The notes below the pieces were generated by a model. It searched no databases, was not told where the DNA came from, and worked only from the letters and a program-made list of their open reading frames with translations. A stretch of DNA of 64,000 nt from positions 434,001-498,000 of the forward strand of contig WFMF01000049.1 in assembly GCA_011033025.1 (NCBI GenBank), written 5' to 3'. The DNA is from Beroe forskalii (lineage: Eukaryota; Ctenophora; Nuda; Beroida; Beroidae). Of this stretch, positions 1 to 64,000 are shown in pieces. Position 1 is the stretch's first letter. The number at the start of each line of letters is the position of its first letter. The translations under genes and the position numbers were made by a program.

Positions 1-1434
1 ACGTAATATGTGAACCATCCCTAATTATCACAGGCAAATTCCAGTTTTCAAGTCCAATAAAGCAGCAACCCTGTTTAGTTATGGATGCTCCTCTAGGCTC
101 TATCATTTTTATCCAAAACCTCCATTTTTGCCATCGACACCCCGAAGAATCCCTGCCTCCTTCAATGAAATAATCTATAAGTAGATGGTAGGGAATTCAA
201 GCTCTGCTGTTCATCAGCGAAGAGATCTTTATATTGTTATGTCACTTTGGATACTGAAGAAATTTAAGAAATTGATTATATCAACTGAAAATCATCTAAT
301 CTAAGAATTTGCAAATGTTCCTTTAAGTACATATGGTGGGTTTCACATCAAGTTAGTGTAACTTTGTACAATGTACATTGTACATTAGTATCGATTAATT
401 GCACCTCGACAGCAAATCATGATTGATGGTCCACATCACTGTCATGGTGTTAATTTGGGTGCTATGACCACATATCTTGCCTTCTGAAATGCCTGCCAGC
501 TCCATCCTCGGCCTTCTACGTGACTTTGTTCGCAGCTATACATCAAGTACACCTTATATCATAGATTCATTACTAAAACTATTTGTATCCATGACAACGT
601 GAACTATGTTATATTTAGGTGTAAGACCAGCTCGACCGTGATTGACTATTACCAGCGTAAAATTTAATTAATTTGTACCTTTTTAACCGTACTTGGATGT
701 AAATGATAGATTGTAGTAGCTGTTCCATTACGATACCAAGTTTTGTGGTTGTAGGTCTGCTTCTACGACGTTCTACAGTATTTGAATAGTACAGAAGTAT
801 CGGTTGCACTTCTACTGTATGGTATATTTAGCTGAATGAGGTTATAATCGGTTGTTGGGATAGCTTTGTTGGAGACGCTGTCACATTTCAGAGCCACATT
901 GATGAACTTTTTCAGTAGGTCATTTGTACATTGCCTAGGTCCTGTTATCTATTCTACAATCACTTACAAGTTATTCCTTTGCTAATGTCAGGGAAAAACT
1001 GGAGGGTTACTGCTCAGATTGATTTGAGAATGTTTGAGATACATAACATAACATAACATAGCAGTTAGACTCGTTCCTATCGGGCCACTTTAAGGTTATT
1101 CCGGAGATTGCAGCCCGGGGGAGGTATCCGGTTTAGACCCCGCAGGAGCTAAACAATACGAACCCGATCAGACAAGTGTCTATTAATCATAAACACTGGT
1201 CACTGCAATGAAAACGTCAGAGGGTTATATAAAATTATTAACTTGTTAGGAAGAATCTGTTTGTAAAAACATTCATCAGCCGGCCTGCATACTTGGATTG
1301 AAAACATTTCATTTTTCCAATAGTACATTGCTTGTTGGTTCCATTATATAAAGGGGGGGGGGTATAAAGTGTCATATACAAAATACTGATTACAATAAGG
1401 TTTTGTGCAGGTCAGATTATTTTTACACACCTAA
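1..1434. other. Noncoding left end
   Basis: I see no exon here. It is AT-rich with a G10 run near 1350 followed by TATAAAG, and a dispersed-repeat copy at about 1085-1220 that is listed separately. It is probably an intron of the scaffold gene, because the first exon seen begins mid-codon. Confidence 0.6.
1085..1220 (+). repeat. Dispersed repeat family A, copy 1
   Basis: It holds CCGGTTTAGACCC and CGAACCCGATCAGACAAG, shared with the copy at about 19480-19600 and, inverted, with about 62725-62835. Short (ATAACATA)-type repeats precede it. Family unknown; it is SINE- or MITE-sized. Confidence 0.6.
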
Positions 1435-4222
1435 AGAATTTACTCTAGTAGCAGAGAGGTGTTGAGTATGCACTTCGTTGTCCACGGATTCTCTCGATGG
1501 AGGGTCTTTTGTTATTCAATTCTGAGCAAGAATCATCTAGGTACGCAATTTAAAAACGTATTATGAGCCCTGTGGGGCCTATTTTCTAATCGCCCTCAGG
1601 CGCATAGGCTGAAAATTCATATCTCGGTCCAGGAAGGTCGTAGAGACTTCATCTTGGGCTTAAACGAATCGCAATTGCCATGTTTTTATACAATTCTTCA
1701 TGAAGATATGCCCTAAAATACGCAGGAAAAAAGTTTTGGGCCAAAAAAAAAAAAACTGTTTTTCACCATAAGCGAGTCATTCATCAGCAAAATTTTCATA
1801 TCTTGGTCCAAAAAAGTCGTAGAGACTTCATCTTGGGCTCAAACGGATCGCAATGGTCACATTTCTATACAACTTTTCATAAAGAAATGTTCTAAAATGC
1901 TCATGAAAAAAGTTCGAGTCCAAAAACTGATTTTTCCACCATACGCGAGCTATTTATGATCAAGGGAAGCTTCATATCTCGGTCCAGGGAAATCGTAGAG
2001 ACTTCGTCTGGGGTTCAAACGAATCTAAATGGCCACATTTTTATGCAATTTTCATGAATTTTTGTCCTAAAATGCACAGGAAAAAGTTTTGGACCAAAAA
2101 ATGTTTTTTCACCATTATATTTGAGCCATTTATTACCAGTGGAAGTTTCCTATCTCGGTACAGGAAAGCCTTAGAGACTTCATCTAGGGCTTGAGCGAAT
2201 TGTAATGCTCATTTTTAAATGTATACGACTTATTGATAAATTGCTTTCAGAGGATTGTATGACAAATAACAAGGTGCTCCAAATTTAAGGTCGTACTTGG
2301 GCTCAAATGAATTGCAGTGGTCATATTTTTATATTTTTATACAATTATTCATAAGCATATGACCAAAAAGGCTCAGGAAAAACATTTTGGGCCAAAAACT
2401 GTTTTTCACCATACACGAGCTGTTTATGATCAGCAGTAGTTTCATATCTTGGTCCAGGAAAGTCGCATGGACTTCGTCTTGGGCTCAAACGATTCGTGAT
2501 GAGGTAATGGCCATGTTATTATACAATTGTTCATAACTTAAAATATGCCCTAAATAGAATGGTCGTAAAGGCTTTATTTGACTTGCAATGGCCATTTTCT
2601 ATATTATTATACTACTTGTTGATAAGCCTATGCCCTAAAAGCTCAAAACATGGGCCAAAAACTGTCGTTTTCACCTCACACAATTGGTATTAAGGGTAAT
2701 TTATACATACTGTATCTGGGCCCCTAAAAGACTATAATGTTTGAAGCCTATAATGACTGTACATAGGTAAATATATTGGTATGGTTTGAGCAATGCCAAA
2801 AGTGCTCGAATTTAAGGTCACTCCCATCACAGGAGTGGCATTCAATAAATGAACCTTATTGCAAAAATACCTCATCCTGCGCTTGGTTGAGTGGATAAGA
2901 ATTGTGCCTGTCATTCATGACATCCAGGGTTCGAGTCTGATCGGACAAATCCTCACTCATGAAAGCGGTAAACGAGCCAAGCTAACCTTGGCAGTTCACC
3001 TTTTCCGATTCGTTGACAACAACGCATTTCATAGGGTGTAGCCTGTTAATGAGCTCAAGATTAAGGGTATTCAAAACTTTAATTGGACACATTTAAAAGA
3101 GAAAATATTGGTCCTGGATGCATTGAGTCATTTATCTATTTTATGAGAATTTCACTGCTTTAGTAGGAAGGACCCTAAATAGGAGCATAACAGTAATAAT
3201 ACAGGATCTCTCTTTAGCACTCAGAATGTCACATCTCCACATTATCTTGAGTATCACCACAATTCACATTTATGTACTATTGTTACAAAATTGATAATTG
3301 GTTCAATTTATTCAGTGACCTTGGTATTTGTCATACCTTACCAAGACCTTTGTACAGCCATTGAAGCAAAACATAACTTTTACAGGGATATAAAGTCTTC
3401 ACAGGGATTCAGATGTATAAATTGATGAGAGCAATTTATCAATAGGTCGTATTATATATTTAAAAATGACCATTGCAATTCGTTCAAGCCTTAGATGAAG
3501 TTTCCAAGGCTTTCCTGTACCGAGATAGGAAACTTCCACTGGTAATAAATGGCTCATATATAATGGTGAAAAAACATTTTTTGGTCAAAAACTTTTTTCC
3601 TGTGCATTTTAGGACAAAAATTCATGAAAAATTGCATAAAAATGTGGCCATTTAGATTCGTTTGAACCCCAGACGAAGTCTCTACGATTTCCCTGGACCG
3701 AGATATGAAGCTTCCCTTGATCATAAATAGCTTGCGTATGGTGGAAAAATCAGTTTTTGGCCTAGAACTTTTTTCATGAGCATTTTAGAACATATCTTTA
3801 TGAAAAGTTGTATAGAAATGTGACCATTGCGATTCGTTTGAGCCCAAGATGAAGTCTCTACGACTTTTTTGGACCAAGATATGAAAATTTTGCTGATGAA
3901 TGACTCGCTTATGGTGAAAAACAGTTTTTGGCCCAAAACTTTTTTCCTGTGTATTTTAGGGCATATCTTCATGAAGAATTGTATAAAAACATGGCAATTG
4001 CGATTCGTTTAAGCCCAAGATGAAGTCTCTACGACCTTCCTGGACCGAGATATGAATTTTTTCAGCCTATGCGCCTGAGGGCGATGACAGGGCTCATAAT
4101 ACGTTTTTTAAATTGCGTACCTAGATGATTCTTGCTAAATTGAATAACAAAAAGACCCTCCATCGAGAAAATCCGTGGACAACGAAGTGCATACTCAACA
4201 CCTCTCTGCTACTAGAGTAATT
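1435..4222. repeat. Large inverted repeat (foldback-like) with arms of ~800 bp
   Basis: The left arm (about 1435-2262) and right arm (about 3437-4222) are near-perfect reverse complements. The ends are TTACTCTAGTAGCAGAGAGG and its complement. Both arms are built from degenerate ~180-bp tandem units marked by CATATCTCGGTCCAGGAAAG and GTTTTGGGCCAAAAA. The left units continue into the spacer to about 2690. Arms made of internal repeats are a known feature of foldback transposons. No transposase frame or clear target duplication was found. Confidence 0.75.
2871..2950 (+). repeat. tRNA-like Pol III promoter boxes (degenerate tRNA or SINE head)
   Basis: TGGTTGAGTGG (2884-2894) fits a tRNA A box and GGTTCGAGTCT (2929-2939) fits a B box, at tRNA-like spacing. 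The arms do not fold into a good tRNA, so a tRNA-derived SINE head or decayed tRNA is more likely. It lies in the loop of the large inverted repeat. Confidence 0.45.
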
Positions 4223-4650
4223 GGCAATGCACCAGTTTTAATAACTTGATTACATGAGTAGCAAGCAAGTTCAAGTTTTAGTTGTATATAAATTTATCGT
4301 GAAGAAAGAATACTTGTCACTTGTGTCTAGCAAATATCATTACATATGAAAATACATACAGTAATTCAAGACATGTTAATAAAGGAAAATTTACAAAATA
4401 ATTTGAAATTTGCGATGCTTTCTACAGCTTTTTACATGAAAATTAATCATGTTGTCCTAGCATACAATAAAATGATATAATGTGCATGTCTTGTTGACAG
4501 GATCTAAGAGTATTAAATAATCTTCAAGAGTTCAGAAGCTGTATTTTATTTGGACGTGGTGACGTGGTCGACGTGGTAAGGTTGTTGTCGTGTTTTTCGT
4601 GAGAGAATTGTCTGATGTAGACAGGTGTTAGTGTAAACTGGAATAAAGAG

Positions 4651-4991
4651 GTGACACGTTAGTTTAAATTTAAACTGGTATCAGAGTGAATTAAACTCAG
4701 CGCAATAAGTATTGGCCGACTACGTTACACAATTATTGAATTTTTGGAATTATCCTGGCGCAGTATTGGAATCACTTATGAAACTTTGAGTGCATTGAGT
4801 GTGGAGGTGAAAATCCTTGCACTCAAAGTTACAAGTTGATAGGTGCTTCCGATACTGCCCCAACTAAGATCAAAGTTTTGATGACATCAAGTTGTCGGCC
4901 AATGCCCAATACTCCTTGCGCCGATTTAAGTGTTGGAGTGAAATGGTTCCCCGTGCCAGATTAAAGTGCTAATATAATATACTCGTGTCAC
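4651..4991. mobile_element. Foldback/MITE-like element, ~340 bp
   Basis: The ends GTGACACG and CGTGTCAC are inverted. Inside, GCGCAATAAGTATTGGC pairs with a matching segment at about 4890-4920, and ACTTTGAGTGCA pairs with TGCACTCAAAGT nearer the centre. The whole unit can fold back. It has no coding capacity. Confidence 0.6.
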
Positions 4992-5480
4992 ATTGAACAA
5001 TACATCGCTTGTCATTGTCATTTACACGCTTCAAAAGCATCTGACAGGTGAAGTTGACCTGTGTACCTACATTCGAACAATGATAAGGTTCTTTTGTAAA
5101 GAACTACTACTCGTTAGCAACGTCAAGAAATTCAATGACAATGGGTACCTGTTACTAATACTACATTCAATCACATAAAGCATCGTTATAAAATTGAATC
5201 GGTGGGCCGAAACCTATCCGTTTTCTTTTGTCATCTGCCGGTGTCGCAGTTGACAAGCGAGGACCATGTAAGAGAACCGCTGATGATCCACTTAAGAGTT
5301 TAGAATCTTTAGAATTTTTGAATAGAAAAACCACACGATGCGTTAGTCATACACCCATGCACCTTTATACATATGACATTGAATTAAACAGTGCTTGAAT
5401 TATACAGTGCATTATCGTAGAGAATCAAAGTATACTTTCCTTCCTTACCCATGTTTACTCTTACAGTATTCCTCTTACAG
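4992..5480. other. Noncoding segment before exon 1
   Basis: Nothing was recognised apart from the pyrimidine-rich tract and acceptor of the exon at 5481. Frames are short and unlike the neighbouring exons. Confidence 0.5.
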
Positions 5481-5563
5481 GTGTCGGGGCCTTTGAGGTG
5501 GTGGAGGAAGCTGTTAAGGAACTCAGCATTCAACATGAACAAGAGTTGAAATCACTCAAGCAG
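5481..5563 (+). CDS. Scaffold gene exon 1 of those in window
   Basis: The acceptor is CTCTTACAG and the donor CAG|GTACAT. It encodes 27 residues including EVVEEAVKEL, a charged heptad-like helix. Entry phase is 1 and exit phase 0, so an upstream coding exon must exist outside the window or be undetected in it. A 9.9-kb intron follows. Confidence 0.7.
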
Positions 5564-8500
5564 GTACATGCCCTATCAGTGTAATGCCCTATCTTTCCTG
5601 TACTGTTGCAAAATTTGGGAGAAATTTCACAGTCTCGGGAATACTGTGTATACTGCTGTTCATTTAGTCACCGGCTTAATCTCACTATTTATATTATTAA
5701 CACTAGTCGGTTCCCGTCCTACGGACGGCGAATGATGGCAGCCGCTAAGCTAACGGCCACATGTCCCTGTGATTTGACCGTGCGAGTTTGGAGGGGAAAT
5801 TCGAAACTTTAATTTCTGCGAAAAAAAGCTTCCCACGCCCCCAACGGTAACCCAATATTGCCGACAATATTCTCAAAACCTTTACTCATCATAAGCAACT
5901 CGATGACGAAGGAATTTTCAATTTTGGAAAAATTCGAAAATCTTTTTTTTTGCGAAAAAAGGGCGTGGCCTCCCACGCCCCTTAGGATGACCCAATAATT
6001 CGGACAAAATTCTCAAAACTTTTGTTCATCATAAGCAACTTGATGGCGAAGGAATTTAAAAAAAAATCGAAAGTTTGATTTTGCGAAAAAAAAGGGCGTG
6101 GCCTCCACGCTCCTCAGAGTGACCCAATAATTCGGACAAAATTCTCAAAATTTTTATTCATCATAAGCAACTCAATGGCGAAGGAATTTGAAAAATTCGA
6201 AAGTTTAATTTTATGAAAAAAGGGCGTGGCCCCCCACGCCCCTCAGGGTGACCCAATAATGCGGACAAAATTCTCAAAATTTTTATTCATCATAAGCAAC
6301 TCGATGGCGAAAAAATTTTGAGAAAATTCGAAAGTTAAATTTTTGCGAAAAAAAGGGCGTGGCCACCCACGCCCCTCAGGGTGACCGCAAAAAAATTCTT
6401 TATTTTTCTGATTTATTATAACTTTCTTACAACACGATTAAAAAATAATTTCGATGCTTACTTGAAAATGAATCGCCACATATAAATAAATAAATAAATA
6501 TATATAAATAAATCCTAAATGTTGTTTCATCCTAAATGTTGTTTCATTTGAGTACTGATGAAATTTAAACTATATAAATAAATAAATATATATATATATA
6601 TAGTTTGGGTGACTATCCTGTCCGAAAACATGAAGTCGTTCTTTAGTTAAAACTAAAGGAGGAAACGTCTGGAGACCGAATCCCGGCATAGCAGAGGCAT
6701 TAAATATATTGGTGAATCATCACGTTCGAAAACATTCTGAAGTCGTTTGACAAAATAAATTGTCGCAAGTCAGTAAGGCATACTAACTACAAACTTAACG
6801 CTTTGGTTGATTCAATGAAGTAGTCAAACTAAAACGAGAAATTGAGTGTACAACTAATTATTACGCAATCGATTTCAAGTCTTCTGTGGACTCTCATCAC
6901 GGCTGGTGGTGGAAGAATTAGCGTACACTGATGTGCACTGTCCTGCTCTTCTATTTATACGACGTTGCAGTGTTGCGTGCTGCCTTGGTAACAAATTTCT
7001 GCACGTGCAGATTTCGATCTGAGTATTGCCGAGTTGTCATCTTTCCGAGCTGGAATCTTGCCGAGCTGGAATCTTGTCGAGCTGGAATCTTGCCGAGCTG
7101 GAATCTTGCCGAGCTGGAATCTTGCCGAGCTGGAATCTTGCCGAGCTGGAATCTTGCCGAGCTGGAATCTTGCCGAGCTGAATTCTCGTCTGTACTCCGG
7201 TCCGAGCTGGAAACTATGTCCTAGCTGGCCTCCTCTGTAATCCGGTCCGAGCTGGAAACTATGTCCTAGCTGGCCTCGTCTTTAATCCGGTCCGAGCTGG
7301 AAACTATGTCCTGGCTGGCCTCGTCTTTAATTCGGTCCGAGCTGAAAACTATGTTCTTGGTGGCCTCCTCTGTAATCCGGTCCGAGCTGGAAACTATGTC
7401 CTTGCTGGCCTCCTCTGTAATCCGGTCCGAGCTGGAATCTATGTCCTAGCTGGCCTCGTCTTTAATTAGGTCCGAGCTGGAAACTATGTCCTAGCTGGCT
7501 TCCTCTGTAATCCGGTCCGAGCTGGAAACTATGTCCTAGCTGGCCTCCTCTGTAATCCGGTCCGAGCTGGAAACTATGTCCTAGCTGGCCTCGTCTTTAA
7601 TTCGGTCCGAGCTGGAAACTATGTCCTTGCTGGCCTCCTCTGTAATCCGGTCCGAGCTGGAAACTATGTCCTTGCTGGCCTCCTCTGTAATCCGGTCCGA
7701 GCTGGAATCTATGTCCTAGCTGGCCTCCTCTTTAATTCGGTCCGAGCTGGAAACTATGTCCTGGTTGGTCTCGTCTGTAATATGGTCCGAGCTGGAATCT
7801 TTGTCCTTGCTGGCCTCGTCTTTAATTCGGTCCGAGCTGGAATCTTTGTCCTGGCTGGCCTCGTCTGTAATTCAATCCGAGCTGGAATCTTTGTCCTAGC
7901 TGGCCTCGTCTTTAATTCGGTCCGAGCTGGGATCTATGTCCTAGCTGCCCTTGTCTGTAATTCGGTCCGAGCTGGACACTTTGTCCTAGCTGGCCTCGTC
8001 TGTATTTCGGTCCGAGCTGGAAACTATGTCCTGGCTGGCCTCGTCTGTAATACGGTCCGAGCTGGAATCTTTGTCCTGGCTGGCCTCGTCTGTAATACGG
8101 TCCGAGCTGGAATCTTTGTCCCGGCTGGCCTCGTCTGTAATTCGGTCCGAGCTGGAATCTTTGTCCTAGCTGGCCTCGTCTTTATTTCGGTCCGAGCTGG
8201 AATCTTTGTCCTGGCTGGCCTCGTCTGTAATCCGGTCCGAGCTGGAATCTTTGTCCTGGCTGGCCTCCCTCACATCCTCAGATAGACAAGAGGGACAATG
8301 ACATCGATAAGTGGGTAAGCAAAATTAGATGGGCCCATTTTTTCAGTAAAGTAACTCCTTCAAGTATTCATAATGCTCACAAAGACACAGAGATTGCCCT
8401 CATTCCTCCATCTGGCAAAGAAGCACCTAAGAGTACTAGTCAGGCTCTGGAGCTTTATCTGCAATTAACAGTCAAGGAGTTGAAATCTACTGGTCTATGC

Positions 8501-11500
8501 AATAATTCCTTTGACAACATGTCACCTAACCACAGACAAGCTCTAAAGCAGTTGCAAAGTTGGGATGATAGTATTTTCAGATATTTTGATAAGGGTACTG
8601 GTTGGGTAATAGATACACCAGAAAACTATGAACAGAAGGTTATGGAGCATCTGGGTGATGCAGACACTTTCACCCCTATCAACGAAGTCCAAGACACCTC
8701 CCCCATTCCAAAAAAGATCAAAGAAATCAATGAGACCATTGAAAAATGGGTGGAAACTTCGTTGAAGGCAGGTGATATCAGTAAACGTCTTGCATCCTGG
8801 ATAGTTAAGGAAGAATCCCGACCAGGTTACGATTATTGTAATTACAAGGTTCACAAACCCCAGGCGAATTACCCTGGGCGTTTAATTACTTCTGGGTGTG
8901 GGTCTCCTACTGAGAACCTAGCAGCTTGGTCAGACTATTATTTGAAACAGTTAGTTGTTGATTTACCTTATGTTTTGATTTACCTTATGTTTTGAAAGAC
9001 TCCTCAGATTTCCTATATCAGATACACAAGTTTAATCTCACGCAGCAGGATAAAATTGATGATATTATTTTGGTCAGTTGGGATGTTGTGGCTATGTTTC
9101 CTAGTATTGACAATGTAATGGGCTTAGATGCCTGTCAGAACTTGTTGGAAAAAAGAGATGTATTGTTCCCAAGCACCACGAGTATTTTAGAAGCAACTAG
9201 AATAACTCTGGAATTAACAATATATCATTCTTCAACAATGTTGCATTTGTTCAGAACAACGGTACTGCTATGGGACCACACAATGCTTGCTCATATGCAG
9301 ACATAGCTATGCACCCTATTGATGAAATAATCAACCATAATGAAGAATACTCGATAGCCTTGTGGTGCAGGTTCAAGGACGACATTTTCTGCCCGTGGAC
9401 CATGGGTTTAGAAAAACTTCACGAATTCCATGCCTGGATAAACTCGCTTCATCCTAAAATTAAATTTACTATGAACTATGCAGAAGACCCATTAACAGGC
9501 GTTGAATATTTAGATACAAGAGTGTATATTAAAAACTCCTTTATTCATACAACTCTTTATACTAAAGTACTAAACCCTCTGACACACATGCATATCTAAA
9601 CCCGAACTCATGTCATCCTAAACATGTGTGTAGCAACATACCTCAGGGTGTTGCTAAAAGAATCAAGCGTATATGTTCTGAGGAGTCTGAATATTATAAA
9701 CACAAACTGACTCACATCAATCATTTTGTAGACAGAGGATATAATAGAGAATTCATTACTACAGAATTTAATAAGTGTGATAATTTAGACCGTCTTGACC
9801 TTATTGGTGACCCCGAAATTAGTTTCAATTTTGAGAGTAAGGAGTGTGGCAGGAGAATTCCTTTGGTTTTGGACTTTCATCCAAGTTATGCTGGTGCTAC
9901 AAGAGCTGTTAATCAACACAAGCACCTGCTTGATTTGGATGATACTCTGAAGGATGTTATTGCCAAGGATAAAATCTTTGTGACTTTCAGAAAGGCCAGA
10001 ACTTTAGGGGATTCTCTTGTTCACTCTCGTTATTCACGTACTGACCCAGATAATGATAGTAAACCTCTAGGTAACATTAATTGTGGAAAATGTAATTTAT
10101 GTAAGTTATTTTTATCAGAGAATTCAGTTAAAGTTCAGTCACTTTCAACCAAACAAGTTTATAACATCAACCAATCTATTTCATATGAGGATGAACATGT
10201 AATTTATGTGATAACTGATTTAGTATGTAGTAAACAGAATGTAGGCAGTACTGATAGCACCATGAAACTTCGTTTTTCCAACCACAAAAGTCATATCAAA
10301 AAGAAAGTTAACAGTTGTAGAGTAGCAGTTCATTTCAACCAGAATAAGGCTCATAAGTTTAGGATAGATAGCCAGGCCCAATACAATGCTACTCTAGCAC
10401 AAGAACTAAAGGTCACCCTGGTAGATAAGGTTAAGCCTGAGCCATGGGATACTCCAGAAAGCATATCTCATAAATTAAGTAAGAAAGAGGCTTATTGGCA
10501 ACACCAACTTAGAACTTTTGAATCAGATGGAGGGCTGAACATACGTAATGAACGCATAATAGCCAATAAGCGTGCACAAGGCAACTGATCCCATGACTTA
10601 AGATAGGCACTAGAGCATTCCCGAACCCCTCCTATCAGTAAAGCCTACATATTGCTTATTACAGATAGTATACTAGGGTTTCCATTATCTACTTGAAATC
10701 TTTTATCTAGATAAATAGATAATTTTTTCGCCATTATCTAGATTATCTAGATAAACTAGATAATTTTTGACTCCGAAATTTATCCAAATTTGACACAATT
10801 TTCAACGTTAGAAATGCACGACTGTTGCAGTGGAACATCATACTATAACCAGCTGTCGGTTATTGAAATGGATGATATTAATGGCCACCAAAAGTTCATG
10901 AGGATATTAGGATTTTGAATAGAGTTCAGGACATTCATTGCTTCATTTTGATTGAGTTGAAATCAGTTATCACCCATAAATTCTCCTATCATAAAGTAAC
11001 AACATTATCTACCAATTAGTTGCTATTAATACTTGCATTATTCATCGGAAAACAGTCAATAAATGTGGAAATAAAGTAAATTTCATGATGATGGCCTCGG
11101 AGTTGCTGGAATGCTGGTAAAATTGAGAATAACTGAATAAAAAATAAGGAATCAAATTCCCTCGTATTAAATCATCATAACAAACCAAAGTTGACAGTTC
11201 CTTGACTCTTGAGCTGAATGCATTAATATTGACAGTTTTGTAGGTTACTTTCAAATAAGCAATAACTTTGCCATAGGTGGAGGCTACTTTCGTACATATT
11301 TACAGCCTACTTTTCGTCAAAGGGCGTCAATAATTTGACATAAATTGGAAGCAGAATAGCGAGTGTTACGAGTAGGTATTCAACTTTCGTTAAAGTGGCA
11401 AATGACGATTTGTAAGATGTGATAAGATACTTTGGACAACGCCTCCTAATTCTGTAGCTATTCATATCAGTTTAACAAAGGTCAAATCATCAGTAAAACA

Positions 11501-14500
11501 GATCTAAGTACTTGAATCGAAACAACCTGCCCATGAACCTGAGGGCCCTAAACATTGAACTATGTCCATATATAATCATGAAATGAGTTACCCAAGTCCT
11601 ATGCATAGCCATAAATTGTCTTACTACCTAAGATCTCCGAAACGGGTATGAAAATGAACAGATCAGAAATTTTGAAAATTTGAAATCCTACAATTATTGA
11701 AGAAATTCAGGAAAAATGGCGATTTTAGCTGAAATTTCATGGCAAAAGGGATATGAAATTTATCTAGATATCTAGTACAAATTATCTAGATAAATAGATA
11801 AAGATTTTTTGCAAATTGTCTAGATAATCTTATCTAGATAATATCTAGATGGAAACCCTATAGTATACTGACCAGCATATGTATCAACTTTGCATAGTTT
11901 ATCCTCTCCATTTTATATTTTTGATTTTCAGGTTTCAGATTTTTATGTTTCAGATTTTTATGTTTCAGATTTTCAAATGTTTGATGTTTTCGCATTGTAT
12001 TTATTATTTGATATTGTATTCTTTCAGATGTATGTTGGTAACCATTGATAACTATGTAATATTTTCTTTTAGATGTAATGAATCATTGAATATGTTTTGA
12101 AATTTCTAATCTGTGCTCTGACCGTACGTCACCACATGACCTTTGACAAATTCGATATTGTATTGTGTTATACTAATTCGTTTATGTATTTTAGCTGTAT
12201 GATCCTTAGAAGATGTGATTTATCGAAGATTCCGATCAGTTAAATGGTGTATCATTTGAGTCCTGTTCAATTTTGAAATATATATATATATATATAGAAT
12301 ATCTTAGAAATCCACTAGTAGACGAATGAAACTGCGGGGTTAGGAGAGGGAAATGGTGAAGGTACTAGCTCGAATATAATTCTTCATAGCCTATACAAAA
12401 ATTTTCAGGTTAGTAAATTACTGTCAAAATCAATTCACAAGTAATTCATTGTAATCTGTAATACATCATTTATTAAATCTGAAATAAATCAAATATCATC
12501 AAAATATCAATGTATCCGAAATACAACTGATAAAATTAAATCAGTATTAAATTGAAAAGCAAAAATGTTTAGCCAGTGACTAGCTAAACAGGGGGTGAAT
12601 TTGAAAAAAAGAAAATACTCTATCTAAAAACCTGAAAAAGTCACAGCTGACCTCACTAAAAAGCTTTACAAGGGGCCATGTTGGTCACAAGGTGATAGGC
12701 AGCCTGTGTGGGGGCAAGCAAATGTCCATTAATTTCTATTGGTACGTTTATTAATGCCACCGAAAAGTCTAGTAGCTTTCAGAGCTCCTTGCCAATAAGT
12801 TTCTCTAATTTCACATGCCTCTTTCATGCTCTTACCTGGTATGGGATCCACACATTCAATCAAAATTATGCTAAGGTGGTTTTTAAGAGAGGCAGTGAAC
12901 GCTGTTGTGGTATATATATATATATACATTAACAACACGCATTATATATAGTAAGATAATGTTTTACCTCCAAAACCGTTGGACGGTTGTCGTAGTAACC
13001 CCCTGCTAATTGGGTGTGGTCAGTCCATTTTGTCAGTTAGAACCGACGTAACTAAACCTCAAGCAGTCCGAAACAACATTATTTTAACTTGGAATTAACA
13101 AAATTGACGTATTTCTTTATTTTTACAACTCATCGACGTGAACTCACGTGCTGAAATACAGCAACCGGCTTCAATTTCACGTGCATTTATCGTATTTAAA
13201 CTTGTTTCAATATAATCAAGTCGAAAATCGCGTGTAATTGATAATCTCTTTAAATTCCCTAATTTCTACAAATCGTCCACTTGAACTTACGTGCTGAAAT
13301 ATAGCAACTAGATCTAATATCATGTGCATTGGCCGTATTTAAACTCATTTCAACGTGATCAAGTCGAAGATGCCATGTAAATATCAATTTCTTCAAATCC
13401 CCTTATTTCTACGAATCGTTTACGTGAACTCACGTGCTGAAATATAGCAACTGGATCTAATTTCATGCGCATTATAGTCGTATTTGAACTTATTTCAACG
13501 TAATCAAGTCGAAAATCCCGTGCAATTATCAATTTCTTTGAATCCCCTAATTTCTACAAAACGTCCGCGTAAAGTCACGTGCTTCACTAGTCCATCGTAT
13601 ATTTCCCATGCCTATTCACTATGAGACATGGAGAAACTGTTATCAGTTAACCATCGTATCACAGAATAGGACTACAAAACAAATTTTCGTCATAAACGTA
13701 ATTTCAAGCATTTTGCAGCTCCATATCCAGAGGCCTTTCATGACAACATTTTTCGGCTGATCACCCTGAAATTCGTTTTATAGCTAAATCTCAAGGTCTA
13801 AGAGCAGCATATCAAAGTAAAACATAATCCGATGAGTTGGAGATTTCCAAAACGGCGCAAAAAAGCGTTCTATCGCAAAATACGCTATTTCAGTGGTTTT
13901 ACGCGATTTTGATGACGTCATCACAGCACCCAAATAGGCTTAAACCAACTTCCCATATAGCCTTCAACACAATTCCGTCTTAGTGCAACATACTTTAATC
14001 GGTCTCATCTCAAGATAAGTCGCAGTTCTTGACACCTCGTCCGTTTAAGTTTCATCCTAAAATTTTGAAATCGATTTCCCACCGCACCTTAGAAAATCGC
14101 GTACATTTCGATGAAAAACTTGAAAGTCTTTACATATCAGACGGTTTCTAAGACAACATCACCACAACCTTTTGAAGGCATAAATTTTCAAGGTTTTTTC
14201 GGGAAGGTGCTCAAATGGTTTCAAATGATGAAGGGATCATGCCTCTGGAAATTTCAAATCAGATTGTGTGCATACATGCTCTTTTTTGCGCATTCCACAC
14301 TGATTAGACGTACATCATAATTCTTATCAGGCCCGTAGCCAGATGGGAGGCCGTGGTCCCCCTCGAAAATGGGAACCTCCCAAAATTTTGCACCTTATTA
14401 ACAACGGTACCTTATAAACGACGGCACCTTATTAAAAACGTTACCTTATAAACGACGGCACCTTATTAACAACAGTACCTTATTAACAACGGTACCTTAT

Positions 14501-17500
14501 TAACAACGGTACCTTATTACCGTTGGTACTTTATTAACAACGGTACCTTATTAACAACAGTAACTTATTAACAACAGTAACTTATTAACAACAGTACCTT
14601 ATTACCGTTGGTACTTTATTAACAACGGTACCTTATCAACAACAGTACCTTAATAACAACGGTACTTTATTAACGACGGCACCTTTTTAACGACGGCACC
14701 TTTTTAACGACGGCACTTTTTTAACGACGGCACTTTTTTAACGACGGCACCTTTTTAACAACGGTACCTTATCAACAACGGTGCCTTATTAACAACGGTA
14801 CGTTATAAACGACGGCACCTTATTAACAACGGTACCTTATTAACAACGGTACCTTATTAACAACGGTACCTTATTAACAACGGTACCTTATTTACGACGG
14901 TACCTTATTAACAACGGTACCTTATTAACAACGGTACCTTATTTTCGTTGGTACCTTATTAACAACGGTACCTTATTAACAACGGTACCTTATTAACAAC
15001 GGTACCTTATTAACAACGGTACCTTATTAACAACGGTACCTTATTAACAACGGTACCTTATTAACAACGGTACCTTATTAACAACGGTACCTTATTAACA
15101 ACGGTACCTTTTTAACAACGGTACCTTTTTAACTACGGCACCCGATTAACAACGGTACCTTATTAACAACGGTACATTTTTACAACACATTAAACAAGAC
15201 GACATATTAAGCAAGGCAACTAGAAATGGAAATAATGGCTAGACCCGCAGCACATGCCTTTATATACGTCGGTTGACACCACTCAGCACCCAATCAAGCC
15301 TGACGAATAATGTTACGTGCACATACCAACTGTATGACGTTGACACCACTCTGCACATATCAACCATGACGAATAATACTACGTGCACATTCCAACACAA
15401 TGACGTTGACACCCCCTTCCACCTAATCACCGCCTTATAATAATTGTGCTTCGAACGATAAACCTTTTAATTAATGTTATTCCCCAAGGAAAAAGAAAAG
15501 GAGATTGAGACAATAACGAAGTCCCTGGTCTCCCTTGACAACAGTCACTTGTTCGGTAAGGGCTTTCATCACATTCCTATGTGCCATTGTACCGCGCATT
15601 CCGATGTATTAGTAGTAACGCGCGGTACTATTGTTCCGAACATCAGCGCGCAAATGCGCGTTTTTTGACAATTTTACCGCGCATTTACCTTGTTTACACA
15701 AAATCGTATTTCCCGCAATTCATCCCAAGTCATTGATATCATAGCTAACATACCAGATAGAATTACAATTAACTATCACAGAATGGTGTACACTACGAAT
15801 AATGAAATTAAATATAGATTTCAACACATAATTTTACCGTCTGCGATGCGTGTACTTGTCATTTTATCCCAACGGAAAAGTCTGCTGTCTCAGTACAGAC
15901 AACGTACTGTATTTATTTCTTCGGCAACCATCAAACTACAGAACTATCCTCAGCCCGCATAGCGGAGTTGGAGGACTGTTTGGTGGAGCTAACTAAGTAC
16001 ATGACACGAGATGTGGAGTTTGAAGTGCCGATGAACAAGTTGGACCTGTGTAGTTCTGCGAAGCAGTTCATCGTGTCAAACCATGCCGTTATGCTGGCAG
16101 ACCTGGAATCCAGGCATATGATAGAGCTCAATGAATGCAAGGTAACTAATAACTTAGAAACTTATTGAACCTTATCGGACTTTTTAACCGTCCCCCTAAA
16201 AAATTCTAATTTTGAACCGACCCTTTTGACCAAGAATTTTGGAATGTGGAAAAATTGCGGCATACCCTCGCTAAAGCCACAATGTAGCTCATGTTCACAA
16301 GTTCACACACCTCATCAGATCCTACACGAAGAGAAGCTCAAAGAACAAGAAGTGAGTCAAGCGTACAACCGGCGGGATCTCATCGCTAAGTACGATACCC
16401 TGCTAATGGAGAAGGACGATTCGTATCAGGATCGTTTGCGGAGTCTAGATGACAAGGTTTACAGGTTGGAGAACGAGCTGACTATGGCACGAGGAGGGTG
16501 TGATGTCACGAGACAAGACGAGGCCGAGGACAAGGAGAATGACGAGGGGATCCAAGGTAGTGATTTCACAGCGCATGTAGCCGAGCATGCTTCTCTTGCC
16601 TCCCAAAATGGTGAGTAGATTTCGGAACTGTGAGTTGATAAATGATATGATGTGTAGAAAATGTGATCGTTCGAGATATTTGATGAAGTTGAACTCTAGA
16701 TAATGGGAAATCACATACGGATGGTCAGATTGTTAGCGTATTGGATGATAAACTCAACAATTTGCTCACGTAACCCTACTCCTTACACAACCCTCGAAAA
16801 ATTCACATCATCAATCTTGCGATCTGATCACCCAAAGTAATAGTGAATTTTACGATCGTTGGAACTTGCATGAAGCACTAAAGTCATCTGATAAATTTAC
16901 CGACCACTCAATTGAAACTACCTCTGTTTGCAGGGGTAGACTCTAACAGATATAAAGAGGAGAGCATCGAGAAGACCAAAAGACAGATCCCTCGTAAATC
17001 TGGTTGGTATGCTTCCTGTATGCTTTAGAATTTCCGTCCCTGAATTTGCAACCGACCTGCATGTGTCAACTCCCAATGTCCTTAACCGAGAAAACCCAGT
17101 AAATACAGGTTCTCTACGACGCTCGCAAAGTCTAAGAGTACCCTCCAAAAAAGCGAGCAGTCTGCAGAAACCAAGCATTCCTCAAAGCCATGCCCCATCT
17201 CTCCTCCAAACGCCCAGACGATCTGGTATCTTGCTAAGTGTCAATCTGTCGAGTTGATTCTCGGCTTTTCTCCTTTATCATTCCTCTAGCCTTTTTTATT
17301 CTACGCGTGCTAATTAGCACGGCCGTCCTTCCTCCCTTGCATGCTGATTCATCCTGTATAGAAGGCGCCAGATTTTTAGTTCTATCTTGCGAAACACTTG
17401 GCTGCCGAAACTTACGAAAATTCAGAACTGAATGAATTGGATGATATTTGGTCTGTAATATTCACTATAAAGCGGCGAAATTGAGAATGAACCAAAAATC

Positions 17501-20500
17501 GTGTAATTAGCGACTGACGGCGACTAGCACATGCTATTCTCAAAGCTCCTGTTTATTTAAACTTTCTCGTATCATTAAACGTTTTCAACTTGCTCCCTAA
17601 GTGTAATTTATCAAGTTATGCAAATTTCGAAACACTATATACCGCAATCGTCTCTAATACCTTATTACAGGAAATGACGCTTACAGAAAAATGGGCCAAC
17701 ATGTCATTAAGCTACATAAAATTAGACCCTTTTTAGGCCGTATTACTTAATTATATGTTATCTTAGTTCTACTAAGATACATGAAATTAAGCCCTTTTTG
17801 AGGCCTTATGGCTTAATTAAATGTAAACTTAATTTCCTGTAATAAGGTAGTTTGGAGTCGCCCCCTTGAAATTAAAAATTTACATATTTTGTTCGGAATT
17901 TAACCTAGACCGTACCCACAAAATTATTCGAGCTCCCTCAAGAGATAGGCACCTACATCTCACAAACCGTCAGGAATCCCTGCGCCCCGGTCTAGAGTTT
18001 CAACCGACACACCCCTTAAAACCGAAGATAAGAAAGAGAGGAAGCGGCACTCCGAGATACCAGCAAAAGGGGTGGTGATGGTTCCCCAGAAACTGAAGAC
18101 TTACGGCGATGCCGGCACTCAGACTGACTGTCCAGAGAGGCGTGATGGTGCCGTGCTGGCAGTAGCGTTAACACGAGATGAATGTATCCAGACCACCCCT
18201 CAAACAACAGTAAGTGTCTCAGGGTTTCATTTTCTTTACTGTCAAATTTCCTCCAATTGATAGGATGTAATGGCTCGTTTTGCTATATATAATACGCGAC
18301 ATTCAAACCCGTTTATTGTTTGAGAAATAGAAGAATCAAATTTCCCAAGGATACCTAAAAAGGTCTCGTCACCTTCATCACTCAGATTACCCTTCTTTTG
18401 ATTGGATTTAACCTCATTTTTTGGGGGCCAAAAACTGCCCTTCGAAAGAATTTTCAAAGGTCGCCATCGTATATAATACTAAGCCGTCTTAAGAAACTTT
18501 GCAATTCAATGACAACGTATTGCGCAAACGGTCCATAATTTCTTGGCTTGATTTTAATTTTGGCTGATATTGGCACTGTTTTGAAACGATAATTACATTA
18601 CTCAACACTGGGACTTTCCACACAGGCCAGGGTGTCACTCGCCCACTCTGGTACGTTGTATTTTTATCATCAGTATTCATGCAGCGTCCCGTTGCTATGA
18701 CAATTAATTGCAGGATTTGATAAGGTTTCCGCGGCTCAGACCCACTCATTCTTTTATAAATGTTTTCATTCCGTTATGCCGTTGTGGAGTGATTTGTTTA
18801 AGGGGTATGATAAAAACGAACCTTTTAAGCCAAGAAAACCCCGTCCAGTCAGCCCCAAACCCCCGGATGGTGGTGGTGAAGGTGTTGTCAGCGATGTTTT
18901 GACCCCACCGCAGAGTTCTGTGTCTCATGGTTCCATCTCTAGCGGTGTCAAGGAGAGTGAATCTCTACCTGCCTCCGGTCATGATGACACCATAACCAAC
19001 ATCCAGCGGACCATGCAGGAGAATCGGAAAAAGAAGTCATCAACCCCCAAAACCCCCCAGACACCACATCCTCCAACCATTGGAATTGAACGGATTGCAG
19101 TTGATGATAGTGAACCCATTGTAATGGAACCCTTGGAGGAAACATCTTATTCTGTATCTGAATATCACGCTAAAAGTCCTGGTTCTCTTGGGAATGTTGA
19201 AGTCGGAATTGGAGAAATGGATCGTAGCCTGATGGGAACACACCTCCCTGCATCTACTCAAGCGGACGCATCGTGTACCGGCCCCGTTGCTGCATACGTA
19301 ACACTCCAAGCAACTGAGGGTGCTGATAAGGAGCAGACCGAGGGAGATGGAGCTAATCCATGGATAGTTGCTCAGGTCTCACATATGTTGGGAAATCTCA
19401 AATATAAAATCGATCCGTATTTGCACGGCCCCTTTTGCCATAATGTAGCGTGTGACCGTAGCTGAACCAATGTAACATAAGATACACTTCCGAGGGCGCA
19501 CTGCGCAGCCCGGGGATGTATCCGGTTTTGACCCGCAGCCCGAAGGGCGAGGGTCTAAACCGATGAAGACGTCAGATTGTTTTATAAACAGTAAAAGGAT
19601 TGGTTACTCTGTTGTTCTGTTAACAGCATATGTAGGCTAAGACAAGAATTATGGGCCCTGACGAACACAGAAACTCATGATAATGTGCATGTTAATAACA
19701 TCTTCTGTGAGCTGGTTTGAAATCTGATTGTAAACATCGCCAGGGTCGGAGACGTAGCAGCAAGAGTGGTAGTGGACGAGTTAGTGAATCTATCAGCGGT
19801 TCCACAAACTGTGAGTTTCAAAATATGTAATGTATTTAATAATATTATGTAGCTTGATAATCGCTGCGAATGACTGACGAACCATGCGAGACCATTTCCT
19901 TGCGCTTACGTGGTGCATTGATAAACTGCTTGTTTCGTGCACAGCGTACACTGCCCCTTTATCTACCACTCCGTTGTCCTGTAATTCTGCAATAAGACAG
20001 TATAAGCCGGGGTCAGTGTGCCTCCTAATTAGTTATTAAGCCCCTAATTACCCCTTTTAATTACAAGCCATCTCCCCTGCACTTTGACCAATGTTTACAA
20101 CGTACTTTGCTAGAATCTAGCAGCACTAGATTATCCTTCTTTTGCCTTTACCTGCACCATGATATTTTCTTGTAGCTAACTGCCATTACGTACTTCAATT
20201 TACTAGGTATTTGCGGCTTTTATCGTGCAAGAGTTTTGTCGATATTGACACTCTAAAATCATAATACCTGCCGGTGTTTCTTATGAGTATTATTCTATTC
20301 GTAGCGCAGTTCAAGGCGCAAGTGGCCGAGATAACAGACCTCTGGAATGACTTGGTGCTCCCTGACGAGAGTCTGAACCTCACGGACCTGAGTCTCGGGG
20401 CCTTGGAACACTCTCCTACCCTCATCATGTCCGGTAGGTGAACCTCAAGTTCAAGACGCCCTTTTTTCAAAGTATTTGGGGTAACATCACTTTCTGGTAG

Positions 20501-23500
20501 ATGCACTGATCACTCGACGTGAACCCTTGAGTTCAGTTTTTATTTTTGACCTGATGTTATTTTCAGGCAAGAAGCCGGATAACTCCTATATCCCACATCT
20601 CGGTTTTGAAGACACGGGAGAAATTCCACCGGAATACCTAATTCCATCTGACTCCAGTTACCAAAGTCCTGGTAACATGTCTGGTAACTATGGTACCATG
20701 CCTGGTAACATGTCTGGTAACCCTGGTAACATGTCTGGTAACCCTGGTAACATGTCTGGTAACCCTGGTAACATGTCTGGTAACCCTAGTAACATGACGG
20801 ATACCAACACCACGCTACGTAATACCCAGTCCCTATTTTCGGGGATAGTGGATTCCGACGCAGAGAGATCTGGCCTACTCCAACAACAGCCCGGTGACGG
20901 GACACACAGTGGAAACGAGTTTTCTCTACTGGGAATGAGTGGGCAGGAACCGTCTTTGCTGAGGATGAGTGGACAGGAACCGTCTTTGCTGAGGATGAGT
21001 GGACAGGAGCTGTCTCTCCTGATGAGTGGTGAAGAGGAGCCCTCTCTTCTAATGACAAGTAGGACAGAAGGAAGAGAGGAACGAGATTTCGTGGTCCAAG
21101 AGAGCGCAGATTTCTCTGAAACCTGTGAGGATGCTCAGTTGGCAGATGAGATGATGCGCTCTGGCACTGTTCCAATCTCAGATTTGTTGGACGTAGAGGC
21201 TCTACTTCAGAAGCGAGAAATGGTTCGTTCGTAGTTCACTGTTATCTCAATCTTCTCATCCCATTTTTATGTCTCAAATTTGAATTATTTCCGCTATGGG
21301 ACCATTTTTGTCGATAGGCGTCACATGTAAATTGTTGTGATTCGGTGGTGCTCACCATGTCAATTGTCACTATCGCTACTGCTACTCCAATCCTTTCAGG
21401 AGATGGAGGATTTGCAGGAGGAAGTAGCCAGTCTGAAGGGAGCTCTGGCAGACAGCCAGGAGGAGAGACTAAAACTCTTCGCTGCTCTTGAAGCATCTCG
21501 TGACGAGGCAAAGAGACTCAACCTCCTCAACATCATACACACGGAGAATAACATCTGCAGGGACGCTGCCCACCCTACCATACAGGACATGGCGTGCAGT
21601 CCCATGACATCCCCTGAGCAGCACGAGGCAACGCAGTCACGTGGCAAGTCACGTGACCATGACAGAGCACGTGACCCTGACAGAGCACGTGAAAATGACG
21701 TATCACGTGACATGGTGGATGTGGGTGTAAATACCAGCTGTGTGGTAGAAGATGGAATCGAGAAACATCCTTTCAAGGTAAAAGAACCTATGTAAGAACT
21801 TTGTAAATTGAATATTTAGGTTTCTCTTTTGGGCACCATATCAACAAACCTTTTAGTCTTAGCTGTAATTTAACTAACCAACCTTTTCAGCCAAACGTAG
21901 CATCGTTAATCGCTCGACTGAACCTTGAAGATACCAGATCAGGTATGTTACTGAATATTTGGTAAATTTTAATCGACCAGATGATCTTTGTTATTTCTGT
22001 TTATATGTCAACAGGGCAGGGAAAACCAGGCTAACAGAGAGAGTGGACAATCACTGATTTTGTGCCTATAGAGCTATAGGCGCTGATGCTCCACCTATTG
22101 AGGCTGATCGGTTCCGATGGCCGAGTCGTCGATTGTCCTTTTTGTCGAAAAATTCAATATTCATTAACACTAGCCCTTTGGCTAATGTAAATGAACGGTT
22201 GGAATTAAATCATGAAGGTAAGATCTCATTGTTAGATCGATCAGGGCAACGTTTGATAATGAGAATGAAGGCAAATGTTCTACATTTAGATCGAAATGAG
22301 AGGTCTACATCTGATTGCCGTGTTCGGGCCTTCCGGTCCTATCGGTTCTGTGAGGCCGGCTACTATTAATTTGTACACAAGCCAGTTGCCTAATTAGATA
22401 ATTGCTATCGGATAATAGGCCCCGAATATGTCTAAGAAATGCTCACTTCATTGTTTGGTGAGCGCTGTGCCCCAATACCTGTAATCATCGGTACAGCCAT
22501 TGTTTGTGTCCTTGTGTACCTGAGCCTTCTCTGCCAACGAAATGTGTATTATTTTTACCTACATGATGTGTTCACTTTGGAACGTCAATATCAGTTCAAA
22601 GATGATTGTATGTTTGCCATAGCTTTCTCAATACATATTCAACACTGAAATCGTTAGATTTTATTTTACCAATTCGATGTTTGTGATACTTAATTTGTAC
22701 GCCTTTATTTTAAATTTTTGACATATTCCACCGATTCTACCTTTTTTACCATAAGATCATAAGGATGTCTAACTGAGAACATCCCAGAACCATTTCCAAT
22801 GACATCAGTTTTATGTTTACTCACACCAGCTCTTAAGGGATGGGGGAGGTCTTCGGGGTGCCTGTTGGCAAAAATGGAGTTTTTGGCTAAAAATGATAGA
22901 CGAGCAATTTCGTTTTCTGGGGCACCACTCCGAGGCCCACACCCGCCTTTCAACCAGTATTGCTCGGACCCCAGTGCATTCCCAATAGAACACTCCAGTT
23001 TGGAGGGTTGCCCTCCCTCCCTCCCTCCCACTAGTCCAGGACGCAGGTGAAGTACAGTGGTCACCATACTCAATAATTACTAGGCTGCAAGAGTGGAGAC
23101 GAGAGCTTCAACACCACTCCTGGTGCACCGGACTTATCCTTGTTCGATCTGACACTCACCACCGGACTCTCCCATACCACTGCCGGACTATCCCAAACCG
23201 GACTCAACCATACTACCGGACTTTCCTTCACTTTGCCGGAGAACACCGACCAGACCGCGCTCTTCAACCATCTTTGTGATATCCAGGTTCGTTGGATGGT
23301 ATCTTCTTGAGAATGTTATGTTTTATAAATTCTTGTTTGTTATCAATAGTTACTCTATCACTCAACCAATAACTACTCCTATCCCCCTATCTCCAAGGAG
23401 TAGCCAAGTAGGAATGAAACATATCCTCTAATCCCCCTCTCCCAGGGAGAAGCAATGAAACATCTCTCTAATCCCCCTCTCCCAGGGAGAACTCTCCCAG

Positions 23501-26500
23501 GGAGAAGCAATGAAACATCTCCTCTAACCCCCCTCTCCCAGGGAGAAGCAATGAAACATCTCCTCTAATCCCCCTCTCCCAGGGAGAAGCAATGAAACAT
23601 CTCCTCTAACCCCCCTCTCCCAGGGAGAAGCAATGAAACATCTCCTCTAATCCCCTCTCCCAGGGAGAAGCAATGAAACATCTCCTCTAACCCCCTCTCC
23701 CAGGGAGAAGCAATGAAACATCTCCTCTAATCCCCCTCTCCCAGGGAGAAGCAATGAAACATCTCTAATCCCCCCTCTCCCAGGGAGAAGCAATGAAACA
23801 TCTCCTCTAATCCCCCTCTCCCAGGGAGAAGCAATGAAACATCTCCTCTAATCCCCCTCCCAGGGAGAAGCAATGAAACATCTCCTCTAATCCCCCTCTC
23901 CCAGGGAGAAGCAATGAAACATCTCCTCTAATCCCCCTCTCCCAGGGAGAAGCAATGAAACATCTCTCTAATCCCCCCTCTCCCAGGGAGAAGCCATGAA
24001 GATCCAGGACCGGTCCGAGGAGTTGTGTCGGGAGAACGACAGACTCTACAACCAGGTGGATCTCCTCAACAAGGAGCTGGAGATGGAACGGGGCAAGCTC
24101 AAGACCAAGATACGCGAACTCATGGACGAGAGGGAACGGGGCAAACGTCTCGATACTCAGCTCATTGGTAGGTGTTCCCTCGATATTCAGCTTATTAGTT
24201 GGTGTCCAATGATGGTCTTATGTTTCGTAAATATACACAGTAGACGCTCGTCAAGTCTACTGGGCCCCAGAACGGAGGGGCTTTTTTAACGTTTTTGATG
24301 AATTTTATCATGAAATTCAAGCTGCTGATTCCTTGATTTGTGTGACAAACTTATGAATTTTCCAACGATCGACATTCTTGCAACTTGCCCAAGTACCCAC
24401 CCTGATCTGGAATGTACCCCATATTGGTGTTTTAAAAACAATGTCAACCAGCAAGCAATGAGTTGCACGCGAGGAAAGTTGAGGAGTTGAACAGGAAGCT
24501 AGCTTCTGAAGAAGTTCAGAGGAAGAAGTTACAGAGCACCGTCAAGGGTTGGTTGCTGCAAGAGCACCTATTGCATGGGTGTATGCTGCTTTCTCTCGTC
24601 TCCTCTGCTTATAGCATGCATGCGGCACCGCCTTTCACTCTAGAATATACAAATGACGATTTCTTTCCTTTCATTGATATCTGAGATTTGCTGATGTAAA
24701 TAAAAAGATGCAATAAAAAGGATTGTTCAAAATTGATCAACCAATTTAGAACAATCCGTTTTATTGCATCTTTATTGTGTCTTATCCGCCCAACCACTTA
24801 CATGATTGCTCATTATATTTACGAGCTGATAATGGTTTTCTCATCGGCATTTAGTGTTATTCATGTTATTATCATACCATGTGGTAATAACACGATTGTT
24901 ATTTCATTGTAAAGCATTTGTTTTCTGTTCATAGCGTTCACTTCAAAGGATTCTAGAGTTCTGGCGCCACCATCAATTGCATGAAGCATGTCTATTAACC
25001 AGCAAGACAACGAACTGTTACTCAACAAATGAAGTCTTTGATAACTCCTCCCGTTTTTATCTTTTGTGTTTTGATCTCATGTTTTTATCTTTTGTGCTGT
25101 ATCGCTGCTGTTGAAAAATGAAACATAAGGTAGAAATTCTGACTGTTAAAGCTGACTTTGCATTTTAGTAGGCGTTAATTCATTGCCTTTCAGCGATGTT
25201 ATTTATCTTCTCCTTTTCAGATCTAACATCCCTCACATCCCTCCTTTTCAACTGTAGTCTTTCATGAATTAAATGTATCCAACACATGTCGCAGGGTATG
25301 ACACTTGCTCATTCCCTCCCCTTATTTCAGCTAACCGTGAGACACACAAGAAGAAGCTCGATGAGATGTTCGAATTCCATCGTAAAGAAGTCGAGGAGTT
25401 AACTGCTAAGAGGGATCTCTCCGAAGAACAGGTACTAGGGTGTGATAAGTTGAGAATCGCACTCCTAGCGACCTAACGTATCTCAGTGATGCAATGTGAT
25501 GTACAATGCTTATATTGGCCAATCAATGAAATCGTAGAATTTAGATCAGATGACAAAATAAGCATTCCAACAACGAAACTGGTTCCGTATTTCGTATCTT
25601 ATAAAATTTATATATTTCTGAACTCCTGTCAATGCCCCTCCTTTTAGTACGCTATATATCTTCTCGTAAGAAAGATGTCTAATATAGGCAAGTTACTGAT
25701 ATCTGCCTGCCTTTGTCAGGCGAAGGTACTGGCTAAGTTGGTAAACGTTGACTCGACTCCCAAGGAAGTTGTCTCCACAGATTGCCAGACTAGTTGCTCT
25801 ACGGTCCTCTCCGAGTGAGTAGTCAATGATGAATGGAATCACGGTCATTTCACCTGATCATGCATAATGCAAACATTCTATCAGCTCTACACATACCTAG
25901 TACTATAAACATAAACCAAGTATCAGTTGTGTTGGGTACTGACAATCCCGAACATCATGTCTGCAGTATTTGCAATGGTCTGCGTACGTGTGTTGTCTGA
26001 GCAGATCCAATCACATACACACACGAGATTATCATGAGATATAGGCACTGAGAAGTGCAGTACTGAGTACTGAGTAGTCCAGACATCAACTGTATCATGA
26101 TAAGAGATCATTCACTGGTCTACTGACCGTACTCTGAGAGTTCAGAGATCATAACCAGGAATACCAACAGAACTTCCTGCTACTGCCTTCTACAACAGGA
26201 GTAGGTACACGAGTAACTGCCTAATATACAAGTCCTGATCTTCCGAGATAATAATCACATCTTCCAGAGTTTTACCTGGTTTCGTGCCATGGAACGCATG
26301 GCTTTGTGGAGGATTTTATGATTCGCTGCAGCGGCATAGAATTTCTAGATAATCGCGCAGGGGTTTATAAATGATGATATTATGATCATAATATTATTAT
26401 TATGACCATTGTTGTTCCACATAATGTGGGAGGTGAAGTATGCTGTTATTGGCTCGGAAGCCCACCGTACTAATAAGTTGCTTGTGTGTTATTGTTGATG

Positions 26501-29500
26501 ATCCACCGTAGCTTTATCCCTGAAGACTAATGTTGGACGAGTAGTTGAGCAATTGAAATACCGGAACTCATCCGTCACTATTGTACCCCGTCCTCCGAGA
26601 ATCTGCAGTGGCGGGATGACGTCATAGCCCTGTTCTGGAGTGCTGAACTGATGACATCACCTCGCCTCCACGTCGACTGTGGGGTCTAGTAACAAATAGC
26701 TAAAATATACGTGACTATGGCTCGAGTGCGGATTTCCTTTCCCTCTACTCCAGGACCATAGCAAGCTGTGTGGTGTGTGTTTAGGGATATATTATAGTCG
26801 GATTTGTCCATCATTTGCTGCGTGGTTTTGTTTGTATTCATGCCCTCAGTACAGCTGCGTATACGTCAGGTAATTAGTACCTCTATATCCACCAATTACT
26901 TCGTACAAGCTGCAGCTTGACCCAGCATCCAGCTCGGGTTTAGTACAAGGTGAATTCTGCTGATATTAATCACTCGCCTGAGGAGTTATACTAAAGTATT
27001 CGAGGAGTTTACTAGAGCACTCCATCCTGAGGCCTCTGGCATTGTCTTTGTGCTCCCATAAAGTGCTCAGTCCAAACTCCGCCCATACGCAGTTTTTAGA
27101 TTGCTTTAAGGTTTTAACGTTAGGCCAAGGAAAGGACCCGCAATCTTCCCCTGCGTCACCGTTGGTTGTATCTCACTTCCACTCTCCACAGGTCCAGGGT
27201 CTACTTCATATCCGGGTTAATTCCATTCAACGATAATTTCCTTCTCGAACTTGTAGTTGTCACATTAGTGGGCACTACTTTCTGTTTGATCTACAAATTG
27301 CAGCACATTTGCGTACTGTAGATAAGCCTTAGGATTCCAGAATTCTATCCGACGTTTCAGGATAACAGAGAAAGTACCGGACGTTTGTCTCATATTCTAC
27401 ATGCTGTGACTATGCGTAATTTTAAACCCTAAATACACTCAATGACCATCCGTCCTTGCATAACTTACCCAGACGATAAAAGCGGCTGAGCAGCAGTATT
27501 CACTAGGTATTCATATTACTGCAGGAACAGGGTAAATCCTGCAAGGTAGGTGTAAATCCTGCCGGGGACGGGTAAATCCTGCAAGGGTTATTCCTCCAAT
27601 GGTTGCTGGGAATGGTCGAGGCAGTATACCGGAAAGCTCGTACAGTATTATTTTCAATAATTGGCCTTATGACGCAGTGGTGATATATTTCCAAATTTCC
27701 CTCCACAATTTCACCGGCTTTACACAACAGGAAGAAAGGCACATGTGCAGCTTGTCTAGTCATCATACACGTAATAAAGCACTGTAATCTGGTGTACTGA
27801 TGAGTATATAATATTGTGATGGTTATGTTGCGCACACGTTCTTTCTCTGCTATAACCGTGGCATGATAATGGCTTTTTGAATCAGGGAGTTAGGCGTTTA
27901 ACAAGTCTCAGTAGTGAAAATTTGATAGAACTTCCTGATAGGATATGATCGTATACTTTGTTGTAACTAGTAAATGGCATGCTTCAAGACCTGTCAAATA
28001 TGTCGGAGGAAATTATTTGACCAGAGCACGCCAATAATTATCGATTTTCCATCTCTATTTGATTTCTTCACGTACACGCCGCGTCATTTATTGAAGTAAG
28101 AATGAAGGTAAGATGCCTCAGATCTCGAGTTAAAATTCATTAAAACAATGGTTCTCAAGCTTTTGGGAATCAAATTCGAAACTGCAGGAAATTAAATGAA
28201 AGGCTCAGAATTGATTCTTATTAAAGCTTTAAAACATCCGCTGCTGAAAAAATCATTCGGACAGAGTCCCAATTACTACTTTTTTTCATTATATCGCGGC
28301 GGGGTTATCCATAGTTTCAAGCACTTTGACTTTCTGGTTAACTGACTATAAAAAAGAGAAAAGTTATGTTTGTAAACCGCGTGGACCACGCCTATATTAA
28401 AACTGTAACCATTGCTCTAAAGTCGGTTTCATTTAATCAACTAGGAATGGTGTTAGTCTTTATGGTGTTATTTTGTGTACAATTGTTGCCCTAAAACTCT
28501 TACACCCTTGTTCCATATGCATATTTTTAGTCGAATTTTTACTCGAATATCCGCGAGAGGAAATTCGAGTAAAAATTCGAGTCGAATTTCTGGGATATTC
28601 GGGCAAATATCCGCGCAAAATATCTGTCAACGTGTTTACAGATTTTCTCTGCTGTACTCGAATATTTGCGGTAATTGATACCTTGATTAGATCAGGCACC
28701 AATGCTTATTAGTCGGATATTTGGGTGAGATATTTGCTCTTGGTTCCATATGCATATTTTCTGTGAGATTTTCTCATGACGAACTTAATGAGATAATTAA
28801 TATACCTACACACAACCTATTACACGGCTGTGTTCTGCGTACAGTGTGTACCTACACACTCTTTGAATTAGAAACACACACGGACTTGCGTCGTTCGAAG
28901 AAGTGGATATTGGATAAATTTCTGCTTCTCTCTCAAAATTCATATAAATACTGACAATTGTACTCCAGTACTCAATACTTCAATAGTACCCTCTCAATAA
29001 TTAATAATTTACGATAACAAAACTAATTGTAAAACTTAAGTTTAAATGATACGACTGGAACAGTTGGTATCGCTATTAAAAAGCTATAAGCTATCTTAAC
29101 TTAAATCAAATCTTGTATAATCAAATCTTATATAATCAAATCTTGTATAATCTTGATAATGAATTAATCAAATCATGAGATTATCGTAGTGCGTCATCTC
29201 ATGACCAAGACTTGAGCATACATTATGAAAGTATGAAAGTATAGTACGGGGGAGACCAGATAGTACGGGGGAGCCCAGATAGTACGGGGGAGACCAGATA
29301 GTATGGGGGAACCCAGATATTACGGGGGACTGGGGGAGACCAGATAGTACGGGGGGCCCCAGATAGTACGGGGGAGACCAGATTGTATGGGGGAGACCAG
29401 ATAGTATGGGGGACCCAGATAGTACGGGGGAGCCCAAGTTGGCATGGGGGAGCTCACGGCAGTACGAGGGAGCCCAGATAGTACGGGGGAGCCCAGATAG

Positions 29501-32500
29501 TACGGTGGAGCCTAGATAGTACGCGGGAGCCCAAGTTAGTACGGGGAGCCCAAGTTAGTACGGGGGAGCCCAAGTTAGTAGTTAGTACGGGGAAGCCCAG
29601 ATAGTACGGGGGAACCCTGATACTCTGATAGTACGGAGGAGCCCAATTTGGTACTGGGGCGCCCAAGTTAGTTCGGGGGAGCCCAAGTTGGTTCGGGGGA
29701 GCCCAAGTTGGTATGGGGGAGCTCTGATAGTACGGGGGAGCCCAGATTGAGATAGTATGGGGGAGCCCTGATACTACGGGGGAGCCCAAGTTGACATGGG
29801 AGCACAAAATGGGGGAGCCACGTTAGTACAGAGTCAGATACTGCAGGGGAGCCCAGATAGTACAGGGGAGACCAGATAGTACGGGGAGCCCAAATAGTAC
29901 CGGGAAACCAGATAGTATGGGGAGACCAGATAGTACGGGGAGACCAGATAGTACAGGGGAGCCCAGATAATACGGGAGACCAGATTGTATGGGAGAGACC
30001 AGATAGTATGGGGAACCCAGATAGACGGTTTGTCCCGGTCATGTTTAAGTTTATGGCATCGTTCATTACATCGGCCAATTCATTAACAAAACAGTCTAAT
30101 TGAGTGACAATTGAGCTAAGGAATATCTGATTAGATTGAAATTATAGCTATAAATGCTATCAAAACACGTTGGTATCAATTTGTAATGTTCACGATACAA
30201 AATAAGGAATGCTGGTACTCCTTCTTGCCTATACGTCATCACAAGGACCCCAAGAAAAATAATAATTTCAATCGCATTCATTCCCTTTTGCACTGATCTT
30301 TCCAGTTTCGGATCAGAAGTTGAACGCCATCAACCATATTGCGTGTATGATGCAAGTGTGTAGTGTGTACATATAAGTCATTATACTATTAATCTATTTC
30401 CCTATTACAATACATTGAGGTGATTATGATGTGCTCGCCCATCGAGTATCATTCTGCAGCCGTGTCGTCTTTCAAAATTGAATTACGATTCACCCTGCGT
30501 GCTAAAAGTTCGACTGGAAAATATGCATATGGAGCCCAGAGCGTCTCTGGGATTTTTTCAAGGTCAAATATTCGACTCGAATATTCTAGTCGAATATATC
30601 AATATGGAACAAGGGTGTAAGGATCTCGCCACTCAAACGGCCTTCCACGCCCATAATCTAAAGAGCTAAAGGAGTCGTGCTAAAAACTATCTGTACTATG
30701 ACCCTTTGGTTTCATCGATCTGAAATGTGGTATTGTGGTCTGTAAAATACCTAACTGGTGAGGCATTAAGTTATTAGCCGATACCGTTCACCTCTCTACA
30801 ACTCATTTCAACTACTAGTTTTTTGTCTTGAAATATGGGCATTACTGTTTCTTTCCCTAATTTAACAAGACCTGCGGAATAAAAGCATCTCGTCTCGTTA
30901 ATTAGAGACTCATCAACCTCCTAATCTCCTATAGTCGGATATGACATGTAGGTATCGTCTGTTTCGTTTATTATGGCATATTTGAGAGTGCTGTAGCAGG
31001 GACATGCTTTTAGTTTTGATGTCGACTGATATCGTCCTGATGGAGCTAATAGATGAACATTTGATGTTCAAAAGTTCATTTCATGAATTTCAAAATGGTC
31101 TGGTAATTGTGAAGATTTTAATTTTAGGTAGGAAAAAGAGGCTCTCAGTGAGGTTATTTTACCATGTTCCCTGATAGCAGTAAGACGACCCTGGCGACAC
31201 ATTTTGTTCGTCCCCAATGAAAACCTAGACCACATTTTGACTCTTAGGAATATGTTGAACAAACTTGAGGCCCGTAGGCTATTTTCAAACCTATGGAAGG
31301 GCAAGAAAACTCTCATTTAGTCAAATCATTCGAAGAGAGTGAGAACAGTGCGTCAAAAAAAGCAGCTCACTATTTTGGCTGCAGAATGCAGAAAACTCGC
31401 GATTTTCACTTGAATGTTGGAGAATATTTCGTGCTCACCATCACCAAAATCACTAGATATGCAAAAGTTCTTAAAAGTCAACTGAGTACCACGAGCAGGC
31501 CAGAGTTGATGCGAGGTCAGCTTCGCTGAGACACTAGAGAATATGGCCTCACTTATGGTTTACAGGTTTTTCATGGGTTGTGTTGGTTGGAAATGGCAAA
31601 CTGGAGTAAGGATAATGCAATACAATGCCTAAGGAAGCTGAGTAACCCATTGAGCCACGTAACAATGCTGGTTTGGGGTGTTGTTTTGGCCAAAAGCCTG
31701 ATCATTTCACCATAATGGAGCTCAAATGGCTCTAAATCAGCACTCAAATTTGAAGTGAGTGAAGTTTTCCAGCAAAAACCTCAAATCTAGCTGGAATCCA
31801 ACCTGATCACAACTCAGGAGCACTGGAGTGACCCCCCATACCTAAATTTTGACCAAAAAAATAATTTAAGCGATTTTGATGACAAAATGATGAGTAAAAA
31901 CTTTCCAGCTCTATGGCCTCCCTACTTGTCCAAATATATTACCAGTGGTTCCTGGCTATGGCTAGCGTTTAAGACGATGATATTCAACGGGAAAAACCAA
32001 CCCTGACCCTTAAGCGAGTCCTTTAAGACAGCATTCACCACTCTATTCAAGAAGCTTCAACACTGGAATTGGGAAAACATCAGTTTAGCAGTTGTTGAGC
32101 GCCTGGGACTATGTCAAAAAAGGATATGCTTCATAACATGGATTTTCGAAAATGTTCATCTATTTCACGAATTGTGTGCATAATTTCATAGCTCAAATAA
32201 TTTCCGTTTTCCTCTGATAACAATATAAAATATGCCATGATAAACGTTACGTAGTATAGTTTCAGTGATTCCTGAATTCCTCATTAACGATGCAATCTAC
32301 ATGAGTTAGCAACATTACCATGTAAATATAGTGACGTCATGACCCTTACCGACATGATTGCTCACCGAACGAACAGTTCATGATTGTTCTTGTTTGTAGG
32401 ACGCTTTGGCGCTCAATGACCAACAACCGTCATTTCATTCTGTCGAATGTACTTGTGATAAATTTTATTCATTATTGGAGCTTTTGTGATGACTCCCACA

Positions 32501-35500
32501 GTCCAGCTCGTGTAAAGTCCGCGCACGAAAATTAGGCGGTTCAGCTTCATCAAATCATTACAAAGTGCTATGATAGTGGCACCATCTCAACTGCCTAAAT
32601 TTCGAGTGGGCATATTGAGTGGACGTCGACAAAGTCATGCAATATGCAAATTAGCATTTGTAACTGTTTCTCTGGATGAAGTACTGCAATAGTGAAGTAC
32701 TCACTAAATTGAGCGATATGTATGCACTATGCATACTTGCCGATTTGTATGCATACCCATACGTGTTCAAAAAGAAGGGCGATTTTGCTTTTTTGGCTCT
32801 TTTTATCGTACTGTGTGAAACTGGATTATAGTTGTACCTTGATTGTTTCTGATATATCATAAGACTAGTCATTGTTCTGTATAACTGTGAAAAGCTTCTT
32901 AAATTGGCCTTCATATATGAGTGAGTTAGGTCCATATAAAGGTAGGTACTTTCGATATTTTTCAGTTTTCAAACTGAATTCGGAAGCTGATAGGTGTGGC
33001 TTCATGCTGCTAGAATTTCATGAGAATTGTTTTTGAAATAGAAAAGTTCCAATCCTGCGACTTCAGAACTTTTTCAGAAAATGTTGCAAACAATGGAAAA
33101 CAGTTTATTAAATATATTATTTTGAAAACAAGCATCTGACTGCAAAATGGGTTTCTTATCATCTTCAGAGGGATATGCACACCTCATTAAGGCTAGGGGT
33201 ACACCTTGCACTGTGGTTGAACGCCTTGTATGGTCCGGGGGCTGTACGCCCTAGGACGTAGGGCCCCAGGAGCTACACAATGGATCAAATCATCGCATGA
33301 TATTCTATGCCGTGATCTAACCTCATATTCGGCACGGCAATTCTATAATTTTGAGGTGTATTACATATAATGAATTGTCAATAGTTCTACAATCTATGCT
33401 CCCCATTGATGCACTTCACTGTACCAACTCTCCTAGCACCGGATCAAAGACCTCCCCCGATTGTATTGAGAGAAATAACTGTACTCGTTGCCGTCCCTCA
33501 TGCACTTCTGACTTTGCCCCTTGTTTTAATTTTACCACTACCATACTTTAATATATCTTGGAGTTATCTGACGAACGGGAACAGACCCACAAGAGGTCCA
33601 TTTGTCTTCAAGGAGTAACTGATCTCTGTTATCTCACTCACTAGGAAGTTTCATGCTCCTCAACCAATTAGAACCAAGCTAATGAGAGATCCTTATCTCA
33701 TCTTTAACATAGGATTTCTATTCCCTGGGCTTATCTGAAGGCAGTGGCCGACATGTCGTGGGATTTCTCAGGTGTAAGGGGGAGGTCCTATTAACAGAGT
33801 TACTCCCGACCACTTGCGATATAATACATACATATATAATACAGGACTTATTATTATAGCCCTTCTTTAATTAGAGCAAGCTATCTAATAATATAATACA
33901 TATATAGCCGCCGGGCGCTTAATCAATATATTACACACCGTTCTAAACCATAATATATATTTTATATATACTGCTATATATATGTTGGACGTCTAGCGGG
34001 GAGGTTGCCCGACATAAATTGCACGTGTCTCTCTGATCTGGGAAATCCCTCTGATTTGTCTTGTGTGAGCTGCTACTACCTACTATATAGAACTATGTAT
34101 GTGTCGTGGTGTGGTTTGTAGTATAGTGCTCCTGATTGATGGTCCTTCTGCCCACTCTGCACGCAACCCTCCGCTCGTGACACGTGGTGAGTACAATGGG
34201 TGTGAGTACCTGATAAAGTGATAAGGTCTCCAGTGAACAGGGTGATTACCTGATTAGGGTCTCTATTATCACCAGTCTTACTGGTTAATCTAGTATCATT
34301 GTAGTCTGACGAAAATCGTCGACAAAGTTTCGACTTCGATTCTTAATGAGAACTTGGTAAATAAATTGAATCTACGTGTATGGAAAAATATCAAGTAGGT
34401 ACGAACGATTGACCTTGCTTTTACTAAGTTCTATCATTGAAGTTTACAATTCGTGCGGGCCTTGATTAGCAGTGCAGCAATCCCTGCTAACGGTTGGTAA
34501 TGCTTTCATGAATAGAATCCTTGTTATTCTTGAAATCCATCCTATTTATGAAATCCCTCCTATTCTTGTATTCTTGAAATCCCTCTTATTCTTGACATCT
34601 CTCCCTTTGCAGCAGTGGGATACCGTGCTCAGAGGAGTCGAAGGCTTCAACCCTCGAGACCCTGTCTGAAGTTGAGCGACTCAAGGACCAACTAGCTCAG
34701 GTGATTGAAATAGCATTGTTCCTGGTGTGCTGAAAACGTAAAAATGGTACTACATAAGGTATATTGGGAGCCTTATGATTACGACTTTCGGTATATTTTA
34801 GTATTTCACAACAAGAATCACGACTGGGAATTGGGAAGGAATGGAAATTTGTTTCAGTTAGTCCCAGGCTGATAGCGATATCGGCGGCATTTTAGTTTAC
34901 CGGAAATTGTTTTGATTTTAAAATAATCAGTGCAAAGAATTCCTTTGATATTCCAAGAATCTTGACTGGACTAACTGATTAACTGAGACAAGGCGCGCTG
35001 AATAATGGATCAGTAAAGTACAGTATGCACTACACAGTTAACACTTTATACTATATACTACACACCAGATACACTATACACTACACAATAATATACACTA
35101 CACACTACAGAATATACACTACACTAGATACACTATACACTACAATATACAGTACACAACTACACAAAATACACAGTATACACTATTCACTACACTCTAT
35201 ACATTATGTACACTAAACACTATACACTACACATTATGCACTGCACACTATACACAACGCAACACAATACACACTTTACACTGCACACCATACACTACAC
35301 ACCAGATGCACTACAGAATACACACTATACACTACACTATACACTTTACACACTAGACAATACACACAACACAATACACAATACACTACACACTATACAC
35401 TACATACCATACACAGACACACTATACTCTTTACACTATACAATACACAGTACACACTACACTATACACTTTACACACTATACAATACACACTATACATT

Positions 35501-38500
35501 ACACACTACACTATACAAAATACACAATATACACTGCACACTATACACTAGTACACAATACACACAGTATACACTATACATTATACAATACACCTCCCAC
35601 TTCCCAGATCGAGGAGGAGTACTTGTCGCTGATGGAGCACAGCCGGACGGTGGACGACGAGAAGAAGGAGTTGGAGGACCAGCTGAGAACTATCGAGGTG
35701 AACTTCGTGCGGCAGAACGAGGAAAACAACACTCTCATCGCCATGACCGCCAAAGAGAAGTACACACCTTTACCTTTTAGTCAAGTTTCTTATCTAATCT
35801 TCTTATCTTTATTTGTTGGCGAACCAGGTCTTTGAGTCACACAGGCAGACTACCCTTGAGTTGAGCCACCATGCTTTATTAATTTGTTTTTCCTCCTGAG
35901 TTTGTTCCAGCGTCAAAACATCTGAATCTTTGGAGGAACTCTGGGAGGTCCATGTTTTTTTGTTGAATTCATCTCAACCGCATTTAAGTGAAGCTGTGCT
36001 AGATAAGTGGCTGGTTCTTGGAAGTTTTTTCCGGCAAAACTTCGGATCACTGACCTTATATCGAAATCAGACATAGACATTAGACACCAGACAGGTTTTT
36101 TCCGCTATTCCAAGGAAAATCTCCGTGATTATATATATTAGTAGCTTAATTACATAATAGTAATTACTAATTATGTACCTGATCATCCAATGGTTTCTGG
36201 TATCACTCACGGAATCTGCATGTTGCTCTCCGTTCGTTTGAACCGTAAATCTGAAGTAAAAGTTAGTGGCGTCAACCGGCTGGACTCTTCTGCTAATTCA
36301 CGAGAAGTTTTCAGCTTGAATTTTCCAATAATAATATACTTTTTCTTTAAAACCATGCTGTTTCATAGTTATGCACTGATTAAGAAGAATATTTTAAAGA
36401 AAATAGCGGCCTCTAACAACCAGTCACCAGTGCAAAGTTGTCTAGTACATTTTTTTCTCGATTGTACAGTTTTTGAAAAGATTTCAATTAAGGTCTGAAT
36501 TTTCCACCGGTTCTCATATCTCTCGAGTTGTCACTACTTTTCCATCGTTTGTTCCGTAGCACTAGGGTTTGTTCTATAAAGTGATATCTCAAAAATCGTA
36601 AAAACCTAGGAAAAATTCTCCAATTGAGGACTGATTTTCGATAAAAGATCATTTTGTTACTGCTCTAGTGTTTTGATTACCGATTTATCAAGTGCAAGGT
36701 TTCTCGATGCTTCTAAAATGACTTTTTTACGTGATAAGTGACCTTTGAGTTTGACATGAGATATAACAATTTTACAGAATCTTTTTGACATTTCTAAGTA
36801 CCTAGTATCCTGACATCATATCATTCCTGACATGACAAGACCAGTATTTTGACATGGTATACCTTACCTGACATTGCCATCGTTTTCCTGACATAGTATA
36901 CCTTACTCATTATCTAGTATTTTGACATGGTTTCCTGACATTGTATGCCTGACGTACCCTGTATGCTGACATTGTTTTCCTGACATGACATACCCAGTAT
37001 CAGGCAGGACGTTGAAGTTGAGCTGGATAAGTTACAGAACACTGTTTATCGGAGTGAGGAGATCATATCAGCTGTTCTACCCTCCTCCTTCCCTGCCGAA
37101 GTGGCGAAACCTAGACCGGTTTGTATTCTAATTACCTCTAAGCTTACAGTCCATTCCACCTTTTACTGGGATATTCAACGTTTTGCAACTTTGATTAAGA
37201 ATGAAAATTTCCCAAAGGAGAAGTAATTGATCTTAACTCAATACTTCTATTTATCAAATGCAATTATTATATAGAAAAGTAGAAACTACACTACAAGTAA
37301 GCTGGTGTCCCAGGACATAACCAGGGCACTGAGTGTGGGGGACGGTGACATCAGTCAGATCAGTCAAAGGAGCAATGACACTGTCAACTACACGCGACTT
37401 TCTGAGGAGCGTGACCCCTCTCTACCCGAATCAGCAAGGTTCCTAGCGGGCATCTACAAAACTACAACTGAGCAGGTTAGTCAATTACTGAATCTGCAAG
37501 GTTCCTAGCGGGCATATACAAAACTACGACTGAACAGGTTAGTCACTACCCGAATCAGCGAGGTTCCTAGCGGGCATCTACAAAACTACAACTGAACGTG
37601 TTAGTCAATTCCTGAATCTACAGGGTTCCTAGCGGGCATCTACAAAAATGCAGCTGAACTGGTTAGTCACTACCCGAATCTGAAAGGTTCCTAGCAGGCA
37701 TCTACAAAAATGCAGCTGAACTGGTTAGTCGCTGCCTGAATCTGCAAGGTTCCTAGCAGGTATCTTCAAAACTACGACTGAACAGGTTAGTCAATTCCTA
37801 AATCAGCAGGGTTCCTAGCGGGCATCTACAAAACTACGACTGAGCAGGTTAGTCACTGATTCGAATCAGCGAGGTTCTTAGCGGGCATCTACAAAACTAC
37901 GACTGAACAGGTTAGTTACTGCCTGAATCAGCGAGGTTCCTAGCAGGCATCTACAAAACTACAATTGAACAGGTTAGTCACTGCCTGAATCAGCGAGGTT
38001 CCTAGCATCTACAAAACTACAACTGAACAGGTGAGTCACTGCTTTAATCTGCAAGGTTCCTAGCGGGCATCTACAAAACTACAACTGAGCAGGTTAGTTG
38101 ATTCCCGAATCTGCAAGGTTCCTAGCGGGTATCTACAAAACTACAACTGAGCAGGTTAGTCAATTCCTAAATCAGCAGGGTTCCTAGCGGGCATCTACAA
38201 AACTACGACTGAGCAGGTTAGTCACTACCCGAATCAGCGAGGTTCTTAGCGGGCATCTACAAAACTACGACTGAACAGGTTAGTTACTGCCTGAATCAGC
38301 GAGGTTCCTAGCAGGCATCTACAAAACTACAATTGAACAGGTTAGTCACTGCCTGAATCAGCGAGGTTCCTAGCGGGCATCTACAAAACTACAACTGAAC
38401 AGGTGAGTCACTGCTTTAATCTGCAAGGTTCCTAGCGGGCATCTACAAAACTACAACTGAGCAGGTTAGTCAATTCCCGAATCTGCAAGGTTCCTAGCGG

Positions 38501-41500
38501 GCATCTACAAAACTACAACAGAGTAGGTTAGTCACTGCCTGAATCAGCGAGGTTCCTAGCGGGCATCTACAAAACTACAACTGAACAGGTTTGTCACTGC
38601 CTGAATCTGCAAGGTTCCTAGCGGGCATCTACAAAACTACAACTGAACAGGTTAGTCAATTCCTAAATCTGCAAGGTTCCTAGCGGGCATCTACAAAACT
38701 ACAACTGAACAGGTGAGTCACTGCTTTAATCTGCAAGGTTCCTAGCGGGCATCTACAAAACTACAACTGAGCAGGTTAGTTGATTCCCGAATCTGCAAGG
38801 TTCCTAGCGGGTATCTACAAAACTACAACTGAGCAGGTTAGTCAATTCCTAAATCAGCAGGGTTCTAGCGGGCATCTACAAAACTACGACTGAGCAGGTT
38901 AGTCACTACCCGAATCAGCGAGGTTCTTAGCGGGCATCTACAAAACTACGACTGAACAGGTTAGTTACTGCCTGAATCAGCGAGGTTCCTAGCAGGCATC
39001 TACAAAACTACAATTGAACAGGTTAGTCACTGCCTGAATCAGCGAGGTTCCTAGCGGGCATCTACAAAACTACAACTGAACAGGTGAGTCACTGCTTTAA
39101 TCTGCAAGGTTCCTAGCGGGCATCTACAAAACTACAACTGAGCAGGTTAGTCAATTCCCGAATCTGCAAGGTTCCTAGCGGGCATCTACAAAACTACAAC
39201 AGAGTAGGTTAGTCACTGCCTGAATCAGCGAGGTTCCTAGCATCATCTACAAAACTACAACTGAACAGGTTTGTCACTGCCTGAATCTGCAAGGTTCCTA
39301 GCGGGCATCTACAAAACTACAACTGAACAGGTTAGTCAATTCCTAAATCTGTTAGGTTCCTAGCGGGCATCTACAAAACTACAACTGAACAGGTTAGTCA
39401 ATTCCTGAATCTGCAAGCTTCCAAGCAGGCATCTACAAAACTACAACTACACAGGTTTGTTCGATGAAAACCAGTTAAAACGAGATGCGCTTCAGGTTGG
39501 TTTCACCAAAACTTCTTACAGAAGATGCTAATTTTAGGTACTGGATATCTTCAAATTACCGGGTAAGGGATATAGATTATAGGTAGTTCTTAATATTCCT
39601 TACCAACTAGATACTGGAAAGAAATGGCAACAGGAACTGACGAAAATTATTGCTAGCCATCACCGATCTGTTGTTATATCGTATGGTTGTTGCCAGGCAA
39701 TGAAACGATACAATTATTCTTCGCTACATAACTTACCTAAGTTCACGAATTTACCCCTCATTACCCAGACATAGGAACTTTATCGTGCCTGATCCTATAT
39801 CAATGAAGCAGTTATCGTGCCATCGTAGACATGAGATACGGAATCGAAATGATTCTTAGAAACTCGGAAACCCATGTTTCGTTGCACGTGCACATGTTTA
39901 ACTGCCTAATTAGTTTATCAAACGTTTTGTATCCAGATATTACAATGCTCTGATATATGCAACGTTTCAAACATATTCTGATCGCAGATACAAATTACCT
40001 AGATACCTGCTTAAATAGGTAGTGGACATGTTTGCAATATCATCATGACACAAGTCTACCCTAGCTGGTTTGGTGACATCAAGAAATGAGAATCATTCTG
40101 AAACCAATATCGCTTTCGTAAAAATGGCGTGCGCGTGGCAATTTCAGAATCTTCCTCAGATAGCGCGACAACAACTGAGTAAATTTATGTTATATCATCT
40201 GACAGGTCCAGGAGCTTCACGGGGCGCTGGAAAGTAAGACCGGACAACTTACTACCCTCGTCTCAACGAACAATGCGCTCAACAAAAAGCTCTCAACCAC
40301 CGAGTAAGATATGTATTTACATAAAATTCACACTTTTACGGTAATGTTTGTAATACCACTCACTCCCTGAATTGGACTGCATCCCCCGGCACTGCACCTC
40401 CTTCCCCTCCTCCTCCTTGGAAATATTGAAATACCGAGATACCTTCCCCCTTTCATTAGTGAAATAGGGATGCTCCTTCAATAGTGAAAAAGGGATGCTC
40501 CTTCAATAGTGAAATAGGGATGCTCCTTCAATAGTGAAATTGGGATGCTCCTTCAATTGTGAAATAGGGATGCTCCTCCAAAAGTGAAATAGGGATGCTC
40601 CTTCAATAGTGAAATAGGGATGCTCTTTCCCCCTTTAGAAGTTTAGAAGGGGAAATAGGGATGCTCGGAGCGTTCTCGAAACTCGCGCTACGTCACGCTT
40701 CACCCTGAAGACCGCGTAGTAAACCTCCTCGATTCCTCGAATCTACGCATTGTAAGATCTACTGCACAAAACTCGAGGCGGAAGTTAGAGCACAGAGTTT
40801 GCTTTGCCGTCAATCGAGCTCCAAAGTTTACAAAATTAGCAGACGTAAGGACTCGCACGATGTAATAAATTATGCAAGTAAGTTATAAATTGTCGGAAAC
40901 TTTTGATTTGTGCTCGATCACGAGGAAGGATGGTAATAGCGCCGCACAGAGAAAGGGAGAGCACGCACATACGAAGATTTGGATAAGCGGTCTCCTACCA
41001 AAGATAGACAGCACTTTCCTCCGCCTGCCCTGGGAGAAGGAGGAGGTTTAATATAAAGCTCTCTTTGCTTACCTGTCCGCCGCTACCGTGTCGTGGCACG
41101 GCGCATCTCTTAGTTCGCTTTTAATTTTCACCTCGGGGTCCTGTCGCTGAAACTGTTCTTCTAAAGCTCTGGACAGTTTATATTATCATCTAAACGCTCA
41201 CTGAAGCTCGCGTCATCTGTTGCCCTTCGTCAGCTACAGTCAACAACCGGAGCAGTTTAGACTCTATAAGCGCGAATAATGGTGCGCGAAGAAAGGTACG
41301 TAAGCCGTAGGGTGCGTCGTTTTTCAATTTTAAGCCATTTTTAAGCCGATTCTCAATGTTTCGTATCGGTTTTAGTCCGTGTTTCGAAACAAAGTTTGCG
41401 CCTTCGTTCGCAATAGATAAACTGTAACTCTTGGTGGATAAATTCCAAGGAATTCCATTCTCTTAAGTCGTAGAGATGGCACTTCAGTGTTAAATGCACG

Positions 41501-44500
41501 AATCAATGGAAGATCCTGATGTCCTGAGTATCCCACTGTCCAACTTTGGCATGCTGCGGGTCTAATACAGGTTTTAGGCCGGTCCATGCCCGCATGAACA
41601 AAGAAAACAAGCACACTCTAGAGTGAGTGAGGGTTGAGAAAGACAGCTAAGAAGAATGATAGATCTGTGTTATCTTTCGGAAGGAGACGATGGCTAAATC
41701 CGAGACTTAGATTATGAGCTGTGACGTCACTGCGTCAGATCACCACCAGCAAAACATGTCACTGTATCAAATCATTCAGTGACTAACCAAGTTATTCATT
41801 CCTGCAACCTTAAGACTCAAATCTGGGTCATTTAACTTCGACATTGTCTCAAGGTATGATAAGTGAACAAGATCAAGAGAGATGCTAGAAAATAGAAATT
41901 GACAACTCGGTGTTCTAGTAGGGGATACTTAAATTGGCTACAATGACAAATACCACATATAAACGTGTCGCTTAACTCAAACACATCACGAGTTCACGAA
42001 TCCTCCCCATCACGTATGACGTTGACTTAAGACTCATCTCCTTCTGTCGCACTATAATATCCGAAGCAGAATTGTTGTTTTTATCATGTGTCCCGTCTTT
42101 TGAAATCATCCCAAATACGCTTCAGCTGGGCACTGAGCTCACGGTCACTTCAGTTCCGTAGAATCTAGCTCGTATGACGAGAATATTGGTACTTACGCGT
42201 TTAAATGGCTGGCATAAGAATGTATTAATTCTTCTTATTCCAAGCTGCATAAACATAAAATTTTATGGTAATCGTCGTAACTCATGGCCGAAGAACGCAT
42301 CATGAGTGGTCATGGTTGCTATGATTCTCCGTTCTAAGTAAACTTTCCATGGTCACGAAGCTAACATCATTCAAAGTTCAATGCGTAATGCCATCTTTTC
42401 ATACTATCATTATAAGAAATTTTCCATCTTACCTTTTCTCATAACTTGCACTTGACCATGATCAATGTCAAGATTCAGTCAATTTGGTCATGTAGGAAAC
42501 GGCTGGTTACCATTTTCACTAAGCCCAGCAACGTTTTTTCTGTTGCCGTTCCGCTTTCGGTTCGCCAAAAGATACAAGTTTACTGTTTTCCGGCTACAGT
42601 CTGTTTTTTCGAATGAAATATTTCAGGTTTGTTTTCGGCGTGAGCCAAAACATACTTATTTATCGGAAAACCGGTCGTTTTTCATGTCCCTGTGGCACGT
42701 AATGCCGTTGATTACCAACCATCTATGTCAAGCCTTTCCCCGATTTTCATGAAACTAAATTGGACTTCTTCCAATTTTACTTTCCTGGTCATCGATCGTG
42801 GATACTTCCGTGTTCAACTTCACGTCTAAAAATGACCTCGTTGAAGCATATCGGTCGGTTCATGGAAGTAGAGTTAAAAGAACGTCACTCATACCTGCCC
42901 TGTCGTTGTTGCTCGAGTGCGCTTCTTTGGAAATGTTTAGTATAAATCTCTATTATCTAATTATCGTTTAAGCAATAAACGAAGTAAATCCTTTTCTCTT
43001 CATCGTTCTTATGGATTTGAAGAAAAAAGTAATAAATTGTGGTGTTTGTCCGTGCTATTTAACAGCGCTTTGCTGAATAAACCCGTAGTTTGAGTTACCA
43101 CTTTAGATGTTCTTCTAAATCATGCATCCTTCTCACACTATGAATCCTACTTCCTTCTAACGTTTTCCCATTTATTGTTCTCGAGTTCTCGGAATTGCGC
43201 CTACTTCTATCGTTTTGAATTAATGCAGTGGCAAGCAGTCACGTGAGTGCTATATTTCCGACGAATGCCGTGCCTGGCGCTCAACTACCCGCTCCCTACC
43301 AACTTTAACTCTGTCGTGCGTGGTACAGCAGGTCATTTATTTGGATTTTTAATCGAACTATTAGTACCTCATGACCAGTTACCGTGGAATTGATCGTCAA
43401 GTAAACGGCTTTTATTATTTTCTCAAACAAAATGAGTAATTATGATGGAAGGGGAGCAGGTTTGAGCGGCATTTTTCATTAAAATAAAGGCATTTTCTAA
43501 GTCATTTATTAAGTAGGCTGCCTCGAATAATATGTGGTAGGAAGTGGCCTCGTTATCATGAATTGAAGTAGGGGTTTAAAGTTGAACGCCTATTTTTGGC
43601 GCAGTTCTGCTGGTTTATTGTCATGACTATTAAATGATTTCCTATTATGAGTGGCAGTGATCCCTCCAACTCTGGCAGCGTGTCTTGGCTCCTCCTGAGT
43701 CTCCTCTCACTGCTGCACCACTTGACAGGATGTGCGTGATAAGAAGACCCTCGCCACAACCTCCCACTTCCTGCACGTACTGCCGCTCATTGATCACAGC
43801 GTCCTATCTGCACTTTACCACACAATTATATCCTCTGCAGTGTGCTTTATATGTTAGCTCCAGAGAGAGAATAAGAGAGGGAGATGTTGGGATGATCGGC
43901 CATCATAATCACTGGCAATACTTGAGTTTTACTGCTCTCTTATTAAAGTCTCACTCCCTATTGCAGATGTTTTGGGTCTTCGATACTTGAATCAGACTTA
44001 ATGCACATGAAGTTTTTGTTTCATTTTGTTATTGCAGATTATGCCTGTCTTCGAGAATCAAATTTTTGCGGGCTTTTCCATTGGATTCTCTTTCGCCGAA
44101 CTTCATAATGACGATGAAGCACGCGAGTTTTTACCCTGTTTCATTCTGCGTGCATCTCCCAAGACTCCCTGAACACTCGACAAAAGAACTGTGTCCTTTT
44201 CTCCGATGAATCTAGGCTATTCTCCTGCGTGGACAAAACCTTTAAACTTTTAAAGCTCATCGAAGCTTTTCCACGAAAAAGGAACTATCTGTTCGTCATA
44301 CCAAGAAGGGAAGGACTTGATGCCATCATCTTTCATGATGGGTAACTATTCCAATGCCATCTGATATCATGTCATGAGTCTGTTATAATGAGTTGTTCGG
44401 TACCGTGATGCCTCCCTCCATTAGGACAAACAATGCGGTTACAAGTGGTGCAATGGTCCTTCGAATGCTCCAGCTATACTCGGCTCCGCCTATCTTTTCT

Positions 44501-47500
44501 ACGCTCCCTTAAAAAGAGACTCTGTCTCAATAGCAGCCGTTTCCGAGTGACGGTGTTGGGAGTGTTTAACACGACAAACTGATGACGCCAATGCCGCCTC
44601 GTTGCCGTGCAACCCTCTCGTATCCGATGATAGTTCCAACTTCTATATCCTGGACATGTCACGTGACAGCATAAATTTGTCATGCCTACCCGGCATATAT
44701 CAGTTTGTAAAACACGGTAATATCATAAGCTGCATATGTATTTCAAACTACTAGTCACTTAAAGCATTATCCGCCGCGAAAGATCATTATGCAATCACCG
44801 TTTTCCGGTGAACTTTTTACCTTTTTCAAGGTTACTTTGAGAATGTTTCCTAATTGCTGCATCCTTGTGCTGTAGCATCTCAGACTTAGAACCCAACCAT
44901 TTCCACTTCTGTTTCCTTTTCGTGGACGGTAGTATTACGGCAGAATTGATTAACTTTTTTCACGTTGATTTTTGGTAATTTTCCTGGTTGGTTTTTAAAC
45001 ACTTTTCACCCAAAAAAGTCGTACGATTGAATGGTTTCCTACTAAGGAGTTGTCGATCAGTCACGTGAGTCAGTGATTTGTTTATAAACATTTTTTAATA
45101 AAACTGTTTATGCAACTTATGTACGAGTGGCAATATAGGCAAAACGGGGTATTTATTTCCCATATTCTGAGTTTTAACTTTCCCTGCTTGAATCAGTCCG
45201 AGTTTTTTGGTGTCATAAAGTGATAACATAGAAAAAAATAGATAGCCCGTAATGAACAGGTTTAGTTTACAGCTTTTATTATACTTTTGATAACTATTTA
45301 TGACAGGAGTCAGTAAAAATAAAATCCATGACGTGCTCGAAGGGTAGATCATCTGAAAAATAATTCTAGTTTGACTTGTTTTGCTTTATGGCCTTATGGG
45401 GACTCCCAGGATAAAATCACCTTTTCTACAAAGTCATTAAGTATAATCTCTATCTTTACACCTTCACACTGCACATTTAATAAGCGGTTACATGTCGAAG
45501 TGGTATCCGAATACCGCAACATACATGTCGAGGCGAAGCCGAGACTGTGTTCGTTGGATAATGGACTCGGCGTGCCGAGTTCATGTTCATTGTATCCTTA
45601 TCAAAGGTATACGGTCATAAGCTGAGATCTGGTTTCACTCATGATACCATCTCCTCCTCAGGGCTGAACTGAAAGAACTGAAGTCGAAGATGTCCGACGT
45701 GGAGTCCGTTAATGAGAAGGTAATTAAACGCGATTATCTTAGCAACTCGGTATTTTATCAGCTAATATACTGACAAAATACATATATCTTTTTATTCAAA
45801 ATCACAAATAGGATACACAACAAATTATACATTGTCACTTGCCCTATATAAAATGATTCTTGAAACATGACTTGAGCTGTCAATTAACTGATGTATGATT
45901 GTGTGCAGCTACAAGACGCGAACAGGACGATTGCGCGGCTGAAGGGTGAGATCCTGAAGTTGAGCACGGAGGCTCAGAACGCGCAAAATGCGGGGAACAC
46001 TATGGACGATGCCATGATAGAGGAGAACGAGGAGCTCAAAACCAAGGTATCAGCTGGAGAATGAACTTTAATAAACCAAGGTATTAGTTGGGGGATGAAG
46101 TCAAAACCAAGGTATCAGCTATTCAGCTGGGGGGATTTAAATTAAAAACAAGGTATCAGCTGGGGGATGATTGATGAAGTATCAGTTGCAGTATTAGAAT
46201 GATAACTTGGTGAATAATGTATGTGGTAGAAAGTGGCCTCGTTATCATGAATTGAAGTAGGGGTTCAACTTTGGGCGCCTATTTTTGCGCAGTTCTACTG
46301 GTTTATTGTCATGACGTTTTCATCGATGATACATAGACAAGTGTGGGCATGAATTAAGTGGCGTTTGGGGTGAATTTTAAGTTGATAAGACGGCTGATAA
46401 TTAACTATCTTTTTAAATTTTCAGATAGAAAAGTTGGAAGAGATAAAAGCAGCCCTGCTAGGTGATATACAGAGTCTACAGGAACAACTGGAAGAGGTAT
46501 GTTTTATAAAAGGATGCTCCATCATTTTCATTATAGAGTTAACACTTATCTCATTCGGGTTGCTCCTTATGAAACGTACGACATTTTCATCCGTTCACTG
46601 ATAAGCAACACTATAGATCTCTAAAATAGTTTTCAGCATCACGTGATAACTTAATCACGTGATACCCGTGTGAACAGGCCCTAGATGAGATAGATGAGTT
46701 GAACGAGAAGTTAGAAAAAGCAACGACAGCCTCCGTGCCCATTCCTTCCACCCCTTCCGAGCACAGCGAATCAGTGCTGGAGGTGAAGCGCATGCTCGAG
46801 GAGGTCATTGACCAGAAAACGCAAGTTATCGAGCAAAAGTCCCTCGAAATCGAGGAGATGAAGGAGGTTTTGGAGCAGAAATCCCGCGAAATAACGGACC
46901 TAGAGGGGAAAGTAAGCGAGCTGGAAAAAACGGTCGAGCAACTGACTGATAACTTGTCGAAAGCAAACCGCAAGATATCAGAATCAGAGCTAATGATCAA
47001 GCAGCGGGACTCGGTGATTGGCGAGAGAGATAGCGAGCTAAATCAGCTGAAGAAACGGAAGACTATATCAGACCTGAAGCTGATGGTGGCTCCCATGAAG
47101 GTTCCCATGTCTCCTGTGTACTGTGCTAATTGTGGTGCCTATTCTACCCTCTGAGCAGGACAAGGATCGTGTGCCAGCTAACTTCCTGCTAACCGTCGTT
47201 ATGTATGTCGTAACTTAACGCATGTTATTATGTCGTGGCTACTTCCGCTGATTCACGGTAGTTGCCGTTAATTATTCCTCGGTGTGTTTCATCTGGTTTA
47301 GTTGTCAAGGGAAGTCAAATGTCGTTAGGAATAGTTCCTTCATTGGTCATTCAATGTCAGAGTTTATGGGTAATTCCTGGCTGAATTATTGAATATCCAA
47401 AGAAACCCTTTAAACGACAAATAGCAAAATCTGTAAACTTTGTCTGATCTTTTGGTATGTTTTTTAACTTTTAAAAAACCATTGAGTTTTCCCAAATGGG

Positions 47501-50500
47501 CATCCATGTTCAATAAAATTTATCTTTGGGAGAATTCACTCTCCTGACACTGCCGTATAAACGCCCAGGACTGTGAAGCAATCGCCTGAAGACTTCATTT
47601 AGGACTTGATAAGTTAATAATTGTTGTTTTAATAGATTTCTGAAAACTGGATTCAGGAAATATGGAGTGGGCGCTTGCCGTTTGCCAAAATTTTGATTTA
47701 TTGATTCGTTGAAATAAATACAGCTAAAATCACTTCCTCGTTGGTCTAAATTCTGCCGTTTAAGCTCTGTCTGAGCATCTAATCAGAGCTGATTATCATA
47801 TAAAAGTCACATGCCCGTTCGGCGGCAGCGTTTGAAAATAGGATTGCCGCTTGCGTGTCTACATCTGATCTCATGCCCGGCTGGATGTCGACGGCTTTGC
47901 TCGAATAAGGCTATGACGAAGCAATAACGTCCTTCACCCTTCCTAATAATGTAATAGCCCTCCCTATTTTGGGTATTTTACCCTGTTTATATCGTTAGCG
48001 ATAATTTCCCACCAGTTCCAGTGTTTTGATTGTAGTAAGTGAACAGTTCAGTTGAAGTTCAGAGTTACAGATCATTGTTAAATGGGTTAAGCTGGAAAAA
48101 TCATTCCATATGTTTAGTGGTTACTAATTACAGAGTTACATATTTCATGGATGATACGCGGTATACCCTTTTGCCAAATAAAGGTTTATGAAGAGGTTTA
48201 TAATCAATCTCTTCGGTTTTTAATAGGCATTACTTTTAGAAGGGGTTATCAGAACCAATCTAACATTTTACCCACCATTTCAAAGGAAGGCATAGTGCCT
48301 AAAGCCCAATGCCCTCGCACCTTATTGGCACTTATTCTAAACGATCAAATAACTTTTCAATTGATCAAATAACGAAGATGAAGTACAAACTAAAAGCAGT
48401 TCTCATTATAGGAATATCGCTAGCTCCTCTTGAAATATTTGAGTCTTGAGTTTTCATATGTTTCAGTGAACTGATAACAATAGCATCAAGTGGCTATAAA
48501 CTGTATCTTTGGATTTCATCTGTGGAAAGGAGGAAAAGTATAAGGATTCATTCCAGAATTAATTTCCAATTACACGTTCCGTTTCAGGAGAAAGACATAA
48601 ACGACAAAGCATCTAAGGAAATGAGGGAAGCCAATGGCATCATCGAAGAACTCCGTGCTCAACAAGGTGATATTCTCTTCTTCAATTTGAACTATTATCT
48701 TCGTGTGGTAGAAGATGTCATTTCCGATGAATTTTCCACATTACCCTCTTCTAACGCATTGAAGACCATCTAGACTAACAACTTGTGTGAACCTAAGTTG
48801 TCGTTCTGAAAAACAAATTCAGCTAACAAATTCAAATCACTCTATAATAATTATCCTCACACAACTCCCTCTCCCCAGCAAAGCTGGAGTGTGACTGGCT
48901 AGAGTCGGAGAACAAGAACACCTCCCTGGAAGAGAAAGTGCAGGAGCTGGAGTCCCAAGTGGCGGACTTACTGGATCAAATTAAACGTGAGTACTCGAGA
49001 AGTGCTCCTGTGTGCTGTGTGTACTGTGTGTTTCTGGGGTCATTACCACTGTACTGCCGACTTTATAACTTGTGTTCTGTGAAGCCGCTACCACACAGTA
49101 CCAGTCTACTTACCTCCTTAATTCCCTCCCTTCTTCCCTCCTTCTTCCTCCCTCCTTCCTCTCTCCTTCCTTCCTCCTTCCTCCCTTCTTCCTCCCTACT
49201 TCCTCCCTAAAACCCTACCACTGCCCTGGACGGAGCGCTCTGCTGACCACCACTATACGGACCAGTCCACGAGAAGAGAGAATTAACCAGGCTGTACTTT
49301 AATGCTGTGTATAGGAGCGGTAATAGTCTACGTTACAGTCTGCATAATTCCCTGCAGTGTACTTCTCACAGTCTGCGCAGAATCCTCTCTATCTCTCTTT
49401 AAGATATTTTACCTTCTCTTTCCTCCGCATACATCCCAGCTATACAAGTTGTATATACTACCATCCAACTATTGTATATATCATGGTTACTTGTGATGTT
49501 TACTGTATTAACTGCTCCGTCTTCGTCTGCAAGTGCCTCAAGGCCGTACCTCGATACGCCGATCATGAAGACTGTAATCAGGTGGAGGGTAAGTATACTA
49601 TAGGTTGTTGTCTGTACTGCCTATTATTTAGTTGAAATACCTTGGACATTTCATGCTCTGAATGTTGTTATTGTATACTGAATAGATTGCTGCAACCAAT
49701 ACACACGCAGTCTTTACTCCCGGATCTGTCTTTAGTTTGCCTCTACTGTTTATTAGCTTTACATTGTTTCGATCAGGATTCAGGTGTCAAAGTCTAATGA
49801 TATCATTAAAAGAATCGGGGCTTTCCGAGGTCAATTTCCGGTTATCGTTCTTTCTGAACGTGGAGAAAGTCACATTTTTCAGTAGCTTTTTTACTACATA
49901 AAAAGTAAATCGAGAAAGATGCGAGTTTTAAAGTCCTTGATTTCCTTGTAATTGCAATGCGCGTTGGTGCGCGCGGACTTCTAACGCGTTTGCCTAGAAT
50001 TTATAATTGAAATCTGTTTATAATTTTCGACATAGGCTGGGCCTGAACTTGTTAGTTATATGTTCTAAGTTTCAATCGAGCCGGGAGCCGAGTGACACAT
50101 ATTAATTTTTAAAGTGAACTTGCCCGTGGCCAAATATCATCACAAAATGGTGATTTATAATTTAATCGAAAGCCGGCTCTGTCAGAAAATCGACCTCGGA
50201 CCCCCAACCCCTTATTAAATGAGTTTGAGCTAAATGGTTTGAGTATTATTCTTTAGATAGTACATTTTATCAAAATTAAGCTCTGTAATTTGCAAACTTC
50301 CGCAATACGGCGGAAGTTCGAACGATTCGAACCCCTGTCTTTTCGAACTTCCGTCATGTTTGGCGACGGAAACTTCAAACCTTCCCCCTCCTTCCTGAAA
50401 TGTTAAGCATCTAACACTCCATCGTCAGATGAGAAGGAAGTTACAAAGGAGCTGCTGGAACAGGCTGAAAACGAGTCTTCCTCCCTAACTACCAGAACTA

Positions 50501-53500
50501 GGTTTGGTTTCCTAAATTTGATTACTCACTGGGCCGTTGTGCTCCATTTATTAAACATCCATTGTAACATTGACTACTTCTCCTGCAAAGTTGACCCAAA
50601 AAGATCGTTATTCTAAATCTTTGCAAAGCGTCTTACCCTCAACACTCCAATGGAGTGGCTCAATATTTGTATCGATTCTCGTTATTAACTACTTTCTACC
50701 CTTTCGTGCTGCGTCAATATCATTCGCAATATCTGAGTTCTAATTTCTTAACATATCTTTCGCCCCTCCTTCTACCTCACCTCTCCTCATCCCCATACTC
50801 CTCTGCCCCTTGCCCCTCTTTTTACCCCTCTCATCTTTACCCCCCCCCCTGCTCCTTGCCCCCCCCCTCTTTGACCCTCCACCCCTCACTCTCTGTCCCA
50901 CCCCAGGAGGGAAATGCAGGAGTTACAGAGCACCTCCAATGACTTGAAGCAGTGTGTTGATGACCTCCGCTCCGAACTCAAGCTCAAGGACTCGAAGATA
51001 GAGGAGCTCACTGACGATAACGCGGCTCTTCAGAGGAAACTCGGCAAACTCCAACCCTCCCTTGAGTCCTATGAGGAGGTAAGAATGGTAGATTATGGTG
51101 AGGTTATAGTAAGGGCTATAAATAGTAAATTGATGATGCATTTCCGTCTACTTTAATGTGAGCAACTCGGAATAGTCACTACTTCTCTACTACTAGTATT
51201 CTTATATTCGAAGGTATTTTGTAATATCCCAGAAATACGTGTTTTTGTCAAGGGCAGATCTTGCTCATGCTATGGTGGCTTAGTAGCCTACTTAGTACTT
51301 ATTAAAACTTTAATATAAAATCGTGATAAATGGCGGTAAATCGTGATAAATGGCGATACTCGTGATAAAAGAATGGATATAAGGAAGTTCGTGGAGTCGG
51401 TCTCTGGATCCAAGGCACTGGTTGTCACAATATTACCACATGATATTGTAAGATTCCGAAGAAATGTTTACTGCGTATTTAGCATGTTGTGAAATGACAA
51501 TGAGGAAGCCACTATCTCGTGAGTCCTAGGACCGGATGGTTTAAGTTCGCCGTACCAAGCGAATCCTCTTCATTTTCTTGTATCGTGCTAGACGTTGTTG
51601 TCTCCGTCGCTTATTGTAACAGTGTCACCACCCAGCGATCTATTGTTATATTGCAAGGGAAGGTGAGCTAATTTCAAGATTATATTGGTGGGTATTTATT
51701 AATGGAGTATCTGTAAGTATAACTATGAAGTATGAAGTTACTTCCACCAAAGTCTGTTCACATGAAGTGACAAGTTAGTAAGAAGGTGTTGCCGTATTGG
51801 TCTGTATAACATTGCTGTTAAACCCTACCTCAAGCATTGCCCTTGCCCCTTCTCAACTGTTAGGCAAAATTCAAAAAGAAAATAATTGGCAAGGTGTAAG
51901 CCTCAGACATATCATGATACTACTGTGACCTTTACAGTTATAATCTTTGATCCCAAATAAGGAGATTATGAGATTGCTAAATATCGCAAAGAAATTCGCT
52001 GTAATGACTGCTAGCATACCATTTTGACAAACTTAATGCTCTAATGCTCCATTATAAATAAACATACACGTGAAACTGTGATAGGTAGCCAAAACTTTGA
52101 TCGCACTCAGTGATAATTCGTGTCCTAATGATAAAGCTGAGCTCGGTATTCTTATTTTCCCAAATATGCTCCAGTTAATATTTTCTGATGGACGAATAAA
52201 TTTACCATCATTATGATAATGTGATGACTTTATATCATAATGGCTCGTGCTGTGGTTTTTATGAATTGCATATTAAAATGCTCATCATCTCAAAACATCC
52301 TAAAGAGCGTCGCCATGACAACACTTTCTGTCAATAATAATCGTAAATTGTGTGGTTGTCATTCGATACAGTATGTTTTTGTTTGATGTTCATCAGATGT
52401 TCTGGAGATCAGCACATCAGTAATCTCATAGTATTGTGATTCATTACGTTTGGCCTTATTTTGTTACCTGTTGCTCTTCTCTGAAACCGCTCATCAGATG
52501 ACCTTGTCCTCCCATTACCCCTAGTAAGCTAGTAGTACATAATACCCAGTAAAATGCTGACTGCTGATGGCACTACGAATAACCTGGCCTATCTGACCTT
52601 CTCCACCTCTACTCAGTACTCCTCCTCGGTCTATTACTTCCCCAACACCTGCCACCTGCACCTGGTAGGATTACCACTTCTCTACAGTCATTTATCAAGT
52701 GATGTCTCATAGTGATTTCTCTATTGATGCCTCTGTTGATGTCTCTATTGATTTCTCCATTGACGTCTCTAGTGATGTCTATATTGATGTCTCTTTTGAT
52801 TTATCTAGTGATGTCTCATAAAGATGTCTCATTGTCTCATAATGATGTCTCTAGTGATTTCTCTATTGATGCCTCTATTCCCTAGTGATAATGACTGTGA
52901 AGTCATTATCCGGGGAGTCCCTCGGTACACTGAGACACTGCCCAGTAGCCTCAGGGCTGGGGGACTGCCCGGACCTCTCGCAGATCTGTCCTTCATTTAG
53001 TAGTCGTCATTACCACGCTACACAGTGGTGGATAGATCACGCTATCTCGTCTCTCCCTCGTGCTTACATATCCCTCTCCTTCCTCGTATATATCTCACAC
53101 CAGATCTTAGAAATGTCAGTGAAGTTGTGATGTGCCGCGCGTACTCGCGTTATTATACCTACTCCTTCGTCCTAATAGGTCGGCGTGAATATTCCTTTTG
53201 TCCTCCTATATCCTCCTCCTCCTATATCCTCCTCCACGCTCATATCTATCTTGTCAGTGTTGTGTGTGTTTTAGATATGATATTATGATATTTAGCCTCG
53301 TATCATTCTTTTGTTTGGTCAAGTCAATAGCTCTCCCTCTTCTCATCAGTCTTCTCTTCTTCCGATATCCTCGGTATTTCCTTCTCCTTCATCCCCACTT
53401 TTATTCTCTGCCTTCTTCTCCTTTACGCATCGTTTCCTGGTTTACCAGCTCCCGTGTTCAAGGAATAGACGTGAAGACGTCTAAACGTTTCTCTTCCTTT

Positions 53501-56500
53501 CCTCCTTCCCTTTCCTCCTTCCTCATCCCTTGTATCCAGGAGAACAGTGAGCTGAGGGAGCAGCTCGCTGCAGCCCAGCAGTCCGTCAAACAGTACAAGA
53601 AGGAACTTGCATCCGCAGAGGAGGCAATCGCTCTGAACAGCGGCCAGATCGAGGAACTGAACATGGCCCAGGAAACGCTCAAAGAAAGTGTGAGTTCTCT
53701 CAACCCTCCGACTTGCATGTGTCTTCCCCTACAAAGTACAAAGATATCTTATGTTGCATGTGTCTTCACTCTTCTCTCCACTAAAGTTCACAGATATCTT
53801 ATGTTGCATGTATCTTCTTTGTAGATACAAAGTATACAGGCCTTTTTTGCATGTATCTATTCTCTACAAAGTACACAGACCTTGTTTTACATGTATCTTT
53901 AGTCTACAAAAGTACACAGATATCTTATGTTGCATGCCCGCTCTTAGGAAAGGCGTTAATTGTTATGAACTGCACGGCGCATGCGCCCTCCTTCACGGTG
54001 GCAGTTCGAACTGCAGTTTGCTGTTTGCGCTCTTTTCTGTGCCCGGCGCCGCGGCGTAGGGTTTCCGTTTAGCGGCGTAGGGACATGCTATTCATATGTC
54101 TATACGCCGCGCAAACCCACTCCGCGTACATAAAGGACGCGCACAGTCCAGTTCGAACTGCCCCTGTTAGAATAAAATCTATGTAATGTTTTGTGTGACT
54201 TACGACTTAAAATCCTGATTAGATATTAATACATCTCTCTATGTACTTCTCTTGTGATTATCTTCGAATCGGCAATGATACGAACTTTCAAAACACTTCT
54301 CTGTTTGCATGAATCGAATTTTCTGCTGTCTGCTGCAACTGGTACTTAGTTGTTATTGTTGACTTCAAAGTGCTACTACTGAACAAATGAGAAGTCAAAT
54401 ACTATCAGCTATCTACATGGCTTATTATTTTGTTGTCTGATAATTTCCTTCAGAAATTATTTCTGAATAATCATCAAAGCTATAGTTTCATCTTTTCCAT
54501 CTAATCTTCTGCTAATCAATATTCAATAATATGCATCAACAGAAATTGCGATTCACTCAATTATAATTTACCAAAGATCCTCACTTCCTACAAACATCCA
54601 CCGTCCAGCATTATTTGTTAAGTTATTGATTTGGATAAAATTATTGGCACTACTCCCCGTAACAACTCCCTGACATTAAGTGACATCAATGAACTATTAC
54701 ACTTGTACAAAACCTGCAATACCATTTAAATAGAAGACAGCATTTAAAGTCAGAAGCATATCCTCTGCAACTAAAGCTACAATTCTACTAGTTCTAGTCT
54801 CATTTTCAATCATCCTGAAATCTGAATCCTAATTAGCGATTACAACTAACTAAAGATAACATTTATCTACATATATTGTCCTTGATTGTTCCTCCAAATG
54901 GACACTTGGATCGCGAATGTTAAATAACGAGTGGTAAAAAACGAGTGGTAAACCCGAATGTTTGGCGTTCGCGCCCGCCAACAAGCACATAGGAATGTTC
55001 TTGGAAACAAACTCTTGTCACCGGGTACGCCAAATTAAATTCCTTACCGCTCGCTCAATTGACTGATATGGCGCCGGTATGGACCATGTTCTTGAAGTTG
55101 ACGGCAGGCGCGAACGCCGAACATTCCTCACCACTGGTTTTAACCATTCGTTATGTGCCACTGTCCACTAGTATCGATCCAAGTGTGTAGGTGTCTATTA
55201 AAACTACTAACCACTTGTTGTTGCTCCCAATAAACAAATACTAACTACTAGTTGTCGACCCCAATTAACAACTGATAACTACTAGTTGTCGACCCCAATT
55301 AACAACTGATAACTACTAGTTGTCGGCCCCAATTAACAACTGTTAACTACTAGTTGTCGGCCCCAATTAACAACTGTTAACTACTAGTTGTCGGCCCCAA
55401 TAAACAACTGATAACTACTACTTGTCGGCCCCAATTAACAACTAATAACTACTAGTTGTCGGCCCCAATTAACAACTGATAACTACTAGTTGTCGACCCC
55501 AATTAACAACTGATAACTACTAGTTGTCGACCCCAATTAACAACTGATAACCACTAGTTGTCGACCCCAATTAACAACTGATAACTACTAGTTGTCGACC
55601 CCAATTAACAACTGATAACTACTAGTTGTCGACCCCAATTAACAACTGATAACTACTAGTTGTCGGCCCCAATTAACAACTGATAACTACTAGTTGTCGA
55701 CCCCAATTAACAACTGATAACTACTAGTTGTCGACCCCAATTAACAACTGATAACTACTAGTTGTCGACCCCAATTAACAACTGATAACTACTAGTTTTC
55801 GACCCCAATTAACAACTGATAACTACTAGTTGTAGACCCCAATTAACAACTGTTAACTACTAGTTGTCGACCCCAATTAACAAATGTTAACTACTAGTTG
55901 TCGAGCCCAATTAACAACTGATAACTACTTGTTGTAGACCCCAATTAACAACTGATAACTACTAGTTGTGTACGGCCGAGTCCCAGTTAGCTCCGTTCAT
56001 AGACCGGCAGTTTACTTGTGCGGCTACACAAGCTGACATACCAACTCCAGATGTCGGGTATTTGGACCAAGTAAGTATACGTATCTACATCATCACGATG
56101 GTCATGTGACCATCCCTGGTGTGTCTTCAGAAAGCAAATCTTCAGAGGCCTTGTATCCTGTGTTAGCTACAAGTTGGAGAACGTCCCTCCTCCTGCATGT
56201 TTTACTCAGTACATGGCACCTCCCTGCATTGAAACCTGTTCCCCTTTTCTGTACCTCACTCAAAGCATTTCATTTAGCATTCAAGCACAATCAATGCACA
56301 CCAGTCCCATTGAAACCTGTACTCCTCTTTGCATTTCATTTTATTAAGCATTCAAGCACACCACTTCCAAGCACTTCATTGAACTGCCATTCCGATACAA
56401 ACTACATCACTTAGTAAGCAAGCAACTCTGTGTTGAGAGGACCTAATCATTCGAGCAGTCAATGGAAATGCCAATTAGGCTTATTGAGCTTCTATTTATT

Positions 56501-59500
56501 GAGCTCTGTGTTTTTCAAGACCTATGTACATAATAAAGTATTCAATTCAAATCTTCCGACAGCCCCGTTTTCTACGTAGTTCTACAAATTTTATGGTTTT
56601 TTACAATTCATCAAGAGTTAGTACAGCTCACCATTGTCGCAACGTAACATTTACATCATATTTTGAGTACCTACATGTATAACGAAGCCTGTTTCATGTG
56701 ATGATCACCATATCATTTTACCAATCATTTGATTATTTAACCAACCGTTATCAAGAGCATTAGCATTCTCAACTTACCTACTCGTTAAACCAATGGGTAC
56801 GAAGCATTACGTTATTATTTCATGATTTCAATATAATTATGAAAAACGGCAGTTTGAAGTGAGAGGTATCCAGGAACCGAAAATAACCGAAAAATCTTCT
56901 AACATATCGACATCGAGACCAGTAAGGTATGGATAGCGTCAGTCTCCAATTACAGTCATCTTGACCCAAGAAGTTGATGTAATGTAATGTAATTTTAATT
57001 CTTGGGACTTGGGAGTTAGAGGAATGGAATAAGCACAATACAAGCTGACATCTTTTATGTTTAACTATCATCCTCTTTTTCTGAGTAAAAAGCAACATTT
57101 CACCGAGTTGGTGTCAGCCTCCATCAATTGTTCCACTCGTCGTATTCACTCGAATCTCAAAACGTATAATGTTTCGTGCTAATTAATAAATAAAGCAAAG
57201 TTTTGCATTCAATCTATCCAAATCTGTTCAAGTTTCTCTGCATACCATTCATTTCTTCACTCTGAAAGAGCATCGTTCCATATCGTAGTCCCTAGTCATC
57301 TGAGCAATCATTGGAATAGCTCTAGGTGGTACCACCAAAACCGTTGGACGGTTGGTCTAGTAACCCCCCGCTGGTTTGGATGTGATCAGCCCATTTTGTC
57401 TCTTTTCAGGTTCCGTTGTCACATCCAAACCCGCGGGGGGTTACTAGACCAACCGTCCAACGGTTTTGGTGGTGATATCTTGACAGATGTATGTAGTTTG
57501 ACCCATGTTACTCGGACCCCCGTTATTCCGGACCCCCGTTATTCGGACCCCCGTTATTCGGACCCCTGTTATTCGGACCCCTGTTATTCGGACCCCTGTT
57601 ATTCGGACCCCGTTATTCGGACCCCGTTATTCGGACCCCCGTTATTCGGACCCCCCGTTATTCGGACCCCCGTTATTCGGACCCCGTTATTCGGACCCCC
57701 GTTATTCGGACCCCTGTTATTCGGACCCCCGTTACTCGGACCCCCGTTATTCGGACCCCCGTTATTCGGACCCCCGTTATTCGGACCCACATAATCCGAT
57801 GAAAACTCTTTGAGTAGCGCAAAATAGCATTTTATCGCAAAATACGTTATTTTAGTGGTTTTATGCGATTTTGATGACGTCATCACAGCACCCAAATAAG
57901 CTCAAATCAACTTCCCATATAGCCTATAAGACAATTCCGCCTTAGTAGAACATACTTTGACCGGTCTCATCTCAAGATAAGTTGCAGTTCTAGACATATC
58001 ACTCGTTTAAGTTTTGTCCTATAATTTGGAAATCGATTTTTCCACCGTACCTTAGAAAATCGCATATATCTCGATGAAAAATCGAGAGAGCCTAATGATC
58101 CGTATGATTTTCTGAAAGCTCTTTAAATTTCCAACTAACGATTTTCCAAAATTTTTGAGCTATCGCCTTTCCTTCCTGGTGAAAAATGCGCTCAAAAATG
58201 GCCTATTTTCGCTATAAAGCAATAAAATTTCGCTAAGTTGATGACGTCATAATGACGTGAAAATGACGTCACCAGAACTTTTCTTATAGCCTATAACATT
58301 TTCCCATCTTAGATCAACAAAACTTGACCTTGATCATGGCTCTACCATTTCCCGTTCTTGACATCTCGGCCTTATAAATTGGGTCCCGAATTATCAGCTC
58401 TTATTATTATTATTAATCTTATATATTATTATTATTATACACCCTGTGACACCAAAATCTCTATTATATACCCTGGCCAGTTTTTTTTTATTCCGCGGGG
58501 GGTTACCTCCCTGGCCAGGGAGGGAATAACTTTGATGAATTTGACAAGGCTTATGTACAATCCCAAAATCACCCTTTCCTCCCCTTCTATTAGCTACCAT
58601 TCTCTCCGCCAAACTCACAGACACCCCTTTCTAGTTTCTTGAATGATATCCTAATGATATACTGATATCCTTATCCCCCACTCCTCCCTTCCTACCACTC
58701 ATTCCACTTCCCCCACTCACTCCTTCCCACTCCCTCTCCCCTTCCCCCACGCACTCCCCCCATTCCCTTGCTAATGCGCCCCACTCACTCCCCTTCCCCC
58801 TCACTCCCCCTCCCCCAATCACTCCCTCTCCCCTTCCGCCACTCGCTCCTCCCGTCCCACTCACTCCCACTCCCCCACTGCCCCCACCTCCACCCTCCCA
58901 CTCCCACCCCCTCCCACTCACTCCCCCTTCCCCAGGTGAACGTGACACTGAAGCAGAAGCTGAAGGAAGCGAAGGACCGTAACGCGGAGTACGAGAGTGA
59001 TCTGGAGGAGCGGGACAGGACACTGCGGCGGATCACACACGAGCTGCACGCGGCTAAGGAGGACCTGTCTACCAAGGAGGAACAGGTGGAGAAGTTAGAG
59101 GTGGCTGTGGAGGAGCTCAGAGCCAGGGTCAACGTCAGGAAGAAGAGCGAAGCTTCTCAGGTGGGGTGTTGTTTTATTGTTCGAGTTTAGTTGATATTTA
59201 GTTATCTAAGGTCGTGTTCCTGTGTTATAACATTCGATAACACACTCTCATCTGTTAGTAATTGCCTAATTGGTTGATCTCTCATAACGTATCAATCTCA
59301 GTGTTTCATATCAAAGAATGGCCATTCCCCGTGATGATCTGAAACACATTTTATCAAAATTTGAGATATAGCTTAGCCAGAAAATGCAGATGAATTTCAA
59401 CCTACTAAGCTAGAATATTTGGATATTTTATTTTGTGAGCAATGAATATTTAGAAATCATATCGACCTATTTAAGTGTTGGGTAACAAAAGTCCACGGTC

Positions 59501-62500
59501 AATAGAACGCAAATTACTACTTAATAAGTACAGCCTCAAAATTCCTTGGAAAACTTTACGGAAGATTTAGATTTTGCTTGCCTCCAATCAAACATCATTT
59601 TACCTGAAATTACAATTTAGTGTATTTTTGTTGTTTTTGTTCAATGAAATCCGAGCAGGCTTGCCAAAAATACGGGTATTTATAGGCAGCTAAAAATTGT
59701 TTTACCTATGATCTCGAGTTCTCTATTAGCCTTTGTATTTTCAACTCTTAGTTACTGACGTTCACCGTACTAAGAAAAAAGGGAGAACAACGTTCTCTTT
59801 TAACGTTTTCCACTTGTAGCCTATTGGTATGGGCTATTGTTTATAGCTCACGTACTTTACTTTAAGTTGTTCAGCAGCCTTTGTAGCCTGTACCTATATT
59901 TGTTGATGTTGTATTGGTTGAATTAAATGCCTTCTTCTGAGAACCCTGAATTAGAACCCCTTGATATCGCTTTAAGTCCTCAAATCATATATAAAGAGGT
60001 GAGAATTTGAGAAAATCTGATCACAGTTCATACTTCCAAAAAGGTAAAAAACCTAGCACAAGTTCATTGATTTCGAAATTTTATGTCTCTTCCTTTATCC
60101 CTCAAAAAATACTGAATGATTGAATGAATTGAACAAAACCAACTACCCTCAAATCCCGCCTTCACTCTAATCACACCTTCCCTCAAATCACACCTTCACT
60201 CAAATCACACCTTAACTCAAATCACACCTTTACTCACAATGCAACTCATTACCAGGCGGTTGTAAGCAAGTATGACGTGGGATCCAGCTGTACGCTCCTT
60301 GACAGCAACACGGACCCGGAACTCCAACAGAACTACGACAAGCTCCAGGCCCAGCTCAACCAGCTGACCTCAGAGCTGGAAACCCAGAAACAAAGCCGAA
60401 CCCAGCTCGAGAACCAGGTCCAACAGTTCAGGGAGCAGAAAATAAGCAACGATAGCGTGAGTAGTCATCACTAAGGTTGTCAAAAGCTGTTAACTGTTCA
60501 ATTGGTGATCACAAACTCACTCTGGGTCATTCCTATCTTACACCCCTCCTCAGTTGACCAATTCCCTCCACAGATACCAATTCCCTCTTCCTCAGTTGAC
60601 GCTGAAGCACGACCAGGAGCACGCTGCAGCTCTTGACAAGCTCCGTTCCACCTTCTCTCAAGAAAGGGAGGACGAGCTCGCCAAGAGACGCAGTGACTAC
60701 GAGGCGGAACGAGCTAAGCGCGAGGACTGCTACCGTCAGGAGCTAAAAACGAAGGAAGCGGAGTGGAATCTGGCGCTGGAGAACGAGAAGGCGGCCTACA
60801 AACGGGCTCTGGAGAAGAAGGAGTCTGAGATAAAGCGGGTGGTGGAGAAGAAGGAGACGGAACACAAGCGCCAGATGGAGAAATTAGTGTCTGATATGGA
60901 GGAAAAACGGGAGCAGGTGAGGGAGGGGGATGGAGAAACTAGAGTCTGATATGGAGGAAAAACGGGAGCAGGTGAGGGGAGAGGGATGGAGAAACTAGTG
61001 CCTGATATGGAGGAGAAACGGGAGCAGGTGAGGGGAGGGGATGGAGAAACTAGTGTCTGATATGGAGGAGAAACGGGAGCAGGTGAGGGGAGGGGGATGG
61101 AGATTGGAGAAACTAGTGTCTGATATGGAGGAAAAACGGGAGCAGGTGAGGGGAGGGGGATGGAGAAACTAGTGTCTGATATGGAGGAAAAACGGGAGCA
61201 GGTGAGGGGAGGGGGATGGAGAAACTAGAGTCTGATATGGAGGAGAAACGGGAGCAGGTGAGGGGAGGGGGATGGAGAAACTAGTGTCTGATATGGAGGA
61301 AAAACGGGAGCAGGTCAGGGGGAGGGGGAGGGTGAAACTAGTGTCTGATATGGAGGAAAAACGGGAGCAGGTGAGGGGAGGGGGATGGAGAAACTAGTGT
61401 CTGATATGGAGGAAAAACGGGAGCAGGTGAGGGGAGAGGGATGGAGAAACTAGTGTCTGATATGGAGGAAAAACGGGAGCAGGTCAGGGGGAGGGGATGG
61501 AGAAACTAGTGTCTGATATGGAGGAAAAACGGGAGCAGGTGAGGGGAGGGGATTGTGTTGTAGAGAAGTGCAGGTTTTACTCTCATTGAAACAACCTCAC
61601 ATTTGAACGTAGTATCATGTTATCCGCTACAAGACAGGGTTCTTCATCCCTTTCCAGCCCCTCGTGCCGATTAACAGAGCTCTGATAACCCGCAGGACTA
61701 CGTGATGATAACCCAGAGAGCCGGAATGGAGCCGGAAAGCCTGACCTCCTCCAACACCATGCTACCAGGGTCCAGTCAGCTATCCGACCGGATAGAGGCC
61801 CTCCACAACCAAGCTATTGAGATCAGGAACTTAGCTCTGGCCTTCTACGAGTCAGGACACCCGCCAACTAAAGAGGTAAATTGTAGTCGTCACGCTCCTG
61901 TTTGCATTTATTATAGTGAGTAACTTATTGATAGCTAGTGGCAATTGAGTGAATGAGTGATATCTTATTGAGTAGCTATGAAGTTTCATTACTAGGAACT
62001 CTCACGAAATTGTTGTCTGCTGGATGATTCATGATTCGTTATTTGACCCTTCGTCGTTGGGGTTATTCACACCTCCTCATATTATGGGCTAACTCCGGTC
62101 TATTTCCACGTCATGCTTGTGGTAGGATCTGTTACTTGGAAATCTGTCAATAATGAGTGATGGCGTGTGGTAGGTATTTATAATGGCTGATGCTATGAAG
62201 TGGTTATCTGGGCTCCACATACCTCTAAAGTAGTAGTAGTTGTAGACCATACACACTCGAGCACTGCTTAGTGTCTGCAGACACCTCCTTATCTAGTACA
62301 CACGCTCGCCAGGTCTTACGTTTTCCTCATGGGATACAAATTCAGTGCACTTAGTCCCACCATGGGATTTTGATATTGTGATCTTCTCTACTCTTCTTAT
62401 TTCAATTATCTTCTCTACTACTCTTCTTATTTCAATTTACAGTTTTGCTTTTAAAGTCAATTATAACGTAGTACCAAGATAGTTTGGTTCAAATGACCCT

Positions 62501-63213
62501 GCCGGTAGAACTCTAATCCAGGAATATTAATTTGACTGACATTCTGCACCCCGTGTAGGCGTCAGTGCAGGCTATTGCTCGGATGTTCAAGTGCTCTACT
62601 CAGACCACCCCTATGGTGGAGGAGGAGCCTGCTACCAAGGACACTCAGTCAGTTCAGGACCTCATACAGGTGATAAACATTGGGGAGAACCCTCTAACAT
62701 CGGTCACTATAATACACAGATACTTCCCTGATCGGGTCCACGCTGATTTATACCCTCGCCTTCCGGGCTGCAGGTCTAAACCGCACACGTCACTCGGGAT
62801 TTATTCCAAATCGGACCCGAAAGGTGCGTGTCTACTGTCTCTGGCCTCTGCATTTCATCAACACTGCACATCTCAACAAATGTGCGCAAACTTTGTTGTC
62901 TTGGTCCGTCTTGGTTGGATTTATAAATATGATGGACTTGATCATTTGGGAGTAATAAGCACTGTTGCTACTTGCTTTGGAATATGTTTAATTATCTACG
63001 AAGTTACGATAGACCAACCATGACTGCCCATTTCCTTCTGGATTAAACATGTCAGATAATGTTTTGCTCGTATATCATCCCTCACAGTGCTTCGTTCAGG
63101 TGTTCAAAGAAGCTCATGAGAAACAAACGGAGGTGCTGATAAAGGAGCTGAAGGCAGATGAGAAGCCAGTTACTCCAACTAACGACATAGAGACACTCAA
63201 AGACGAGCTTCAG
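5481..63213 (+). CDS. Large multi-exon coiled-coil scaffold gene, 39 exons traced, both ends outside window
   Basis: Thirty-nine exons with GT donors and AG acceptors join with matching phase at every junction and give 6788 coding bases (2 bases of a split codon plus 2262 codons) without a stop. This consistency is the main evidence that it is one gene. Protein plan seen: coiled coil (exons 1-4), a basic Ser/Pro-rich region with SGIP and SEIP motifs and GTQTD (exons 5-8), low-complexity repeats (exons 11-14), then mainly Glu/Lys/Leu-rich coiled coil (exons 15-39) with ATQAD and STQTT motifs. SxIP next to basic residues is the known EB1-binding signal, and TQT is the core of LC8 dynein light-chain motifs, so a cytoplasmic microtubule, centrosome or Golgi scaffold is inferred. 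A HAxxLxDxESRH-like pattern in exon 3 recalls AKAP9/pericentrin proteins, but no PACT domain lies in this window. No kinase, motor or membrane segment was seen. The first exon starts in phase 1 and the last ends in phase 0 before a donor, so coding exons continue on both sides. Confidence 0.85.
5815..6390 (+). repeat. ~125-bp tandem repeat with GGGCGTGGCC
   Basis: Four to five units each carry GCGAAAAAAGGGCGTGGCC, CCACGCCCCTCAGGGTGACC and CATCATAAGCAACTCGATGG. Inside each unit GGGCGTGG and CCACGCCC form a short hairpin. A related lead-in at 5705-5815 holds the hairpin CCGTCCTACGGACGG. Confidence 0.8.
6391..7035. other. AT-rich noncoding with TAAA/TA microsatellites
   Basis: It has (TAAA)n and (TA)n tracts at about 6482-6605 with a duplicated ATCCTAAATGTTGTTTCAT. 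The rest shows no gene. Confidence 0.6.
7041..7178 (+). repeat. 16-bp minisatellite
   Basis: Units of GCCGAGCTGGAATCTT are repeated about eight to nine times. The GAGCTGGAA core is shared with the longer 45-bp array that follows, so one probably arose from the other. Confidence 0.85.
7196..8270 (+). repeat. 45-bp minisatellite
   Basis: About 24 units begin GGTCCGAGCTGGAAAC and continue CTAGCTGGCCTCGTC. Because 45 is divisible by three, one frame stays open for about 500 bases (7782-8285) as a 15-residue repeat (VRAGIFVLAGLVCNS). It lies directly against the Penelope-like element. Confidence 0.9.
8285..10588 (+). pseudogene. Penelope-like retroelement (RT plus GIY-YIG), frameshifted
   Basis: Four plus-strand blocks in different frames make one polyprotein. 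The N-terminal block has FRYFDKGTGWVIDTPENY and PGRLITSGCGSPT, as in Penelope-like reverse transcriptases. Motif A is WDVVAMFPSID (about 9080-9115), motif B GTAMGPHNACSYAD (about 9260-9303) and motif C FKDDIF (about 9372-9390). Breaks: a 17-base duplication at 8960-8993, a shift near 9220 and another near 9570. The element cannot make a full protein as it stands. The orientation matches the host gene, inside its intron 1. Element ends are unclear: the 45-bp array abuts the 5' side, and the 3' side is interrupted by a hAT-like insertion. Confidence 0.9.
9626..10588 (+). pseudogene. Penelope-like element C-terminal part with GIY-YIG endonuclease
   Basis: This is the longest intact block, 320 codons. 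It holds the RT thumb, a CxxC pair (CGKCNLC, about 10082-10102) and a GIY-YIG-type nuclease: YVITDLV near 10203, NVGSTDSTMKLRF near 10240-10278, then a conserved His region and a GLN-containing end (GGLNIRNE). In related elements the second motif usually reads YVGST, so the Asn for Tyr change probably harms catalysis. The endonuclease would cut target DNA for target-primed reverse transcription. Confidence 0.85.
10674..11860. mobile_element. hAT-like nonautonomous DNA transposon, 1187 bp
   Basis: The termini TAGGGTTTCC and GGAAACCCTA are inverted, and an 8-bp target duplication TAGTATAC flanks both sides (10666-10673 and 11861-11868). An 8-bp duplication is typical of hAT elements. Subterminal regions are full of the palindrome TATCTAGATA. 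No transposase frame is present. It inserted just 3' of the Penelope-like coding block. Confidence 0.85.
11869..12965. other. Noncoding, possibly 3' part of the Penelope-like element
   Basis: It contains a triple TTTCAGATTTTTATG repeat (about 11925-11975) and two (TA)n tracts (about 12281-12297 and 12911-12926). No gene is visible. The stretch up to the first (TA)n could be the retroelement's tail, cut off by the hAT-like insertion. Confidence 0.4.
12966..14100 (+). repeat. Mosaic dispersed repeat family B, copy 1
   Basis: It starts with CCAAAACCGTTGGACGGTTG, continues into a ~145-bp tandem repeat (about 13090-13590, ~3.5 units marked by ACGTGCTGAAATA) and then a body (about 13855-14100) with GATTTTGATGACGTCATCAC. 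The start and body reappear in the same order at 57331-58080. Confidence 0.75.
14396..15180 (+). repeat. 17-bp minisatellite (GGTACCTTATTAACAAC)
   Basis: More than 40 units occur, with variants GACGGCACCTTTTTAAC grouped at about 14660-14755 and CCGTTGGTACTTTATTA scattered. Most units hold GGTACC. The variant clusters show local expansion within the array. Confidence 0.9.
15255..15420 (+). repeat. Duplicated ~75-bp unit
   Basis: GTTGACACCACTC and TGACGAATAATRYTACGTGC each occur twice, with a third GTTGACACC at the end. It is a simple tandem duplication of two and a half units, with no coding content. Confidence 0.7.
15489..15555 (+). CDS. Scaffold gene exon 2
   Basis: It encodes EKEKEIETITKSLVSL and a short tail, with donor TTCG|GTAAGG. 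Entry is phase 0 and exit phase 1, which links exon 1 (exit 0) to exon 3 (entry 1). Without it those two would be out of frame, which supports it despite its 67-base length. Confidence 0.72.
15585..15690. repeat. Inverted GTACCGCGC pair and GC-rich palindromes
   Basis: GTACCGCGC and GCGCGGTAC form a perfect 9-bp inverted repeat around a 22-base loop, followed by GCGCGCAAATGCGCG. The role is unknown. It lies in intron 2. Confidence 0.5.
15942..16141 (+). CDS. Scaffold gene exon 3, coiled coil
   Basis: Acceptor CTACAG and donor AAG|GTAACT give 66 codons. Helical segments (ARIAELEDCLVELTKYM) flank a Cys-containing linker. The segment HAVMLADLESRHMIEL resembles, from memory, a stretch of AKAP9-type centrosomal proteins. 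That resemblance is weak evidence for the family. Confidence 0.85.
16319..16610 (+). CDS. Scaffold gene exon 4, coiled coil plus acidic linker
   Basis: Acceptor CATCAG and donor AATG|GTGAGT give 97 codons. The first ~60 residues are coiled coil (RLRSLDDKVYRLENEL). The rest is acidic and disordered and carries KEN within EDKENDEG, a possible APC/C degron. Exit phase is 1. Confidence 0.88.
16934..17002 (+). CDS. Scaffold gene exon 5, basic linker
   Basis: Acceptor TTTGCAG and donor TCTG|GTTGGT. It encodes a basic segment (EKTKRQIPRKS) that opens the Ser/Pro-rich region. It enters and exits in phase 1. The next intron is only about 90-106 bases. Confidence 0.72.
17109..17225 (+). CDS. Scaffold gene exon 6, basic Ser/Pro-rich
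   Basis: It encodes a basic Ser/Pro-rich segment (SLRRSQSLRVPSKKASSLQ) typical of microtubule- or EB-binding regions. Donor is TCTG|GTATCT, phase 1. The start is uncertain: acceptors giving starts at 17091, 17100 and 17109 lie 9 bases apart and all keep frame. I chose the last because TACAG|G is the best acceptor. Confidence 0.7.
17660..17847. mobile_element. TA-flanked MITE, 188 bp
   Basis: The ends CCTTATTACAGGAAAT and ATTTCCTGTAATAAGG are perfect inverted repeats and TA flanks each side, as for Tc1/mariner-type insertions. Most of the interior is also inverted. It sits in intron 6. No coding capacity. Confidence 0.85.
17974..18209 (+). CDS. Scaffold gene exon 7, SxIP motifs and TQT motif
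   Basis: Acceptor ACCGTCAG and donor ACA|GTAAGT. Joined to exon 6 it completes RRSGIPAPRSR, and 24 residues further on carries KRHSEIPAK. Both match the SxIP EB1-binding pattern beside basic residues. It also holds DAGTQTD, an LC8-like TQT core. An earlier acceptor at 17948 was rejected because its phase does not fit exon 6. Confidence 0.8.
18740..19375 (+). CDS. Scaffold gene exon 8, long disordered segment
   Basis: It has about 212 codons ending at CTCAG|GTCTCA, phase 0. It is Pro-rich (KPRKPRPVSPKPPD; STPKTPQTPHPP) and then acidic, with an STQAD motif near its end. The 5' border is uncertain: an acceptor at 18739 (GCTCAG) keeps phase 0, while the better-looking TTGCAG at 18717 gives the wrong phase. 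The body of the exon is secure. Confidence 0.75.
19480..19600 (+). repeat. Dispersed repeat family A, copy 2
   Basis: It carries GCAGCCCGGGGATGTATCCG and GCAGCCCGAAGGGCGAGGGT followed by CTAAACC. The second half matches the inverted copy at 62725-62835, and the first half matches copy 1. Confidence 0.65.
19744..19810 (+). CDS. Scaffold gene exon 9, Arg/Ser-rich
   Basis: Acceptor CGCCAG and donor AACT|GTGAGT. It encodes a short basic Ser-rich piece starting GRRRSSKSGSG. Entry is phase 0 and exit phase 1, both matching the neighbours. Confidence 0.72.
20305..20433 (+). CDS. Scaffold gene exon 10
   Basis: Acceptor TTCGTAG and donor TCCG|GTAGGT give 42 codons beginning SQFKAQVAEITDLWNDL. A short helix is followed by an acidic Leu-rich segment. 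It is phase 1 on both sides. Confidence 0.8.
20567..21222 (+). CDS. Scaffold gene exon 11, peptide-repeat exon
   Basis: Acceptor TTTTCAG and donor ATG|GTTCGT give 656 coding bases. Residues near the start are acidic and aromatic (YIPHLGFEDTGEIPPEYL). A 7-residue repeat of the form SGNPGNM is then followed by MSGQEPSLL repeats, and the exon ends in a helix (ISDLLDVEALLQKREM) leading into the exon 12 coiled coil. The repeats come from in-frame 21-base and 30-base DNA repeats and probably vary in length between alleles. Confidence 0.85.
21400..21777 (+). CDS. Scaffold gene exon 12, coiled coil and Arg/Asp repeats
   Basis: Acceptor CTTTCAG and donor AAG|GTAAAA give 126 codons. A clear coiled coil (EMEDLQEEVASLKGALAD) comes first. 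A hydrophilic RDPDRARE-type repeat follows whose DNA holds five CACGTG boxes, then VDVGVNTSC, which loosely resembles the TQT-type motifs. Confidence 0.88.
21638..21712 (+). promoter_or_regulatory. Five CACGTG boxes inside exon 12
   Basis: CACGTG occurs five times in about 75 bases, at roughly 14-18-base spacing, as part of the in-frame Arg/Asp repeat. CACGTG is the E-box bound by Myc/Max, USF and MITF-type factors. It may simply reflect the peptide repeat, so regulation is only a possibility. Confidence 0.35.
21891..21942 (+). CDS. Scaffold gene exon 13, micro-exon
   Basis: It encodes PNVASLIARLNLEDTRS, with acceptor TTTTCAG and donor TCAG|GTATGT. It is phase 0 in and phase 1 out. Exon 14 needs a phase 1 entry, which supports this 52-base exon. 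Confidence 0.78.
21943..23083. other. Intron 13, nothing recognised
   Basis: Several short open frames occur on both strands (for example 22133-22369) but none has family features, splice partners or coiled-coil content. No repeat stands out. Confidence 0.5.
23084..23286 (+). CDS. Scaffold gene exon 14, Thr/Gly/Leu repeats
   Basis: Acceptor ATTACTAG and donor CAG|GTTCGT give 67 complete codons. It is rich in Thr, Gly and Leu with repeats of the type TTGLSHTTAGLSQTGL. It is probably disordered. Phase 1 in, phase 0 out. Confidence 0.78.
23395..23986 (+). repeat. 41-bp minisatellite copying the exon 15 splice acceptor
   Basis: About 13 units read CTAATCCCCCTCTCCCAG then GGAGAAGCAATGAAACATCT. 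Each has a pyrimidine tract, AG and the first bases of exon 15. In the array copies the frame after AG meets TAA within about 9 codons. The final, different copy (GAAGCCATGAAG) opens into exon 15. Confidence 0.9.
23987..24167 (+). CDS. Scaffold gene exon 15, coiled coil
   Basis: Acceptor CTCCCAG and donor ATTG|GTAGGT give 60 codons of strong coiled coil (LYNQVDLLNKELEMERGKLK). Its acceptor and first bases (GGAGAAGC) are copied about 13 times in the minisatellite just upstream. Only this last copy leads into an open frame. Confidence 0.88.
24452..24547 (+). CDS. Scaffold gene exon 16, coiled coil
   Basis: Acceptor TCAACCAG and donor AAGG|GTTGGT. It encodes coiled coil (ARKVEELNRKLASEEVQRKK). 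Phase 1 on both sides joins exons 15 and 17 exactly. Confidence 0.82.
24699..24776. repeat. Long perfect-type hairpin, ~36-bp arms
   Basis: AATAAAAAGATGCAATAAAA pairs with TTTTATTGCATCTTTATT, and the pairing continues through GGATTGTTC/GAACAATCC to a loop of about 5 bases. It could be a small foldback element or a small-RNA hairpin. Nothing shows transcription by itself beyond the host intron. Confidence 0.65.
25331..25431 (+). CDS. Scaffold gene exon 17, coiled coil
   Basis: Acceptor ATTTCAG and donor CAG|GTACTA. It encodes KKKLDEMFEFHRKEVEELTA and flanks, a charged helix. Phase 1 in, phase 0 out. Confidence 0.85.
25720..25814 (+). CDS. Scaffold gene exon 18
   Basis: Acceptor TTTGTCAG and donor CCGA|GTGAGT. 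It encodes a short helix and a Ser/Thr/Cys-rich tail with CQTSCSTVLS. Exit phase is 2, which exon 19 matches across an 8.8-kb intron. Confidence 0.8.
25815..28490. other. First part of 8.8-kb intron 18, nothing recognised
   Basis: Short frames only. A triple GGTAAATCCTGC motif occurs at about 27530-27577, and an ATTATGATCATAAT palindrome near 26380. No exon with coiled-coil content was found. Confidence 0.5.
28493..28765 (+). repeat. Dispersed repeat family C, copy 1
   Basis: It starts CTTACACCCTTGTTCCATAT and ends TTGGTTCCATATGCATATTT. Between these are ATTCGAGT-type palindromes. A shorter inverted copy lies at 30507-30622, so the two enclose the G-rich minisatellite like inverted ends. Confidence 0.65.
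29241..30024 (+). repeat. 19-bp G-rich minisatellite
   Basis: Units like AGTACGGGGGAGCCCAGAT are repeated about 40 times with many variants. Nearly every unit has a run of four or more G, so G-quadruplexes are possible on the plus strand. The long minus-strand frames here arise only from the repeat. Confidence 0.88.
30507..30622 (-). repeat. Dispersed repeat family C, copy 2 (inverted)
   Basis: Its reverse complement begins CTTACACCCTTGTTCCATAT and ends TCCATATGCATATTTTCC, matching both ends of copy 1 with a shorter middle. No clear target duplication. Confidence 0.65.
30626..34612. other. Rest of intron 18, nothing recognised
   Basis: AT-rich with TATATA palindromes at about 33830-33985. 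A segment at 33230-33300 (CCCCAGGAGCTACACAATGG) vaguely resembles repeat family A. No exon is supported. Confidence 0.45.
34613..34700 (+). CDS. Scaffold gene exon 19 with NAGNAG acceptor
   Basis: It follows TTTGCAGCAG, a tandem acceptor giving starts at 34613 or 34616 (one residue difference). It encodes SGIPCSEESKASTLETLSEV and a short helix, with donor CAG|GTGATT. It contains another S-G-I-P, but in an acidic context unlike EB-binding sites. Confidence 0.78.
35015..35600 (+). repeat. ACACTATACACT simple-repeat array before exon 20
   Basis: Degenerate units of about 12 bases (ACACTATACACT and variants) fill nearly 600 bases up to the acceptor of exon 20. The open frame across it is periodicity, not coding, until 35608. 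Confidence 0.88.
35608..35759 (+). CDS. Scaffold gene exon 20, coiled coil
   Basis: Acceptor TTCCCAG and donor GAA|GTACAC (exit phase 2). It encodes coiled coil (IEEEYLSLMEHSRTVDDEKK). The open frame upstream is only the ACACTATACACT repeat and is not coding. Confidence 0.86.
35760..36830. other. Intron 20, noncoding
   Basis: Nothing was recognised. It is AT-rich and one 102-codon frame (36190-36498) has no features of the surrounding exons. Confidence 0.5.
36830..37003 (+). repeat. Degenerate CTGACATRGTATACC repeat before exon 21
   Basis: CTGACAT recurs about eight times at irregular spacing, with GTATACCTTAC between. It runs up to the acceptor of exon 21. Confidence 0.7.
37004..37118 (+). 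CDS. Scaffold gene exon 21, coiled coil
   Basis: Acceptor GTATCAG and donor CCG|GTTTGT. It encodes QDVEVELDKLQNTVYRSEE and a Pro-containing tail. Entry phase 2 matches exon 20, and exit is phase 0. Confidence 0.8.
37314..37475 (+). CDS. Scaffold gene exon 22
   Basis: It encodes 54 residues, including ISQISQRSNDTVNYTRLSEE, and ends AGIYKTTTEQ at CAG|GTTAGT. The acceptor is TCCCAG at 37313, and an in-frame alternative start is at 37302. The last ~45 bases and the donor form the unit of the 62-bp minisatellite that follows. Confidence 0.78.
37430..39460 (+). repeat. 62-bp minisatellite copying the exon 22 donor
   Basis: About 32 units read GGTTCCTAGCGGGCATCTAC then AAAACTACAACTGARCAG|GTTAGT. 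Each repeats the last ~45 bases of exon 22 plus its donor. Some units carry GTGAGT instead of GTTAGT. A higher-order period of 682 bases (11 units) is visible: GGTTAGTTGATTCCCG occurs at about 38092 and 38774. Confidence 0.92.
40206..40303 (+). CDS. Scaffold gene exon 23, coiled coil
   Basis: Acceptor CTGACAG and donor CCGA|GTAAGA. It encodes VQELHGALESKTGQLTTLVS and onward. Exit phase 2 fits exon 24 across 5.4 kb. Confidence 0.84.
40455..40640 (+). repeat. 25-bp minisatellite after exon 23
   Basis: About seven units of GAAATAGGGATGCTCCTTCA plus ATAGT, with small changes. It lies in intron 23 about 150 bases after the exon. Confidence 0.85.
40665..41310 (+). promoter_or_regulatory. Candidate internal promoter, CpG-rich, with TATA box
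   Basis: CpG is far more common here than in the flanking intron (CTCGCGCTACGTCACGC, GCCGCTACCGTGTCG). ATATAAAG lies at 41051-41058. From about 30 bases beyond it to 41278 there is no ATG, and then comes the well-placed ATG of the candidate first exon (41279). TACGTCA resembles a CRE half. Together these look like a core promoter and 5' leader. Confidence 0.55.
41279..41295 (+). CDS. Candidate alternative first coding exon (MVREE..)
   Basis: ATGGTGCGCGAAGAAAG is followed by the donor GTACGTAAG. The start codon has A at -3 and G at +4. It is the first ATG in about 200 bases after the TATA box at 41051, and the exon exits in phase 2, the phase exon 24 needs. The joined product would begin MVREERAELKELKSK, so a short isoform lacking everything encoded by exons 1-23 is predicted. 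The start of a separate nested gene is the alternative, but I found no other exons for one. Confidence 0.5.
41311..45661. other. Intron between alternative exon and exon 24, noncoding
   Basis: No exon is supported. It includes a copy of a ~100-base dispersed sequence (43530-43628). Short frames such as 42465-42752 lack any recognisable feature. Confidence 0.5.
43530..43628 (+). repeat. Dispersed repeat family D, copy 1
   Basis: It holds AGTGGCCTCGTTATCATGAA and CAGTTCTGCTGGTTTATTGT, nearly identical to 46216-46316. Both copies are in the same orientation, 2.7 kb apart in neighbouring introns. Confidence 0.8.
45662..45719 (+). CDS. Scaffold gene exon 24, coiled coil
   Basis: Acceptor CTCCTCAG and donor AAG|GTAATT. 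It encodes AELKELKSKMSDVESVNEK after a split Glu or Arg codon. It can be entered from exon 23 or from the candidate alternative first exon at 41279, both in phase 2. Confidence 0.82.
45909..46046 (+). CDS. Scaffold gene exon 25, coiled coil
   Basis: Acceptor TGTGCAG and donor AAG|GTATCA give 46 codons, with coil at both ends (TIARLKGEILKL; MIEENEELKTK). Phase 0 on both sides. The donor region (AACCAAGGTATCAGCTGG) is repeated several times in the next ~120 bases. Confidence 0.87.
46055..46170 (+). repeat. Short repeats of the exon 25 donor region
   Basis: ACCAAGGTATCAGCTGG-like sequences recur about three to four times just after exon 25, degenerate. It looks like an early or decayed version of the junction-copying arrays. 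Confidence 0.55.
46216..46316 (+). repeat. Dispersed repeat family D, copy 2
   Basis: Matches 43530-43628 over about 100 bases (GTGGCCTCGTTATCATGAAT), with a few substitutions. No terminal inverted repeats were noticed. Confidence 0.8.
46425..46496 (+). CDS. Scaffold gene exon 26, coiled coil
   Basis: Acceptor TTTTCAG and donor GAG|GTATGT give 24 codons of coiled coil (IEKLEEIKAALLGDIQSLQE). Phase 0 on both sides, so skipping would keep frame. Confidence 0.86.
46678..47085 (+). CDS. Scaffold gene exon 27, long coiled coil
   Basis: Acceptor GTGAACAG. About 136 codons: a short helix, a Ser/Thr/Pro linker (SVPIPSTPSEHSES), then over 90 residues of strong coiled coil. The 3' end is uncertain. 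ATG|GTGGCT at 47085, AAG|GTTCCC at 47100 and a third site near 47109 all keep phase 0, and none is strong. Read-through ends at a stop at 47152-47154. Confidence 0.82.
47160..48587. other. Intron 27, noncoding
   Basis: Apart from the AATAAA noted above nothing is recognised. Open frames are short and without coiled-coil content. Confidence 0.5.
47513..47518 (+). promoter_or_regulatory. Possible intronic poly(A) signal
   Basis: AATAAA lies about 360 bases after the stop reached by reading through exon 27 (47152-47154). It could end a short transcript. AATAAA is common by chance in AT-rich DNA, so this is weak. Confidence 0.25.
48588..48666 (+). CDS. Scaffold gene exon 28, coiled coil
   Basis: Acceptor GTTTCAG and donor CAAG|GTGATA. 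It encodes EKDINDKASKEMREANGIIE plus EELRAQQ. Phase 0 in, phase 1 out. Confidence 0.84.
48879..48986 (+). CDS. Scaffold gene exon 29, coiled coil
   Basis: Acceptor CTCCCCAG and donor AAAC|GTGAGT. It encodes coiled coil (SLEEKVQELESQVADLLDQI) with a Trp just upstream (ECDWLESEN). Phase 1 on both sides. Confidence 0.85.
49120..49215 (+). repeat. Pyrimidine tract (CTTCCTCC)n
   Basis: Almost pure C/T over about 95 bases in CCTCCTTCCTTCCTC-like units, in intron 29. It is a candidate for triplex (H-DNA) formation. Confidence 0.8.
50429..50501 (+). CDS. Scaffold gene exon 30, short coiled coil
   Basis: Acceptor ATCGTCAG and donor CTAG|GTTTGG. It encodes EKEVTKELLEQAENESSSL. Entry phase 1 matches exon 29 and exit phase 2 matches exon 31. 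Confidence 0.8.
50755..50905 (+). repeat. C-rich pyrimidine tract before exon 31
   Basis: CCCCTCT-type units with C7-C10 runs lead to the acceptor CACCCCAG. They act as an oversized polypyrimidine tract. Confidence 0.8.
50907..51078 (+). CDS. Scaffold gene exon 31, coiled coil
   Basis: Acceptor CACCCCAG and donor GAG|GTAAGA give 57 codons of coiled coil (LRSELKLKDSKIEELTDDNA). A long C-rich tract upstream serves as its polypyrimidine tract. Exit phase 0. Confidence 0.87.
51079..53539. other. Intron 31, with a GATGTCTCTATTGATTTCTC repeat
   Basis: At 52690-52880 a degenerate ~20-base repeat of this type occurs about ten times. From 53185 to 53535 the strand is pyrimidine-rich (TCCTCCTATATCCTCC). 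Otherwise nothing was recognised. Confidence 0.65.
53540..53689 (+). CDS. Scaffold gene exon 32, coiled coil
   Basis: Acceptor GTATCCAG and donor AGT|GTGAGT give 50 codons of Ala/Gln/Glu-rich coiled coil (AAQQSVKQYKKELASAEEA). Phase 0 on both sides. It sits behind a ~350-base pyrimidine-rich tract. Confidence 0.87.
53965..54172. repeat. GC-rich block with inverted GCGGCGTA and CAGTTCGAACTG
   Basis: CAGTTCGAACTG, itself a palindrome, occurs at both sides (about 54003 and 54157). Within, GCGGCGTAGGGACAT pairs with ATGTCTATACGCCGC. CpG is dense, unlike the flanks. It may be a small foldback element or a CpG-rich regulatory block. Confidence 0.5.
54901..55188. mobile_element. Foldback/MITE-like element, ~288 bp
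   Basis: ACACTTGGATCG at the left pairs with CGATCCAAGTGT at the right. Further in, GGCGTTCGCGCC pairs with GGCGCGAACGCC. Arms are about 80 bases each. It has no coding frame and no clear target duplication. Confidence 0.75.
55225..55970 (+). repeat. 34-bp minisatellite ending at exon 33 acceptor
   Basis: About 22 units read ACTAGTTGTCGACCCCAATT then AACAACTGATAACT. The last unit merges into ACTACTAG|TTGTGTACGG, a possible acceptor of exon 33. Every unit carries the same CTACTAG|TTGT sequence. Confidence 0.9.
55966..56070 (+). CDS. Scaffold gene exon 33 with ATQAD motif
   Basis: It encodes LAPFIDRQFTCAATQADIP and onward to donor CAA|GTAAGT. Two acceptors keep phase 0: ACTACTAG at 55965, which is the last unit of the 34-bp minisatellite, and GTCCCAG at 55986. 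The second gives a 7-residue shorter exon. The ATQAD core resembles STQAD in exon 8 and LC8-type sites. Confidence 0.72.
56071..57330. other. Intron 33, first part, noncoding
   Basis: CATTGAAACCTGT and AAGCATTCAAGCACA each occur more than once at 56225-56370. No gene was recognised. Confidence 0.5.
57331..57473. repeat. Perfect-type palindrome, ~54-bp arms (family B terminus)
   Basis: ACCACCAAAACCGTTGGACG on the left pairs with CGTCCAACGGTTTTGGTGGT on the right around a ~34-base centre. The left arm plus centre matches 12966-13040. It looks like two inverted copies of the family B start fused head to head. Confidence 0.85.
57503..57790 (+). repeat. 15-bp minisatellite (CCCCCGTTATTCGGA)
   Basis: About 19 units with length changes in the C run. 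Long frames on both strands here come from the repeat. Confidence 0.9.
57810..58345 (+). repeat. Mosaic dispersed repeat family B, copy 2
   Basis: The body matches 13855-14100 closely (GATTTTGATGACGTCATCAC, CAACTTCCCATATAGCCT). It continues with further TGACGTCA-type sites at 58240-58275. It follows the palindrome and minisatellite. Confidence 0.8.
58375..58935 (+). repeat. (TTA)n tract and C-rich array before exon 34
   Basis: (TTA)n lies at 58400-58440. From about 58660 to 58935 the strand is C/T-rich with CCCACTCACTCCC-type units, ending in the exon 34 acceptor. A CCCTGGCCAG inverted pair lies near 58470-58530. Confidence 0.75.
58936..59160 (+). CDS. Scaffold gene exon 34, coiled coil
   Basis: Acceptor TTCCCCAG and donor CAG|GTGGGG give 75 codons of strong, highly charged coiled coil (NAEYESDLEERDRTLRRI). 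Phase 0 on both sides. Its frame is also open upstream through a C-rich repeat that I do not regard as coding. Confidence 0.87.
59161..60255. other. Intron 34, with CAAATCACACCTTCACT repeat near its end
   Basis: The first ~980 bases show nothing recognisable. At about 60150-60240 a unit of about 18-19 bases is repeated five to six times, close to the acceptor of exon 35. Confidence 0.65.
60256..60456 (+). CDS. Scaffold gene exon 35, coiled coil
   Basis: Acceptor TTACCAG and donor AGC|GTGAGT give 67 codons. A short linker is followed by Gln-rich coil (LQQNYDKLQAQLNQLTSELE). Phase 0 on both sides. Confidence 0.87.
60596..60916 (+). CDS. Scaffold gene exon 36, long charged helix
   Basis: Acceptor CTCAG and donor CAG|GTGAGG give 107 codons, nearly all Glu, Lys, Arg and Ala. 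It is a continuous charged helix or coil (KRALEKKESEIKRVVEKKET). Its last ~38 bases plus donor are the unit of the 56-bp minisatellite that follows. Reading through that donor meets a stop at about 60949. Confidence 0.88.
60860..61555 (+). repeat. 56-bp minisatellite copying the exon 36 donor
   Basis: About 12 units read GTCTGATATGGAGGAAAAAC then GGGAGCAG|GTGAGGGGAGG. Each copy contains the last ~38 bases of exon 36 and its donor. The first copy is the real exon end. The array lies wholly on the intron side. Confidence 0.92.
61696..61875 (+). CDS. Scaffold gene exon 37
   Basis: Acceptor CCGCAG and donor GAG|GTAAAT give 60 codons. A Ser/Met-rich linker is followed by an amphipathic helix (SDRIEALHNQAIEIRNLALA). 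Phase 0 on both sides. Confidence 0.84.
61876..62558. other. Intron 37, noncoding
   Basis: Nothing was recognised apart from a duplicated TCTTCTCTACTACTCTTCTT near 62385-62425. Confidence 0.5.
62559..62669 (+). CDS. Scaffold gene exon 38 with STQTT motif
   Basis: Acceptor CGTGTAG and donor CAG|GTGATA give 37 codons. It contains MFKCSTQTTPM, a good LC8-type TQT core, between two short helices. Phase 0 on both sides. Confidence 0.8.
62725..62835 (-). repeat. Dispersed repeat family A, copy 3 (inverted)
   Basis: ATACCCTCGCCTTCCGGGCT and GCAGGTCTAAACC are the reverse complement of the motifs in copy 2, and CCTGATCGGGTCC matches copy 1. It lies just after exon 38, in intron 38. Confidence 0.65.
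63100..63213 (+). CDS. Scaffold gene exon 39, last in window
   Basis: Acceptor CGTTCAG and donor CAG|GTTCGT give 38 codons (HEKQTEVLIKELKADEKP and a further helix). Phase 0 out, so the gene continues beyond the window. The remaining ~790 bases show no further convincing exon. Confidence 0.8.
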
Positions 63214-64000
63214 GTTCGTTGTACATCAAGTGTATATGCCAATAAGGGGTTTATTTTGGGACCCCTTTATTTTTTCTCACTTTCTAAATTTTGGCCAGTG
63301 ATCGTTAGCTATTGGCATGTTAAAACTTTTGTTCATCAGCTGTACCGATGTAAAAATGTCTAGACATCACACCTGACACCTGTCACTTTCACATGTTATA
63401 TTGCGCCTCAGTAACCATGGATACTTGATGCACTGCCACATTACTTTTAGCAGCCCTCTCTATTCGACCTTTTACCACAATACCTTAAATAGCCTAATTA
63501 TCACTCAAGTGGTTTCTTTTGGTAATATGACGTGCTACCCCTTACAGCAATAAGCAATTCCCACTCGTCAATTCACCCTTATAAATCATGACTACCACAT
63601 CAATGACAACTGTCTGTCTAATACGCCAATAGCAGGACTTAGGGATCTATATTGCTCAATAACGCCGGTGATTCAGGTCATTAATCGCCGTTATTAGATC
63701 TCATGCTTAGTTGAATAGCTGACATCGCCATATTCAACCAAATGTTCCCTTTGCATTTTCGAGTCGTTGATTGTTCCATGAGTTGATTTCCTAGGGGTGC
63801 AGATATCATTTAAACGTTTTATGTTCTGATAGTGTCGGTGCTTGCTCGTCACAATGGTTGAGATAACGTAAACTTTCGTTGTAAGCAAACGGAGTAAGCA
63901 TTGAGTGCTCGACAGGTTGCTTTGTTTTATTGACCTAGGAATGTTCTTTGTCTGCCAAGGTATGATTATATCATAGAGTAGTTGCTTGAAACTCCTTCTT
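63214..64000. other. Noncoding right end
   Basis: No further exon is supported after the donor at 63214. The frames present are short and AT-rich. Confidence 0.5.

Follow-up and report, generated by a model that had tools for sequence, protein, structure and literature searches.

Does the intron between exons 23 and 24 of a pericentrin-like gene of the ctenophore Beroe forskalii hold an alternative first exon with a promoter and a start codon of its own, as a preliminary description of this DNA proposed? The window, that is, the whole stretch analysed, comprises 64,000 nucleotides, positions 434001-498000 of contig WFMF01000049.1 (C569). By its sequence, the host gene looks like one pericentrin/AKAP450 relative. 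A PACT domain (PF10495, E 7.6e-13, 49.1 bits vs. the cut-off of 25), the only one found in the genome, is encoded on the + strand at C569:500426-500773 (window-equivalent 66426-66773), 2.4 kb beyond the window end, and on the gene model this domain and the exons of the window would belong to one gene. The model is home-made, trained on window exons with generic splice matrices; it contains many coiled-coil-like exons on the + strand, several tiny exons being doubtful. Its start near -4151 looks repeat-derived and is a doubtful first exon for the host gene. In the whole-contig run the model reads exon 23 into a TAA at 40305 and ends, restarts at 45690, and is interrupted a second time, at a tandem array, between 60949 and 61272. 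A search of the genome contigs for relatives of one downstream exon confirmed none.

Two S-x-I-P motifs, KSGIPAP and HSEIPAK, which we take to be end-binding (microtubule-tip-binding) motifs, are seen at 17.0-18.2 kb, upstream of exon 24; KSGIPAP is split by a predicted exon junction whose splice sites score weakly (0.24 and 1.02). The looser pattern [ST]x[IL]P occurs in two upstream exons and one downstream exon, in the latter as T-M-L-P at 61678-61875.

The candidate exon and the host exons on both sides of it have the following coordinates.

40206..40303, + strand: host exon 23 (VQELHGALESKTGQLTTLVSTNNALNKKLSTTE), donor at 40304, phase 2, score 1.08
41267..41269, + strand: in-frame TAA, 12 nt 5' of the candidate ATG, read from the letters
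41279..41295, + strand: candidate first coding end ATGGTGCGCGAAGAAAG, translated as MVREE(R), exit in phase 2
41296..41304, + strand: splice donor GTACGTAAG, score 3.87
45662..45719, + strand: host exon 24 (AELKELKSKMSDVESVNEK), entered in phase 2, acceptor score 3.65

The candidate ATG at 41279 has A at -3 and G at +4 and is followed after 17 bases by the donor at 41296, exactly as described earlier. The donor word is unique in the window, both strands counted, and outscores 34 of the 40 predicted host-gene donors on a generic donor matrix. The phase-2 exit, also claimed earlier, is confirmed by joining 41279-41295 to exon 24 at 45662, phase 2 to phase 2, which yields the peptide MVREERAELKEL; the joined frame, MVREERAELKELKSKMSDVESVNEK, is open on through the next exons joined. 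Phase-2 entry of exon 24 compares with phase 0 for 30 and phase 1 for 10 of the 40 acceptor-entered exons at 15-67.5 kb in what is a crude model. The ATG-free run is present, but it is longer than the approximately 200 bases reported, the previous ATG being 349 nt upstream; gaps this long account for 11 of the 1126 ATG gaps in the window. The region around the exon is single-copy, itself being the sole match in a DNA search of the 216-Mb genome, and a mobile element was rejected on this result.

Due to the TAA at 41267, the frame of 41279 is barred from use as a read-through internal coding exon. A coding cassette entered via the best upstream acceptors (exon start at 41234 or 41240, scores 2.0 and 1.2, respectively) was rejected, as it would exit in phase 1 after exon 23; for an internal coding exon through either acceptor, the same TAA also blocks the ATG frame. 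A non-coding upstream exon may be spliced to 41234 or 41240.

We also scanned for similar sites, defined as an ATG with a purine at -3 and G at +4, preceded by an ATG-free run and followed within 80 nt, and ahead of any in-frame stop, by a donor; the thresholds were chosen after the site had been seen, hence, the scan provides support and no clean test. With the ATG-free run of at least 200 nt and the donor score of at least 3.0, the candidate is the sole forward match on the 134-kb contig, the reverse strand yielding none; elsewhere in the same genome (66 other loci, 199,200 bases, both strands, overlaps left in) there are two matches, L027 and L028. Lowering the run to at least 150 nt adds one match elsewhere (L034, minus strand) and two on the reverse strand of the contig. 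Forty order-2 Markov shuffles gave on average 0.25 matches per 134 kb at the run of at least 200 nt and 0.05 at that of at least 300 nt, phase not being demanded, and 0 if phase 2 and TATA were demanded as well. The joint occurrence of the ATG-free run, the start context, and the donor is unusual.

L027 and L028 are, judging from the frame, the apparent start codons of a Ras-family gene pair. Similar to the candidate, they have long ATG-free leaders (282-284 nt), CpG observed/expected (o/e) ratios barely above 1 (1.04 and 1.07 at -300..+100), and no strong pair of TATA and initiator; they differ in that the short first coding exon is only putative, the scan donors being predicted and their use in splicing likewise putative, and in that a paralogous pair represents one case.

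The promoter itself was proposed from two features, a CpG-rich island and a TATA-like word.

40690..41309, no strand assigned: CpG-rich, TpG/CpA-poor single-copy stretch, CpG o/e 1.25, GC 0.47
41051..41058, + strand: ATATAAAG, TATA-like, without an initiator where the putative tubulin promoters have theirs

A classical CpG island has GC content of at least 0.5 and CpG o/e of at least 0.6. At 40665-41310, CpG o/e is indeed high (1.31, vs. 0.76 in the whole window) and exceeds 0.6, though GC content, 0.477 (0.412 in the whole window), is below 0.5; hence, this is no classical island, and CpG o/e as high is seen in 5.2% of all 646-nt windows, repeats counted. A non-repeat 620-nt window from 42601, in the same intron, has CpG o/e of 1.38. 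Germline methylation would make CpG and TpG/CpA anticorrelated, and in 805 non-repeat windows of the contig the correlation of their o/e ratios is -0.66. Among these windows, its own overlapping ones counted, the candidate stretch falls among the lowest 0.5% in TpG/CpA and the top 3.9% in CpG. This signature fits some unmethylated element, without pointing specifically to a promoter. Start regions of 28 genes of the Ras and proteasome families, with many paralogues and many ATG exons that are maybe not the first ones, show no pooled CpG peak, and CpG o/e at five tubulin starts ranges from 0.47 to 1.11; thus, CpG richness is no general promoter mark in this genome.

The TATA-like word does exist at 41051; a TATA-driven promoter, however, is unsupported, as there is no properly spaced initiator and the pair scores at the chance level. 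Of random 380-nt windows, 29% of those from the contig and 33% of others from the same genome contain TATAWA; the word is observed upstream of 14 of the 28 Ras- and proteasome-family starts, vs. about 30% of random windows. The TATA of the candidate alone is not more than chance.

Alpha-tubulin genes of the same genome served for comparison. Several of them have an acceptor immediately before the second codon, and an upstream ATG directly followed by GT was accepted as the putative first exon in five of eight loci (L066-L069 and L073, the loci used). Of ten tubulin stretches at the outset, L071 and L072 were omitted, as no alpha-type start was found; L070, L074, and L075 were unused, no ATG followed by GT being accepted there (the donors of such sites at L070 and L074 score up to 1.2 and 2.7, respectively). 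The five putative promoters have a TATA-like word with a TCA initiator 28-30 bp downstream, leaders of 56-67 nt, and ATG-free runs of 84-133 nt; the TATA and initiator words were picked by eye, and the resulting matrix is small and self-fitted. Like the candidate, these genes apparently begin with a very short coding exon and a donor after it; unlike it, they combine TATA with TCA at the regular spacing and have short leaders, the candidate having neither. On this matrix, TATAAAG at 41052 has a good TATA score of 5.90 with the best initiator nearby scoring -1.28, and no YCA-type initiator is found 28-30 bp downstream of it, the spacing derived from tubulins. Scores of the TATA and initiator pair are 7.19 for the candidate region, 10.6-12.5 for tubulins, and 5.83 and 8.23 for L027 and L028; random windows do as well as or better than the best pair in 40979-41278 in 31% of 600 cases on the forward strand and in 32% of 600 on the reverse strand. 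A bacterial promoter scan was also run, and is uninformative for a eukaryote. As a separate observation, the regular TATA-TCA spacing at L066-L069 and L073 is a possible core-promoter ruler for the B. forskalii genome.

The rest of the intron was searched for genes and repeats, two further features being as follows.

40864..40869, + strand: AATAAA, a possible, weak polyadenylation signal, with 42 copies on the + strand of the window
45478..45629, + strand: dispersed repeat copy with at least 51 other matches in the genome, ending 32 nt before exon 24

On its + strand, the intron yields no segment with a coding score above 6, a level at which small exons could be overlooked, given that exon 24 itself reaches 7.4. 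In the exon-bearing region 45600-51200, ten listed segments score 6.9-35.7, at least two of them in a wrong frame. The minus strand of the intron has three weak coding segments (9.6, 6.6, and 6.2). Pfam gave no match on the + strand and one sub-threshold match on the minus strand (PF18706, E 0.003); the tRNA search and Rfam at gathering scores found none. A nested gene in the intron was rejected, as all + strand segments are at 6 or below, the minus strand ones are weak, and the minus strand Pfam match is sub-threshold. The dispersed repeat has inserted shortly before the acceptor of exon 24, and an element of approximately 95 bp occurs twice, at 43531-43627 in the intron 41296-45661 and at 46220-46315 in the intron after 46046, the copies being 91-94% alike.

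Our preferred reading, tentative and at a little less than an even chance, is that intron 23 of the pericentrin/AKAP450-like gene harbors an alternative first exon together with a promoter, probably a TATA-less one. Transcripts would begin within the unmethylated-looking stretch 40690-41310; translation would start at the ATG 41279, and 17 coding bases would be spliced to exon 24. The predicted product, very roughly 1,200 residues long (the sum of model exons), would be truncated at the N-terminus: the S-x-I-P motifs and the first half would be missing, the later coiled coils would remain, and so would the PACT centrosome-targeting domain, provided that the exon chain is continuous. Feeding of exon 24 by such an exon is supported by the splice frame, by the donor, and by the + strand of the intron, where no coding partner is detectable (very small exons could be missed); the split of the gene finder at exon 23 and the break in the model on the way to PACT reduce its weight and raise that of a separate gene. 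The exon logic is good, the promoter logic weak; promoter activity, splicing, continuity of the chain to PACT, and function we infer from the sequence. The preliminary description had the short isoform without the SxIP region and with only the later coiled coil: the former holds for S-x-I-P, a loose T-M-L-P remaining, while the latter is probably wrong, because the downstream exons appear to continue to PACT, and on the model the short form probably keeps this domain.

It is rather unlikely, though a reading to be taken seriously, that an ATG and a donor coincide by chance within a unique intron, in a CpG-rich part that is otherwise ordinary, with no start there. The frequency of TATA words (about 30% of windows), the missing initiator for the one at the candidate, the lack of promoter specificity of CpG richness in this genome, and the 0.05-0.25 comparable sites per 134 kb in shuffles, before phase, favor such a coincidence, as does the gene finder, which ignored the candidate exon in both runs, though any ATG was allowed (the run from 40600 started at 45891); at the stricter thresholds, however, the only comparable sites in 199 kb are two apparent gene starts, the reverse strand of the contig has none, and the candidate phase fits exon 24. 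Two adjacent genes, the first ending at the TAA 40305 and a separate, probably PACT-bearing one starting from 41279 or nearby, seem quite improbable. Exon 23 does run directly into TAA, its donor is merely moderate (1.08), AATAAA follows at 40864, and the gene finder itself split after exon 23; however, a phase-2 GTAAG donor always reads TAA, exon 24 accepts exactly phase 2, AATAAA is common in the window, and PMC3198765 and PMC4541494 describe mammalian pericentrin as a single gene that gives rise to long and short forms. An unmethylated regulatory element that lacks the candidate coding exon, such as an enhancer or the promoter of an antisense or non-coding RNA, would leave the ATG with its context, the donor, and the phase unexplained; on the minus strand, the donors of the two first-exon-like sites listed for 38.5-42.5 kb are weak (1.1 and 1.4). 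Low TpG/CpA with high CpG, where the two are anticorrelated, and no core-promoter match on the sense strand agree with such an element, which we consider quite improbable.

The closest known parallel to the alternative first exon is mammalian Pcnt S, described in passages of PMC8397033, PMC4541494, and PMC7349303 as an N-terminally truncated pericentrin isoform that keeps PACT, is called a splice isoform, and is known to be expressed in muscle and heart; these passages mention no Pcnt promoter. The predicted short form would share with Pcnt S the family, the N-terminal truncation, and, if its exon chain reaches PACT, this domain; they differ in that Pcnt S is termed a splice form, whereas the candidate depends on a putative promoter. 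The word "promoter" is absent from the main text of PMC8397033 and PMC3198765, and among the matches listed no title or beginning of an abstract mentions an internal promoter of pericentrin or AKAP9. For ADGRB1/BAI1, PMC11711277 reports an alternative promoter in intron 17 that yields new isoforms; like the putative one here, this is an intronic promoter giving new isoforms of a large protein, while the gene is unrelated and transcript variants are reported there, the candidate being known from its letters.

Whether a TATA-less promoter in the single PACT gene produces a short form that resembles Pcnt S, with PACT but not the end-binding S-x-I-P part, is doubtful, if possible. If it does, switching of pericentrin between full-length and N-truncated forms is old, or arose more than once. 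The sole pericentrin-type gene found would then have a second product, which could reach the centrosome without microtubule-tip-binding motifs; it could compete with the long form or re-site it, as has been proposed for Pcnt S in cardiomyocytes, and would offer a simple route to a non-centrosomal microtubule-organising centre.

Several repeats and duplications were seen in and near the window. The array at 60874-61551 consists of about 12 tandem copies of a 56-bp unit with an apparent exon end (MEKLVSDMEEKREQ) and a GTGAGG donor, that is, a string of duplicated exon-end/donor units at the break of the gene model. A 62-bp tandem array of about 33 copies occupies 37428-39457, upstream of exon 23. 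ORFs at 8231-10588 resemble, judging by eye, a Penelope-like retroelement; three of them had no Pfam match at 0.001. Upstream of the window, a host-gene-like exon (LGLTEAEYTEIIRYVVGEYEEVECARN) is present twice, at L003 and L004 (window-equivalent -11496 and -1136), and the stretch upstream of each copy is also doubled (-17812 and -4028), which suggests a local duplication.
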